DNA of 64,000 bases from Chitinophagaceae bacterium (GTDB lineage: Bacteria; Bacteroidota; Bacteroidia; Chitinophagales; Chitinophagaceae), in NCBI GenBank assembly GCA_947375185.1, contig CANCEU010000005.1, positions 1 to 64,000 of the forward strand, given 5' to 3'. Every line of letters begins with the position of its first letter. The stretch's first letter is position 1. Positions 1-64,000 of this stretch are shown piece after piece. Below the pieces are notes generated by a model that saw only the letters and a program-made list of their open reading frames with translations, searched no databases and had not been told where the DNA came from. The position numbers were made by a program, and so were the translations under genes.

Positions 1-142
1 TTGGTTGCACCATTACCCATCTTTTTGTTTCAGATAAAACAGTGTCTTCAATTAATTTGAATCCCAAAATATGCGTGTAATACTGAATCGCTTCATCATA
101 ATCTCTTACAACGACTGCAACATGTGCCAAGTTTTGTTTCAT
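1..142 (-). CDS. VOC/glyoxalase-family protein (N-terminal fragment, runs off window)
   Basis: Reverse complement reads MKQNLAHVAVVVRDYDEAIQYYTHILGFKLIEDTVLSETKRWVMVQP, a typical VOC fold N-terminus. Confidence 0.75.
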   Translation of the reverse strand, partial: MKQNLAHVAVVVRDYDEAIQYYTHILGFKLIEDTVLSETKRWVMVQP

Positions 143-201
143 AAATCAAATGTACAAATATTTGAAAGGTTTATTTATCTTCAACCTGTTAAAGCACTTG
201 T

Positions 202-819
202 ATGGCAACTACTAAAAATTTGATTTTTGATTTAGGCAATGTTTTATATGACATTGATTTCGTAAAAATGTACAAAGCGTTCGACGATTTAGGTATTCCA
301 AATTTTGCAAATCATTTTACATTGAACAAGTCGGATCAAATATTTTTTGATTTAGAGAAAGGGTTGATTACCGAGGAAGCATTTTGTACTGGCTTCAATG
401 CCCTATATAATTTAAGTCTTACCAAGGAGCAAATAATAGGTGCTTGGAATGCATTGTTAATTGGCTACCGAAAAGAGAGTATTGATTGGGTTAAGGACCA
501 CAATAGCAAATATGCTACATTTTTATACTCTAATACCAATCAAATCCATTACGACCATTTTATCCCTCAATTTTCAAGAGAAGTAGGTGGAAATTTCGAA
601 AATCTGTTCAAAACACCCTATTTTTCGCATAAAATGGGCCAAAGAAAGCCCGATCCGGCCTCTTTTTTGCATATTTTGGAAAAAGAAGGATTGATAGCCG
701 AAGAAACCATTTTTATAGACGATAATGAGCCTAATGTGATTGCGGCTGCTTCGGTAGGCATGCAGGTTTTGTTTTTACAACCCGGAATGCGCGTTGAAAA
801 CGACCTATTGGTTTGTTAG
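202..819 (+). CDS. HAD-family hydrolase (HAD-IA like)
   Basis: N-terminal FDLGNVLYDID, KPDPASF and IFIDDNEPNV motifs. Confidence 0.85.
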   Translation: MATTKNLIFDLGNVLYDIDFVKMYKAFDDLGIPNFANHFTLNKSDQIFFDLEKGLITEEAFCTGFNALYNLSLTKEQIIGAWNALLIGYRKESIDWVKDHNSKYATFLYSNTNQIHYDHFIPQFSREVGGNFENLFKTPYFSHKMGQRKPDPASFLHILEKEGLIAEETIFIDDNEPNVIAAASVGMQVLFLQPGMRVENDLLVC

Positions 820-834
820 TGAAGTTGTAGAGAA

Positions 835-1107
835 TTATTTCTTAACTTCTTCAAAATCAATGTATTCGGCATCAATTTGAGCCTCTTTATTGGGCGTACT
901 TGTTGTGTTGCTTGTCGAATTTGAGTTGTTCCCGCCTTGTTGTCCCGCTGCGTTTTGGGCCCTTTTAAAAGCCTCAGCTTGTTGGCGTTGAGCCTGTTCC
1001 ATATTTTGTCTAACTGTTTTTACCCCTTTGCTTACAGGTACTATTATTTCAAAAATGACCTTGTATAGCAGGTAAATAATCAGTCCATCTATTATATACT
1101 TCCACAT
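835..1107 (-). CDS. DUF4834-like small membrane protein
   Basis: 90 aa, N-terminal TM segment, Q-rich region, terminal DAEYIDFEEVK typical of this Bacteroidetes family. Confidence 0.65.
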   Translation of the reverse strand: MWKYIIDGLIIYLLYKVIFEIIVPVSKGVKTVRQNMEQAQRQQAEAFKRAQNAAGQQGGNNSNSTSNTTSTPNKEAQIDAEYIDFEEVKK

Positions 1108-1137
1108 AATGCAAAAATAAGATACTATATAATATTA

Positions 1138-1169
1138 TTGGGTGATTTCATCCTGTTTTATTACCTTTG
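1138..1169 (+). promoter_or_regulatory. Candidate Bacteroidetes-type promoter of rimP-nusA-infB operon
   Basis: TTG (1138-1140), 21-nt spacer, TACCTTTG (1162-1169), matching TAnnTTTG -7 consensus. Confidence 0.6.
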
Positions 1170-1190
1170 TTCAAGAATAAGCAGAGATAT

Positions 1191-1222
1191 GAAGGGAACG
1201 AAATCGTTCCCTTCTTCTTTTT
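1191..1222 (+). terminator. Intrinsic terminator-like hairpin in rimP leader (candidate attenuator)
   Basis: GAAGGGAACG-AAAT-CGTTCCCTTC perfect 10-bp stem followed by TTCTTTTT, 5 nt before rimP ATG. Confidence 0.65.
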
Positions 1223-1226
1223 AACT

Positions 1227-1697
1227 ATGGAAGTAAACGATTTAAAAGAAAGGGTACACGGAATTATTGAACCTCTATTGGTAGAGGATCCGGAATATTT
1301 TTTGGTGTGGATCAAGGTAAAACCTGGTCATGTCATCAGAGTGTATTTAGATGGCGACAATGGGTTGCCTATTCAAAAGTGTATCTACTTTAACCGTAAA
1401 TTATACAGGGCCATTGAGGAAGCTGGCTGGTTTCCTGACGGAGATTTTGCTTTAGAAGTTTCTTCGCCGGGTGTTGATGAGCCTTTGTTATTAAAAAGAC
1501 AATACAATAAAAATATAGGTCGTAAAGTTGAAGTGGAAATGTTGGATGAAACCAAGAAAGAAGGCACATTAACAACAATAACTGAAACTGATATTCTTAT
1601 TGAGTGGACTGAGGGAAAGGGTAAAAAAGCAACCCAGCAACAATTGCTTATTCCATTCGAGCAAATAAAATCAACTATAGTTCAAATTCAATTTTAA
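1227..1697 (+). CDS. rimP: Ribosome maturation factor RimP (start corrected from 1167 to ATG at 1227)
   Basis: MEVNDLKERVHGIIEPLL, LEVSSPGVDEPL motif; immediately upstream of nusA-infB. The 1167 start is a TTG overlapping the -7 box. Confidence 0.9.
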   Translation: MEVNDLKERVHGIIEPLLVEDPEYFLVWIKVKPGHVIRVYLDGDNGLPIQKCIYFNRKLYRAIEEAGWFPDGDFALEVSSPGVDEPLLLKRQYNKNIGRKVEVEMLDETKKEGTLTTITETDILIEWTEGKGKKATQQQLLIPFEQIKSTIVQIQF

Positions 1698-1735
1698 CAA
1701 ATCATCAAGCGAGGAGCTTGAAAAAAAATTATGTT

Positions 1736-2986
1736 ATGGCAAGTATAAATTTGATTGAGGCGTTCCAAGAATTTAAAGACGCAGAAAGCATTGATCGTCC
1801 AACCATGATGAAAGTGGTGGAAGATGTTTTCAAAACTTTATTAAGAAAAAAATACGGTAGCGATGAAAATTTTGACGTTATCGTAAACGCTGAAAAAGGT
1901 GACTTGGAAATTATCCGTCGTCGTGAAATTCGTCCTGATGATGATGTAGACAATCCATTGGCTGAAGTTTCATATTCTGACGCAATCAAAATAGAGCCTG
2001 ACTTTGAGATTGGTGAGGAGTTATTAGAGGAAGTAAATATTTATGATTTTGGTCGTCGTGCAATTTTGGCTGCAAAGCAAACTTTAGCATCTCGTATCAA
2101 TGACTTAAAAAAGAATGCTTTAGTAAAAAAATATTCTGATCGTATTGGTGAAATCATCAATGCTGAAATTTATCAGGTTTGGAAAAAAGAGGTTTTGTTA
2201 TTAGATGAGGAAGGCAATGAATTAATTCTTCCTAAAACAGAACAAATTCCTCAAGACTTTTTCAAGAAAGGAGAAAATATTAGAGCGGTCATTGCGCGCG
2301 TGGATATGAAAAATAATTCACCGGTAATTATCTTGTCTAGAACAAGTCCTTTATTCTTAGCTAAATTATTAGAAATTGAAGTTCCAGAAATTTTCGATGG
2401 TTTAATCACTATCAAGAAAATTGTTCGCGAACCAGGTGAGCGTGCTAAAGTAGCTGTTGAATCATTCGATGATCGAATTGATCCAGTTGGCGCTTGTGTG
2501 GGTATGAAAGGTTCTCGTATACATGGAATTGTTCGTGAATTGAAAAACGAAAATATCGACGTAATCAACTTTACTACCAATACTCAATTATTAATTCAAC
2601 GTTCATTGACGCCAGCAAAAATCAGCTTCATGAATTTGGATAATGATCGTAAGCGTGCTGAAGTTTATTTACAAGCCGATCAAGTTTCTTTGGCGATTGG
2701 TCGTCGTGGCGTTAACATCAAATTAGCATCTGAATTAACAGGTTATGAATTAGATGTTTATCGTGAGGATGAGGAAGTGGTAGACGAATTTGATATCGAC
2801 ATGGATGAATTTACAGATGAAATTGAGCCATGGGTGATTGACGAATTTAAGCGTGTAGGTTGTGATACAGGACGAAGTGTATTGAAATTAAGCGCTGATG
2901 AATTAGAAAGAAGAACAGACTTAGAAAAAGAAACGATCGCTGAAGTGCGTCGTATCTTACAAGAAGAGTTTGACAAAGGTGAATAA
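1736..2986 (+). CDS. nusA: Transcription termination/antitermination factor NusA
   Basis: NusA N-terminal, S1 and KH region (DPVGACVGMKGSRI, LAIGRRGVNIKLA); likely start ATG at 1736 in the frame of track ORF 1718. Confidence 0.96.
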   Translation: MASINLIEAFQEFKDAESIDRPTMMKVVEDVFKTLLRKKYGSDENFDVIVNAEKGDLEIIRRREIRPDDDVDNPLAEVSYSDAIKIEPDFEIGEELLEEVNIYDFGRRAILAAKQTLASRINDLKKNALVKKYSDRIGEIINAEIYQVWKKEVLLLDEEGNELILPKTEQIPQDFFKKGENIRAVIARVDMKNNSPVIILSRTSPLFLAKLLEIEVPEIFDGLITIKKIVREPGERAKVAVESFDDRIDPVGACVGMKGSRIHGIVRELKNENIDVINFTTNTQLLIQRSLTPAKISFMNLDNDRKRAEVYLQADQVSLAIGRRGVNIKLASELTGYELDVYREDEEVVDEFDIDMDEFTDEIEPWVIDEFKRVGCDTGRSVLKLSADELERRTDLEKETIAEVRRILQEEFDKGE

Positions 2987-3067
2987 CCTTTGAATTAGAA
3001 GTATATTTGTATTAGGTGACTCGTCCCGCGTCATCTTAAGTATGAAACTGGGACAAAAAACAATAGA

Positions 3068-5980
3068 ATGTCAGAATTGAAACTACCAAGACTGTTAGCA
3101 GCCGCGAAAGAATTTAATGTTGGTCAAGATACCATCATTGATTTCTTGGCAAAAAAAGGTTTTCCTAAAGACGACCTTAAGCCAACAGCTAAATTATCTG
3201 AAGAGCAGTATTATGCTTTACAGGCCGAATTCCAAAGCGATAAAGTAGCTAGGAATAAGGCGGATCATGTTGAATTGCCAAAAGGCGCCGGTGTCGACAA
3301 GGCGAAAAAAGTTGAGGAAGCTCCTGTTGCAGAAGTTAAAAAAGTAGAAGCTCCAAAACCTATAGTAGCAGAAGCTCCTAAAGTAGATGCATTTGCTGAA
3401 ATAGCGAATCCTACAAAAGAAGAGCCAGTTAAAGTAAAAGTAGAAGCGCCAGAAATGGAAGCTCCTAAAGTGATTAATAAGATTGATTTGTCATTGATTG
3501 ACTCTTCGACTCGTCCTAAAAAAGCGGTGAAGAAAACCGAACCTGCTCCAAGTGCAGATCAAGCTTCATCCAAAGAAAGCAACGAAACTGCTAAGCCAAA
3601 AGCGGCTCCCAAAAAAGAGGCGACAAAGGTAGAACCAGTTCCTGCACCTAAGCCTGCACCAGCTGCACCGGTAGATCATTCTATCGCTCCTGAAAATGTA
3701 CACGGCGAAATCACCAATATTCAAGCAGATAAGTTAACGGGTCCAAAAATTTTAGGTAAAATTGAATTACCTATAAATAGTGACACCCGTCCTAAGCCAT
3801 TGAGTCAGGAAGAAAAGCGTACGCGTAAACGTATTCCAGTTCAAGGTCAAGGTAATCGTCCGCAGGGTCAAGGCCAACAGGGAGGAAACACACAAGGCGG
3901 TGGATATCAAGGTAATCGCCCTAATAATGGCGGTGGCGGGTATCAAGGCAATCGCCCTAATAATGGTGGTGGCGGCTATCAAGGAAATAGACCAAATAAC
4001 CGTCCAGGTCAAGCAGGTGGTGGTCGTAGAAATGTTCCTCAAACTGCGGAACAAAAAGAAATTGATCAAAAAGCAATTCAAGATAAGATTAAGGAAACAC
4101 AAGCTAAATTATCTGGCCAAGGTGGTAGAGGTAAGAGCATGAAATCTAAATATCGTCGTCAAAGAAGGGAAGAAGCTGCTGAAAATGAGAACAACGAACA
4201 AAGAGAAGATAACAAGCTACAAGTAACTGAATTTGTTACTGTGAGTGAGTTGTCAAGCTTGATGGATGTAAGTTTTGCAGATATCATTAGCAAGTGTATG
4301 AACTTGGGTATCATGGTATCCATTAACCAACGTTTAGATGCCGAGGTTATTGAACTAGTTGCATCTGAATTTGGTTTTGAAGTTGAATTCGTTGGATTAG
4401 AAGAAGCGGAGGAAATGGATGAACAAGAAGAAGCGGATGACCTTGCAAATTTAGTAGAGCGTCCTCCAATTGTTACCATCATGGGTCACGTGGATCACGG
4501 TAAAACTTCATTATTGGATTATATCCGTAATGCAAATGTGGTTGCAGGTGAGGCCGGTGGTATCACTCAACATATTGGTGCTTATGAAGTGACTTTGCCA
4601 AATGGTAAAGCAATCACTTTCTTGGACACACCTGGTCACGAAGCCTTTACGGCAATGCGTGCTCGTGGTGCTAAAATTACAGACATCTCTATCATTGTTG
4701 TTGCTGCAGATGATGCGGTAATGCCTCAAACCAAGGAAGCCATCAGTCACTCGCAAGCTGCGAATGTACCAATGATTTTTGCGGTGAATAAAATTGATAA
4801 AGACGGTGCACAACCGCAAAAGATATACGAGCAATTGTCTCAAATGAATATCCTTGTTGAAGCTTGGGGTGGTAAATTCCAAAACCAAGAATTGTCTGCA
4901 AAACAAGGTTTGAATGTAGATGCATTGTTAGAAAAAGTGTTATTAGAATCTGAAATTTTAGATTTAAAAGCAAACCCTAATAGAGAAGCTACAGGAAGTG
5001 TTATCGAAGCGTCTTTGGATAAAGGTCGTGGATATGTTGCTACAATATTAGTTCAAAACGGAACCTTACGTCAAGGGGATTTAATTTTATCTGGCCAATT
5101 TTATGGTCGTGTAAAAGCGATGTTCAACGAGCGTAATCAAAGAATTGAAGTAGCACCTCCGTCAACCCCTGTTGTTATCTTAGGTTTGAATGGTGCTCCT
5201 CAAGCGGGTGAGAAATTCAAAGTATATGATGATGAAGCTGAAGCAAAAGAATTAGCAACTAAGCGCGCTCAATTATTAAGAGAGCAAGGCTTAAGAACTA
5301 GAAAACATATTACGTTAGATGAGATTGGTCGTCGTTTGGCTTTAGGAAACTTTAAAGAATTAAACATCATCATCAAAGGTGACGTGGATGGTTCGGTAGA
5401 GGCATTGAGCGATTCCTTACAAAAATTATCTACTGAAGAAATTGCAGTTAGAGTGGTATTGAAAGGCGTAGGTCAAATTTCTGAGTCAGATGTATTATTA
5501 TCTGCAGCATCTGATGCAATCATTATTGGATTTAACGTTCGTCCTAGTTTGCAAGCAAATCGATTAGCTGAAACCGAAGGCGTTGAGATTAAAACATATT
5601 CTATTATCTATAACGCGATTGATGAAATCAAGAGTGCGATGGAAGGTATGTTGGAACCAAAAATCCAAGAAAAAATTGTTGCGAATGTGGAAGTACGTGA
5701 GGTTTACAAATTCGACAAAGCAACCGTTGCCGGATGTTTTGTGTTAGATGGTAAATTGAGCAGAAACAGTAAGATTCGTATTATTCGCGATGGTATCGTT
5801 GAATTCCCAAGAGGTGAAGGACAAGCAGCTGAATTGGGAAGTTTAAAACGATTCAAAGACGATGTAAAAGAAGTAGTTTCCAATATGGAATGTGGTTTAA
5901 CTATTAAAAACTTTAGCGACTTGAAACCAGGTGATATCGTTGAAGCGTTTGAAGAAGAAGAAGTTAAACGTACTTTATAA
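3068..5980 (+). CDS. infB: Translation initiation factor IF-2
   Basis: [45 protein letters not shown]; long disordered N-terminus. Confidence 0.98.
3896..4000 (+). repeat. Three tandem copies of a 33-36-nt coding repeat ([12 protein letters not shown]) in infB
   Basis: Direct reading: ggc ggt gga tat caa ggt aat cgc cct aat aat, then two 36-nt copies with synonymous changes. Confidence 0.9.
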
Positions 5981-5988
5981 AATAATTA

Positions 5989-6027
5989 AGATTTGATAGT
6001 TGGGATAATCACCCAGCTATCAGATCT
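5989..6027 (+). terminator. Strong hairpin in infB to surA-like intergenic region (terminator or processing site)
   Basis: AGATTTGATAGTTGGG-ataatca-CCCAGCTATCAGATCT, 16 pairs including 2 G-U; only a short T-run follows. Confidence 0.5.
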
Positions 6028-6049
6028 TTACCCATTAATTGTATTATTG

Positions 6050-7444
6050 ATGAAAATAGTTAGCGTTGTTTTTTCTTTAGTTTTATTGTCGTTTTCATTC
6101 TCGGCAAAAGCACAAGTTAAAAAAGTATTGGCCGATAAAATTATTGCCACAGTTGGAGATAAATTTATTTTAAGGTCAGATATTGATAATGCTAGTGCTG
6201 ATTATAAGAGACAAGCACAAGGACAAGAAGGAGTAACTATTCCAACAGATTGCCAAATTTTAGAAGGTCAATTAATTCGAAAAGCCTTGGTATTGCAGGC
6301 CGAAAAGGATTCAATCAATGTAACTGAGGATGAAATTCAAAATGCAATTGATAGTCGTATTCGAAGTTTCTTGCAACAATTTGGATCAAAGGAAGTGCTA
6401 GAGGAAGTTGCCGGTCGTAGTATTGGCCAATTAAAAGACGACTTTAGACTTTTAATAAAAGAACAAAAGTTGGCTGACGAAATGCAACAAAAAATTGTTG
6501 AGAAAATTAAAATTACACCAACCGAGGTACGCGCTTTTTATAATAAAATACCAACAGACAGCTTGCCTTTGTACGAGAGTGAAGTGCAAGTATTAGAATT
6601 GGTAATGCATCCAAAAGCAAATAGAGACGTGGAAGAATATGTGATTAAGCAAATGATGGATTATCGACGTCAAGTAGAGACTGGCGTTAATAAGTTTGAT
6701 CAATTGATAAAATTATATTCTGAGGATCCAAGTTCAAAGGAAAATTTAGGTCAATTCAATTTGAATAGAAACGAGAAAAATTTTGACCCTGCGTTTATGT
6801 CTGGATCTTTCCGCTTGAAAGAAGGTCAAATTTCTGCGCCTATTAAATCTAAATTTGGCTACCATTTAATTCAATTAATTTCAAGATCAGGTGATGATGC
6901 AGTGGTTAAACACATTTTACGTATCCCGCCTATCTCTAATGATGAGATTAATGAAACCAAGCATTTTTTAGATAGTGTTAGAAAAGATGTGGTTGGAGGA
7001 AAGTATAGTTTTGGCGAAGCAGTAAATAAGAATAGCGATGATGACGGGAGTAAATTTACTGGAGGTGCTATTTCGGGTAGAGATGGTTCAACTTATATTA
7101 ATTACGATCAATTACCTGACAAGGAAATGGTTGTATTATTAAAAACAATGAAACCAGGCGATGTGTCCGCGCCACAGGTATATACCGATGACAGAGGTAG
7201 AAAAGCAGTAAGATTGGTCTATTTTAAAGATCGTACCGAGCCGCACAAAGAAAACTTAAAAGAAGACTATAACCGTATTGCGGCCAGAGCGCTCGCTGTT
7301 AAGAAACAAAAGATATTAGAGCAGTGGTTTAACGATCATATCACTAATTATTACATCTTTATTGACGAGGCCTACCAAACTTGTGAAGAGATTAAAGACT
7401 GGTCTAAAGTGGCAAATGCCATTACTAAGCAAAAAACCTATTAA
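6050..7444 (+). CDS. SurA-like periplasmic peptidyl-prolyl isomerase (start corrected to ATG 6050)
   Basis: Signal peptide MKIVSVVFSLVLLSFSFSAKAQ, ATVGDKFILRSDI, parvulin domain SEDPSSKENLGQF...FGYHLIQLI. Confidence 0.88.
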   Translation: MKIVSVVFSLVLLSFSFSAKAQVKKVLADKIIATVGDKFILRSDIDNASADYKRQAQGQEGVTIPTDCQILEGQLIRKALVLQAEKDSINVTEDEIQNAIDSRIRSFLQQFGSKEVLEEVAGRSIGQLKDDFRLLIKEQKLADEMQQKIVEKIKITPTEVRAFYNKIPTDSLPLYESEVQVLELVMHPKANRDVEEYVIKQMMDYRRQVETGVNKFDQLIKLYSEDPSSKENLGQFNLNRNEKNFDPAFMSGSFRLKEGQISAPIKSKFGYHLIQLISRSGDDAVVKHILRIPPISNDEINETKHFLDSVRKDVVGGKYSFGEAVNKNSDDDGSKFTGGAISGRDGSTYINYDQLPDKEMVVLLKTMKPGDVSAPQVYTDDRGRKAVRLVYFKDRTEPHKENLKEDYNRIAARALAVKKQKILEQWFNDHITNYYIFIDEAYQTCEEIKDWSKVANAITKQKTY

Positions 7445-7518
7445 TTTTCGATTTTTTCGACTGCTTCTTAGATAAGATTAAGGAACTATCGTAAATTTGT
7501 GGCTCCTTAAACACCATC

Positions 7519-9366
7519 ATGAGCGACGAAATTAAACACGAATGTGGCCTAGCCTATATTCGCTTAAGAAAACCCTTCTCTTATTATTTGCAAAAAAGAG
7601 GGACGGTTACCTACGGACTTAACAAATTATATCTTTTGATGGAAAAACAGCACAATCGTGGTCAAGATGGTGCTGGTTTAGCAACTTTAAAATTAAATAT
7701 AGAATCGGGGAATCCTTTTTTATACCGCCAACGTAGCAATGCTCCTCAACCTATTGCGGATTTATTTTACAAAATTGGTTTAGAGATTCAAGAGCTTGAA
7801 AAATTCCAACCCAATATTAGCAAGCACCCAGGATTAATGAAAGGACATTTGCCTTTTATGGGTGAAATTTTACTAGGCCATTTGCGCTATGGAACACAAG
7901 GCAAAAACAATGTTGAATTTTGTCATCCATTTATCAAAAAAGATTTAGTGCCAGGAAAAAATATTGCTCTTGCGGGTAATTTCAACTTGGTTAATACAGA
8001 TGAATTGTTTCAACAAATTGGATTTGATCCAGGTCCATTTGAAAAACAAAGTGACCTTGCTGCCATGATGGAAGTGATTCATCACTTTCTAGTTAAAGAA
8101 GAAGCATTGAATCCTAATGCACCTAATATTGTAAATGTATTAAAACAAGCTGCTCCTTTATTTGATGGAGGTTTTACAATTGGCGGTTTAATTGGTAATG
8201 GGTACAGCTTTATTATGCGCGATGCCAATGGCATTCGCCCAGCTTATTATTACATTGATGGAGAAGTAATTGTTGCTGCAAGTGAGCGCGCTTCTATTCG
8301 TACTACTTTTAATGTAGGCGAAAATGAAGTTTTGGAATTGATGCCAGGAACTGCATTGATTGTGGATGACAATGGTAATTATAAAATTGAACAAATTATT
8401 GAGCCAAAGGAAAGAAGAGCATGTTCATTTGAACGTATTTATTTTTCAAGAGGTAGCGATGAAAAAATATATCGAGAGCGTATTGCTTTAGGAAATCATT
8501 TAAGTAAAATTGTGTTAGATCGTATTGAAAAAGATTTAAAGCATACAATCTTTTCTTACATTCCAAACACTGCCGAAGTTGCCTTTTATGGTTTAGTAAA
8601 AGGAATGGAGCAATATTTAAATAAGATTAAAGTAGAACGTATTTTAAGCTGGGGTAAGGAGGTTGATCCTGAGCGCTTGGAGGAAATGGTGAATCGAAAA
8701 ATTCGTCAAGAAAAAATCGCCATTAAAGATGTTAAGTTAAGAACTTTTATTACTGCTGATGCGAATCGTAATGAAATGGTTCAGCACGTTTATGATATTA
8801 CTTATGGAACAGTCAAAAAAGACGAGGATACCTTAGTGGTAATAGATGATAGTATTGTACGCGGAACTACTTTAAAAGAAAGTATCATAAGAATGTTGTC
8901 AAGACTTTCTCCTAAAAAAATAATTGTTGTTTCTTCGGCTCCTCAAATCAGGTACCCAGATTGTTACGGTATTGACATGAGCAAGATGGGTGACTTTATT
9001 GCTTTTAAAGCGGCTATAGCATTATTGGAAGAAAGAGGAATGACGAATGTGATAGATGATACTTACCAAAAAATAAAAGCGTTAGAAGTAAATGGAGCGT
9101 TACACACCGAGAATGTGGTACGTCAACTTTACAAGCCATTTTCACCTGAAGAAATTTCAGATAAAATTGCACAATTAATTACCCCTAGTAATGTAAATAT
9201 TCCGGTTGAAGTCATTTATCAAACCATCGAAGATTTACATGAGTGTTGCCCAACCAATACAGGTGACTGGTACTTCACGGGGAACTATCCAACACCAGGA
9301 GGTAACAGGGTTTGCAACAAAGCCTTTGTAAATTATGTAGAAGGAAATAACGTTAGAGGATATTAA
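7519..9366 (+). CDS. Amidophosphoribosyltransferase-like protein (class II GATase + PRTase), long form
   Basis: CGLAYIRLRK, EKQHNRGQDGAGLAT, LGHLRYGT, VVIDDSIVRGTTLKESI (PRPP loop); 615 aa. Confidence 0.85.
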   Translation: MSDEIKHECGLAYIRLRKPFSYYLQKRGTVTYGLNKLYLLMEKQHNRGQDGAGLATLKLNIESGNPFLYRQRSNAPQPIADLFYKIGLEIQELEKFQPNISKHPGLMKGHLPFMGEILLGHLRYGTQGKNNVEFCHPFIKKDLVPGKNIALAGNFNLVNTDELFQQIGFDPGPFEKQSDLAAMMEVIHHFLVKEEALNPNAPNIVNVLKQAAPLFDGGFTIGGLIGNGYSFIMRDANGIRPAYYYIDGEVIVAASERASIRTTFNVGENEVLELMPGTALIVDDNGNYKIEQIIEPKERRACSFERIYFSRGSDEKIYRERIALGNHLSKIVLDRIEKDLKHTIFSYIPNTAEVAFYGLVKGMEQYLNKIKVERILSWGKEVDPERLEEMVNRKIRQEKIAIKDVKLRTFITADANRNEMVQHVYDITYGTVKKDEDTLVVIDDSIVRGTTLKESIIRMLSRLSPKKIIVVSSAPQIRYPDCYGIDMSKMGDFIAFKAAIALLEERGMTNVIDDTYQKIKALEVNGALHTENVVRQLYKPFSPEEISDKIAQLITPSNVNIPVEVIYQTIEDLHECCPTNTGDWYFTGNYPTPGGNRVCNKAFVNYVEGNNVRGY

Positions 9367-9402
9367 TAAAAAAGGAGCCACCGGCTCCTTTTTTATTAAT
9401 AT
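9360..9402. terminator. Bidirectional intrinsic terminator between convergent genes
   Basis: ATATTAATAAAAAAGGAGCC-ACC-GGCTCCTTTTTTATTAATAT, perfect 20-bp inverted repeat. Confidence 0.9.
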
Positions 9403-9433
9403 GGCTTTAAGAGGCACTTATACGCTAAAGAAC

Positions 9434-10498
9434 TTATACTCTATAACAAATAGCATTGATATTCATTCCAGCTCCAACGGATGCAAAAATAACAATATCG
9501 CCTTTGTTTAATTGGTGTTCGGGGTATTTGCCATGCTTCACCATATCGTACAAGGTAGGGATGGTGGCAACCGAGCTATTTCCTAAATCATGAATGCTCA
9601 TTGGCATAATATTTTCAGGCACTTCTCTTGTTCCGTATAATTTAAATAAGGCTTTTATAAAGCCTTCATCCATTTTTTCATTGGCCTGATGCAAGAAAAA
9701 CTTCTTTACATCTTTAATATCAACTCCCGCCTTTTCAATACATTCTTTCATGGCAATAGGAACATTCTTAATCGCATATTCATATACCTTGCGCCCCTTC
9801 ATTTTTATATACCTAGTTTCTTCTTCTCCTTCTGGATGATATGATTTCCCTAAGTATAAAAAATAAGTCTCATCATTGCAATGACTTTGCACGCTTGCAG
9901 CTAAAATGCCACTGTCAGTTGAATTGTCACCTTCCACTATACAAGCCCCTGCGCCGTCACTAAAAATCATGCTATCTCTATCGTGTGGATCTACCACTCT
10001 ACTTAATGTCTCTGCTCCAATTACTAAGCAACGCTTTGCCATGCCTGATTTAATAAATGCGTCTGCTTGAATCACCCCTTGTATCCATCCAGGACAACCA
10101 AATAAAATATCATATGCAACACAACTTGGATTATGAATGCCTAATTGATTTTTTACGCGTGATGCAATTGCTGGAATTGTATCTGTTTGAATTGTTCCTG
10201 GTAGTACATTTCCGAAGTTATGTGCAACAATAATCTGATCAATGGTTTCTGGATCAATGCCGGCATCTTGAATGGCTAATTTTGATGCCTCTGTAGCCAT
10301 CTCAGAAGTGTTCATGCTTTTTTCGGCATATCTTCTTTCATAAATGCCAGTGATATCTTTAAATTTTTCAACAATCTCTTCATTTGGAGTTGCAATTAAT
10401 TCGCCATTCTCTCCATAAAATGAGTTATTGATGAAATCTTTATTGGTCTTAACAATATTAGGAATATAGCTGCCAGTACCGGTAATAATAGTTGCCAT
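9434..10498 (-). CDS. 3-oxoacyl-ACP synthase III (FabH-like KAS III)
   Basis: TGTGSYIPN, GCPGWIQGVIQADAFI, FLHQANEKMDEG, SSVATIPT. Confidence 0.85.
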   Translation of the reverse strand: MATIITGTGSYIPNIVKTNKDFINNSFYGENGELIATPNEEIVEKFKDITGIYERRYAEKSMNTSEMATEASKLAIQDAGIDPETIDQIIVAHNFGNVLPGTIQTDTIPAIASRVKNQLGIHNPSCVAYDILFGCPGWIQGVIQADAFIKSGMAKRCLVIGAETLSRVVDPHDRDSMIFSDGAGACIVEGDNSTDSGILAASVQSHCNDETYFLYLGKSYHPEGEEETRYIKMKGRKVYEYAIKNVPIAMKECIEKAGVDIKDVKKFFLHQANEKMDEGFIKALFKLYGTREVPENIMPMSIHDLGNSSVATIPTLYDMVKHGKYPEHQLNKGDIVIFASVGAGMNINAICYRV

Positions 10499-10558
10499 AA
10501 GGGGAATCTTGAGGTTAAAGCAATCGTTTAGATTGGTAAGTTATGATTTAATAATAAA

Positions 10559-11653
10559 CTATATGTATTTATCGCCCTTATTTCTCTTCACTTCCGCTAC
10601 ATATTCTTTTATGGATTGCTCTTTTTCTTTGCTGCAAATAAGTAGTACATCCTTAGTGTCAACAATGATAAAGTCATCTAATCCTTGCACTACAACTAAT
10701 TTGTCTTTTGGCGCATTAATCATACACTTTGTCGCATCAATAACTACCACATTATCCGAAGCTACAGCGTTGCTAAAATAGTCCTTCTCCATATTATCGT
10801 ATGCACTATTCCATGTTCCTAAATCGCTCCACCCAAATGATGAAGGGATTACATAAACATTATCTGCCTTTTCCATGATAGCAATGTCAATAGAAATATT
10901 AGTACACTGAGGATATATTTTTTGAATAGACTGCTTTTCTTTCTCTGTATTAAAATTTTCCTTTTCATTGTCGAACAACTCGAACATTTCAGGTTGCAAT
11001 TTTTCAAATGCTGTCAAAATGGTATTTGCTTTCCACGCAAAGATACCTGCGTTCCATAAAAAGTCTCCGCTCTCAATAAAGGATTGTGCAATTTCTAAAC
11101 TTGGCTTTTCGGTAAAAGTTTTTACTTTAAAAACCCCATTCGCAACTTCTAATCCTTCATATTGAATATAGCCATATCCAGTATTTGGATGAGATGGTTT
11201 TATGCCAAGTGTTACCAATGCTTTGATATTAGCAACAAAATCTAAAGCATGTTCCACAATTTTCTGAAAATTATCTTCTTCCAATATTAAGTGATCACTT
11301 GGTGCAACAATAAAGGTTGCTTCAGGATCTTTTTGCGCCAATTTAAAAGAGATGTAAGCAATGCAAGGAGCAGTATTTTTTTTGCTAGGCTCTGCTAAAA
11401 TATTTTCAATAGGAAGTGTTGGCAATTGTTTTTTTACTATGTCAACATATTCTTCAGAAGTAACGATGTAAATATTTTCAATTGGAATAAATTTTGCATA
11501 ACGATCAAATGTCCATTGAATCAATGTTTTACCCGTATTCAATACATCTAAGAATTGTTTTGGATAGGAAGTTCTGCTCATTGGCCAAAATCTACTTCCA
11601 ATTCCACCCGCCATGATAGCAACGTAATGATGTTTATTGTTCATCCCTTTCAT
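10559..11653 (-). CDS. manC: Mannose-1-phosphate guanylyltransferase
   Basis: IMAGGIGSRFWPMSRTSYPKQFLDV, FTEKPSLEIAQ, FGWSDLGTW. Confidence 0.92.
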   Translation of the reverse strand: MKGMNNKHHYVAIMAGGIGSRFWPMSRTSYPKQFLDVLNTGKTLIQWTFDRYAKFIPIENIYIVTSEEYVDIVKKQLPTLPIENILAEPSKKNTAPCIAYISFKLAQKDPEATFIVAPSDHLILEEDNFQKIVEHALDFVANIKALVTLGIKPSHPNTGYGYIQYEGLEVANGVFKVKTFTEKPSLEIAQSFIESGDFLWNAGIFAWKANTILTAFEKLQPEMFELFDNEKENFNTEKEKQSIQKIYPQCTNISIDIAIMEKADNVYVIPSSFGWSDLGTWNSAYDNMEKDYFSNAVASDNVVVIDATKCMINAPKDKLVVVQGLDDFIIVDTKDVLLICSKEKEQSIKEYVAEVKRNKGDKYI

Positions 11654-11661
11654 TATTTATT

Positions 11662-12624
11662 TTATAAAATCCCCTCTCTCATTAGGTCATGCATATGAAT
11701 CATGCCTATAAATTGATTTCCCGCCGCAACTATTATTTGACTAATATCTTTTTGTTCCATTAATGCAAGTCCATCAACCGCCAAGGCATCAGGGGCAATA
11801 GTAATTGGTGCTTGGTGATAAATATCTGCAGCAGTTAAATTTTGTATGGTAGTATGCTGTTCAAGCATTCTTCGTATATCGCCATCTGTTATAATTCCTG
11901 CTACTTTGTTATCCGCATCTACAACTGCAGTTGCGCCTAATCTGTTTTTGGAAATGGTTAAAATCACTTCCTTTAAATTGGTGGTAAGTGAAACAGCTGG
12001 TTTAGTATTTGCATTTGCAATTTGTCCAACAGTGAGCGTAAGTCTTTTGCCTAAATTCCCACCTGGATGAAATTTAGCAAAATCAATGGCTTTAAAATGA
12101 TTCAATTCCATTAAACACATGGCCACTAAATCGCCCATTACTATTTGTGCAGTGGTGGATGATGTTGGCGCTAAGTTATTGCTACAAGCTTCTTTTTGTA
12201 CGGTTGTATTTAAAACCCAAGTGGATTCTTTTGCTAGGTAGCTTTCCGTATTTCCAACCATACCAATTAAGACATTTCCAAACTGTTTTACCAATTGTAC
12301 TAAATTCTTAATTTCAGGGCTTTCTCCACTTTTGCTAATAATTAAAACAATATCATTTGGCGTTATCATGCCAGAGTCTCCGTGTATTGCTTCGGCGGCA
12401 TGTAAAAAAATAGAAGGGGTGCCCGTTGAATTACAAGTTGCAACTATTTTTTGAGCGATAATGGAACTTTTGCCAATGCCACTTACAATAAAACGGCCAT
12501 TACATGCTTGAATAGCTTTGACTGCTTGTTCAAAATTATCATCTATGAAATTTGACAAAGATTGTATTGCCTCTAATTCAATTTCGAGTGTTCGTTGTGC
12601 GATTCCCTTTATGCTATTTGTCAT
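11662..12624 (-). CDS. KpsF/GutQ family sugar-phosphate isomerase (SIS + CBS)
   Basis: SGIGKSSIIAQKIVAT, HGDSGMI, SKSGESPEIKNL, C-terminal CBS repeats. Confidence 0.92.
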   Translation of the reverse strand: MTNSIKGIAQRTLEIELEAIQSLSNFIDDNFEQAVKAIQACNGRFIVSGIGKSSIIAQKIVATCNSTGTPSIFLHAAEAIHGDSGMITPNDIVLIISKSGESPEIKNLVQLVKQFGNVLIGMVGNTESYLAKESTWVLNTTVQKEACSNNLAPTSSTTAQIVMGDLVAMCLMELNHFKAIDFAKFHPGGNLGKRLTLTVGQIANANTKPAVSLTTNLKEVILTISKNRLGATAVVDADNKVAGIITDGDIRRMLEQHTTIQNLTAADIYHQAPITIAPDALAVDGLALMEQKDISQIIVAAGNQFIGMIHMHDLMREGIL

Positions 12625-12802
12625 ATGCTTTTAAAGATGGACAAAGTTAATGTTTCATATACTTTTATGCCCTAATTATAAGAAAACCTTAAAAAAAAGA
12701 CATTTATTAAAATTCCATATTGGAATGAACAAATCTTGCAATAAATTCGTTAACTTATTGAACCTAATTTTACCGAAAAGATTGATTTTAAGATATTTAT
12801 AA

Positions 12803-15061
12803 ATGCCAAAAGCTAAAAAAACACCAAAACCCGCTTCAAATGCAGACTCAAATCCTCAAGGATTAGGTAAAAGCGACATAGTTGCTGCACTTGAACAACA
12901 TTTTGGGTTTAAAGAATTTAAAGGAACGCAGGAAAAAGCCATCTTATCTCTTTTAAGTGGCAGGGATACATTTGTCATTATGCCAACCGGAGGTGGAAAA
13001 AGCTTATGCTATCAGTTGCCTGCGCTTATGTTGCCGGGATGTGCTATTGTAGTATCTCCATTAATTGCTTTAATGAAGAATCAAGTTGACTTGGTAAGAG
13101 GATATAGTGAAAAGGACGATGTTGCCCATTTTTTAAATTCTTCCTTAAATAAAGGACAAATCAAGGAGGTTAAATCGGATCTATTATCAGGGAAAACCAA
13201 GTTGTTATATGTTGCTCCAGAAACGTTAACTAAACAAGAAAATTTAGATTTTTTTAGTGATTTAAAAATTTCCTTTTTTGCGGTAGATGAGGCGCACTGT
13301 ATTTCAGAATGGGGTCATGATTTTAGACCAGAATACAGAAGATTAAAAGAGATGATGGAAGAGATTAATAATCAAGTTCCTATCATTGCATTAACAGCAA
13401 CGGCAACTCCAAAAGTACAATCAGATATTGTTAAGAATCTTTGCTTACGTGATCCGGAAGTTTTAATTTCTTCCTTTAATAGAGCCAATTTATATTACGA
13501 GGTACAACCCAAAGTAAAAAAGGAATTGACCATTAAGAGCATAGTAAAATATATTACAGGTCACAAAGGCAAGAGTGGTATTATTTATACTTTAAATAGA
13601 AAAACCACCGAAGAGCTTGCAGATATTTTAAAAGCAAATAATATTAAGGCAGTGGCATATCATGCAGGCCTTGATCAAAAGTTAAGAGCGGATAGACAGG
13701 ACCAGTTTTTAAATGAAGATGTGCAGGTAATCGTTGCTACTATTGCATTTGGAATGGGTATCGACAAGCCAGACATACGATTTGTAATTCACTATAATAT
13801 ACCTAAGTCAATTGAAAATTATTATCAAGAAACAGGTAGAGCAGGTAGAGATGGCTTGGAAGGAAACTGTATTTTGTATTACGCTCACTCAGATGTTACT
13901 AAGCTTGAACATTTTTTAAGAGACAAGCCTTTGAGTGAAAGAGAAGTAGGCGCGCAATTAATTGATGAGACAGTGGCATTTGCCGAAAGTGGGGTTTGTA
14001 GAAGAAGAAGTTTGTTGCATTATTTTGGCGAAGATTGGCCAGATAAAAATTGCGGTAATTGTGATAACTGCTTGCATCCTAAAGAAAAAATGGAGGCTAA
14101 AGCCGAGTTGGTACAATTGCTGCAAGTGATTCAAGCATTAGATGAAAGATTCGCTGCGGACTATGTTATTCAAATTATTAAGGGTGAATATACTCCTCAA
14201 ATTGGGTTATATCGTCATGAAAAATTAGCTGTTTTTGGAATTGGAAAAGACCAGGATGCACTGTTTTGGAATAGCTTGGTTCGCCAAGCCATGCTTGAAA
14301 AATTGATCGAAAAAGACATTGAAGAATATGGCTTATTAAAGCTTACTTCAAAAGGCAATAAGTTCATCAAAAAGCCTACCAGTTTCACTTTTGTGTTAAA
14401 TCAAGTTTTTGATGATGCCATTGCAGATGATGAAGAATCAGATACTGCCGGTGGTGGGCTTGCAACGACTGATGAAGCACTTTTTGAAATGCTAAAGGAA
14501 GTGCGTCAATCAGAGGCTAAAAAAAGAAAACTTCCTCCATTTGTTATCTTCTTAGAAAATTCCTTGCAGGACATGGCTACTTTATATCCTACTACTTTGG
14601 AAGAATTAGAAAGATGTCAGGGTGTGAGCAAGGGAAAATCAATAAAGTATGGCAAGCCATTTGTTGATTTGATTGACAAATATGTTATTGAAAATAATAT
14701 TGAGAAGCCGGATGATTTTGTAATGAAGTCGGTTGCTAATAAGTCAAGTAACAAAATTTATATCATTCAAAATGTAGACAAGAAAATCCCAATTGAAACT
14801 ATTGCAAAAAATAAAGACCTACGCTTAGATGAGTTGCTTGAGGAAATGGAAACCATTGCCGCAAGTGGAACAAAATTGAATTTGGATTACGCCATTGATG
14901 AATGGTTAGACGAATATGACCAAGAAGAAATCCTTGAATATTTCCAAAACTGCGAGACTTCATCATTGCAAATTGCACAAGAGGAATTAAGCGAGAACGA
15001 TTATACTTGGGAGCAATTAAAAATAATGCGCATAAAATTTTTAAGCGTCGTAGGTAATTAG
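12803..15061 (+). CDS. recQ: ATP-dependent DNA helicase RecQ
   Basis: VIMPTGGGKSLCYQLPAL, DEAHCISEWGHDFRPEYR, QETGRAGRDG, zinc-binding CRRRSLLHYFGE...CGNCDNC, HRDC. Confidence 0.96.
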   Translation: MPKAKKTPKPASNADSNPQGLGKSDIVAALEQHFGFKEFKGTQEKAILSLLSGRDTFVIMPTGGGKSLCYQLPALMLPGCAIVVSPLIALMKNQVDLVRGYSEKDDVAHFLNSSLNKGQIKEVKSDLLSGKTKLLYVAPETLTKQENLDFFSDLKISFFAVDEAHCISEWGHDFRPEYRRLKEMMEEINNQVPIIALTATATPKVQSDIVKNLCLRDPEVLISSFNRANLYYEVQPKVKKELTIKSIVKYITGHKGKSGIIYTLNRKTTEELADILKANNIKAVAYHAGLDQKLRADRQDQFLNEDVQVIVATIAFGMGIDKPDIRFVIHYNIPKSIENYYQETGRAGRDGLEGNCILYYAHSDVTKLEHFLRDKPLSEREVGAQLIDETVAFAESGVCRRRSLLHYFGEDWPDKNCGNCDNCLHPKEKMEAKAELVQLLQVIQALDERFAADYVIQIIKGEYTPQIGLYRHEKLAVFGIGKDQDALFWNSLVRQAMLEKLIEKDIEEYGLLKLTSKGNKFIKKPTSFTFVLNQVFDDAIADDEESDTAGGGLATTDEALFEMLKEVRQSEAKKRKLPPFVIFLENSLQDMATLYPTTLEELERCQGVSKGKSIKYGKPFVDLIDKYVIENNIEKPDDFVMKSVANKSSNKIYIIQNVDKKIPIETIAKNKDLRLDELLEEMETIAASGTKLNLDYAIDEWLDEYDQEEILEYFQNCETSSLQIAQEELSENDYTWEQLKIMRIKFLSVVGN

Positions 15062-15078
15062 CACTGGTTAATTAGTAA

Positions 15079-16125
15079 CTAGTGTGCGACCTTTGAATCT
15101 AAAAAATGAGTAACCCTTACTGCCGCGTTTTTTCTAATACTTGTATAGTAAAGATTAAAATCTGCAATATGGTAGTTTGGAGTTTTAATTAAAAAATTAC
15201 CAAAAAATTTAGGTTTGGGTGTCCACAATACTCCTTCATGGTTGATTGCACCAGCTACATTTGGAATCACTTTATTAAAGTTGTATAAAATGGATCCTTC
15301 ATTGCTATTCCTTGCTACTACAGGGTTTTCACTGCTCCAGGAAAGAGGGTTAGTGACCATCGATTTAAACTTCTCTTTCTTTACAAATGGGGCTTCGTAA
15401 CCTTGTTCAAAAGTTCTCCATGCACAAATACAGCCTGTTTCATTTGGTTTGTCGCAAGCTTTCAAATTTTCAAACATAGCTGGGTCAATTACCATTCCTA
15501 CTACATAAGCCGCTACTAATTTATTTTCCAACGGTTTGCCGTCAAAATATTCTTTTAATAATCGAATGGTATGCGTTGATCCCTGACTATGTGATGCAAT
15601 AATAATTGGTCGTCCATTGTTATAATGTGCCAAGTAATATTCAAATGCATTTTTGACATCGGCATACGCTAAATCAAATGCTGCAATTGCCTTTGTAGTA
15701 TCTTCTTTGGTAATGGGATAATATGCATTAATGTTAGCTTGTCTATATCTTGGTGCATAAATTTTACCTATCTCATTAAATACACTTGCCTGATATAAAA
15801 TAGAAGAATAGTCGGTATAGATATTAATTTTTGCATTATTTAATTTTGCATTCCACCCTTCAGGCATAGTTGTATCTAAATAACTAGTGGGATAAACAAA
15901 AAATACATCCACATTTTTATTATTAATAGGAGATGAAGCCAAATTTTTTGGAATACTGTCTGAAGGATTTTTCTTTTCAGGATGCGCAGCCCAGTAATTT
16001 AAATTGCTATAATCTGGCAAATCACTTAAAGTTTCTTTCTCATATATGGCACCAAATCTTGAATAGTTACTTTGTGAGCAACTGATCATAGTTAGGCAAA
16101 ACATAATTCCAATAAAAATTCGCAT
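15079..16125 (-). CDS. DUF3089-like lipoprotein/esterase-like protein
   Basis: Lipobox LTMISCS, VDVFFVYPTSYLDT, ASHSQGSTHTIRLLKEY. Confidence 0.8.
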   Translation of the reverse strand: MRIFIGIMFCLTMISCSQSNYSRFGAIYEKETLSDLPDYSNLNYWAAHPEKKNPSDSIPKNLASSPINNKNVDVFFVYPTSYLDTTMPEGWNAKLNNAKINIYTDYSSILYQASVFNEIGKIYAPRYRQANINAYYPITKEDTTKAIAAFDLAYADVKNAFEYYLAHYNNGRPIIIASHSQGSTHTIRLLKEYFDGKPLENKLVAAYVVGMVIDPAMFENLKACDKPNETGCICAWRTFEQGYEAPFVKKEKFKSMVTNPLSWSSENPVVARNSNEGSILYNFNKVIPNVAGAINHEGVLWTPKPKFFGNFLIKTPNYHIADFNLYYTSIRKNAAVRVTHFLDSKVAH

Positions 16126-16235
16126 AAGTGGAGTATTTGAGTTACAAAGTTATTAAATATTTGCTCCTCGAAATATTTAATAGGATGGCAGACTTGTTAA
16201 ATATTGTGGGGAGTAGCGGTTAATGCGGGTAAATG

Positions 16236-16258
16236 CCTAAAATTATTTTAATTTTAGG
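16236..16258 (+). promoter_or_regulatory. Inverted repeat just upstream of the likely chrA start
   Basis: CCTAAAATTA-TTT-TAATTTTAGG, perfect 10-bp arms. Confidence 0.4.
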
Positions 16259-16271
16259 TCAGGAGTCGCCT

Positions 16272-17537
16272 ATGAATTTTATAAGACATATATCTTTTTT
16301 GCAAGCAGTATTAAAGCATAGCATCACAGCCTTTGGGGGACCGCAGGTGCATGTTGGGCTTATGCAACGCCGTTTTGTGGAGCAACGTAAAGATATTACG
16401 AATGAGGAGTTGTTGGAATACAATGCATTTTGCCAACTGTTACCTGGGGCTTCATCCACACAAACCATCGTGTTGGTTGCTTATAAGAGAGGCGGCGTAT
16501 TATTAGCATTGCTTACTTTATTGGTATGGATTCTTCCAGCAAGCATTATCATGGCTATTGCCGCAATTGCATTTTCCCATTTCGATATACAAAAAGGAAT
16601 GGCCTCGCTAAGGTTCCTTCAGCCTATGTCCATAGGTTTCATAGCCAGTGCAACATTACTACTTTATCGAAAAGCTATTGACAATACAATTACTAAAATT
16701 ATATTTATTGCAACAAGCATCATAGTTATTATAGGATTCAAAATTCCTTGGACTATTCCTTGCATCATTATTGTTGCCGGGATTGCAACGAATTTTAGTA
16801 AAAAAAGAATCCCTAATGATGGCGCTGCTCCTAAAGCAATCAAATGGAGCAGTTTAATCATTTTTATAAGCCTTTTTCTGACTGCTGGAATATTGTCTGA
16901 GCAATCCACCCGCAATAATTGGAAGTACCAAAAAGTGTTTAATTTATTTGAAACGAATTATCGTTTTGGAAGTTTTGTTTTTGGTGGCGGAGACGTATTA
17001 ATTCCCATGATGTATGAACAATATGTCACAAGGCCAAATGCACCAAGGGTGATTGAACACAAAAGAGATGTTATTAAAATTTCAAGCGATGCATTTTTGA
17101 CAGGCTCTGGAATTGTTAGAGCAGTTCCTGGCCCCATTTTTTCAATAGCTAGTTATACCGGCGCTATGGCTTTAAAAGACAAAGGGCTGTCATGGCAAAT
17201 TGTAGGTTCGACGGTTGCAAGTGTTGGTGTTTTCTTGCCAAGTTTTTTGATTGTGCTATTCTTTTTTCCTATCTGGCAAATGCTTAAAAAGTATGCTATT
17301 TTGTATCGATCACTCGAAGGTATTAATGCAGCTGTAGTGGGCATTATGTTGGGTGCGACTTTATATTTATTAAAGGATGTAAGCTTCAATTTAGTAAATA
17401 GTACACCCATGATTTGGGGAATCAGTACCATCACATTTTTGGCAAGTACTTATTTAATTTATCATCAAAAATTGGCAACTCATTGGATTGTGCTTTTGGT
17501 AATTTTGGTTGGATTCGTGAGTACCTATATTTCTTAA
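16272..17537 (+). CDS. chrA: Chromate transporter, fused two-domain ChrA (likely start ATG 16272)
   Basis: FGGPQVHVGLMQRRFV, CQLLPGASSTQT, FGGGDVLIPMMYEQYV, GIVRAVPGPIFSIASYTG. Confidence 0.9.
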   Translation: MNFIRHISFLQAVLKHSITAFGGPQVHVGLMQRRFVEQRKDITNEELLEYNAFCQLLPGASSTQTIVLVAYKRGGVLLALLTLLVWILPASIIMAIAAIAFSHFDIQKGMASLRFLQPMSIGFIASATLLLYRKAIDNTITKIIFIATSIIVIIGFKIPWTIPCIIIVAGIATNFSKKRIPNDGAAPKAIKWSSLIIFISLFLTAGILSEQSTRNNWKYQKVFNLFETNYRFGSFVFGGGDVLIPMMYEQYVTRPNAPRVIEHKRDVIKISSDAFLTGSGIVRAVPGPIFSIASYTGAMALKDKGLSWQIVGSTVASVGVFLPSFLIVLFFFPIWQMLKKYAILYRSLEGINAAVVGIMLGATLYLLKDVSFNLVNSTPMIWGISTITFLASTYLIYHQKLATHWIVLLVILVGFVSTYIS

Positions 17538-17606
17538 TGTACTTAAAAGGTAAAAAGCTGTTAATTTAATTTCCTTTATTGTTTTTTTATTTTAACCTTC
17601 CTAATA

Positions 17607-18350
17607 TTGCACTCAATGAAGATTAGGAATTTTGTAGTTATTATTATCATGTTGCTTTGTTTTTCAAAAAACATGGCTGCACAAAATATAACCGTTAGCG
17701 GAGTGGTATATGATATTTCGGGTCGAAGGCCCATTGAATCTGTGGTTGTAAATAGCAGTATTGGCAAAACGATCACCGATTCAATAGGAAGATATACTAT
17801 TACTGCAAAACCCAAGGATTCATTATGGTTTTCACTCTTTGGTAAAAATTCTCAAAAATTTCCAATTGATACTGTTACAGATCCGCGCAATTTCAATGTG
17901 ATGATTCATGTTGCCGGATATGATTTACCCGAAGTAAAAGTGCGCAATAGCTATTACCGGTTGGACTCCATTCAAAACAGAATTGATTATGCTAAGTACT
18001 TTAATTATCAAGCCCCAGGTATAAAACTGAGCAACAATCAACAATTATTTGGCCCATCAGGTTTAACCGTAGGTTTGGATCTTGATGAAATCATAAACAT
18101 GTTTCGTTTTCATAGGAATAGAAATTTACAGTACCTGCAAAATAGACTCGTTACCCAGGAGCATGACAAATACATTGACTATCGTTATACCAAGCGATTT
18201 GTGCAAAAACTAACCCATTTAGAAGGCGATTCCTTGGCTTCTTTTATGAATTTTGCAAGGCCATCTTACGAGCTATTAGGCCTTTTTAATGATCTAGAAC
18301 TTGGGCAATATATTGAAAGAAGGTTTGCAGAGTATAAAAAGCAGCATTAA
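17607..18350 (+). CDS. Exported protein with carboxypeptidase-like regulatory domain
   Basis: Signal peptide then ITVSGVVYDISGRRPIESVVVNSSIGKTITDSIGRYTI. Confidence 0.75.
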   Translation: MHSMKIRNFVVIIIMLLCFSKNMAAQNITVSGVVYDISGRRPIESVVVNSSIGKTITDSIGRYTITAKPKDSLWFSLFGKNSQKFPIDTVTDPRNFNVMIHVAGYDLPEVKVRNSYYRLDSIQNRIDYAKYFNYQAPGIKLSNNQQLFGPSGLTVGLDLDEIINMFRFHRNRNLQYLQNRLVTQEHDKYIDYRYTKRFVQKLTHLEGDSLASFMNFARPSYELLGLFNDLELGQYIERRFAEYKKQH

Positions 18351-18434
18351 GCCTTTTTTAAGCCTTCACCATTCATCTATTTTATTTCAAAAAAAGAAGC
18401 GGTTTAATTACCTTTAAGGCTAAAATCAAGACCA

Positions 18435-19484
18435 TTGAGAAAGACAGCTTTTTTCGCCATAACCGGCTTATTCTTATTGAATGCATGTAGTGAAAAACCA
18501 AAGGGTACCGATAAATTTAACCCCAATGCACCAGTGTCAGTTGACATCACTATTGCTGAAAATCAAAAAATTGAAAAACGTGTAGAGGTGAATGGGACCG
18601 TTTTATCTAATGACTTTGTTGAGTTACGTCCTGAAACCAATGGCCGTATCACATTTTTACAAGTTCCTGAAGGTAAACTTGTAAAAGCAGGAACAATAAT
18701 TGCGAAATTAAATGATGCCGATTTGCAAGCTCAATTAAGCAAAGCAAAAGCACAATTGGATCTTGCTAATATAAACGAGCAAAGGAACAAACAATTGCTT
18801 GCTATTAAAGGAATCAATCAAAGCGATTATGATGTTTCCTTGCAACAAGTAAAAAGCATTCAAGCCGATGTTGCTTATACGCAATCATTAATTGATAAAA
18901 CAATTATAAAAGCACCTTTTACAGGTCAAATCGGGTTACGACAAGTGAGTGTTGGTGCATTTATCAATACCACTACTACCATTGCTACGCTTCAAAATAC
19001 CAATCAATTAAAAATGGATTTTACCATTCCTGAATTATATACATCCTATGTTGCTGTTGGTAAAAAAATTGATATCATAACCTCAGGAAATGCTGCAAAT
19101 AAAATAGTTGGAACTATTACTGCCATTGAGCCTCAGATAAGTTCAACTTCAAGAAATTTAAAAATTAGAACCAGTTTTCAAGGTAAAGTGTTGCCTGGTG
19201 CTTTTGCAAAAGTATATCTAGGAGAGACCAACACAAAGCCTAGCATTATGGTACCATCCAATGTGATTATTCCAGATTCAAAAACAAAACAAATTGTAAT
19301 TGTGAAAAATGGAGTTGCAAAATTTGTTCCTGTTGAAACTGGATATCGTACGCAAACTGCAGTTGAAATAACAAAAGGATTGCAGGTTGGAGATAGTATC
19401 ATTGTTGCAGGTATGTTATTTGTTAAAGATGGTTCTAAATTAAAAATAGGTAAGGCTTTGTCCAATACTGAAATCACCAAATAG
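18435..19484 (+). CDS. RND efflux periplasmic adaptor (lipoprotein, apparent TTG start)
   Basis: MRKTAFFAITGLFLLNACSEK lipobox, VPEGKLVKAGTIIAKLNDADLQAQL, IKAPFTGQIGLRQVSVGAFI. Confidence 0.93.
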   Translation: MRKTAFFAITGLFLLNACSEKPKGTDKFNPNAPVSVDITIAENQKIEKRVEVNGTVLSNDFVELRPETNGRITFLQVPEGKLVKAGTIIAKLNDADLQAQLSKAKAQLDLANINEQRNKQLLAIKGINQSDYDVSLQQVKSIQADVAYTQSLIDKTIIKAPFTGQIGLRQVSVGAFINTTTTIATLQNTNQLKMDFTIPELYTSYVAVGKKIDIITSGNAANKIVGTITAIEPQISSTSRNLKIRTSFQGKVLPGAFAKVYLGETNTKPSIMVPSNVIIPDSKTKQIVIVKNGVAKFVPVETGYRTQTAVEITKGLQVGDSIIVAGMLFVKDGSKLKIGKALSNTEITK

Positions 19485-19508
19485 GTTTTATTAAATCAAG
19501 TTATTTAG

Positions 19509-22500
19509 ATGAATATATCTGAACTGTCATTAAAGCGTCCGGTACTTGCTACCGTAATGAACATAGCCATTATTATTTTTGGATTAGTAGGATTCTCCTT
19601 TCTTTCCTTGAGAGAATACCCAGCCATTGACCCTCCAATTATAAATGTACAAACCACCTATACAGGAGCTAATGCCGAAGTAATGCAAAGTCAAATTACG
19701 GAGCCATTGGAAAAAGCAATTAATGGTATTCCTGGAATTAGAACTATCAATTCTTCAAGTTCGGTTGGTAACTCAAATATTACCGTCGAATTTAATTTAG
19801 GAGCTAATTTAGAAACGGCAGCAAATGATGTGCGCGACAAGGTTTCTCAGGCTACAAGGGCATTGCCTCAGGATTTAACGAGTCCTCCAGTTGTTTCAAA
19901 AGCCGATGCAAGTGATTTTATTTTGTTACTTACATTGAGAAGTAAAACAAAAGGGTTATTGGAATTGACCGAGTATGCAGAAAATGTATTACAGCAAAAA
20001 TTTCAAACTATTGACGAGGTAAGTAATGTGGGTGTAAGAGGTAAACGACAATCTATGCGTATTTATCCGAATGTGGATTTATTAAACGCATATGGTTTAG
20101 CTTTTAACGATATACAACTGGGATTAAATAAAGAAAATGTAGAGCTTCCTGCTGGTGGTATTGCTGGAAATAAATCGGAATTTGTCATTAGAACCTTGGG
20201 TCGTTTAACAAAGGAATCTGATTTTAGAAATGTGATTTTAAAGGAGGATGAAACAGGCATTGTTCGCTTAGGTGATGTTGCTAAAGTTGAATTAGGTCCT
20301 GAACAAGAGGATCAAGGCACATACTTTAATGGAGTACCTGTAGTGATGTTAACTGTTTCGCCTCAGCCTGGTGCGAATCAAATTAAAATTGCAGATGAGT
20401 TTTATAAAAGGTTAGAAGAAATTAAAAAGCAAAACAAATCTGATATTGAATTTGCATTACCAATTGATAATACGTTAAACATTCGCAGAGCCTTAAATGA
20501 AGTTAAAGAAACAATTGTTATTTCCTTCGTATTGGTGGTTTTGGTAATTTTCTTCTTCTTTAGAAACTGGCTCATTGCAATTCGTCCATTAATTGATATT
20601 CCTATTTCATTAATTGCGACTTTCTTTATTATGTACTTGGCTGGCTTCTCCATTAATGTATTAACCTTACTTGCCATTGTACTTGCAACAGGACTCGTGG
20701 TGGATGATGGAATTGTGGTCACGGAAAATATTTTCCGAAAAATTGAAGAAGGCCTTTCACTGAAAGACGCTGCACGAGAAGGAAGTAAAGAAATTTTCTT
20801 TGCGGTCATTTCAACCTCTATAACATTGGCTGTTGTATTTATGCCAGTGATATTCTTGCAAGGATTTGTAGGTAGTTTATTTAAAGAATTTGGAGTTGTG
20901 GTAGCAGGCGCTGTATTAGTATCCGCATTTGTATCATTAACAATTACACCTGTATTAAATGTTTATTTGAACAGAAAAGATGGGGCACATGGTAAATTTT
21001 ATGAGCGTACTGAACCATTCTTTAGAGGAATGGAGTCGGGGTATAAAAATTTATTAAATGGCTTTTTGAAGATTCGTTGGTTTGCATGGGTAATTGTAAT
21101 TGCTTGCGTAGGTTTAATATTTGTATTAGGAAAAACAATTCAAAGTGAATTAGCACCATTGGAAGATAAAGGGTCAATACGTATTACAATGACTGGAGCC
21201 GAAGGAACCAGCTATGAGGATATGAAGGGGGATTTATTGAAAGCGGTTAGAATTATGCAGGATTCATTTCCTGAACAAGCTTTTACATGGGGTAGTGTAC
21301 CAGGTTTTGGTGGTAATAGCGGCAATAGTTCGGCATCGGGTCGAATAGGTCTTGTAGATAAAACAGAGCGAAAAAGAACGCAATCTGAAATTGCCTTGGA
21401 TTTGAATAAAAAAATGAAACGCTTTAAGAATGTGCGTGTATTTGCTGTTGAAGAGCAAACTATTTCGGTGGGTATGCAATCTCGAGGTTCTTTGCCAGTA
21501 CAGTTTATTATTCAAAATTTAGACTTCCAAAAAATTAAAACTGCAATCCCTAAATTCTTAGATGCAGCTAGAAAAGATAAAACTTTTCAAAACGTGGATG
21601 TCAATTTAAAATTCAATAAACCAGAATTGGATTTGTCAATTGATCGAATGCGTGTTAGAGATTTAGGATTAACTACTGCTGATGTTGCGCAAGCTTTACA
21701 ATCTGCATTCAGTGGAGCAAGATCTGCGTATTTTATCATGAATGATAGACAATATCAAGTTATCACACAGGTTCAAAGATCAGAACGAAATGAGCCTACT
21801 GATATTAATAAGATATATGTTCGCAATAACAAGGGTGAAAACATACCTATTGCAAGCGTACTTATTATGGAAGAAAATAGTAACCCTCCAAATTTGTATC
21901 ACTATAATAGTTTTAATTCAGCGACTATCTCTGCTTCTCTTGCCGAAGGAAAAACAATTGGAGATGGAGTTGCAGCAATGGAGCGCATTGCAAAGGAACA
22001 ATTAGATGAAACCTATCAAACTGCATTAAGTGGTGCTAGTAGAGATTTTAAAGAAAGCTCATCCAATACATCTCAAGCATTATTGTTAGCGTTGATTTTA
22101 ATTTACTTAGTATTAGCAGCACAATTTGAAAGTTTCACTGATCCATTTATTATTATGATCACTGTACCATTGGCATTGGCTGGTGCATTATTGTGTTTGT
22201 GGATATTTAATCAAACACTAAATATCTTCTCTCAAATTGGAATCATTATGCTGATTGGATTGGTAACTAAAAATGGAATTTTGATTGTAGAATTTGCAAA
22301 TAAAAAACGTGAACTTGGCTTGCCAATTAGAGAAGCGGTATTAGAAGCTGCGGCACAAAGATTCCGCCCAATTTTAATGACAAGTTTAGCAACTGCATTA
22401 GGCGCATTGCCAATTGCAATTAGTTTAGGCGCAGCTGCAAGTAGCCGTAAGTCATTAGGAACAGTAATTGTAGGAGGATTGATGTTCTCCCTTATTTTGA

Positions 22501-22565
22501 CATTGTTTGTAATTCCTTCGGTATATACGTATATGTCAAGTAAACATAAAAGACAAATAGATTAA
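19509..22565 (+). CDS. RND efflux inner-membrane permease (AcrB/MexB-like HAE1)
   Basis: 1018 aa; LKRPVLATVMNIAIIIFGLVGF, LATGLVVDDGIVVTENI, GLVTKNGILIVEFAN. Confidence 0.96.
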   Translation: MNISELSLKRPVLATVMNIAIIIFGLVGFSFLSLREYPAIDPPIINVQTTYTGANAEVMQSQITEPLEKAINGIPGIRTINSSSSVGNSNITVEFNLGANLETAANDVRDKVSQATRALPQDLTSPPVVSKADASDFILLLTLRSKTKGLLELTEYAENVLQQKFQTIDEVSNVGVRGKRQSMRIYPNVDLLNAYGLAFNDIQLGLNKENVELPAGGIAGNKSEFVIRTLGRLTKESDFRNVILKEDETGIVRLGDVAKVELGPEQEDQGTYFNGVPVVMLTVSPQPGANQIKIADEFYKRLEEIKKQNKSDIEFALPIDNTLNIRRALNEVKETIVISFVLVVLVIFFFFRNWLIAIRPLIDIPISLIATFFIMYLAGFSINVLTLLAIVLATGLVVDDGIVVTENIFRKIEEGLSLKDAAREGSKEIFFAVISTSITLAVVFMPVIFLQGFVGSLFKEFGVVVAGAVLVSAFVSLTITPVLNVYLNRKDGAHGKFYERTEPFFRGMESGYKNLLNGFLKIRWFAWVIVIACVGLIFVLGKTIQSELAPLEDKGSIRITMTGAEGTSYEDMKGDLLKAVRIMQDSFPEQAFTWGSVPGFGGNSGNSSASGRIGLVDKTERKRTQSEIALDLNKKMKRFKNVRVFAVEEQTISVGMQSRGSLPVQFIIQNLDFQKIKTAIPKFLDAARKDKTFQNVDVNLKFNKPELDLSIDRMRVRDLGLTTADVAQALQSAFSGARSAYFIMNDRQYQVITQVQRSERNEPTDINKIYVRNNKGENIPIASVLIMEENSNPPNLYHYNSFNSATISASLAEGKTIGDGVAAMERIAKEQLDETYQTALSGASRDFKESSSNTSQALLLALILIYLVLAAQFESFTDPFIIMITVPLALAGALLCLWIFNQTLNIFSQIGIIMLIGLVTKNGILIVEFANKKRELGLPIREAVLEAAAQRFRPILMTSLATALGALPIAISLGAAASSRKSLGTVIVGGLMFSLILTLFVIPSVYTYMSSKHKRQID

Positions 22566-22587
22566 TAACATTTTGTACCTTGGTAGA

Positions 22588-23697
22588 ATGAAAAATATTT
22601 TAATTCTTTCTACTCTATTTATATTAGCGGCCTGTAACTTTTCTGGAAATCAAGAAAAATTACAGGCCGCTTGGTCTTTCAACACATTTGTAAAAGTTGA
22701 TTCCAGTAATCCTATCTTATTACCAGACACTACCTTTACTTTTAACTGCCCAGTAAGTAATAGTGTTGTGCATTGGCAATCCAAAAATGTTTTAAATCCA
22801 ACTGCATTTGTAAAAGATGGAAAAGTGTATTTGTTATATCGCGCTCAGGATAGTGCGATGACTTCGCGCTTAGGATTGGCTATTAGTGAGGACGGTATTC
22901 ATTTTACAAAACAAGCTGCTCCTATTTTTTATCCAGCAAAGGATTCGGTATTAAAGTACGAATGGAAGGGTGGTGTGGAAGATCCAAGAATAGTAGCTAT
23001 GCCTGATAGCGGCTATTTGCTTACTTATACTTCCTATGATGGCAAAACCGCAAGACTTTGTTTTGCGACTACCGCCGATTTAATACATTGGGAAAAGAGA
23101 GGCCCCGTTTTACAATCACCTAAATACATAAACAGTTGGTCCAAATCGGGCGCAATTGTAGTGGAGCAAGTAGGTGAAAAAATGGTTGCTAAAAAAGTGA
23201 ATGGAAAATATTGGATGTACTTTGGTGATACGGATTTATTCATGGCTACTTCGACCGATTTATTGCATTGGGATGCATTAGAGAATAGTGAAAGTCAAAA
23301 ATTAATAAGTGTATTGCAACCAAGAGCAGGTTATTATGATAGTCGCCTGGTTGAGCCAGGGCCTTATGCATTATATACATCAAAGGGTATTGTTTTAATA
23401 TACAATAGCAGTAATGCAGCAAATAACAATGATATCACACAGCCTAAATTTACTTATGCTGCTGGACAGGCTTTGTTTGATGCTAATGCTCCTTATAAAT
23501 TAATTGATCGTTCTGTAAATTATTTTATACATCCTGATAAACCTTATGAATTAAAGGGAGAGGTAAATAATGTATGCTTTGTAGAAGGGTTGGTGTTTTT
23601 TAAAAACCAATGGATATTATATTATGGAACTGCGGATTCTAAAATCGCAGTAGCTGTTGCTAAGTCCAATGCAAATTTTGTGATTGCACCTAATTAG
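22588..23697 (+). CDS. GH130-like glycosidase/phosphorylase lipoprotein (start ATG 22588)
   Basis: Lipobox LFILAACN, NPTAFVKDGKVYLLYRAQD, GGVEDPRIV, HWEKRGPV. Confidence 0.75.
   Translation: MKNILILSTLFILAACNFSGNQEKLQAAWSFNTFVKVDSSNPILLPDTTFTFNCPVSNSVVHWQSKNVLNPTAFVKDGKVYLLYRAQDSAMTSRLGLAISEDGIHFTKQAAPIFYPAKDSVLKYEWKGGVEDPRIVAMPDSGYLLTYTSYDGKTARLCFATTADLIHWEKRGPVLQSPKYINSWSKSGAIVVEQVGEKMVAKKVNGKYWMYFGDTDLFMATSTDLLHWDALENSESQKLISVLQPRAGYYDSRLVEPGPYALYTSKGIVLIYNSSNAANNNDITQPKFTYAAGQALFDANAPYKLIDRSVNYFIHPDKPYELKGEVNNVCFVEGLVFFKNQWILYYGTADSKIAVAVAKSNANFVIAPN
22626..22671 (+). other. Strong hairpin within 5' coding region of GH130-like gene
   Basis: AGCGGCCTGTAACTTTTCT-ggaaatca-AGAAAAATTACAGGCCGCT, 18 of 19 positions paired. 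Confidence 0.8.
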
Positions 23698-23709
23698 CGT
23701 TATAAAAGG

Positions 23710-24690
23710 CTATTTAATAATTTTAGTCGCAATAAACTCCATGGTTTCTTTTTCAACAGTAATGATATCCTTAGATACAATTGGAGAGGCAATTACATGA
23801 CTGCCCGCATTAGGAATGGCAACTCCTTTTTTTAATGAATCAGGGGTGCCTAATTCAAATAACATTTCTTTTATGGCACTTACTTTTACTACATTATCTT
23901 GATTCGCTTCATCCTTGTAATAATATAAAACTAAACTTGGCTGATGTACTTTTGCAAATTGATCCCTTGTCATAGTTGCTTCAATTAAATTTTGCAATGC
24001 AACGGTAGATTCTAATCGATAATGTGTATTCCAATATTTTGGATAGTCTTGATTTTTAAATTGAATGTTTGCATAATTTCCACCTTTTACCAATCTTGCA
24101 ATTTGTAACCCCCAAGGATTATTTAACATGAATGCAGCAGGGTTGTTAATGGCGATATTGGGTGAGTACATAATTTGTCCAGCAATTTCTGGATAAGCTG
24201 CGGCTAATTGTAAAGAGAGTGTTCCACCAGTGGATGTACTCATTATAATCACTTTCTTCCCTAATTTTTTCCCAATAGCATATGCCTGTTTTGCAGATTC
24301 CCAATAATTTTCGGCAGTTAAATTTACTAAGTCTTCGGTTGTGTCAATGCCATGCTCTGCCAACCGAGCTAAATATAAATTACAATGAAATTGCTTTGCA
24401 ATATTTTCATGTACGGGTGCGCCTTCCATTTGACTGGCGCTAAAACCATGTAAGTAAACTATTGCATATTCTGTTTGTTGATGTGTACTGTCTGCCCAAA
24501 TAATTTTAGCTTCATTATTGGGTTTGATCTTATGTGCTTTTTCTCCTGCTTGAACTAGGCTATCTAAATTAATATTATCAGCAATTGCTGCAAGTTGGTA
24601 ATTAAATTTGGGAGGAGCTGGATGTGGTCCTAAAAGATAGGTGAATACAAATACCATCAATAGCATCCATACAATTCTAGCAGCGCGCAT
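23710..24690 (-). CDS. Alpha/beta hydrolase
   Basis: AIVYLHGFSASQMEG, IIMSTSTGGTLSLQLA, C-terminal GSHVIAS. Confidence 0.85.
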   Translation of the reverse strand: MRAARIVWMLLMVFVFTYLLGPHPAPPKFNYQLAAIADNINLDSLVQAGEKAHKIKPNNEAKIIWADSTHQQTEYAIVYLHGFSASQMEGAPVHENIAKQFHCNLYLARLAEHGIDTTEDLVNLTAENYWESAKQAYAIGKKLGKKVIIMSTSTGGTLSLQLAAAYPEIAGQIMYSPNIAINNPAAFMLNNPWGLQIARLVKGGNYANIQFKNQDYPKYWNTHYRLESTVALQNLIEATMTRDQFAKVHQPSLVLYYYKDEANQDNVVKVSAIKEMLFELGTPDSLKKGVAIPNAGSHVIASPIVSKDIITVEKETMEFIATKIIK

Positions 24691-24754
24691 ATTCTTTAAT
24701 TTGCTTAAAGCTAATTAATTCAAGGTTGAATAAAAAATATTTTGCGTACCTTGA

Positions 24755-25861
24755 TTGTCTAAAAACGATGCTATGTCAAATCAAAGATTTTTATCCCTAG
24801 ATGTATTTAGGGGTATGACTATTTGTTTAATGATTATTGTAAACACACCTGGTGATGGGGCTGCTACTTTTGCACCTTTTCTACACGCACATTGGAATGG
24901 GTTTACACCTACCGATTTGGTATTTCCTTCTTTCTTATTTGCTGTTGGTAATGCAATGAGTTTTGTTTTGCCAAAATGGGAAAAACTTTCTAATGCAACA
25001 GTACTTTTTAGAATTTTAAAACGTACTGCGCTTATATTTTTGTTGGGTTATTTAATGTATTGGTTCCCTTTCACAGGGCCTATCGCTAATACTCGAATTT
25101 TAGGGGTATTACAACGTATTGCTTTGTGTTATGGTATTGGATCTATTATTGCATATTATATGCATGAGCGCGTGATGATGGTTTTGGCTGCATTACTTTT
25201 ATTGGTGTATTGGTATATTAGTATTCATTTTGGATTACCAGGTCAAGAATTAACTATGACAGGGAATGCAGGCATATTGTTTGATAAATGGTTAATGGGT
25301 GAATCGCATATGTACCATGGCGAAGGTATTGCATTTGATCCCGAAGGCTGGTTAAGTACTTTGCCGGCTATTGTGAATGTACTAATTGGATTCAGGGTAG
25401 GTAAGTTTATACAAGAAAAAGGGAAGACATACGAAGGCCTTACACATTTATTAATGTGGGGTGCTGGTTTTATATTTTTAGGTTTTATGTGGAATTATCA
25501 ATTTCCGATCAACAAAAAGTTATGGTCAAGTAGTTTTGTAATGTTGACGGTTGGCTTGGATATGGTCATTATTGGCACTATCATTTATCGAATAGAATTA
25601 CAAAGACAATTACAGTTTTCAAGCTTTTTTGAGACATTTGGTAAGAATCCCTTGGTTATTTACTTATTTTCAGAAATCTTAGCAACAGTGTTGTACACGG
25701 TTAAAATGGGCGATCAGTCCCTTTTTGAGTGGATTTTTCAGCATGGATTCTCTCATTTTGCTCCATATTGGGCCTCTTTAGCCTTCGCATTATCGTATAT
25801 GTTAGTTTGCTGGTTATTGGGTTATATATTAGATAAAAATAAAATATATATTAGGGTATAA
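24755..25861 (+). CDS. HGSNAT-like/DUF5009 membrane acyltransferase
   Basis: RFLSLDVFRGMTICLMIIVNTPGD, TPTDLVFPSFLFAVG, GVLQRIALCY, multi-TM. Confidence 0.85.
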   Translation: MSKNDAMSNQRFLSLDVFRGMTICLMIIVNTPGDGAATFAPFLHAHWNGFTPTDLVFPSFLFAVGNAMSFVLPKWEKLSNATVLFRILKRTALIFLLGYLMYWFPFTGPIANTRILGVLQRIALCYGIGSIIAYYMHERVMMVLAALLLLVYWYISIHFGLPGQELTMTGNAGILFDKWLMGESHMYHGEGIAFDPEGWLSTLPAIVNVLIGFRVGKFIQEKGKTYEGLTHLLMWGAGFIFLGFMWNYQFPINKKLWSSSFVMLTVGLDMVIIGTIIYRIELQRQLQFSSFFETFGKNPLVIYLFSEILATVLYTVKMGDQSLFEWIFQHGFSHFAPYWASLAFALSYMLVCWLLGYILDKNKIYIRV

Positions 25862-25912
25862 GTCTTATTTATCCTTTTAGCTGTTTTGTTTTTTTTAGGA
25901 CTATAAAGGGTG

Positions 25913-25920
25913 TACCTTTG
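25913..25920 (+). promoter_or_regulatory. Candidate -7 box of typA
   Basis: TACCTTTG matches TAnnTTTG; no correctly spaced TTTG found upstream. Confidence 0.4.
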
Positions 25921-25937
25921 CAGCCTCAAAACAGTAC

Positions 25938-27740
25938 ATGGAAATAAGAAACATCGCGATTATCGCGCACGTTGACCACGGTAAAACTACATTGGTTGAC
26001 AAAATTTTACACGCAACTAAGGTATTCAGAGACAACCAAGAAACTGGTGATCTTATTATGGATAGCAACGAGTTAGAGCGTGAAAGAGGTATTACTATCC
26101 TAAGTAAGAACGCTTCAGTAACTTATAAAGACGTTAAAATTAACGTAATTGACACACCTGGTCACTCTGACTTTGGTGGTGAGGTTGAGCGTGTATTAAA
26201 AATGGCAGACGGTGTTTGTTTGTTAGTGGATGCCTTTGAAGGGCCAATGCCTCAAACTCGTTTCGTATTACAAAAAGCATTGCAGTTGAATTTAAAGCCA
26301 ATTGTAATCATCAATAAAGTGGATAAAGAAAACTGTCGTCCTGATGAAGTGCACGATGCAGTTTTTGAATTATTTTTTAACTTGGATGCAACAGAGGAGC
26401 AATTAAATTTCCCTACTTTCTATGGTAGTGGTAAAAATGGTTGGTTCAATGATAGCTTAACTCCTTGTGATGACATCACTCCTTTAATGGATGGTATCTT
26501 GAAATATGTACCAGGTCCTGATGTGAAAGAAGGTCATACTCAAATGCAAATTACTTCATTAGACTACTCTACTTTCTTAGGTCGTATTGCTATTGGTAAA
26601 GTAGAAAGAGGTACTATTAAAGAAGGCCAAAACATTGTGTTGGTACAAGCTGATGGGAGCATTAAAAAGAATAAAGTAAAAGAATTATACGTATTTGAAG
26701 GAATGGGTAAGCGTAAGGTAACAGAAGTTGTTTCTGGTGACTTATGTGCTGTGGTAGGTTTAGAAGAATTCAACATTGGTGATACCATTGCTGATCCTGA
26801 AAATCCAGAAGCATTACCAATTATCAGTGTAGATGAACCTACAATGAGTATGACTTTTAGTATTAACAACTCGCCGTTCTTTGGTAAGGAAGGTAAGTTT
26901 GTAACTTCTCGTCACATTCGTGATCGATTAATAAAAGAAACAGAAAAGAACTTAGCATTACGTGTTGAGGAAACAGATAGTGCTGATAGTTTCTTAGTTT
27001 ACGGTCGTGGTATCTTGCACTTGGGTGTATTGGTTGAAACAATGCGTCGTGAAGGATATGAATTAACAGTGGGTAATCCTCAAGTGTTAGTGAAAGATGT
27101 AGATGGTAAGAAGCATGAGCCGTATGAAATTTTAGTGGTAGATGTTCCTGAAGAATTTAGCGGTAAAGTAATTGACCTAGTAACTCAAAAGAAGGGTGAA
27201 ATGTTGATTATGGAATCTAAAGGTTCAATGCAACACTTAGAGTTTGATATTCCATCAAGAGGATTGATTGGTTTACGTTCTCAAATGTTAACACAAACTG
27301 CAGGTGAAGCTGTAATGGCGCACCGTTTTAATGAATACAAGCCTTGGAAAGGCCAGATTCCTGGTCGTAACAATGGTGTATTGGTTGCAAAAACAGGTGG
27401 TACAACAACTGCATATTCAATTGATAAATTACAAGATAGAGGTCGTTTCTTTATTGAGCCAGGTGAGGAAGTTTATGCAGGTCAAATTTTGGCAGAGCAT
27501 ATCAAACCAGGTGATTTAAATATCAACGCTGTGGAGATGAAAAAATTAACAAACCACCGTGCGAGCGGTAGTGATGATAGCGTTCGTATCACTCCAAAAA
27601 TCTTGTTTACTTTGGAAGAGTGTATGGAGTACATTCAGTTTGATGAGTGTATTGAAGTAACACCGAAGTCAGTACGTATGCGTAAGTCAATGTTAGACGA
27701 AAACGAGCGTAGTAAAGCTTCAAAGTCAAATAACCACTAG
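25938..27740 (+). CDS. typA: Translational GTPase TypA/BipA
   Basis: RNIAIIAHVDHGKTTLVDKIL, DTPGHSDFGGEVERVL, 600 aa. Confidence 0.97.
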   Translation: MEIRNIAIIAHVDHGKTTLVDKILHATKVFRDNQETGDLIMDSNELERERGITILSKNASVTYKDVKINVIDTPGHSDFGGEVERVLKMADGVCLLVDAFEGPMPQTRFVLQKALQLNLKPIVIINKVDKENCRPDEVHDAVFELFFNLDATEEQLNFPTFYGSGKNGWFNDSLTPCDDITPLMDGILKYVPGPDVKEGHTQMQITSLDYSTFLGRIAIGKVERGTIKEGQNIVLVQADGSIKKNKVKELYVFEGMGKRKVTEVVSGDLCAVVGLEEFNIGDTIADPENPEALPIISVDEPTMSMTFSINNSPFFGKEGKFVTSRHIRDRLIKETEKNLALRVEETDSADSFLVYGRGILHLGVLVETMRREGYELTVGNPQVLVKDVDGKKHEPYEILVVDVPEEFSGKVIDLVTQKKGEMLIMESKGSMQHLEFDIPSRGLIGLRSQMLTQTAGEAVMAHRFNEYKPWKGQIPGRNNGVLVAKTGGTTTAYSIDKLQDRGRFFIEPGEEVYAGQILAEHIKPGDLNINAVEMKKLTNHRASGSDDSVRITPKILFTLEECMEYIQFDECIEVTPKSVRMRKSMLDENERSKASKSNNH

Positions 27741-27758
27741 TATTTAAAAGATAGTTGA

Positions 27759-27798
27759 TAATAAAAAAGGTCCTGAAATTTCAGGACCTTTTTTATTA
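27759..27798. terminator. Bidirectional terminator between typA and obg
   Basis: TAATAAAAAAGGTCCTGAAATTTCAGGACCTTTTTTATTA, 40-nt perfect palindrome. Confidence 0.92.
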
Positions 27799-27833
27799 AT
27801 GTAGTTTAGAAAAATGAATAGTTAGCTTGCGCA

Positions 27834-28838
27834 TTATTGTATCGGCTTATTCAATGCGCTCCAAAGCATATCTTTTAATTCAATCAAATTTTTATTGATT
27901 GCAGAAGAGATAAATATGTGTGGGATATTTTCTGGTAATTCTTTTTCAATGGCATCTTGTAATTCCTGATCTAACAAATCTGATTTACTAACGGCAATGA
28001 TAAATTCTTTTTGAAGTAATTCCGGATTGAATTCATTGAGTTCGTTCTTTAAAATTTCAAACTCTTTTTTATGGTCATTTGAATCGGCGGGAATTAAAAA
28101 TAACAAAACTGCATTGCGTTCAATATGCCTTAAGAATCTGTGCCCAAGGCCTTTTCCTTCGGCAGCACCCTCAATAATTCCGGGTAAATCGGCAATACAA
28201 AAAGATCGATTGTCGCGATATTCCACCATGCCTAATTGCGGAGTTAAAGTAGTAAATGCGTAATTGGCAATTTTGGGTTTGGCTGCTGTAATAGAAGATA
28301 ATAAAGTGGATTTACCTGCATTTGGGAATCCAACCAATCCAACATCTGCTAGTACTTTCAATTCAATTTGCTTCCAACCTTCTATACCATCTTCACCAGG
28401 TTGAGCATATTCAGGTACTTGCTGTGTTGCAGTTGCGAAATTGCTATTACCCAAGCCACCTCTTCCTCCTTTCAACCAAACTATTTCTTGACCATCATGT
28501 AATATCTCTGCTTCAATTTTTCCAGTTTCTTCATCTCTTGCTATGGTACCTAATGGAACTTCAATGATAATATCTTTTCCGTCCTTGCCGGTACAATTAT
28601 TTTTACTGCCATTTTCACCATTATCCGCAATTACATTTTTATGATAACGTAAGTGTAATAAAGTCCAAAGCTGGCTATTACCTCTTAAGATAACATGACC
28701 CCCACGACCACCATCGCCACCATCGGGTCCGCCTTTTGCAGTTAATTTATTGCGTAAAAAATGTTTACATCCAGCTCCACCATGACCACTGTGGGCGAAA
28801 ATTCGGATGTAATCAATAAAATTGTTTCTTTCTGACAC
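27834..28838 (-). CDS. obg: GTPase Obg
   Basis: [54 protein letters not shown]. Confidence 0.97.
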
Positions 28839-28865
28839 TGTATAAGATTAGCAACAAAGTTAATC

Positions 28866-29462
28866 TTATTTATTTGCTTTTAAACCATCAATTAAAATTG
28901 CAACCATGTTTTGTTCTAGTTCTTCGGCAGTAATTTTTTTAGTGGAGCGATGCCAGCTTTCTATTCCACTGACAGCATGTAAAAATATAAGTACTACGGT
29001 TGGTGCATCTATTGCTTTGATTTCTTTATTTCGGATACCTTCTTCAATGATAGCAGCTAATCTTTTGCGATAAACTCTTCTTTGATTTTGATAATTGGAT
29101 AAATATGGGTCAGACAAATGCTTCCATTCTCTATCGCTCACATATACTTCTTCATAATGATGGATCATTTCACTAATATGGAATCGTAAAATCTTTTCCA
29201 TTTTTTGCAATGAAGTGATCGACTCTGATTCAATTTCATCCATTTTTAAAACAAACTTATTGGCAACACTAAAAACCAACTCGTGCAATAACTCGCTTTT
29301 TGATTTAATATGATTGTATAGGCTAGCAGCTTCTACACCAACCGCTTCAGCTAAGTCACGCATGCTTGCAGCCTTATATCCTTTTTCTCTAAAAAGAGTT
29401 GCAGCTTTACTTACAATTACATCTTTTCTAGATATATTTTTTTCGGTTTTAATTCTTGCCAT
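28866..29462 (-). CDS. TetR/AcrR family transcriptional regulator
   Basis: ATLFREKGYKAASMRDLAEAVGVEAASLYNHIKSKSELL. Confidence 0.93.
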   Translation of the reverse strand: MARIKTEKNISRKDVIVSKAATLFREKGYKAASMRDLAEAVGVEAASLYNHIKSKSELLHELVFSVANKFVLKMDEIESESITSLQKMEKILRFHISEMIHHYEEVYVSDREWKHLSDPYLSNYQNQRRVYRKRLAAIIEEGIRNKEIKAIDAPTVVLIFLHAVSGIESWHRSTKKITAEELEQNMVAILIDGLKANK

Positions 29463-29508
29463 GACTTAAAATTGGTTAATTATTTATGCAAATTTATTAA
29501 ATGTAGCC

Positions 29509-29531
29509 TTTAAAAATGAGTTATTTTTAAA
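29509..29531. promoter_or_regulatory. Candidate palindromic operator upstream of tetR
   Basis: TTTAAAAAT-GAGTT-ATTTTTAAA, 9-bp arms, about 47 bp upstream of the TetR start. Confidence 0.3.
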
Positions 29532-29659
29532 ATAAAATGGCAAAATCGTTAGTTTTTGATTATCAATTAGTTATGAGTTGCTTATTTAATTCACGCTAGC
29601 CTTGCTCTCAACTTAACTTTAAAAATCGTAGTTTCGCGCCTGAAATAAAACACAAAACA

Positions 29660-30580
29660 ATGTCTTTAGTAGTTGTAGGATCTATGGCCTTTGATGCCAT
29701 CGAAACACCCTTTGGGAAAAGTGATAAAATTATTGGTGGTGCAGCTACCTATATTGCATGGTGTGCATCTAATTTTACACCCGTTAAGCAAATTTCTGTA
29801 GTTGGAGGTGACTTTCCTCAATCCGAATTGGATGCATTAACCAATCGTGGAGTTATTTTAGAAGGCGTTCAAATTAAAAAAGACGAGAAGACCTTTTTCT
29901 GGAGCGGTAAGTATCATTTAGATATGAATACGCGTGATACTTTAGATACACAATTAAATGTGTTAGAAAATTTTGAACCTGTGGTTCCAGAAAGCTATCA
30001 AGATTGTGATATTTTAATGTTAGGGAATTTAGTGCCTGGCGTACAAAGTAGTGTTATTAAGCAAATGAAGACACGTCCTAAATTAATCGTTATGGATACG
30101 ATGAATTTTTGGATGGAAATTATGTTAGATGATTTATTACATACTATTAGTTTAGTGGATGTTTTAATGGTAAATGATAGTGAAGCACGTCAATTAAGTG
30201 GTGAGTATAGTTTAGTGAAAGCCGCTAAAAAGATTATGGCAATGGGTCCAAAATATTTAATCATTAAAAAAGGAGAGCATGGCGCTTTGTTGTTCCATGA
30301 AAATGAAGTGTTCTTTGCTCCAGCTTTACCATTGGAGGAAGTATTTGATCCAACTGGTGCTGGTGATACATTTGCTGGTGGATTTGTTGCACATTTGGCT
30401 AAGACAAAAGATTTTTCTTTTGAAAATATGAAGTCTGCAATAATCTTAGGAAGTGCAATGGCTAGCTATTGCGTTGAAAAATTTGGTACTCAAAGATTAA
30501 CGGAGATCAATATGGACGATATTAAAGGACGCGTACAATCGTTTGTTTCTTTAGTGAACTTTGATATTGAATTAGTTTAA
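29660..30580 (+). CDS. PfkB-family carbohydrate kinase
   Basis: VVVGSMAFDAIETPFG, GGAATYIAW, FDPTGAGDTFAGGFVAHLA. Confidence 0.92.
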   Translation: MSLVVVGSMAFDAIETPFGKSDKIIGGAATYIAWCASNFTPVKQISVVGGDFPQSELDALTNRGVILEGVQIKKDEKTFFWSGKYHLDMNTRDTLDTQLNVLENFEPVVPESYQDCDILMLGNLVPGVQSSVIKQMKTRPKLIVMDTMNFWMEIMLDDLLHTISLVDVLMVNDSEARQLSGEYSLVKAAKKIMAMGPKYLIIKKGEHGALLFHENEVFFAPALPLEEVFDPTGAGDTFAGGFVAHLAKTKDFSFENMKSAIILGSAMASYCVEKFGTQRLTEINMDDIKGRVQSFVSLVNFDIELV

Positions 30581-30612
30581 TTTGGAAAAATGATTGTATC
30601 CAATTAATTTTG
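30581..30612 (+). promoter_or_regulatory. Candidate promoter of the asd leader
   Basis: TTTG (30581-30584), 20-nt spacer, TAATTTTG (30605-30612). Confidence 0.6.
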
Positions 30613-30619
30613 TTCCACA

Positions 30620-30809
30620 ATGATGAATAATAAACATACAAAACAAGTTAAGAAACCACTCTAAGAGGAAGGTCTGATTGTTTGTATGCGAATAAATATA
30701 CTCAGAAGCCTTCCAAATATTGGAAGGCTTTTTCTTTTTCTAAGTCTTTTTAAAAAATAAGACTTGAAAAAGAAAACTCTGATGATTTTAAAGTCCTTGA
30801 AAGGACTTT
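30620..30809 (+). ncRNA. Structured leader RNA upstream of asd (candidate attenuator/riboregulator)
   Basis: Mini-ORF MMNNKHTKQVKKPL* (30620-30664); mutually exclusive stems; terminator; two further hairpins (30730-30776, 30790-30809). Confidence 0.6.
30706..30740 (+). terminator. Intrinsic terminator in asd leader
   Basis: AAGCCTTCCAA-ATA-TTGGAAGGCTT (11 bp) followed by TTTCTTTTTC. Confidence 0.8.
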
Positions 30810-30871
30810 GGATTTATTGTTACATCACTGAAAACAAATGAATGAATTTTTAAAAATAAAAACCAATAACC

Positions 30872-31870
30872 ATGCGTGTTGCAGTAGTAGGTGCCACAGG
30901 GCTAGTAGGCACAAAAATGTTACAAGTACTAGCTGAAAGAAATTTCCCAGTTACTGAATTAATTCCAGTTGCCTCTGCACGTTCAGTAGGCAAGGAAGTC
31001 ATTTTTAAAGGAAAAACTTATAAAGTGGTAGGCATGGAAGAGGGTATTGCTGCAAAGCCTGCAGTTGCAATATTTTCAGCAGGTGGAGGTACTTCAACTG
31101 AGTGGGCTCCGAAATTTGCTGAGGCAGGCATTCGTGTAATTGACAATTCTTCGGCATGGAGAATGGATCCAACTAAAAAATTAGTAGTGCCTGAAGTGAA
31201 TGCTGCGGTATTAACTGCAGCCGATATGATTATTGCAAATCCAAACTGTTCGACCATTCAAATGGTTGTAGCATTGCAACCATTGCATGCAAAATATAAA
31301 ATCAAGAGAGTAATTGTTAGTACTTACCAAAGTGTTACAGGTACTGGTAAGCAAGCAGTAGACCAATTAATGGCTGAAAGAGCAGGCAAGCAATTGGGTG
31401 CTGATGAAATGGCTTATAAATATCAAATTGATTTAAACGCAATACCTCAAATTGACGTTTTTTTAGAAAACGGATATACTAAAGAGGAAATGAAAATGGT
31501 TAATGAAACTTGCAAAATAATGCAAGATGAAAATATTAAAGTTACAGCAACCACAGTGCGTATTCCAGTGATGGGAGGGCACAGCGAAAGTGTGAATGTG
31601 GAGTTTGAAAATGAATTTGATTTAAAAGAATTGATTGCTGAATTAGCTACAGCTCCAGGTGTGGTAGTTCAACAGGACGATGCAGCACAGTTTTATCCTA
31701 TGCCATTATGGGCTCATGAAAAAGACGATGTTTTTGTAGGTCGTTTACGTCGTGACGAAACACAAGCAAAAACATTAAACATGTGGATTGTGAGCGATAA
31801 CTTACGCAAAGGTGCGGCTACCAACGCAGTACAAATTGCAGAATATCTTGCATCAAAAGGGATTATTTAA
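30872..31870 (+). CDS. asd: Aspartate-semialdehyde dehydrogenase
   Basis: MRVAVVGATGLVGTKMLQVL, NPNCSTIQMVVAL, PVMGGHSESVNVEF. Confidence 0.96.
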   Translation: MRVAVVGATGLVGTKMLQVLAERNFPVTELIPVASARSVGKEVIFKGKTYKVVGMEEGIAAKPAVAIFSAGGGTSTEWAPKFAEAGIRVIDNSSAWRMDPTKKLVVPEVNAAVLTAADMIIANPNCSTIQMVVALQPLHAKYKIKRVIVSTYQSVTGTGKQAVDQLMAERAGKQLGADEMAYKYQIDLNAIPQIDVFLENGYTKEEMKMVNETCKIMQDENIKVTATTVRIPVMGGHSESVNVEFENEFDLKELIAELATAPGVVVQQDDAAQFYPMPLWAHEKDDVFVGRLRRDETQAKTLNMWIVSDNLRKGAATNAVQIAEYLASKGII

Positions 31871-31886
31871 TAGATAAGTAACTGCC

Positions 31887-33983
<2,097 letters not shown>

Positions 33984-34053
33984 CTAAATTACAAATTGTT
34001 TTATTCTTTTATTTCGTATTTTGGTATTCGATTGCTTTTATTTTCGATTGCTT

Positions 34054-34797
34054 ATGATAGAACCCAACAATTCACTTGCTGCTAATAATATAGTTGTACC
34101 TGAACGAGATGCTATGGAATTAGTAGGCTCTTACCCAACAGTACCCTTAACTGTAGACTGTGTAATTTTCGGTTTTCATGAAAATTCGCTTAAAGTGTTG
34201 CTTATAAAAAGCGACTTAGCTAAATATGAAGGTCAATTGTCATTATTGGGGGATAAGGTAAATGCAGATGAGGATTTAGATGCTGCCGCAAATAGGGTAC
34301 TAAAGCAAAGAACGGGTATGACCGACGTATTTTTGGAGCAGGTACATACTTTTAGCAAGCCAGATAGACACCCAGGAGGTAGAGTGGTTACAACCGTATA
34401 TGCATCATTGTTAAACACCAAACACCATCAATTATTATTACACGATAATGGGCTTAAATGGCATAACGTGAATCAGATTGCCGAAATGGCTTTTGATCAT
34501 CAGCAAATTTTAGAGGTTTGCACTAGGTGGTTGCAAAAAAGAATTCAGGAGCAACCCCTGGCCTTTAATTTATTGCCTGTAAAATTTTCATTGAGGCAGT
34601 TGCAAAATGTATATGAAGCCATTTTAGATGTAAAATTAGATAGACGAAATTTTAGGAAGAAGTTTGCATCCATGGGCTTCTTAAATGATACAGATGAGAT
34701 GGAGACGCATGTTACGCATAGACCTGGCAAATTGTATACTTTTGATTTTGTCCAGTATCAGCAGAAAAAGAAGAATTTCATTGGCATTGATTTTTAA
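34054..34797 (+). CDS. NUDIX domain protein with C-terminal winged helix (NrtR-like regulator)
   Basis: Degenerate Nudix region LSLLGDKVNADEDLDAAANRVLKQRTG; C-terminal FSLRQLQNVYEAILDVKLDRRNFRKKF. Confidence 0.82.
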   Translation: MIEPNNSLAANNIVVPERDAMELVGSYPTVPLTVDCVIFGFHENSLKVLLIKSDLAKYEGQLSLLGDKVNADEDLDAAANRVLKQRTGMTDVFLEQVHTFSKPDRHPGGRVVTTVYASLLNTKHHQLLLHDNGLKWHNVNQIAEMAFDHQQILEVCTRWLQKRIQEQPLAFNLLPVKFSLRQLQNVYEAILDVKLDRRNFRKKFASMGFLNDTDEMETHVTHRPGKLYTFDFVQYQQKKKNFIGIDF

Positions 34798-34855
34798 AAA
34801 TTGCCTTCCCTTGCCTATAATTTAATACCTTTATTCACTAATAAAAAGGTTTACT

Positions 34856-35731
34856 ATGTTGCATTCAATGACAGGTTATGGACGTGCTGAAACGAATTTT
34901 AATGAAAAGACTTTATTAATTGAGGTTAAGTCACTTAATGGTAAGCAGTTTGACTTGCGTTTAAATATTCCTTCTTTATTAAAACCTTATGAAGTTGAGA
35001 TTAGAAATAAATTAAATGAAACTTTATTTAGAGGAAGCGTTGAATGTAATATATCTGTAAAGTCAAATGGTGTTTCAAAACCAGTAAGTATTAATACAGC
35101 ATTGGCAAAATCTTATTACCAACCTATTGTTGAATTGGCCAATGAATTAGGGATTGAGAAAGAAAATTTATTAAGTACATTATTAAAATTACCGGATGTT
35201 GTTTCTTCAACAAGTGAGGTGATTACAGAGGAGGAGTGGAAGGCGATTTCAGATTTATTACAATTGGCAATTAGTCAACTTATTCAACATCGTATTGATG
35301 AAGGTAAATCAATTGAAAAAGATTTATTGGAAAGAGTTGCTGCTATTGAAGCGCAACAAGCTAGTATTGCAGTTCACGAACCCAATCGAAGGGTTAAGAT
35401 TAAAGAAGGGCTTGTTAAATTATTGGAGCAGCATGTTGGTGCAGATAAGTACGATAACAATCGATTAGAGCAAGAATTGATTTATTATATTGAAAAAATT
35501 GATATCTCAGAAGAAAAAGTTAGACTAACTAATCATTGCACTTATTTTAAAGATGTATTAAAAGAAAAAGAACCATCTAAAGGGAAAAAGCTTTCTTTTA
35601 TATTACAAGAAATGGGTAGAGAAATAAATACAACAGGATCAAAAGCCAATGATATCGATATTCAAAAATCGGTCATTCTTATGAAAGACGAATTAGAAAA
35701 AGCAAAAGAACAAATTTTAAATGTGCTATAA
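34856..35731 (+). CDS. YicC family protein
   Basis: MLHSMTGYGRAE, VKSLNGKQFDLRLNIP, C-terminal ILQEMGREINTTGSKAND. Confidence 0.94.
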   Translation: MLHSMTGYGRAETNFNEKTLLIEVKSLNGKQFDLRLNIPSLLKPYEVEIRNKLNETLFRGSVECNISVKSNGVSKPVSINTALAKSYYQPIVELANELGIEKENLLSTLLKLPDVVSSTSEVITEEEWKAISDLLQLAISQLIQHRIDEGKSIEKDLLERVAAIEAQQASIAVHEPNRRVKIKEGLVKLLEQHVGADKYDNNRLEQELIYYIEKIDISEEKVRLTNHCTYFKDVLKEKEPSKGKKLSFILQEMGREINTTGSKANDIDIQKSVILMKDELEKAKEQILNVL

Positions 35732-36212
35732 AATGTTCCGTATTAATTTGCAATGGGCCATCAATTCCGTTTTGGCAATTTCACTGTTTACGAGTTGTCA
35801 GACAAAGCAATTATATGAGCAAGCTACTACCTATGCTGATCATAAATGGGCTTCGCGTCAACCCAATGAATATCAATTTGCTATTTCGGATTCAGCTGCT
35901 GCATATAAGGTGTATTTTGTAATAAGACACCATAATGCCTATCATTATAAAAATATTTGGATTCAGTTAAATACAATCGCACCCAACGATTCTGTTACTA
36001 AGCAATCGGTAAATTTAAATCTAGCAGATGACGAAAAGGGGTGGCTTGGAACAGGAATGGATGATATTTATGATCAACGAATTCCAATTAGTTCCGATAC
36101 GGTTCACTTTAAAAAAGGCTTGTACAAATTTGTATTGCAGCATACGATGCGTGAAGACCCCCTTGAAAACGTATTATCTACTGGTATTAGAGTAGAAAAA
36201 ATAAAGCCATAA
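35721..36212 (+). CDS. gldH: Gliding motility lipoprotein GldH
   Basis: Lipobox AISLFTSCQ; DDIYDQRIPI..F.KGLYKFVLQHTMREDPLENVLSTGIRVEK pattern of GldH. Confidence 0.8.
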   Translation: MCYKMFRINLQWAINSVLAISLFTSCQTKQLYEQATTYADHKWASRQPNEYQFAISDSAAAYKVYFVIRHHNAYHYKNIWIQLNTIAPNDSVTKQSVNLNLADDEKGWLGTGMDDIYDQRIPISSDTVHFKKGLYKFVLQHTMREDPLENVLSTGIRVEKIKP

Positions 36213-37192
36213 TGAGTCGCTTTAAAAAAATTTCAGAACTTCAATTTATCAGGTTTTTTTACTGGTTATTTTTATCCTACATGGTAGTTGCTTTCATGTG
36301 GTGGTATGTTGCATTGGATAAACAAAATGATCAAATTGCAAATGTGCAATACGGAACTTTTCAAACAAATGATCCTGCCTTAGCTCAAAAAGTGCTTACT
36401 ATTCAGGACTATCAAGCAAGAAAGCATAAGCAATATATTGGGGAAGGGCTTACCATATTATTTTTGTTTTTATTAGGGGCGATTTATGTTTATCGCTCTT
36501 TACAAAGGCAAATTCGATATTCAAATCAACAACAAAATTTCATGATGGCGGTTACACATGAATTAAAAACCCCCATTGCAATCACACAACTGAATATTGA
36601 AACTTTATTAAAGAGAAGCTTAGATCCAGCACAACAAAAAAAGATGCTTGAAATTTCATTATTAGAGACTCAGCGCCTTGATAATTTATGTAATAATATT
36701 TTACTTGCGTCTCAATTAGATATGGGCGAATATCAATCTAATACACAGGAAGTTGATTTTTCATTAATTGTTGAAAATACCTTAAAGATTTTTAACAACC
36801 GGTTTCCTGATCGTCAATTTAAGCAGCTCATTCAAGAAGATATTTATATAAAAGGGGAGTCTGTATTATTACAATTGCTTTTAAATAATTTAGTAGACAA
36901 TGCAATCAAGTATTCAAGCGCTGCTAGTATTATTACCATCACTTTAATACAACAACAAGATTGTATTAAGATGAGTGTTGCAGATGAGGGTGTAGGTGTG
37001 CCTGCTGCAGATAAGGAAAAGATATTTGAAAAATTTTATAGAGTGGGCGCTGAATACACAAGGTCGACAAAGGGTACTGGGCTTGGCTTGTACTTATGTA
37101 AGCGAATCGCAATATTCCATCAGGCTAAATTAGAAGTGAGCCCAAATAGCCCTGTCGGAAGTATATTTACCTTTACCTATTTATTGAAATAA
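36212..37192 (+). CDS. Sensor histidine kinase
   Basis: AVTHELKTPIAITQLNIE H-box, NNLVDNAIKYS N-box, GTGLGLYLCKRI G-box. Confidence 0.95.
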   Translation: MSRFKKISELQFIRFFYWLFLSYMVVAFMWWYVALDKQNDQIANVQYGTFQTNDPALAQKVLTIQDYQARKHKQYIGEGLTILFLFLLGAIYVYRSLQRQIRYSNQQQNFMMAVTHELKTPIAITQLNIETLLKRSLDPAQQKKMLEISLLETQRLDNLCNNILLASQLDMGEYQSNTQEVDFSLIVENTLKIFNNRFPDRQFKQLIQEDIYIKGESVLLQLLLNNLVDNAIKYSSAASIITITLIQQQDCIKMSVADEGVGVPAADKEKIFEKFYRVGAEYTRSTKGTGLGLYLCKRIAIFHQAKLEVSPNSPVGSIFTFTYLLK

Positions 37193-37193
37193 T

Positions 37194-37889
37194 ATGTCAA
37201 ATCATACCATTTTATTAGTAGAAGATGAAGTGAATTTACACGACGCATTAAAACTTAATTTAAGTTTAGAGGGTTATGAAGTAAGCTCTGCTTATGATGG
37301 GCCCGAAGCGTTAAAACAAATTGAACAAGCTCATTTTGATTTAATTATTTTAGATGTAATGTTGCCCGGCGTAGATGGTTTTTCAATAACTGAAATGGTT
37401 AGGTTAAATAATAATCAAACGCCAATCTTAATTTTAAGTGCAAAAAATACTAGTGCAAATAAAGTACAGGGGTTAAAAATTGGGGCTGACGATTATATGA
37501 CTAAGCCCTTTAATTTGGAAGAGCTGTTGTTGAGGGTGGCTAAGTTGATTCAAAAATCAAATGCCATATCTACTCCAGCTGCCGTAGATAAATATGTTTT
37601 TGCAGAAAATAAATTTGATTTTAATTCCTTAGAAGCAATCACTTTCAATGGCGAAAAAATTACCCTGACAAAAAAGGAAGCAATGCTTTTAAAATTACTA
37701 ATTGATCATAAAAATACAGTAGTTTCTAGGGAGCGTATTTTGCAAACAGTTTGGGGGTATAATGTTTTTCCTAATACCAGGACGATTGATAATTTCATCC
37801 TTAATTTTAGAAAATACTTTGAACGAGATGTGCGCAATCCCCTACATTTTATCTCTATCCGAGGAATTGGCTACAAATTCCAGGATTAG
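37194..37889 (+). CDS. OmpR-family response regulator
   Basis: ILLVEDEVNLHDALKLNL, DLIILDVMLPGVDG, C-terminal winged helix ending GIGYKFQD. Confidence 0.96.
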   Translation: MSNHTILLVEDEVNLHDALKLNLSLEGYEVSSAYDGPEALKQIEQAHFDLIILDVMLPGVDGFSITEMVRLNNNQTPILILSAKNTSANKVQGLKIGADDYMTKPFNLEELLLRVAKLIQKSNAISTPAAVDKYVFAENKFDFNSLEAITFNGEKITLTKKEAMLLKLLIDHKNTVVSRERILQTVWGYNVFPNTRTIDNFILNFRKYFERDVRNPLHFISIRGIGYKFQD

Positions 37890-37970
37890 GGCTTAATTAT
37901 TGCAAGTTTGGTCCCTATTGGGGCAATCTTTTGACAGAATTTGCGTTTATGATATAGTTAATTCAATCGC

Positions 37971-39104
37971 ATGTCACTTTCGTCCATACAAGATTTTCTT
38001 GAACCTGTAAATTTAGACCTTCTTTCCAATGATGAGGGCTATCGTGATACCCAACTAGGTAAGCATATATTGGTTAATGAAGGCAGCTTGCCGGATATAT
38101 CGAATGCTGATTTGGTGATTATTGGAGCAGGAGAGTGCCGAGGGGCGGGTTTCGCTTTAAATGGACATGCTGCTGCCGATGCTATTAGAGCAGCCTTTTA
38201 TAATCTTTACTATTGGCATGCACAAGTAACTATTGCTGATTTGGGTAATGTTAAATTAGGTCAATCTATACAAGACAGCTACGCAGCATTAAGAACAGTG
38301 ATTTCCGAGTTGCTTTTACAAGATAAGAAAGTTGTGATCATTGGTGGTTCACATGATTTAACGTTGGCGCAATATCATTCTTATACTTCCATTCCAACGT
38401 TGGTAAATGCCGTAGTAACAGATGCTAAAATTGACCTTGATTTGGAAGCTAGGCTTCCTTCAGATCATTTTTTAGAGGAATTATTTACAGGACTACCCAA
38501 TCATTTAAATCATTATGCGCATATAGGATTTCAAAGTTATTTCATGCATCCTCATATGTTGGAGACCATAGATAAGCTTAGATTTGATTGCTTTAGATTG
38601 GGGGTAGTGCGAGAAAGTATTGAAGAAATGGAGCCGGTGATTAGAGATAGTCATATGATGAGTTTTGACATAAGTGCAATACAAAATGCACATGCTCCTG
38701 CCAATCTAATAACGCCAAATGGTTTTAATGGGGAAGAAGCTTGTGTATTAATGCAATATGCAGGTATGAGTTGGAAAACGAGCACAATTGGTTTATTTGG
38801 ATATCAATCTGAGCAGGATCGAAATGGTTTGACAGCCATTCAAATGGCTCAAATGATTTGGTATATTGTAGATGGAGTACATAGAGGTAAAAAAGAATCC
38901 CCATTATCTGATATTGAAAGATTTAAAGAATTTCACATCGCTTTTTCGGATATTGATACCAAATTTTTGCAAAGCAAAAGTACTGGTCGTTGGTGGATGC
39001 AATTACATAATGAGCAGTGGTGTCCTTGTAGTTACAAAGATTATTTAGTAGCTTCCAATAACGAAATTCCTGAAAGATGGCTAAGAGCTTTAGAAAGGGA
39101 GTAA
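37971..39104 (+). CDS. Arginase/formimidoylglutamase-like family protein
   Basis: KKVVIIGGSHDLTLAQY, MMSFDISAIQNAHAP ureohydrolase-like motifs. Confidence 0.8.
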   Translation: MSLSSIQDFLEPVNLDLLSNDEGYRDTQLGKHILVNEGSLPDISNADLVIIGAGECRGAGFALNGHAAADAIRAAFYNLYYWHAQVTIADLGNVKLGQSIQDSYAALRTVISELLLQDKKVVIIGGSHDLTLAQYHSYTSIPTLVNAVVTDAKIDLDLEARLPSDHFLEELFTGLPNHLNHYAHIGFQSYFMHPHMLETIDKLRFDCFRLGVVRESIEEMEPVIRDSHMMSFDISAIQNAHAPANLITPNGFNGEEACVLMQYAGMSWKTSTIGLFGYQSEQDRNGLTAIQMAQMIWYIVDGVHRGKKESPLSDIERFKEFHIAFSDIDTKFLQSKSTGRWWMQLHNEQWCPCSYKDYLVASNNEIPERWLRALERE

Positions 39105-40393
39105 AATCTCCAATTGTATTTTTATTTATTGCAGTATTGTTTTCGGTTAACGCAGTTCGTGCTCAATCTGCACAAGCAACTTTGTTGGCATCTCCTGCAT
39201 TAAAAGGAGCACATGTAGGTATTGCTGTATTTAATGAATCAACCCAACAATGGGTGGATAAATACCAAAGTGATCATTATTTTACCCCAGCTAGTAATAC
39301 AAAAATTCAATCATGTTATTTAGGGATGAAGTATTTATCAGACTCAATTCCTGGCTGGCAATTTGCTGAAAATAAGGATTCAATATTTTTAATGCCATTG
39401 GGTGATCCAAGTTTTTTGCATCCTGATTTTGTTTATCAACCGGTTGCTGATTTAATTAAAACGACCAAAAAGAAAATTGTTTTATGCTTACCTACTGAAG
39501 CAGATAATTTTGCTTCTTATGGAAGGGGCTGGGCATGGGACGATTACCCCGAAGACTATCAACCTGAAAGAAACAGGTTAAACATATATGGTAATGTGGT
39601 TACCTTTTCTAAAAAAGAAACTGGTGTAGCAATCGCTCCAAATTTCTTTACAAAAAAACAAGTATTGCCAACTAATTATACAGTTTGGACCCGTGAAAAA
39701 TTAAGCAATCAATTTTTTGCAAAAGCAGATACTTTAAAAGATGCAATGCAACAAGTTCCGTTTATTACGGACAATAAATATTTAATAGTCAAGGCACTTA
39801 TCGAAGACAGTTTGCGTCCTAAAAAATCAATTGCGATTCAAAATGGTTGGAGGCAGTCTAATACATCAGTTATTAAAACAGTGCCTACTGATAGTTTGCT
39901 TAAAATAATGATGAATCGAAGTGATAACTTTTTTGCAGAGCAGGTATTACTTATGACTAGCCAAAAGTTATTAGGCAAAATGGATGATGCCGCAATTATT
40001 GATACCATCTTAAAAACCGACTTTTCTATTTTTCCTCAAAAGCCTGAATGGGCCGATGGTAGCGGATTAAGTAGATTCAATTTGACTACTCCAGAAAATT
40101 ATATTGCATTATTGCAACAAATGGAAAAAGAGTTTTCAATGCAAAGAATAAAAGGAGTATTTGCTCAAGGTGGCAAGGGTACACTTTCTTCTTATTACAA
40201 AGATATTCCAGGAGTACTTTATGCTAAGACAGGAACATTAGGCAATCAAATTGCGTTAAGCGGCTACATTATCACTAATAAAGGAACCCGACTTTTATTT
40301 TCTGTTTTGGTAGGAAATCATGTAAGTCAAAAAACATATCCAGTTCGCCATGCGGTAGAGGAATACCTTACTGCAATTATGAATGCCAATTAA
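39077..40393 (+). CDS. D-alanyl-D-alanine carboxypeptidase/endopeptidase (PBP4/DacB family)
   Basis: TPASNTKIQSCYLGMKYL (SxxK), RSDNFFAEQ (SxN), YAKTGTLGN (KTG). Confidence 0.92.
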   Translation: MAKSFRKGVKSPIVFLFIAVLFSVNAVRAQSAQATLLASPALKGAHVGIAVFNESTQQWVDKYQSDHYFTPASNTKIQSCYLGMKYLSDSIPGWQFAENKDSIFLMPLGDPSFLHPDFVYQPVADLIKTTKKKIVLCLPTEADNFASYGRGWAWDDYPEDYQPERNRLNIYGNVVTFSKKETGVAIAPNFFTKKQVLPTNYTVWTREKLSNQFFAKADTLKDAMQQVPFITDNKYLIVKALIEDSLRPKKSIAIQNGWRQSNTSVIKTVPTDSLLKIMMNRSDNFFAEQVLLMTSQKLLGKMDDAAIIDTILKTDFSIFPQKPEWADGSGLSRFNLTTPENYIALLQQMEKEFSMQRIKGVFAQGGKGTLSSYYKDIPGVLYAKTGTLGNQIALSGYIITNKGTRLLFSVLVGNHVSQKTYPVRHAVEEYLTAIMNAN

Positions 40394-40421
40394 TCCATTC
40401 ATTATATAAGTATTAGCATTT

Positions 40422-42293
40422 TTATTTGCTAAACAGATTGTCCAAATAACCTTCTTTAAAATCAATATAAGTAGGAGCGCCTGTTGCAGTGACATTAGCT
40501 GTTTCACAATTAAAGAGGGACTCGATTAGGCCGTGCATTTCTTTTTGAGATAATCCTTGACCCGCTTTAATGGCTGATTGTCTGGCCATGCATCGAATTA
40601 TTTTCTCTCTCTTGCTAAATTTAATATCACCGCTAAAATGTTTGAATTGTTCCAATAACAGTTCAATTGCATTTTTTTCATTGCCAAAAATCACATCAGC
40701 AGGTATGCCTTGTATAATAAAACTGTTTTGACCAAATGGCTCAATTTCATATCCAATGATGGCCAAGTCCTCAATAATTTCTTCTAATAATATCGCATCT
40801 GCAACGCTTAATTCTAATACAACTGGGAATAAACTTTTTTGGGTTGCATGTGGCTGAACGCTTGCCTTTTGGTATTTTTCATACAACACGCGTTCGTGTG
40901 CTAATTGTTGATGCACCATAATTAATCCGGCACCAACGGGGGCAATGATATAGGTATTATTTATTTGTAAAAGCGTTGCATTTTCATCCACCTCAATTCC
41001 TTGTTTTTCTTGGTATAAACCCATTGAAGATGACTTTACGATAAAGCCATCATTTGCAGAACTTGTTTCGCTTAAATCATTGTCTTGATCCTGACTAGTT
41101 GGAATGTCTGAAAAAAAACTTTTCCATGCTGTCCTTTCCGCTTCACTTGTTCTAGGAATAAAATGGGCTTGATTTTTTTGTGTAAAGCCTGCGTATAGCG
41201 AACTACTTGCAGTACTGTTTCTTTGCTCATCTGAAATAGGCTTTTGTATAGCGTCCAATGATTGTATATTGGCATCCAAAGAAAAATCTAAGGAGGGGGC
41301 AATGCTAAACTGAGCCAAAGCATGTTTTACTGCTGCTTGTACAAAAGCATAAATAATTTTATCGTCTTCGAATTTTATTTCTTGTTTAGTCGGATGCACA
41401 TTGATATCTACCTGTGATGGGTCTACATCTATATATAAAATGTAACTTGGAAAATTCTCTTTGGGAATTAATCCATCAAATGCATTTGAGATGGCATGAT
41501 GCAAGTAGGCACTTTTAATGAACCGACGATTCACAAAAAAATATTGATCGCTTCTGGTTTTTTTTGCAGTCTCTGGCTTTCCTACAAACCCTGAAATTGT
41601 TAAGTAGTCTGTTTTTTCTCCAACGGCCACTAACTTAGTTTGATAGCTATTGCCCAGCACATGTATAGCCCTTTGTTTAAAACTGCCAGCTTCCCAATGA
41701 AATACATCCTGTCCATTATTGGTTAAACTAAAATATATTTCAGGAAAGGCAAGCGCAACTCGTGTAAATTCTTCTATGATATGTTTTAATTCGGCCGAAT
41801 TACTCTTTAAAAAATTACGTCTGGCAGGCACATTGAAAAATAAATTTTTCATACTAATGCTTGTGCCAACAGGACAGGCTATTGGGCTGGTTTCTGAAAC
41901 CTGACTATTTTCAATTTCAACACTGGTCCCTAATTCTTCTTCAGCCTGTCTTGTTTTTAAACTCACTTGGGAGACGGCCGCAATAGATGCTAGCGCTTCC
42001 CCTCTAAATCCCATTGTTCTAATTTGAAATAGATCTTCAATGGCACTTATTTTACTGGTAGCATGACGCGCAAAGGCATTTTGAGCATCAATGGGGTTCA
42101 TGCCTTTCCCATTATCAATTACTTGAATTAACGCCTTGCCGGCATCATTGATAATCAATTTAATTTCTGTGGCCCCTGCATCCACTGCATTTTCCAATAA
42201 TTCCTTAACTGCACTGGCAGGTCGTTGAATCACTTCCCCGGCCGCAATTTGGTTGGCAATATGATCTGGTAATAAATGAATACTGTTAGCCAC
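40422..42293 (-). CDS. mutL: DNA mismatch repair protein MutL (likely GTG start 42293)
   Basis: IHLLPDHIANQIAAGEVIQRPASAVKELLENAVDAG, GFRGEALASIAAVS; the longer ORF start at 42335 would overlap the divergent promoter region. Confidence 0.95.
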   Translation of the reverse strand: MANSIHLLPDHIANQIAAGEVIQRPASAVKELLENAVDAGATEIKLIINDAGKALIQVIDNGKGMNPIDAQNAFARHATSKISAIEDLFQIRTMGFRGEALASIAAVSQVSLKTRQAEEELGTSVEIENSQVSETSPIACPVGTSISMKNLFFNVPARRNFLKSNSAELKHIIEEFTRVALAFPEIYFSLTNNGQDVFHWEAGSFKQRAIHVLGNSYQTKLVAVGEKTDYLTISGFVGKPETAKKTRSDQYFFVNRRFIKSAYLHHAISNAFDGLIPKENFPSYILYIDVDPSQVDINVHPTKQEIKFEDDKIIYAFVQAAVKHALAQFSIAPSLDFSLDANIQSLDAIQKPISDEQRNSTASSSLYAGFTQKNQAHFIPRTSEAERTAWKSFFSDIPTSQDQDNDLSETSSANDGFIVKSSSMGLYQEKQGIEVDENATLLQINNTYIIAPVGAGLIMVHQQLAHERVLYEKYQKASVQPHATQKSLFPVVLELSVADAILLEEIIEDLAIIGYEIEPFGQNSFIIQGIPADVIFGNEKNAIELLLEQFKHFSGDIKFSKREKIIRCMARQSAIKAGQGLSQKEMHGLIESLFNCETANVTATGAPTYIDFKEGYLDNLFSK

Positions 42294-42350
42294 TATTAAA
42301 TCTTTTAAAGTGTGTAAAAGTAGTAAATTTGCCACTTAAAATCTCAACTT

Positions 42351-44075
42351 ATGCTAAGAACAGCAGACATAAAAAAAACACCTCATCAATATCTTCCTAC
42401 GGACTTTATTTTAACAGATTGGGCAGGTTTAGAGCCCTTTTTTAAGGAGCTATCTGAACGTCCAATTGAAAGCAAGTCCGCTTTGGAAAAATGGCTATTG
42501 GATTTAAGCGAATTGGAGGCATTTGTTAGTGAAGATGCATGTTGGAGACAAATTAAAATGACATGTGACACTACCGATAAAACATTGGAAGAGGCCTTCA
42601 CTTATTTCTGTATGGAAATTCAACCTCAAATGCAACCTTATGCTGATGCATTGAATAAGAAATTAGTTGCATGTCCTTTCACTGATCAACTTGACAAAGA
42701 TCAATACTTTACTTATTTGCGCTCAGTTAAAAAAAGTATTGATTTGTTTAGAGCCGAAAATATTCCTTTGCAAGCAGAATTGAGTGTATTGCAACAACAA
42801 TACGGAACCATTGCGGGCAAAATGACAATTGAAATGAATGGTCAAGAATATACTTTGCAACAAGCAGCTCAGTTTTTAGAAAATGAAAACAGAGCAGTGA
42901 GGGAAGAAGCGTATAAAAAAATTCAAGAGCGTCGCTTACAGGATAAAGATGCAATGCATGAATTGTACACTACTTTGATTCAAAAAAGACATCAGATTGC
43001 AGTGAATGCTGGGTTTGCTAATTTTCGAGATTACAAATTTGCGGAGTTGGGCAGATTTGACTATTCAAAAGAGGATTGCTTCCAATTTCACGAAGCCATT
43101 AAATTGCATGTACTTCCTTTGATTGATAAAATTTATGCCCGTAAAAAACAAAAGCTTGGATTGGATACATTAAAGCCATGGGATACCGAAGCAGAACCTG
43201 CTGGTACCAAGCCTTTAAGACCATTTACGGATGGTAAGGATTTGTATGAAAAATCGGTTGCTTGTTTTGAACAATTAAATCCATTCTTCGCAGATTGCTT
43301 ACGTAAAATGAATGAACTAAAACATTTTGATTTAGAAAGTAGAAAAGGAAAAGCTCCTGGCGGATATAATTGTCCATTGGCGGAATCGGGAGCTCCGTTT
43401 ATTTTTATGAATGCAGCAGGACAAATGAGTGATGTTACGACCATGGTACATGAAGGTGGGCATGCTATTCATTCCTTTCTTTCTCATCCATTGGCACTAA
43501 GTGCTTTTAAAGAATATCCAATGGAGATTGCCGAAGTAGCAAGTATGTCCATGGAATTATTTACCATGAATCATTGGCAGTCTTTCTTTGACAATGAGGC
43601 CGATTTAAATAGAGCGAAAGAACATCAATTAGAACGTACCATAACCATATTCCCATGGATTGCAATTATTGATAAATTCCAACATTGGGTATATGAAAAT
43701 CCAAATCATACCATTGAAGAAAGAACTAGTAATTGGACTGCCATTTTAAAAGAATTTTCAACCAATAGTATTGACTATACCGGTTTAGATATGTATCGTG
43801 CCATTGGTTGGCAACGTCAGTTGCATTTATTTGAGGTACCTTTTTATTATATCGAATATGGTATTGCTCAATTAGGCGCAATCGGTATGTGGATGCAGTA
43901 TCAGAAAAACCCAAAACAGGCGTTAGAAAATTATATGAATGCATTGGCGCTTGGGGGCACTAAAACACTACCAGCATTATACGAAACTGCAGGGCTGAAG
44001 TTTAATTTTTCACCGGATTATGTTAAAACATTAATGGACTTCACTAATCAAGAGTTAGAAAAATTATTTCAATAA
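42351..44075 (+). CDS. M3 family oligoendopeptidase
   Basis: TMVHEGGHAIHSFLSH (HExxH), 574 aa PepF-like architecture. Confidence 0.93.
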   Translation: MLRTADIKKTPHQYLPTDFILTDWAGLEPFFKELSERPIESKSALEKWLLDLSELEAFVSEDACWRQIKMTCDTTDKTLEEAFTYFCMEIQPQMQPYADALNKKLVACPFTDQLDKDQYFTYLRSVKKSIDLFRAENIPLQAELSVLQQQYGTIAGKMTIEMNGQEYTLQQAAQFLENENRAVREEAYKKIQERRLQDKDAMHELYTTLIQKRHQIAVNAGFANFRDYKFAELGRFDYSKEDCFQFHEAIKLHVLPLIDKIYARKKQKLGLDTLKPWDTEAEPAGTKPLRPFTDGKDLYEKSVACFEQLNPFFADCLRKMNELKHFDLESRKGKAPGGYNCPLAESGAPFIFMNAAGQMSDVTTMVHEGGHAIHSFLSHPLALSAFKEYPMEIAEVASMSMELFTMNHWQSFFDNEADLNRAKEHQLERTITIFPWIAIIDKFQHWVYENPNHTIEERTSNWTAILKEFSTNSIDYTGLDMYRAIGWQRQLHLFEVPFYYIEYGIAQLGAIGMWMQYQKNPKQALENYMNALALGGTKTLPALYETAGLKFNFSPDYVKTLMDFTNQELEKLFQ

Positions 44076-44096
44076 AAATAGTACGTTATTGCAACC

Positions 44097-44140
44097 GTAT
44101 AAAAAAAATAGCCCTCAGTGAGGGCTATTTTTTTTTATAC
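44097..44140. terminator. Bidirectional terminator between M3 peptidase and RicT-like gene
   Basis: GTATA8TAGCCCTC-AGT-GAGGGCTAT9ATAC, near-perfect inverted repeat. Confidence 0.92.
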
Positions 44141-44154
44141 ATGAAATTTATAAT

Positions 44155-45528
44155 TTAAGATTGTGCTTGTCCTGTATTGTTGCTAGGTCCATTATTAGGT
44201 CTTGGCCCATTATTAGGTCTTGGCCCATTGTTAGGTCTTGGTCCATTGTTAGGTCTTGGGCCATTGCTACGAGGCCCGTTGTTAGGACGATTATTGTTAG
44301 GGCCATTGTTAGGACCACGTTGATCGTTTCTTGGACCATCGTTTCTTGGGCCATTATTATTTCTTGGTCCATTGTTTGGTCCGTTGAAATTACGATCGTT
44401 ATTATTAAAACCTCTTTGTTGGTCTCTTCTTCTGCGATCGTTTTTCTCAAGTGTTTTAAGACTTATTTGACCAACTAATTCTACAAACGAAGATTCCACT
44501 TCCTTAGATTTGCTACTTGTTATTTCAACGGCTTGTAATTCATCTACCACTACACCTTGTTGATTTAATTTTTTAATCTCAACAACACGATCAATAGTTA
44601 AAGGATAGTGCTTTGTATTATTTGGTAATGTATACCACATCAAGTTTTTGAAAATGTCTTTCTTTATCAAAAATGCTTGACCCATTGCAGTTTGTAAAGT
44701 ATCTGCATAGTCGGGGAATCCTTGTAAAGCATCTAAGTAAGTATCTAATTCAAAATTCAAACAACATTTTAAACGACCACATTGGCCACTCAATTTTGTT
44801 TGATTGATTGATAAATTTTGATAACGAGCAGCAGTGGTGTTTACACTTTTGAAATCATGCAACCAAGTGCTACAACATAATTCACGTCCACAACTTCCAA
44901 TACCACCTAATTTAGCTGCTTCTTGGCGAATACCAATTTGACGCATTTCAACTTTTACCTTGAACTCACCAGCAAAAATGCGGATCAATTCTCTAAAGTC
45001 AATTCTGTCGTCAGCAGTATAAAAGAAAGTAGCTTTTTTACCATCTGCTTGCATTTCAATCTCACTAAGCTTCATGGCTAATTTAAGATTGGATGCATGT
45101 GTGCGACTTCGTGCTAATATATCGGCCTCTCTGCTTTTACTAATTTTAAAAGTCTCAATTTCTCTATCCGCACTTGGTCTAAGAATTTTTTTCATGTCAG
45201 GATTAAACTCGTCTAATCCTCTTTTCTTTAATTGAAGTCTTACTAATTCGCCGGTAAGCGAAACTTCACCAAGGTCAAAACCATTTACCCCTTCAACTGT
45301 AACATAGTCGCCCTTTTCAAATAGTTGTAATGTTGTATTTCGGAAAAATTCTTTGCGACTTCCTTGTTTAAAGCTTACTTCTACCACCTTACATTGACTG
45401 TCAATATCGTCAATAGGTAAATCGCGCAACCAATCGTGCACATTTAATCTGTTACAAGCGCCTGAACTACAACCACCGTTGCTTTTGCAACCGCCTGGTT
45501 TGCCAGTTCCACATGATCCACATCCCAT
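44155..45528 (-). CDS. PSP1/RicT-like regulatory complex protein with Cys-rich N-terminus and GPRPNN tail
   Basis: MGCGSCGTGKPGGCKSNGGCSSGACNRL; IGSCGRELCCSTWL, GQCGRLKCCLNFEL PSP1 motifs; next to holB. Confidence 0.9.
   Translation of the reverse strand: MGCGSCGTGKPGGCKSNGGCSSGACNRLNVHDWLRDLPIDDIDSQCKVVEVSFKQGSRKEFFRNTTLQLFEKGDYVTVEGVNGFDLGEVSLTGELVRLQLKKRGLDEFNPDMKKILRPSADREIETFKISKSREADILARSRTHASNLKLAMKLSEIEMQADGKKATFFYTADDRIDFRELIRIFAGEFKVKVEMRQIGIRQEAAKLGGIGSCGRELCCSTWLHDFKSVNTTAARYQNLSINQTKLSGQCGRLKCCLNFELDTYLDALQGFPDYADTLQTAMGQAFLIKKDIFKNLMWYTLPNNTKHYPLTIDRVVEIKKLNQQGVVVDELQAVEITSSKSKEVESSFVELVGQISLKTLEKNDRRRRDQQRGFNNNDRNFNGPNNGPRNNNGPRNDGPRNDQRGPNNGPNNNRPNNGPRSNGPRPNNGPRPNNGPRPNNGPRPNNGPSNNTGQAQS
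44191..44262 (-). repeat. Four tandem 18-nt repeats encoding GPRPNN
   Basis: Repeated ttaggtcttggcccattg-type units on + strand; protein GPRPNNGPRPNNGPRPNNGPRPNN. Confidence 0.9.
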
Positions 45529-45599
45529 ATATAGTTAGTTCTAACTGTTAATGAATAATAATACCCAGCTAAGTGCCTTTTCGCTCAATCCATTTTTTC

Positions 45600-46799
45600 C
45601 TAGCCTTCTGTCAAAATTAAGGTTTTGTTCTGAATGATATGATAGAACTTGATGCCTAAGGCCATAAATAGCATTTTTGGGTTGGCATTACGCTCAATAT
45701 GATAAACTGCCTTGTCTAATTCCTCCACAATGGCCTCTAATTGCCCAACTCCGGCTATTTTATTGATTCTGAGTGCAAAATCCTTTAAAGCGGGGTCCAA
45801 AGGAAGGTCATTCCCTAGTACTTTTATACGAATACTTTGCTCCAAAAGGTGGTTAAAGTACTTCAAAAATTGTTTTTGAGGCTCTCGGCCCATTTTGCTC
45901 ACTTCCTCGACCCATTTCAACTGAGCAAGGGGGCCACCTTTAAGTATGGCGTTTAACCACTCTCTAATTTGAGTTAAGAAATCAGCATCGCTATGCTGTA
46001 TCAAATGTAATGCCTCTCTATAATTACCATCTGAAATAGCAGCAATTTGAGCCGCTTTTTCAGGGTCTAAATGGGCTTTTTGAATCAATGCCTGTTCAAT
46101 TTCGCTAGTAGTTAATCTGGGTACTTTGATATATTGACAACGGCTTAAAATAGTCGGCAATATTTGCTCCTCCGAATTAGCTACTAATAAGAAAATGGTA
46201 TTATCAGGGGGCTCTTCAATTAGTTTTAATAATTTATTCCCTTCCTTGCCTAAATATTCCGGCATCCACATCACCAATACCTTATATGCACTTTCAAAGC
46301 TCTTAAACGATAGCTTTTTTATGATTTCCTGACATTCGTCGGCACTAATATTTCCTTGTTTATTTTCGGCTTTAATGGATTGGAGCCAGTCAAATACATT
46401 ACCGTAAGGATAGCCGTTTATAAACTCACGCCATTCTTCAATAAAGTTGGAACTTAAGTTTTTGGCACCCGGTTTTTCAGTTATGCTTGGAAAAGAAAAA
46501 TGTAAATCGGGGTGCATTAATTGGCTGGCACGATGATATGCAGGTAAATCCGCAATTTCATCAGGACTGTATACTTTTGGCACTGTTGGTTCAGGAGCTC
46601 CAAACATATCAGCGCCTGAAGCGTCCACATTGGAATTGGGAATACTAACTATGTATTGTGCAAAGGCAATGGCCAATGGAAGCGCACCAGCACCTTCGGG
46701 TCCTACAAAAAGAATAGCATGACTCAGTCGTTGGTGTTGCACCATGTCGACCAATTGTTGCTTTAATTTTTCCTGACCAATTACTTCGCTCAATAACAT
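45600..46799 (-). CDS. holB: DNA polymerase III delta' subunit (HolB-like)
   Basis: EVIGQEKLKQQLVDMVQHQRLSHAILFVGPEGAGALPLAIAFAQYI, KLLKLIEEPPDNTIFLLVAN. Confidence 0.88.
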   Translation of the reverse strand: MLLSEVIGQEKLKQQLVDMVQHQRLSHAILFVGPEGAGALPLAIAFAQYIVSIPNSNVDASGADMFGAPEPTVPKVYSPDEIADLPAYHRASQLMHPDLHFSFPSITEKPGAKNLSSNFIEEWREFINGYPYGNVFDWLQSIKAENKQGNISADECQEIIKKLSFKSFESAYKVLVMWMPEYLGKEGNKLLKLIEEPPDNTIFLLVANSEEQILPTILSRCQYIKVPRLTTSEIEQALIQKAHLDPEKAAQIAAISDGNYREALHLIQHSDADFLTQIREWLNAILKGGPLAQLKWVEEVSKMGREPQKQFLKYFNHLLEQSIRIKVLGNDLPLDPALKDFALRINKIAGVGQLEAIVEELDKAVYHIERNANPKMLFMALGIKFYHIIQNKTLILTEG

Positions 46800-46814
46800 A
46801 TGGCGAAGATAAGA

Positions 46815-46835
46815 AAAAACCGCGGTGCGGTTTTT
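46815..46835 (-). terminator. Intrinsic terminator downstream of gpx
   Basis: AAAAACCGC-GGT-GCGGTTTTT; on - strand followed by further T residues. Confidence 0.75.
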
Positions 46836-46875
46836 GATGTGGAGAAAAGTATATTCATCTTTTGATGAAATCGAC

Positions 46876-47400
46876 TTATTTTAATCGAGATAAAATATCT
46901 TCACTATCCGGCTTTACATTACTTGGGAAGTAGGCAATCATTTTGCCTTTTTCATCTAATAAGAATTTATTAAAATTCCATGAAATGGTTGCATCTACAA
47001 CACCATTTTTGCTTTTTTGGGTTAGCCATTGGTAGATTGGTGCGATTTGTTCTCCTTTAACATCTAATTTGTCTGCTAATGGAAAAGTTACCCCATAATT
47101 TTTTTTGCAGAAAGTTACAATTTCCTCATTAGTGCCAGGCTCCTGTCCTCCAAATTGATTACATGGGAATCCTATAATCACTAACTTATCTTTGTATTGC
47201 TCATATACTTTTTCTAAAGCCTCATATTGAGGGGTATAGCCACATTTACTTGCTGTATTCACTACTAATATTTTCTTTCCCTTAAATGAAGCAAAATCAA
47301 TTTGTTTGCCATCGATACCTTTCACTTTAAATGAATGAATGCTTTGTGCATTTCCTAATAAGGAAGTGGCAACTATTAAAAGAGTAGCTAAAATTTTCAT
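46876..47400 (-). CDS. Glutathione peroxidase family protein
   Basis: VNTASKCGYTPQYEALEKVYEQYKDK, GFPCNQFGGQEPGTNEEI, WNFNKFLLDEKG. Confidence 0.94.
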   Translation of the reverse strand: MKILATLLIVATSLLGNAQSIHSFKVKGIDGKQIDFASFKGKKILVVNTASKCGYTPQYEALEKVYEQYKDKLVIIGFPCNQFGGQEPGTNEEIVTFCKKNYGVTFPLADKLDVKGEQIAPIYQWLTQKSKNGVVDATISWNFNKFLLDEKGKMIAYFPSNVKPDSEDILSRLK

Positions 47401-47446
47401 AATGGTTAATTTATAATTGAATATAACAAGATTTTTTCAAAAAAGT

Positions 47447-48178
47447 TTAGGTTAATGTATAGGCGGCGGTTGAAATACAAATGGTGGAGGGTTTTGCTTG
47501 TATTAAGCAATGATAAGCAGCTTCGATGGTGGCACCTGTTGTGAGCACGTCGTCAATAATTAAGATATTTTTATTTACTAAGATGTCGGCATTTGTTAAT
47601 TTGAATAAATCGTTGGATTGGTTGCTTCTTTGGAGCCTATCTTTATGCGTTTGCGTTTGGGTGTTTTTTATTTTAGAAAGCCCTTGAAATAGGGGTGCAT
47701 TCAATCCATAACTAACCATGCCTTCACAAATAATTTGACATTGATTGAACCCTCTTTTTCTTAGTTTCTGTTTACTAATTGGAATGGGGATTAAATAGTC
47801 AATAGGAGGGTAGTCCAAATTTGATAATATCTCCTGCGCAATAAGTCGGCCAAGTAAAAGGCCCGCTTTTTTATTTTGTTTATACTTTAACTCAAAAATA
47901 ATCTTTTGAACAATACTCTCTTTTGTGAAAAATAAAACAGCGTTTGACTTTTGAAATTGAGCACGCCCCCAAAATATTTTATCAACAGGACTATTGCCCA
48001 TAGTTATAAAATAAGTATAGGGAAGTTGCAATTCACAGCAGTCGCAAATCACTTGATTATTCAATAATTCTGTAGTGGCACATTGCAAACAAATATGCGG
48101 ATAAAACAAATGAATGAATCCTTGTAAATAACTGTGTAAAGTAAGAAAGAGTTTAGATAAGGGTAAACGCTGAAACAT
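47447..48178 (-). CDS. ComF-like amidophosphoribosyltransferase
   Basis: CLQC...CDCCELQLPY zinc finger-like, RKRGFNQCQIICEG, ILIIDDVLTTGATIEA. Confidence 0.9.
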   Translation of the reverse strand: MFQRLPLSKLFLTLHSYLQGFIHLFYPHICLQCATTELLNNQVICDCCELQLPYTYFITMGNSPVDKIFWGRAQFQKSNAVLFFTKESIVQKIIFELKYKQNKKAGLLLGRLIAQEILSNLDYPPIDYLIPIPISKQKLRKRGFNQCQIICEGMVSYGLNAPLFQGLSKIKNTQTQTHKDRLQRSNQSNDLFKLTNADILVNKNILIIDDVLTTGATIEAAYHCLIQAKPSTICISTAAYTLT

Positions 48179-48180
48179 GC

Positions 48181-49551
48181 TTAAAAAAATAGTCGATATG
48201 CTTCGTCTACTCTTTCAACAGGTATAATTTGAATACTGTGTTTTTTAGGCTCAATCCCTTTGCTATTAAAAGCAGAAATGTAAATTTTTTCAAATCCCAA
48301 TTTCTCTGCTTCTGCAATTCGCTGTTGAATTCTATTGACTGCCCTAATTTCGCCATTTAATCCAACTTCTCCAGCAAAGCAAATGCCTTGAGGCAATGGA
48401 ATATCTTCGTAGGAAGATAACAAGGATAATATAATCGCCAAGTCAAGTGAAGGGTCTTCAATTTTTAAACCACCTGCAATATTTACAAAAACATCTTTCA
48501 TTCCAAAAGCAAATCCGCCACGCTTTTCTAATACTGCTAATAATAATTGCAATCTTCTTAAATCAAATCCAGTTACTGTTCGTTGGGGTGTTCCATAAAC
48601 ACTTTGTGTAACCAACGCTTGAACTTCAATTAATAATGGTCGCATTCCTTCCATGGAAGCGGCAATTGTACTTCCACTTAATGATTCGTTTCTTTGTGCT
48701 ATTAAAAAAGCAGAAGGGTTAGTAACCACTTTCATGCCCTCGCCAGTCATTTCATAAATACCAAGTTCACTTGTACTACCAAAACGGTTTTTTAAAGTAC
48801 GCAACATTCTATATGCATAATGGCGGTCACCTTCAAACTGAAGTACGGTATCAACCATATGTTCCAAAATTTTTGGTCCTGCAATGGTGCCTTCCTTGGT
48901 GATATGACCAATTAAAAAAACCGGAGTACCTGTTTCTTTAGCAAATCTTTGAAATTCAGCTGCGGTTTGTTTGATTTGAGAAACACTTCCAGCTGCGGCT
49001 TCAATTAAGTTGGATTCTAAAGTTTGAATCGAATCCACAATCACCACTGTTGGTTTTAATTTTTTAATCGCTTTAAAGATATCCGTAGTTCGCGTTTCTG
49101 TTAAAAGATAAAAATTTTCATTTTGTAAATTTAAACGGTCGGCGCGCATTTTAATTTGCTGAATACTTTCCTCACCACTAATATAAAGTACCGTTTGATC
49201 CTTCATCATTAAGCCCTGCTGCAAGAACAAAGTACTTTTGCCAATGCCAGGTTCTCCTGCAACAAGAATGATTGAGCCTAATACAATTCCACCGCCTAAT
49301 ACTCTATTTAATTCGGCATCGGCACTGCTAATTCTTTTTTCAGATTGACTGTTTACTTCATTGATGGCAATTACTTGCGTGCCTTTTTGTTGAGTAGCAT
49401 AATCCTCCCATCCGGTATCTTTCTTTTCCCCTTTTTCAACTAATTCTTCCGTAAATGTATTCCACTCATTACATGCAGGACATTTTCCTGCCCACTTTGC
49501 AGATTCGTATCCGCAATTGTTACAAAAAAACGCTGATTTAGCTTTGCTCAT
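48181..49551 (-). CDS. radA: DNA repair protein RadA
   Basis: CNNCGYESAKWAGKCPACNEWNT, GEPGIGKSTLFLQ, KNRFGSTSELGIYEM. Confidence 0.97.
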   Translation of the reverse strand: MSKAKSAFFCNNCGYESAKWAGKCPACNEWNTFTEELVEKGEKKDTGWEDYATQQKGTQVIAINEVNSQSEKRISSADAELNRVLGGGIVLGSIILVAGEPGIGKSTLFLQQGLMMKDQTVLYISGEESIQQIKMRADRLNLQNENFYLLTETRTTDIFKAIKKLKPTVVIVDSIQTLESNLIEAAAGSVSQIKQTAAEFQRFAKETGTPVFLIGHITKEGTIAGPKILEHMVDTVLQFEGDRHYAYRMLRTLKNRFGSTSELGIYEMTGEGMKVVTNPSAFLIAQRNESLSGSTIAASMEGMRPLLIEVQALVTQSVYGTPQRTVTGFDLRRLQLLLAVLEKRGGFAFGMKDVFVNIAGGLKIEDPSLDLAIILSLLSSYEDIPLPQGICFAGEVGLNGEIRAVNRIQQRIAEAEKLGFEKIYISAFNSKGIEPKKHSIQIIPVERVDEAYRLFF

Positions 49552-49606
49552 ACCTTAAAGATAATGGCTATTTAAAATATCAAGATAGTAATTTCCGAAA
49601 ATAATT

Positions 49607-51154
49607 TTACAACTTAATTTCTTCCTGATTGTCATCTAGGAATTTATATTCGACTAAATGGCTATTATTCTCAGGCTGTGACTTCAACTTGATTTTATAT
49701 TTACGCTTCCACTTTTTAATGGTACTACTAAAAATACCCTTAGTTAAATGGGAATGAATAATAGGGTGTACTAAAATATGCAAGCTTTTGTGACCATGCG
49801 TAGCTAAGTAAGCCAATTTTTTCTCCATCTCGTCTTCCAATAATAAAGTAGAAGTTATTTTGCCGGTGCCATTACACGCCGGGCAATCTTCAGAGGTATT
49901 TATATTTACTTCGGGTCTAATTCTTTGACGCGTAGCTTGTAATAATCCAAATTTAGAAATTGGTAGTACTGAATGTCTTGCACGGTCGGTCTTCATAAAT
50001 TCGTCCAATGCTTCCTGTACTTTACGCTTATTGTCAGGAAGTTTCATGTCAATAAAGTCAATAACAATAATTCCACCAATATCTCTTAATCTTAGTTGGC
50101 GCGCAATTTCTTCGGCTGCTTCTAAATTAGTTTGTAATGCATTTTCCTCTTGATTGTTACTTACGCTTTTAAATCCACTATTTACATCAATAACATGCAA
50201 GGCTTCGGTATGTTCAATAATTAAATATGCACCACTGTTTAAGTTTACCGTTTTGCCGAATGAAGATTTAACTTGCTTTGTGATTCCATATTGATCAAAA
50301 ATTTCCTGATCACCCGAATGAAGGCTTAAAATATTTGCTTTAGCCGGAGCAATTCTTTGCAAATAATTTAAAGTAAGATCAAATATTTTTTTATCGTTTA
50401 CTACTATTTTATTGAAGTCTTCGTTTAATAAATCTCTAAGAATACTTGTGGTTTTGCTTTCCTCACTCATAATTCTTGAAGGGGCCATTGCACCTTTTAA
50501 ATTGGACTGAATAGCTTTCCAGTTTTCCACTAAGGTTAATAGATCCTCATGTAATTCAGCAGTAGATTTCCCTTCCGCTGCAGTGCGTACAATTACACCA
50601 AAATTTTTTGGTCTAATGGATTCCATCATTTTTTGAAGTCGCTTACGCTCCTCGCCACTGTGAATTTTTTTAGATACAGCTACAATTTCATTAAACGGAG
50701 TTAAAACAATAAACCTACCCGCTAATGATAGCTCACAACTTAATCTTGGTCCTTTAGCTGCAATTGGTTCTTTTAAAATTTGCACCAATACGTTTGGCTT
50801 ACCATTAAGCACCTCGCTAATTTTACCTGTTTTTACAATTTCAGGTGCTGTTTGAAATTTTGAAAAATCAAAACTATTGTCGTTATTGTTGATAGCCTCT
50901 TGTGTATACTTTATAATTGATTTTACATAAGGACTTAAATCAGTATAATGTAAGAATGCATCTTTTTCAAATCCAACATCAACAAAAGCGGCATTTAATC
51001 CTGGAATGATTTTGCGCACTTTGCCCAAATATAAATCACCCACGGCCCAACGTGCATCTACTTTTTCATTGTGTATTTCTACCAATTTCTTGTCCTCCAA
51101 TAAAGCTATTTCAACTCCATCGGAATTACTATTTATAATTAAATCTTTGTTCAC
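49607..51154 (-). CDS. rng: Ribonuclease E/G family protein
   Basis: YLGKVRKIIPGLNAAFVDVGFEKDAFLHYTDL, IVIDFIDM, CPACNGTGKI. Confidence 0.95.
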   Translation of the reverse strand: MNKDLIINSNSDGVEIALLEDKKLVEIHNEKVDARWAVGDLYLGKVRKIIPGLNAAFVDVGFEKDAFLHYTDLSPYVKSIIKYTQEAINNNDNSFDFSKFQTAPEIVKTGKISEVLNGKPNVLVQILKEPIAAKGPRLSCELSLAGRFIVLTPFNEIVAVSKKIHSGEERKRLQKMMESIRPKNFGVIVRTAAEGKSTAELHEDLLTLVENWKAIQSNLKGAMAPSRIMSEESKTTSILRDLLNEDFNKIVVNDKKIFDLTLNYLQRIAPAKANILSLHSGDQEIFDQYGITKQVKSSFGKTVNLNSGAYLIIEHTEALHVIDVNSGFKSVSNNQEENALQTNLEAAEEIARQLRLRDIGGIIVIDFIDMKLPDNKRKVQEALDEFMKTDRARHSVLPISKFGLLQATRQRIRPEVNINTSEDCPACNGTGKITSTLLLEDEMEKKLAYLATHGHKSLHILVHPIIHSHLTKGIFSSTIKKWKRKYKIKLKSQPENNSHLVEYKFLDDNQEEIKL

Positions 51155-51297
51155 TTATAGCAACTTTTTAAACGCATATAGCATGCCATATGAATAGCAC
51201 AGCCATTGCTTATAATTTTTGTAAACACACCACTTTACGAAGGAAGGAAAAGGTAAAGTAAAGTTGCTAGGTAGAATAGTGGAGTGCAATTGAAAAG

Positions 51298-51335
51298 AAT
51301 ACAAGCGTGTCCAATATTTGGTGCACGCTTGTATT
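51298..51335 (-). promoter_or_regulatory. Hairpin between mS38-like gene and rng
   Basis: AATACAAGCGTG-(14 nt)-CACGCTTGTATT, perfect 12-bp arms. Confidence 0.6.
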
Positions 51336-51346
51336 AAGGAAGAGAA

Positions 51347-51442
51347 CTATTTATTCTTCTTCTTATGACGATTCTTTCTTAAACGTTTTTTTCTTTTGTG
51401 CGTCGCAATTTTATGACGTTTTCTTTTTTTACCACAAGGCAT
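51347..51442 (-). CDS. Small basic AURKAIP1/COX24-domain (mS38-like) ribosomal protein, not in ORF track
   Basis: Reverse complement translates to MPCGKKRKRHKIATHKRKKRLRKNRHKKKNK*. Confidence 0.9.
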   Translation of the reverse strand: MPCGKKRKRHKIATHKRKKRLRKNRHKKKNK

Positions 51443-51481
51443 GTCCGATAATTTTTGTTATTAAAAATGTTATTTCTTCTC

Positions 51482-52324
51482 TTATTTCTTCAACTCTTTT
51501 ATTCTTTTATCAATCGCATCTTTAGCAGCAGGATTTTTTACTAAAGTTTTCATTTTGATATACCAATCAATTGCTAAAGTTTTTTGGTCGGTTAGTTCAT
51601 AACACTCAGCAAGGTTAACCATTGCTTCAATATTATTTGGATCTAACTTTAAGATGGTTGTAAATCTTTCAATAGCTTTTGGGTATTGACCAGATTTTTT
51701 TCCACCTAAACCTAATATTAATTGTCCGTAAATGTTTTGCGGATTTTTATCAACTACTTCCTTAACTTTTAAAATGCCTTGCATCGGATTATCTGAAATA
51801 CTTCCAAATAAATAGCAGGCACCTAAATTAATTTTTGCAGAATCATTATTAGGGTTGATTACCAACGCTTTTTCTAAAAGAGCTTTTGCATTTAGTGCAA
51901 TCCAATTAAGCATTGCAGGGGGTGCATCCGGCGTTGTTAGGTTATCTACCAACTGCTGGGCTGCAAAAGTGAGGCTTTTTTCAGAATTTTCCAACAAAGC
52001 AGCACTGTAAGTGTAATATAAATATGGTTCTACCCTGTGGGCTGAATCTGCCCAGAATTGTGCCAAATGAGTGTAACTTCTTAAACTATCAACCTTAGTT
52101 TTCGAGTTAACTAATTGATTTTCAATACTTAAAAGGGATATTTTTTGATTCGCAGTAAGGGCTGTTTTGGCACCATCCAACAAAGATTGTGTGCTTACAG
52201 CAGTTGAGCCGGTATTATTAGCAGGAAGATTTGCCTCTGTTTTTTTTGTTCTTGGGACGAAAATGTAGATCGCTAGACAAGAAATGACTGCGATTAAGGC
52301 AACAATGAACTGAGGTTTTTTCAA
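51482..52324 (-). CDS. TPR-repeat protein with N-terminal TM
   Basis: YPKAIERFTTILKLDPNNIEAMVNLAECYELTDQKTLAIDWY. Confidence 0.88.
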   Translation of the reverse strand: MKKPQFIVALIAVISCLAIYIFVPRTKKTEANLPANNTGSTAVSTQSLLDGAKTALTANQKISLLSIENQLVNSKTKVDSLRSYTHLAQFWADSAHRVEPYLYYTYSAALLENSEKSLTFAAQQLVDNLTTPDAPPAMLNWIALNAKALLEKALVINPNNDSAKINLGACYLFGSISDNPMQGILKVKEVVDKNPQNIYGQLILGLGGKKSGQYPKAIERFTTILKLDPNNIEAMVNLAECYELTDQKTLAIDWYIKMKTLVKNPAAKDAIDKRIKELKK

Positions 52325-52353
52325 AATAGGACAATTTCCAACAAAGGTAATTA

Positions 52354-52656
52354 CTAAATATTATCTTTTGACTTGTTATGCTTCTCTTTTACCTCGTTTA
52401 CGAATTCTTTGGCTGGTTTAAAAGCAGGAATAAAATGTTCTGGAATGTTTACAGCCTTGTTCATTTTGATGTTACGCCCAATTTTTGCAGCTCTTTTCTT
52501 AGTAATAAAACTACCAAACCCACGAATGTAAATATTCTGGCCATTTGCTAAGCTTTCTTTTACTTCCTTAAACATTCTTTCTAAAGTCATTAAAACATCT
52601 ACTTTAGGAATCTGTGTTTCAGCAGCAATTTTGTTAATGAGATCCGATTTTCTCAT
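52354..52656 (-). CDS. HU/IHF-family DNA-binding protein
   Basis: MRKSDLINKIAAETQIPKVDVLMTLERMFKEVKESLANGQNIYIRGFGSF. Confidence 0.95.
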   Translation of the reverse strand: MRKSDLINKIAAETQIPKVDVLMTLERMFKEVKESLANGQNIYIRGFGSFITKKRAAKIGRNIKMNKAVNIPEHFIPAFKPAKEFVNEVKEKHNKSKDNI

Positions 52657-52865
52657 AAAGTTGAATTTTGGGGTTTCGGTATTAAAAATAAATTAAATTT
52701 TAGCCAATTGCAACTAAATCTTCATTTTTTTATACATATCTCTTAGATTATCTTCATAAATATATATGTAATTTAATATTATATGAAAAATTGGATAATA
52801 TAATGAAGCATATTTTCAGAAAAAAATAGCACTTTTTTGGTCATTTTAGCTCAATTTTGCCCAAA

Positions 52866-53930
52866 ATGAATACAATTTTCACTGATTTGCTCCTAAAATG
52901 GGATAAAAAGTCCAATCTCCGACCAATGCCATGGAAGGGTGAAAAGGATCCATATAAAATTTGGCTTAGCGAAATTATTTTACAACAAACAAGGGTTGAG
53001 CAAGGCTGGTCGTATTATGAAAGATTTGTAAGTACCTATCCTAATGTGCAAGCTTTGGCTAATGCTAAAGAAAATCAAGTTTTCAAATTATGGGAGGGCT
53101 TGGGATATTATAATAGATGTAGAAATTTATTATTTACTGCAAAATATATTGTTAACGAATTGAATGGAATTTTTCCTTCAAACTATGATGATTTATTAAA
53201 TCTAAAAGGTGTTGGACCATATACAGCTGCTGCCATTGCTTCTTTTGCATATAATTTACCCTATGCAGTTGTTGATGGAAATGTTTTTAGAGTTTTTGCA
53301 CGCTATTATGGAATTCATACCCCAACAGATACAAAAGAGGGGTTAGCAGCATTTAATAAAATTGCCGCTGAAAATTTAGCAGTGACAAAGGCGGGTATTT
53401 ATAATCAAGCACTTATGGATTTTGGTGCAACAGTTTGCAAGCCAATGTCTCCGCTGTGTGCCAATTGTGTAATGCAAAATACTTGTGCGGCATTTGCACA
53501 AAACAAAGTTGGACAATTGCCTATTAAATTAAAGGTGATTCAAAAGAAAAAAAGATTTTTTGATTACTTCCTTTTTATGTTGGATGGGAAAGTGTGGATA
53601 CAGAAAAGGGAGTTTGGAGATATTTGGGCGGGACTATATCAATTTTATTTAGTTGAAAATGATAAGCTAGTTATAGCGGACGATGCATATTTTAAAGAGG
53701 TATTAAAAAATCAACTAATGATTGGTATAAATGAGGTGACAATAATGAGCAAGAGTAAAACTTATCAACAACTACTTACTCATCAGTTGTTGACACTAAG
53801 ATTTATTACCATTGAGTTAAAAACGATGCCAAAAGCATTTGAACATGGGGAATGGGTGAATGCAAAAAAAATGAACAAGTATGCTTTCCCTAAAACGATT
53901 AATACATTTTTACAAGATCAAAATAACTAG
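52866..53930 (+). CDS. mutY: A/G-specific adenine glycosylase (start ATG 52857 or 52866)
   Basis: EIILQQTRVEQGWSYYERF, LKGVGPYTAAAIASFAYN, C-x6-C-x2-C-x5-C Fe-S loop (CKPMSPLCANCVMQNTC). Confidence 0.95.
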   Translation: MNTIFTDLLLKWDKKSNLRPMPWKGEKDPYKIWLSEIILQQTRVEQGWSYYERFVSTYPNVQALANAKENQVFKLWEGLGYYNRCRNLLFTAKYIVNELNGIFPSNYDDLLNLKGVGPYTAAAIASFAYNLPYAVVDGNVFRVFARYYGIHTPTDTKEGLAAFNKIAAENLAVTKAGIYNQALMDFGATVCKPMSPLCANCVMQNTCAAFAQNKVGQLPIKLKVIQKKKRFFDYFLFMLDGKVWIQKREFGDIWAGLYQFYLVENDKLVIADDAYFKEVLKNQLMIGINEVTIMSKSKTYQQLLTHQLLTLRFITIELKTMPKAFEHGEWVNAKKMNKYAFPKTINTFLQDQNN

Positions 53931-53983
53931 AACAATGAAATGTCTAAGTTTATTGGTAACTTTCCCTTTAAAAACAAGCTAAA

Positions 53984-55300
53984 TTGGAATATCACTTATT
54001 GCAACAAGATGCATCCCTACTTTTGTTAATGCTAGTACTCTTGTTTTTGTCATTTTCAATTGCAGGCGCTGAAGTTGCTTTTTTTTCCCTGTCGTACAAA
54101 GACGTTCAAAATTTAAAAACAAAAAATAATAAAGCATTAAAGCGTATAGTACATCTTTTAGAGGATCCTAAAAAATTGCTCACCTCAATGCTGATTGCAA
54201 ATAGTTTTATAAACATTTGTATTATTTTAATTGCAAATATTTTAATAAATAATTTGTTTGTTTTTGATCAAATTGGAATTCCTGGCATTGAATTTTTAGT
54301 TAAAGTAATTGCAGTAACATTACTGCTGTTGTTTTTTGGCGAAATCTTGCCTAAGGTAATGGCCACGCAAAATAACATTCGATTTGCTAGTGATTTTGGG
54401 GGTATTATTCAAGTTGTCTATTTTATTTTTTCTATGCCAAGTAGTATCATGGTGAAGTATACAAATATTATTGAAAATAAATTAGCAAGAAAAAACTACG
54501 GCACTACCTATAGCATGGAGGAGCTTGATCATGCGATTGATTTAACTACGTCACCCAATCATCAAGAGAACGAAAAAAAAATATTAAAAGGGATTGTTAA
54601 GTTTGGAAATATTACGGTGAAACAAATTATGAAAACCAGACTGGATGTTTATGGTGTTGACGAATTAATTCTTTTTGATGAATTGTTGGAGCATATCAAA
54701 GAACACAATTATAGTAGATTCCCTGTTTACAAGGAAGATTTAGATACCGTAGTTGGAATGATTCATACAAAAGATGTTTTGCCTCATATTAATAAAGAAA
54801 AGGAGTTCAAATGGAATGCTTTAATTAGACCTGCCTTTTTCGTGCATGAACAAAAAATGGTCGAAGATTTACTGAAAGAATTTCAATTAAAAAGAATTCA
54901 CTTTGCAATTGTTGTGGATGAATTTGGAGGCACTAGTGGCATTATTACATTAGAGGATATTTTAGAAGAGATTGTAGGTGATATAAAAGATGAATTTGAT
55001 GAAGAGGAATCTATGATTAAAAAAATAGACGATTTTCATTATTTAGTGGAAGGCAAAACATCCATCATTGACTTGTGTAATTTTATAGAACTTTCAAGTG
55101 GATTTTTTGATACAGTAAAAGGAGAGAGCGACACTGTTGCCGGTTTATTTTTAGAATTAGCAGGTGCATTTCCAACATTGCAGCAGGTTGTAAAATTTAA
55201 GCAGTTTAGTTTTACTGTATTGGAAATTCAAAAAAACAGAATTCATAAAATTCAATTAATTATTAATCCTCAATCGGGCCTAGCTGCTGAAAATGCATAA
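53984..55300 (+). CDS. gldE: Gliding motility-associated protein GldE (DUF21/CBS/CorC; apparent TTG start)
   Basis: AGAEVAFFSLSYKDV, RFPVYKEDLDTVVGMIHTKDVL, VDEFGGTSGIITLEDILEEIVGDI; followed by gldD. Confidence 0.87.
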   Translation: MEYHLLQQDASLLLLMLVLLFLSFSIAGAEVAFFSLSYKDVQNLKTKNNKALKRIVHLLEDPKKLLTSMLIANSFINICIILIANILINNLFVFDQIGIPGIEFLVKVIAVTLLLLFFGEILPKVMATQNNIRFASDFGGIIQVVYFIFSMPSSIMVKYTNIIENKLARKNYGTTYSMEELDHAIDLTTSPNHQENEKKILKGIVKFGNITVKQIMKTRLDVYGVDELILFDELLEHIKEHNYSRFPVYKEDLDTVVGMIHTKDVLPHINKEKEFKWNALIRPAFFVHEQKMVEDLLKEFQLKRIHFAIVVDEFGGTSGIITLEDILEEIVGDIKDEFDEEESMIKKIDDFHYLVEGKTSIIDLCNFIELSSGFFDTVKGESDTVAGLFLELAGAFPTLQQVVKFKQFSFTVLEIQKNRIHKIQLIINPQSGLAAENA

Positions 55301-55880
55301 AATTCTCTTTACTATTATTACATTTAGTATCTTTTTTGCAATTGCTTGCAATAGTCCATTTATACCTAAAAAAAAGGGGTATGAAAAAATGTACTTCACT
55401 AACCATGCATATCAAGTTTTTAATGAGGCAGGATATCCATATTCATTTGAATATCCAGTGTATGCACAAATTGAACATAAGGTGAACTACTTTGGTGACA
55501 ATGCGCAAACAAAAGGATGGATTAATATTAATCTGCCCGCTTATAATGCGACCGTTTTTGTGAGCTATAGGCCAATTTTTCCTCATCAATTTGATACCTT
55601 AGTGAAGGATGCTTACACATTTGCCAACAATCACAATAGTAAGGCCAATTCAATAGAGGATTCTGTTTTTACTACTGAAGCTGGAATTCACGGCGTATTT
55701 TTTCATATTAGTGGGGAGGTTGCTACCAATTATCAGTTTTTTTTGACTGATTCAACACATCATTTTTTCAGGGGGGCACTTTATTTTGACACCACTCCCA
55801 ATGAGGATTCCTTAGCGCCAGCCAATGCATTTATTTTTAAGGACCTCACACACTTAGTAAATACTTTTCGTTGGAAATAA
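55293..55880 (+). CDS. gldD: Gliding motility lipoprotein GldD
   Basis: Lipobox FFAIACN; GYPYSFEYPVYA, GWININLPAYNATVFVSYRPI; adjacent to gldE. Confidence 0.88.
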   Translation: MHKILFTIITFSIFFAIACNSPFIPKKKGYEKMYFTNHAYQVFNEAGYPYSFEYPVYAQIEHKVNYFGDNAQTKGWININLPAYNATVFVSYRPIFPHQFDTLVKDAYTFANNHNSKANSIEDSVFTTEAGIHGVFFHISGEVATNYQFFLTDSTHHFFRGALYFDTTPNEDSLAPANAFIFKDLTHLVNTFRWK

Positions 55881-55907
55881 TGATATCTTTACACCACAAA
55901 TTTTAAT

Positions 55908-56492
55908 ATGATTATTATAGATTCTGTTTTAGTGAGCGATGAGATTGTAGAAGAACAATTTGTTTGTGATTTGACAAAATGCAAGGGGGGCTGTTGTGAA
56001 GATGGTGATGCCGGCGCGCCACTTGAAAATCAAGAAAAAGATTTTATTAAAGAATATTATGACATTGTTGAACCATACATGACCAAAGCTGGGATAAAGG
56101 AAGTAAAACAAGTTGGTCAGTTTATGTACGACAGGGAATTTGGTTGGGTGACTCCAACGATAAATGGGGAAATTTGTGCGTATGGTTACAAGGATGAAAA
56201 GGGTATTATTAAATGTGCTTTTGAACAAGCGTATAATGATGGCAAAATTCCATGGAAAAAACCAATAAGTTGTCACTTGTTTCCAATAAAAGTTACAAAA
56301 AGCAAGTCAGACCCAGGAGTTGAATATTTAAATTATGAGCCTAGGGAAGATTTATGTGCTGCAGCATGTTCGTTAGGTGTAAAATTAAAAGTGCCTGCTT
56401 ATGTGTTTTTGAAAGAGTCGATTATTAGAAAATATGGTGCTGAATTTTACGATGCATTGGACGCTTCAGCTCAACATCTTCAAAAAAAGTAA
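55908..56492 (+). CDS. DUF3109 family protein
   Basis: FVCDLTKCKGGCCEDGDAGAPLE, ISCHLFPIKV, C-rich putative metal site. Confidence 0.9.
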   Translation: MIIIDSVLVSDEIVEEQFVCDLTKCKGGCCEDGDAGAPLENQEKDFIKEYYDIVEPYMTKAGIKEVKQVGQFMYDREFGWVTPTINGEICAYGYKDEKGIIKCAFEQAYNDGKIPWKKPISCHLFPIKVTKSKSDPGVEYLNYEPREDLCAAACSLGVKLKVPAYVFLKESIIRKYGAEFYDALDASAQHLQKK

Positions 56493-56502
56493 TTGATAAT
56501 TT

Positions 56503-57885
56503 ATGCGCAGCATTTACGCCGATTCGTTTTTAGTAAAGAGCACCGAGAAAGCTTTTGATACGGAGCATAGAAAAAAAATAAATTTTAATATTGGCAAGTA
56601 CAATGCAGTGGTGCCAAAGGGTTTAGCCCAATTTACTGATCTTTCAAGGGTAAGAGAATTGGCGAAAAATAGAAAGTGGGAAGCTATAGAACATTTGGAT
56701 TTATATCTAACACAGTTTGAAGAGCAAATTACAAAAAGAGGTGCAAAAGTTTTTTGGGCTGAGGATAGCGAGCAAGCGTTAAATTACATTGGGGATATTT
56801 GTGAAGAAAAAAAATGTAAATCCATAGTTAAGAGTAAAAGTATGGTAACCGAAGAAATCCATTTAAATACCTATTTGGAATCTATTGGAGTGGAAAGTGT
56901 TGAAACAGATTTGGGTGAATACATTCAACAATTAGACGGCGAAGCGCCTTATCATATTGTAACACCAGCAATGCATAAAAGCAAAGAGGATGTTGCAAAA
57001 TTATTTACCGAAAAATTAGGCACGGACATTAATCTAACGCCTGAGCAACTCACATTAGTGGCTCGTAAAAATTTGCGCGCAAAATATACCGAAGCAGAAA
57101 TTGGCATTTCAGGGGCTAATTTTATTATATCAGATATAGGTGGAATTGCATTAACTGAAAATGAAGGAAATGCAAGGCTTTCTGTTTCAATGCCTAAAAC
57201 GCATATTGTAATTGTTGGAATTGAAAAAGTCATTCCCTCTATTAGTGATTTAGGTTTATTTTGGCCATTGCTTTCAAGTTATGGAACAGGTCAGCAAGTG
57301 ACCGTTTATAATAGTGTTATAACAGGACCAAGGCAAGAAGGCGAGGTGGATGGACCCGAAGATATGTATGTTATCTTGCTGGACAATGGTCGTACTGAAT
57401 TATTGGCGAACAGTAATTCAAGAGAGGCCTTATATTGTATAAGATGCGGTGCTTGTTTAAATGCATGTCCAGTTTACAAAAACATTGGAGGACACGCGTA
57501 TGAAACAACCTATAGTGGCCCAATTGGAAGTGTCATTACTCCACATTTGCTCGGCATGCATGACTATAAGCATTTAAGTTACGCTTCAAGTTTGTGTGGC
57601 AGTTGTACTGATGTATGTCCAGTGCGTATTAATTTGCACGAACTATTGCTTGAAAATAGAAGACAATCCGTTATCGCGGGAGAGAGTGATTATAGTGAAA
57701 AATTTGCTTGGAAAATATGGAAGCAAAGTTCATTAAGCCGTCGATTAATGAATCAGGGGAATGCACCTATCAAAAAATGGATTGTAAATAAAATGTTCAA
57801 AGGGTGGAGTGCTCAAAGAGCGCCATTGGTTTTTCCTAAAAAGACATTTAATCAGCTATGGAAAGAGGCAAATAAAACCCGGTAG
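56503..57885 (+). CDS. lutB: LutB/LldF-family iron-sulfur lactate utilization protein
   Basis: CIRCGACLNACPVYKNIGGH and LCGSCTDVCPVRINL ferredoxin motifs; LUD domain. Confidence 0.93.
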   Translation: MRSIYADSFLVKSTEKAFDTEHRKKINFNIGKYNAVVPKGLAQFTDLSRVRELAKNRKWEAIEHLDLYLTQFEEQITKRGAKVFWAEDSEQALNYIGDICEEKKCKSIVKSKSMVTEEIHLNTYLESIGVESVETDLGEYIQQLDGEAPYHIVTPAMHKSKEDVAKLFTEKLGTDINLTPEQLTLVARKNLRAKYTEAEIGISGANFIISDIGGIALTENEGNARLSVSMPKTHIVIVGIEKVIPSISDLGLFWPLLSSYGTGQQVTVYNSVITGPRQEGEVDGPEDMYVILLDNGRTELLANSNSREALYCIRCGACLNACPVYKNIGGHAYETTYSGPIGSVITPHLLGMHDYKHLSYASSLCGSCTDVCPVRINLHELLLENRRQSVIAGESDYSEKFAWKIWKQSSLSRRLMNQGNAPIKKWIVNKMFKGWSAQRAPLVFPKKTFNQLWKEANKTR

Positions 57886-57923
57886 TTGTATTAAATACTG
57901 ATAGATAAACTTCTTTCCATCTA

Positions 57924-58853
57924 CTACATTCCATCTGCATCTGAAATTGCCTCCACAGGGTCCTTTTGTTTTTTCAAACTCCAGTTTACCAAGTACACTC
58001 CAATTAATGTGCAAATAGTGCCTACAATACTATTCCATGTCATTTTTTCATTTAATAATAATGAACCAACCCAAATGGCAACAATGGGATTGATATATGC
58101 ATAAAGGGAAGCTATTGCAGGTTTCAAATGCTTCATGCTATATATAAATGAAATAAAAGCAAAAATGGAGCCACCAATTACCATATAAATAATTGCTCCC
58201 CATGAAATAGCAGGTATCTCGTTGAATGGAATATAATTTCCGGAAAGTAAAGTATACAATCCCATACATGCAGCACTGATAAGCATTTGCCAGCCAATTG
58301 AATTGTATGAATTAATTTCCATTTTGGTTCTTGCGATGATAATAGATCCGATACTCCAACAAATCATGGCAAACATCGAAAGACCTACCCCTAATAAATA
58401 ATCAGGCCCATGCGCTTGCATACTATCCTTGTAAAATATAAATCCAATTCCTACGATTCCTAATAATAATCCAATGAGGGTAGGTAAGTTTATTTTGATT
58501 GCTTTAAAATAAAATCTTTCAATAAGGACAACTGATAATGGGTATAGCGCTGCAATTAATGCAGCTAAACCACTTGTAATAAATTGAAGTCCATAAGTTG
58601 CAATTCCATTTGCTGAAACAAACATTAAAAATGCCATTGCGGAAAGCCATAAAAATTGCTTCGCCGTTGGCAATTTTTCTCCTTTAATTAGAAAGAAAAT
58701 CACATAAATACTACCTCCTAAAAATTGTCGAATGCTAGCCAATTGAAAAGCTGCATGCATGTGGCTAATGCCAATTTTGCTAGCAACCCAAGTTGTTCCC
58801 CAAACAATGCTGGTAACTGTTAAAGCTAAATATGCTTTTTTTTGACTAGACAT
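57924..58853 (-). CDS. EamA/DMT-family transporter
   Basis: Ten-TM pattern; VWGTTWVASKIGI, GLAALIAALYPLSVVL. Confidence 0.93.
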   Translation of the reverse strand: MSSQKKAYLALTVTSIVWGTTWVASKIGISHMHAAFQLASIRQFLGGSIYVIFFLIKGEKLPTAKQFLWLSAMAFLMFVSANGIATYGLQFITSGLAALIAALYPLSVVLIERFYFKAIKINLPTLIGLLLGIVGIGFIFYKDSMQAHGPDYLLGVGLSMFAMICWSIGSIIIARTKMEINSYNSIGWQMLISAACMGLYTLLSGNYIPFNEIPAISWGAIIYMVIGGSIFAFISFIYSMKHLKPAIASLYAYINPIVAIWVGSLLLNEKMTWNSIVGTICTLIGVYLVNWSLKKQKDPVEAISDADGM

Positions 58854-58886
58854 GTATTAATAAGATAAAGAAATACTTTACAAAGA

Positions 58887-60377
58887 TTAGTGTTTAAAAT
58901 GTCTTAATTGAGTCATAACCATTGCAAGACCATTATCCATGCAATATGCTACACTGTCCTTATCTCTTACCGATCCGCCAGGCTGAATAAAGGCTTCAAT
59001 TCCTTCGGCATGTGCAATACGAACACAATCATCAAATGGGAAGAATGCATCTGAGGCTAATGTAGCGCCCTTTAAATCAAAATTAAATTGCTTCGCTTTT
59101 TCAATTGCATGTCTTAAAGCATCCACTCTTGAAGTTTGACCACAACCCTTACCCACTAATTGTTTGTTTTTAATGAGTGCAATTGCATTACTCTTTAAAT
59201 GCTTGCAAATAATATTTCCAAATTCAAGATCTTCTTTTTCTGAAGCAGTACATGGTCTTGCGCCCACTTCGTCCCAATTTGTAAAATTACCAGTATCTAA
59301 TCCTTGTTCTAAAATTCCGTTTAAAATTGATTTTTGCTGAGTAGGCTTGAAAGTAACTCCTGCCTTGCTTTGTAAAAGAATTCTATTTTTCTTAGCAGAT
59401 AAAATAGTTAACGCCTCCGCATCAAAAGCAGGTGCAATTAGTACTTCAAAAAATATTTCTTGTATCGCCTCAGCTGTTGCTTTGTCAATTGTGCCATTCG
59501 TTACCAATACTCCACCAAAAGCACTCTCGGGATCTCCTGCTAATGCGGCCGTCCAGCTTTCAAAAACTGTATTTCTTTGCGCAACCCCACACACGTTGGT
59601 ATGCTTGATAATTGCAAAACTAGTTGAATTTAGGTCACCGATTAATGCAATGGCAGCATCCACATCTACTAAATTATTATAAGATAATTCCTTACCATTT
59701 AATTGAGTAAACCACTCATCTAAATTGCCATAAAAAGTTGCGATCTGATGTGGGTTTTCGCCATAGCGTAACACTTTACCTGCGGCAGGATTAAAGTAAT
59801 TGCTAATGGCAATGTCATAGTGCATTACCACTTCAAAAGCCTTTGCTGCAAATGCTTTTCTTTGTTCTAATGTTGTTACGCCTTTTTGTGCAATCAACAT
59901 TTGGTTTAATTTTTGATAATCGTCTTTTGCTGATAACACTACTAAATCACGGAAGTTTTTTGCAGCTGCACGTATCATCGATGGCCCACCAATATCTATT
60001 TTTTCGATTATTAATTTTTCTTCATCGGTTGTTCTTAATGTTTCTTCAAATGGATATAAGTCAACTATTACTAAGTCCATTTCAGGAATTTTATATTGTG
60101 CCATTTCAGCTAAATCCTGGGGCTCATATCTTCTTCCCAATATTCCTCCAAAAACGGAAGGGTGTAAAGTTTTTACACGACCGCCTAAAATGGACGGATA
60201 GCCAGTTACACTTTCAACGGAAACACAAGGAATACCAAGATCCTCTAAAAATTTTTGGGTTCCTCCAGTTGAGTAAATCGTAATGTTTAATTGATGTAAT
60301 GTTTTTGCTAAGGGCTCTAAGCCGTCTTTGTAAAAAACGGATATAAGGGCTGATTGTATTTTCTTTTCCATAGGCAA
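58887..60377 (-). CDS. purH: Bifunctional AICAR formyltransferase/IMP cyclohydrolase
   Basis: ALISVFYKDGLEPLAKTL, STGGTQKFLEDLGIP, DIGGPSMIRAAAKNF, LRYGENPHQIATFY, FIQPGGSVRDKD. Confidence 0.96.
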   Translation of the reverse strand: MPMEKKIQSALISVFYKDGLEPLAKTLHQLNITIYSTGGTQKFLEDLGIPCVSVESVTGYPSILGGRVKTLHPSVFGGILGRRYEPQDLAEMAQYKIPEMDLVIVDLYPFEETLRTTDEEKLIIEKIDIGGPSMIRAAAKNFRDLVVLSAKDDYQKLNQMLIAQKGVTTLEQRKAFAAKAFEVVMHYDIAISNYFNPAAGKVLRYGENPHQIATFYGNLDEWFTQLNGKELSYNNLVDVDAAIALIGDLNSTSFAIIKHTNVCGVAQRNTVFESWTAALAGDPESAFGGVLVTNGTIDKATAEAIQEIFFEVLIAPAFDAEALTILSAKKNRILLQSKAGVTFKPTQQKSILNGILEQGLDTGNFTNWDEVGARPCTASEKEDLEFGNIICKHLKSNAIALIKNKQLVGKGCGQTSRVDALRHAIEKAKQFNFDLKGATLASDAFFPFDDCVRIAHAEGIEAFIQPGGSVRDKDSVAYCMDNGLAMVMTQLRHFKH

Positions 60378-60430
60378 AGTTAAGCCCTTCCTCTTTTTTC
60401 AAATCTGTAGATTTTCCACAAAAAACAAGG

Positions 60431-61693
60431 CTAACTGAATAACTTTTGAATAAAATATAATGAAAAGAGCCCCAATATTGGCAATAACCACTGTGTTTGC
60501 TTTAAATAAAGCCATAAATAAACAAATAACAGGATTAAATAATACAAACAGATTTGTATGCTGTTCATGGATATATGTATAGTTTCAGCGCTGGTTTTTA
60601 AAAACCAATTATTGACAAAGTGATTAAAAAACAAAATGTATTGTTCAACTAAATTGCCCCAAAAAACAGTTAAAGAAAATTGAATTGGCAATATCAGCAA
60701 TATGCCTAGCCCGTATAAAATTAAATTACTTAGTGGCACCATGATGAAATTACTGACCAATACCCATCCAGCTATTTGATGAAAATGTAAAGCAAGTATT
60801 GGAAAAGTAGTAAGTTGAGCTGAGAGGCTCATGCAGCAGTTGCTCCATAAGAATTGGACAATAGGGTTGTTGATATTTAAAGATTTATAAAATAGTTTGT
60901 AAAATAAATGTATCCCAATTACTGCTGCATAGGAAAGCTGAAGGCCAATATGACTTAGGCTTTGCATATCAAATAATAAAAGTATCAGTATGCCTCCCGC
61001 AATGGTATTTAGCATAAAACTAGTAGCTCCCATAAATTTCCCAATCGTGTAAATACTAAAAAAGATGGAAGCTCTAACTATAGAAGGGCTTGCGAATGCC
61101 ATTAAAGTGTATGTCCATACACCAATTAATAACGCAATTAATTCTACAAATAGGTACAGCTGTTTCCTGGGAAGAAAGATTGTTATGCGTTTTAGATTTT
61201 TAAACAATATTTCCAAATGCATTCCACTTATAGCAATGATATGGATAATTCCTAATTGTGTATATGCGTTAACAATGGATTGATCCATATCCATTTTTAC
61301 ACCTAGTAAAATAGCCATAGCAAATCCATTGGCTTCTTTTGTAAAAATTGTTTTATTTATTTTTTCAATAACCCAGTTTCTACATGAAATAATGATTTGA
61401 TTGGGATAAGAAATTGTAAATAATGAATGTTTTTGGGAAGCTAATTGAATAGCAATACCCCATCCAATTAAAGCAATGTAAATGCAAATGCTCGAAATAA
61501 TATTCGTTTTCTTTATTAAAGAAAGAAGAAAAAGTATGCCTATACTAAAAATAAAAATAGTGATGGCAATAGTATTCGATATTGAACTAGAACAGGAAAT
61601 GCTTTTTTGTGCAATGAGTATTCCAATTAATAAAAAGGTAGCAATAAAAACCAACGGATGAGAAGCTCTCCATCTAATATAGGCATGTTGCAT
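60431..61693 (-). CDS. ComEC/Rec2-family membrane protein, short form
   Basis: LGIIHIIAISGMHLEILF, FASPSIVRASIFFSIYTIGKFMG, LQLSYAAVIGIHLF; 420 aa. Confidence 0.88.
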   Translation of the reverse strand: MQHAYIRWRASHPLVFIATFLLIGILIAQKSISCSSSISNTIAITIFIFSIGILFLLSLIKKTNIISSICIYIALIGWGIAIQLASQKHSLFTISYPNQIIISCRNWVIEKINKTIFTKEANGFAMAILLGVKMDMDQSIVNAYTQLGIIHIIAISGMHLEILFKNLKRITIFLPRKQLYLFVELIALLIGVWTYTLMAFASPSIVRASIFFSIYTIGKFMGATSFMLNTIAGGILILLLFDMQSLSHIGLQLSYAAVIGIHLFYKLFYKSLNINNPIVQFLWSNCCMSLSAQLTTFPILALHFHQIAGWVLVSNFIMVPLSNLILYGLGILLILPIQFSLTVFWGNLVEQYILFFNHFVNNWFLKTSAETIHISMNSIQICLYYLILLFVYLWLYLKQTQWLLPILGLFSLYFIQKLFS

Positions 61694-61735
61694 TGGCTAA
61701 TCTATGCCAATTAATAGAATGTAATTTTTCGGTAT

Positions 61736-62440
61736 TTACTTTGAACCTAAAAGGAAAACTGCCAGTTTTTTATGCAGCTCCGGCTTGTTGTTTTTCCAAT
61801 ATCCAATGGTAGCAGTTTTGATGAATTCATTGGGTGCAGTAATATCCACACCGACACACAATTTTGTTTGTGGGTGACAATTTTGAATAATTGCTTCCAA
61901 TAACTGATTGTTTCTATAAGGTGTTTCAATAAACAATTGGGTGCAACCTCGTAAATTGGCATCTGCCTCTATTGCTTGAATTTTCTTTTTTCTTTCGGTC
62001 GCGTCTATTGGCAAGTAGCCATGAAATTGAAAATTTTGTCCATTCATGCCGCTGGCCATTAATGCAAGTAGTAAAGAAGATGGCGCTGTGTAGGGCTTTA
62101 CGATGGCGCCTATTTCTTGTGCGGCAGCCACTAATATTTGCCCAGGATCTGCAATGCCAGCACAGCCAGCTTCAGAAACGATACCAATATTTTTACCCTG
62201 CTTAAGTAATTGTGTAAAGGATTGTATTTGTTCGGCTTCCACTTTATGTATTGCATGCCAAACATAATGGTCAATTACCATTTCCTTCCAAACCTTTTTA
62301 AAAAAACGCCTTGTAGTTTTTTCATTTTCAACAAAAAATGCATCACATTGAGCTATCCATTTTTGGGTGTCAGCAGGAATTGCTTCCCAACCATCTTCAT
62401 GCAACAGCATGGGCAATAGATATACGTTACCAATATTCAT
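61736..62440 (-). CDS. RsmI/tetrapyrrole-methylase-like SAM methyltransferase (start corrected to 62440)
   Basis: GNVYLLPMLLHEDGW, FFVENEKTTRRFFKK, GIVSEAGCAGIADPGQILV, LFIETPYRNNQLLEAI; ATG overlaps upstream stop by 1 nt (TAATG). Confidence 0.88.
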   Translation of the reverse strand: MNIGNVYLLPMLLHEDGWEAIPADTQKWIAQCDAFFVENEKTTRRFFKKVWKEMVIDHYVWHAIHKVEAEQIQSFTQLLKQGKNIGIVSEAGCAGIADPGQILVAAAQEIGAIVKPYTAPSSLLLALMASGMNGQNFQFHGYLPIDATERKKKIQAIEADANLRGCTQLFIETPYRNNQLLEAIIQNCHPQTKLCVGVDITAPNEFIKTATIGYWKNNKPELHKKLAVFLLGSK

Positions 62441-63201
62441 TAGTTGTTGTCTTTTATCTCTTGTGTATTTAAATGCGCGGCAATTAAAGCGTAAAAAGGT
62501 GCTGTCATCCATCCAATTACTGGTACTAAATGCATAATATAAAATACAATACCATTTGCAATTGGAAGTCCTTTATGGGTACTCACATAATTGGCAGCTG
62601 ATATTCTTGATTTCTTTTCGGTTGCTAATCCGTAATCTAACATTGCATATCCAAAATAGTAACACTCCATAAGAATTGTAAAAATTGGAGTAAACCAACC
62701 TATGATTGGTATGGTGCATACCAGGATAATTGGGATTAAATAAACGATTTGCCAAAGCATATTTGTGAGACTCAACTTTATTGCACGAATTACTAAACTG
62801 ATATAGTCTACCCATTTAAATTCAAACATTTCGTTGTTTTGAATGGCAGCAATCCGTAAATGTTGATATGAAAATATAGGAGCAAATAAAATGAGAAAAA
62901 TAAATTTGAATAGGGCAAAATAGAATAACAAGAGGGTAAACCATAGCCAAAAGCTTCCCATAGTAATGAAAAAGCCAATCAAATCATTTCCCAAAGCATC
63001 TACCCATGATTTTAATCCGGTTTTCAAAATGATCCATTCGATAAACAAGCTGGAAGTTTGACTAAAATATGTAATTCCTGTTACAAAAAGGAATGCATAG
63101 ATAATTCCAGGAATTATCATCCACCTCCACATGCGATGCTGCATGATGAATTTGTGTGCTAAAAAAAATGCACGAATGGAAATGATTAATTCTTTTAGCA
63201 A
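62440..63201 (-). CDS. EI24-domain-like membrane protein
   Basis: Multi-TM; FAPIFSYQHLRIAAIQ, LVPVIGWMTAPFYALIAAHL. Confidence 0.75.
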   Translation of the reverse strand: MLKELIISIRAFFLAHKFIMQHRMWRWMIIPGIIYAFLFVTGITYFSQTSSLFIEWIILKTGLKSWVDALGNDLIGFFITMGSFWLWFTLLLFYFALFKFIFLILFAPIFSYQHLRIAAIQNNEMFEFKWVDYISLVIRAIKLSLTNMLWQIVYLIPIILVCTIPIIGWFTPIFTILMECYYFGYAMLDYGLATEKKSRISAANYVSTHKGLPIANGIVFYIMHLVPVIGWMTAPFYALIAAHLNTQEIKDNN

Positions 63202-63237
63202 TTGATTGGTTTTGCAGTAAAGGTACGAAGTCCTAAA

Positions 63238-63891
63238 TTAGGATTGCATTTTGGTTCCATAAGCTAAGTCGCCTGCATCTCCTAGGCCCGGAATAATATA
63301 GCTATGATCGTTTAATGTGTCATCTATGTCACCGCACCAAATTGGTATATCCTTACCCAGTGCCGCTTCCACTGTTTCAATTCCTTTTTTACTTGCAATG
63401 GCAACGACAATATGCAATGCAGCAGGAGTTTGATTTTTTGTAATTGACTTGATAGTCTCTACTAATGAAGCTCCAGTTGCCAACATAGGGTCGGATACAA
63501 TTACAATGCGATTATTTAAATCGGGACAGCTCATATATTCAATACTTATTTCAAAACTACCATCATCGTGATGTTTTCTATAAGCTGAAATAAACGCATT
63601 ATCGGCCTTGTCAAAATAATTAAGCATGCCTTGATGCAATGGAAGTCCTGCTCTTAAAATTGTTGCTAAAACAGGTTGTTCAGCTAATACTTTAGATTGA
63701 TGTATGCCTAAAGGAGTTGTAGTTGGCACAATTTTATTGGGCATTAATTTGCTCATCTCATAAGCTGCCACTTCTCCTATGCGCTCTAAATTTCTTCTAA
63801 AACGCATTCTATCATTTTGCACATTTACATCTCTTAATTCTGCAACCCAATTGCTTAATAAACTATGCTTTTCACTTAAATGATAAACCAT
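63238..63891 (-). CDS. upp: Uracil phosphoribosyltransferase
   Basis: ILRAGLPLHQGMLNYFDKA, IVSDPMLATGASLVETI, ending LGDAGDLAYGTK. Confidence 0.94.
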   Translation of the reverse strand: MVYHLSEKHSLLSNWVAELRDVNVQNDRMRFRRNLERIGEVAAYEMSKLMPNKIVPTTTPLGIHQSKVLAEQPVLATILRAGLPLHQGMLNYFDKADNAFISAYRKHHDDGSFEISIEYMSCPDLNNRIVIVSDPMLATGASLVETIKSITKNQTPAALHIVVAIASKKGIETVEAALGKDIPIWCGDIDDTLNDHSYIIPGLGDAGDLAYGTKMQS

Positions 63892-63933
63892 TGCGCTAAA
63901 TTTTTTCCAAAACTAAGTTTCTTCGGGCCAATT

Positions 63934-64000
63934 TTAAAATAATTTAAATACATCTCCATCAAATAACCCTTTATCGCTCAATTTTAAGTGCGGGATAACA
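63934..64000 (-). CDS. C-terminal fragment of a protein; possibly adenine deaminase
   Basis: Reverse complement VIPHLKLSDKGLFDGDVFKLF*; resembles adenine deaminase C-termini from memory only. Confidence 0.4.
   Translation of the reverse strand, partial: VIPHLKLSDKGLFDGDVFKLF

Follow-up and report, generated by a model that had tools for sequence, protein, structure and literature searches.

A probable ribosome-mediated transcription attenuator with lysine and threonine codons in the asd leader of Chitinophagaceae

The window analyzed here is a 64,000-nucleotide stretch of contig CANCEU010000005.1 from a Chitinophagaceae bacterium. According to its list of open reading frames (ORFs), the intergenic region holding the leader is flanked by a pfkB-family kinase gene (29660–30580) and by asd. 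An initial annotation had placed in this region a promoter, a stem termed P1, an antiterminator, and a terminator with a T-run; each of these elements was recovered at its position (Table 1). Two parts had escaped it, namely a short leader ORF that holds the 5' strand of P1, and the pairing of segment 3 with the spacer between segments 3 and 4.

Table 1. Features of the asd leader in the window and of two sister leaders in the same genome
Feature	Position	Strand	Partner, content, or evidence
Promoter, Bacteroidota-type TTTG-N20-TAATTTTG	30581–30612	+	TTTG 30581–30584, N20, TAATTTTG 30605–30612; from sequence
Leader-peptide ORF MMNNKHTKQVKKPL*, 14 codons	30620–30664	+	Lys x4, Thr x1, Met x2 including the start; coding-type substitutions
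Segment 1, protector 5' strand, codons 6–9 inside the ORF	30635–30646	+	Pairs with 30678–30688; covariation; swap test z -13.4
Segment 2, GGAAGG-T-CTGA, antiterminator 5' strand	30667–30677	+	Pairs with 30702–30714; begins 3 nt past the stop codon
Segment 3	30678–30688	+	Partner is segment 1 (protector) or the 3–4 spacer
Inner antiterminator helix	30679–30685 with 30692–30698	+	Swap test z -7.2
Segment 4, TCAG-AAG-CCTTCC	30702–30714	+	Common to antiterminator and terminator; three-way changes
Segment 5	30720–30730	+	Pairs with segment 4
Intrinsic terminator and U-run	30704–30739	+	Hairpin 30704–30732, core 30706–30730
asd, aspartate-semialdehyde dehydrogenase, regulated gene	30872–31870	+	ORF; protein homologues, sequence features, and initial annotation; leader–asd order kept in relatives
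hisG leader MNLNNHIHHHHLLSKG*	G000:C16 (L271), ~2108–2270	-	Promoter box and terminator-like hairpin
pheA leader MKANSNWFYFFFYFYFNQSSRVVFVKA* (begins MKANSNWFYFFFYFYFNQSS)	G000:C66 (L272), from ~1319		Followed by a G+C-rich terminator-like hairpin

Searches of relatives revealed a conserved element at 30608–30738, with E values down to 1e-29. At the DNA level the region is present in most congeners, with similarity centered on ~30618–30739, and the gene order tetR-like/pfkB/element/asd is the same in relatives. Against 399 genomes of the order, a sequence-only model gave strong matches (E < 1e-8) in about 90 genomes, all from the window's own family, which was taken as Chitinophagaceae from the named relatives Sediminibacterium, Limnovirga, Niastella, and Flavihumibacter. 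By this search, the element is confined to Chitinophagaceae. Matches outside the family (E ~1e-4 to 4e-6) are weak, many of them spanning the terminator alone, and were judged to be chance. The sequence 3' of the terminator is variable; the intergenic region measures 291 nt here versus 174–233 nt in most close relatives, and the window carries an extra stretch 3' of the terminator that most of them lack. Between the terminator and asd (30731–30871), this stretch forms extra hairpins, CTTTTTCTAAGTCTT/AAGACTTGAAAAAG and AAAGTCCTTGAAAGGACTTT, which are perhaps a small palindromic repeat and are likewise missing from most close relatives. Congeneric genomes contain scattered sites that match parts of 30729–30796 at 74–83%. 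In two close relatives (L031 and L034, with asd 93% and 84% identical), the whole leader is absent and ~30 nt separate pfkB from asd, a natural deletion.

Of 131 asd leaders, 121 have the motif TAnnTTYG upstream of the start codon, usually 6–9 nt from the ATG, as compared to about 8 hits in shuffled upstream sequences. Given this position and the known Bacteroidota promoter consensus TAnnTTTG/TTTG (PMC7366714), we infer that transcription starts within a few nucleotides of the leader ATG, yielding a nearly leaderless mRNA. Such a start would be unusual, judging from B. thetaiotaomicron, in which 5' UTRs shorter than 10 nt account for only ~3.7% (PMC7366714).

The leader ORF is the best-conserved stretch of the element. 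In relatives the peptide reads M..(M/N)KHTK(R/Q)(T/I)KK, then P(L/R)* or a longer tail; the 131 leaders are mostly 13–23 codons long and end variously in TAA, TGA, or TAG. A mini-hairpin around the stop codon (CUC-UAA-GAG, CGC-UAA-GCG) is visible in the genus alignment. When 73 distinct 24-nt cores are compared, most codons that differ by a single base in the ORF frame encode the same amino acid (N/S 0.44); relative to expectation, N/S is 0.10 in frame 0 versus 2.8 and 2.1 in the other two frames. This pattern points to strong coding constraint in the relatives and to a short ORF 5' of the structural gene that is predicted to be translated. The leaders abound in Lys and Thr codons, with additional Met/Ile. 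Over the 131 leaders, Lys and Thr codons sum to 856, against 540 ± 14 in dinucleotide shuffles; the Lys/Thr content therefore exceeds the A/T bias, a compositional preference of A/U-rich codons for Lys, Asn, and Ile that is corrected for here, not abolished. The enzyme encoded by asd stands at the branch point of lysine, threonine, and methionine synthesis, and the putative regulatory codons match these end products.

The amino-acid conservation of the core, KHTKR.KK, is strong enough to bring to mind a TnaC/SpeFL-like arrest sensor, in which a nascent KHTK[RQ]xKK peptide would stall the ribosome on free lysine or another small molecule. However, the same codon set occurs in other orders in several relatives (L033 MINFTNTTIKTIKGF, L037 MNITMTKKSIKKHIS, L050 MKMICKNKKHNMKRF), and the spacing between the core and the stop codon takes two different values. 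Furthermore, the conservation of His and Arg/Gln, which also stand out in the leader, coincides with the pairing of segment 1 and is probably due to it. We thus regard peptide arrest as very unlikely.

The covariance analysis of asd leaders proposed by the initial annotation revealed both conservation and covariation among relatives. In an alignment of 100 rows of distinct relatives, built without a structure model, 17 of the 22 pairs in helices 1:3 and 4:5 show two-sided changes, as do 8 of the 10 in helix 2:4. In both cases none of 500 shuffles reached the covariation score, and slid controls fell far below that of the real helices. Exchanging partner segments between species weakened 1:3, 2:4, and 4:5, with 0 of 5000 permutations as good, a result to be taken as supportive rather than as a probability, as the permutation keeps no phylogeny. 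In four relatives (L040, L042, L174, and L186), the core of segment 4 is changed together with matching changes in both segments 2 and 5, such that 2:4 and 4:5 are kept. These three-way changes are direct evidence that segment 4 has two partners. The predicted antiterminator thus shares a strand with the terminator, and the mutual exclusion of the two, already claimed from the window sequence, is borne out by the relatives. The fold of 30618–30871, a span including two downstream hairpins outside the conserved element, was far more stable than those of dinucleotide shuffles (z -9.0). Terminator-like sites outnumber expectation (2 versus 0.2), and the predicted intrinsic terminator lies between leader and gene; a terminator follows the leader in 135 of 135 loci scanned, where a few of the ORF picks are wrong.

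From the promoter to the terminator, the leader forms a self-contained unit of ~118 nt (30618–30735), and transcripts ending there would accumulate. It might accordingly be an independent trans-acting small RNA, or the 3' end and terminator of pfkB, with asd expressed from its own promoter; a trans-acting leader peptide has a precedent in peTrpL of S. meliloti (PMC7298713). Yet the neighbor retained across loci is the downstream asd (92 of 110), not pfkB (20 of 110), and several relatives, with total intergenic regions of 174–205 nt, leave little room for a second promoter between the terminator and asd. Moreover, the alternative antiterminator covaries, for which a plain terminator has no need. 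A separate small RNA or pfkB terminator is therefore highly improbable.

Segment 3 pairs with the spacer preceding segment 4 and extends the antiterminator; in 127 of 128 folded regions the result is a simple nested hairpin, and thus no pseudoknot is required. The initial annotation had read the pairing of the P1 loop with the downstream CCTTCC as a possible H-type pseudoknot, and had left open an attenuator or a riboswitch of an unrecognized class. The pseudoknot is not supported, given the nested hairpin and the coding nature of the P1 5' strand. A metabolite-binding riboswitch with such an aptamer, for lysine, threonine, SAM, or the like, would fit a conserved structured leader with a terminator upstream of asd; 1:3 and 2:4 make the pseudoknot geometrically possible, and P1 covaries. 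Nevertheless, the substitution pattern marks the most conserved stretch as protein-coding, with swapped stop codons, no conserved unpaired aptamer core is evident, and the related leaders of hisG and pheA share the layout but have other codons. A scan of the whole window with Rfam at gathering thresholds matched no family, whether riboswitch or unrelated known RNA (the His, Thr, Trp, and Phe leaders, Bacteroid-trp, RF01732, Lysine, SAM, and T-box included). Sub-threshold matches at permissive settings, to Phe_leader (on the wrong strand), TD-1, and ncr1575, were judged to be chance terminator similarity. We hold a riboswitch to be exceedingly improbable, and the attenuator, for which no ligand is needed, is the part of the earlier proposal that is upheld. 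Its layout is that of the textbook, with a protector (1:3), an antiterminator (2:4, extended by 3), and a terminator (4:5).

The geometry of the leaders is in line with control by ribosome position. The ribosome footprint was taken as 12 nt (PMC4833913), and in none of the 128 leaders does the core of segment 2 extend past the stop codon by more than this length, the stop lying just before or just after this core. All leaders also contain four or more Lys/Thr codons at a distance of over 12 nt on the 5' side of the core. As judged from this geometry, a ribosome that has reached the stop codon would mask segment 2 in all 128 leaders, whereas one at the regulatory codons would not. In folding calculations, the antiterminator is the minimum-free-energy structure (-17.4) before segment 5 is made, and the full leader adopts the protector plus terminator (-30.2); placing a ribosome at the stop leaves the terminator as the sole structure. 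As the terminator is the stabler end state and the antiterminator the stablest until segment 5, the strand that is free when segment 4 emerges should decide the outcome.

Taken together, the asd 5' leader is very probably a ribosome-mediated transcription attenuator read by charged tRNA-Lys and tRNA-Thr, and probably tRNA-Met. The anatomy enables us to propose a putative model, including the start site, the stalling, the read-through, and the direction of the response. Initially, transcription would begin a few nucleotides before the leader ATG, and a ribosome would translate the 14-codon ORF. When charged tRNA-Lys and tRNA-Thr (probably also tRNA-Met) are plentiful, the ribosome would reach the stop at 30664 and cover segment 2, upon which segment 4 would pair with segment 5 and RNA polymerase would terminate at ~30735. 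A stall on the Lys/Thr codons would instead open the 1:3 protector and leave segment 2 free; the antiterminator made of segment 2, segment 3 with the spacer, and segment 4 would then form ahead of the synthesis of segment 5, and transcription would run on into asd. If translation fails, 1:3 plus 4:5 would be the most stable fold, giving basal termination. The model assumes transcription–translation coupling in Bacteroidota, and would imply that in Chitinophagaceae the two processes are coupled closely enough for attenuation.

This model is reminiscent of the enterobacterial trp, his, thr, and ilv attenuators (Trp_leader, His_leader, Thr_leader), which share the short ORF with pathway codons, the protector/antiterminator/terminator alternatives, and the control by ribosome position. 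The asd leader differs from them in the gene it precedes, Lys codons, nearly leaderless ORF, Bacteroidota promoter, and short segments. Multivalent attenuator leaders are known, that of thr containing Thr and Ile codons. By every testable feature, the predicted asd leader belongs to the classical ribosome-mediated attenuators, and it has no Rfam family. The Bacteroid-trp motif (RF01692) of the same phylum, which we take to be a Trp leader-peptide attenuator, has no match here and differs in gene and amino acid. It has been described as a likely cis-regulatory RNA (PMC2864571). In Flavobacterium psychrophilum, strong clues for leader-peptide attenuation were reported upstream of amino-acid operons, with the candidates left unspecified and neither asd nor Lys leaders named in the main text (PMC9723704). 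RNA elements for asd or the lysine pathway exist as the asd motif RF01732 of Lactobacillales (PMC2864571) and the lysine (L-box) riboswitch, both of which belong to other phyla and have no match here. In Actinobacteria, the LEU element upstream of leuA combines a leader peptide with a conserved RNA element, as here, but it is a pseudoknot (PMC1262725), whereas a nested antiterminator suffices for the asd leader. In the 2005 survey, lysine was riboswitch-controlled and His, Thr, and Phe attenuator-controlled (PMC1262725), and the main text of a 2010 survey of premature terminators mentions neither asd nor Bacteroidota (PMC2965389). A lysine-codon leader was not found in the accessible literature, and some Bacteroidota attenuators may have been predicted earlier. 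The mechanism is thus known and ordinary; the gene, the lineage, and the lysine specificity appear new. Attenuation of this type is scarcely documented in Bacteroidota, where little is known of amino-acid regulation, and the leader offers a testable RNA control for the branch point of the aspartate family. Seed alignments are supplied for the missing Rfam families.

Thirteen genomes carry two copies of the element, one at asd and the other at dapA, the gene for the first step of the lysine branch. A typical pair reads MQKMMKHTKRTKKHSIQWEG (asd) and MQLIKKHTKQVKKHSMYGEG (dapA). The paired leaders have equal numbers of Lys codons (4.7 versus 4.7), whereas Met plus Thr codons are fewer at dapA (1.8 versus 3.5 at asd of the same genome; Wilcoxon p 0.005, for 13 genomes that represent only about four genera and are not independent). 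In one of these genomes (G162) the ORF picked at asd is wrong; with the correct ORF the score rises, so the result is not weakened. In the window's own genome, dapA has no such leader, nor does dapA of most family members. Such asd/dapA pairs amount to a natural codon-swap experiment within one genome.

The sequence-only model also found related elements with His runs at hisG, Phe/Tyr codons at pheA, Ile/Val/Leu codons at ilvE, and Lys codons at an aminotransferase-lysC locus. In the window's genome, the leaders of hisG and pheA are, as predicted from their codons and hairpins, a histidine attenuator of the asd-leader plan and a phenylalanine attenuator, respectively. On balance, we lean toward the asd leader being a branch-point integrator, in which one nearly leaderless mini-ORF would read Lys, Thr, and Met together, a shortage of any of them opening asd. 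In some Chitinophagaceae a duplicate of this element would have arisen at dapA and, through exchange of its codons, have come to respond only to lysine. This would be, to our knowledge, the first lysine-specific leader-peptide attenuator. It would form part of a wider attenuator set for his, phe, ilv, and lysC, used by these Bacteroidota in place of known riboswitches. Elsewhere, two loci upstream of pheA (L160 and L216) contain two tandem candidate Phe/Tyr leader-peptide attenuators, MITQTTFGFFGFYYFWYQK followed by MANYSNYFFYYFSYFFYAKKQGTRLQ, and a locus upstream of ilvE (L217) has an Ile/Val/Leu-rich leader of 38 codons (MWVNKDNNAINHIVAQLNWAITLVVIVVVIITRQPIGG) with a terminator.
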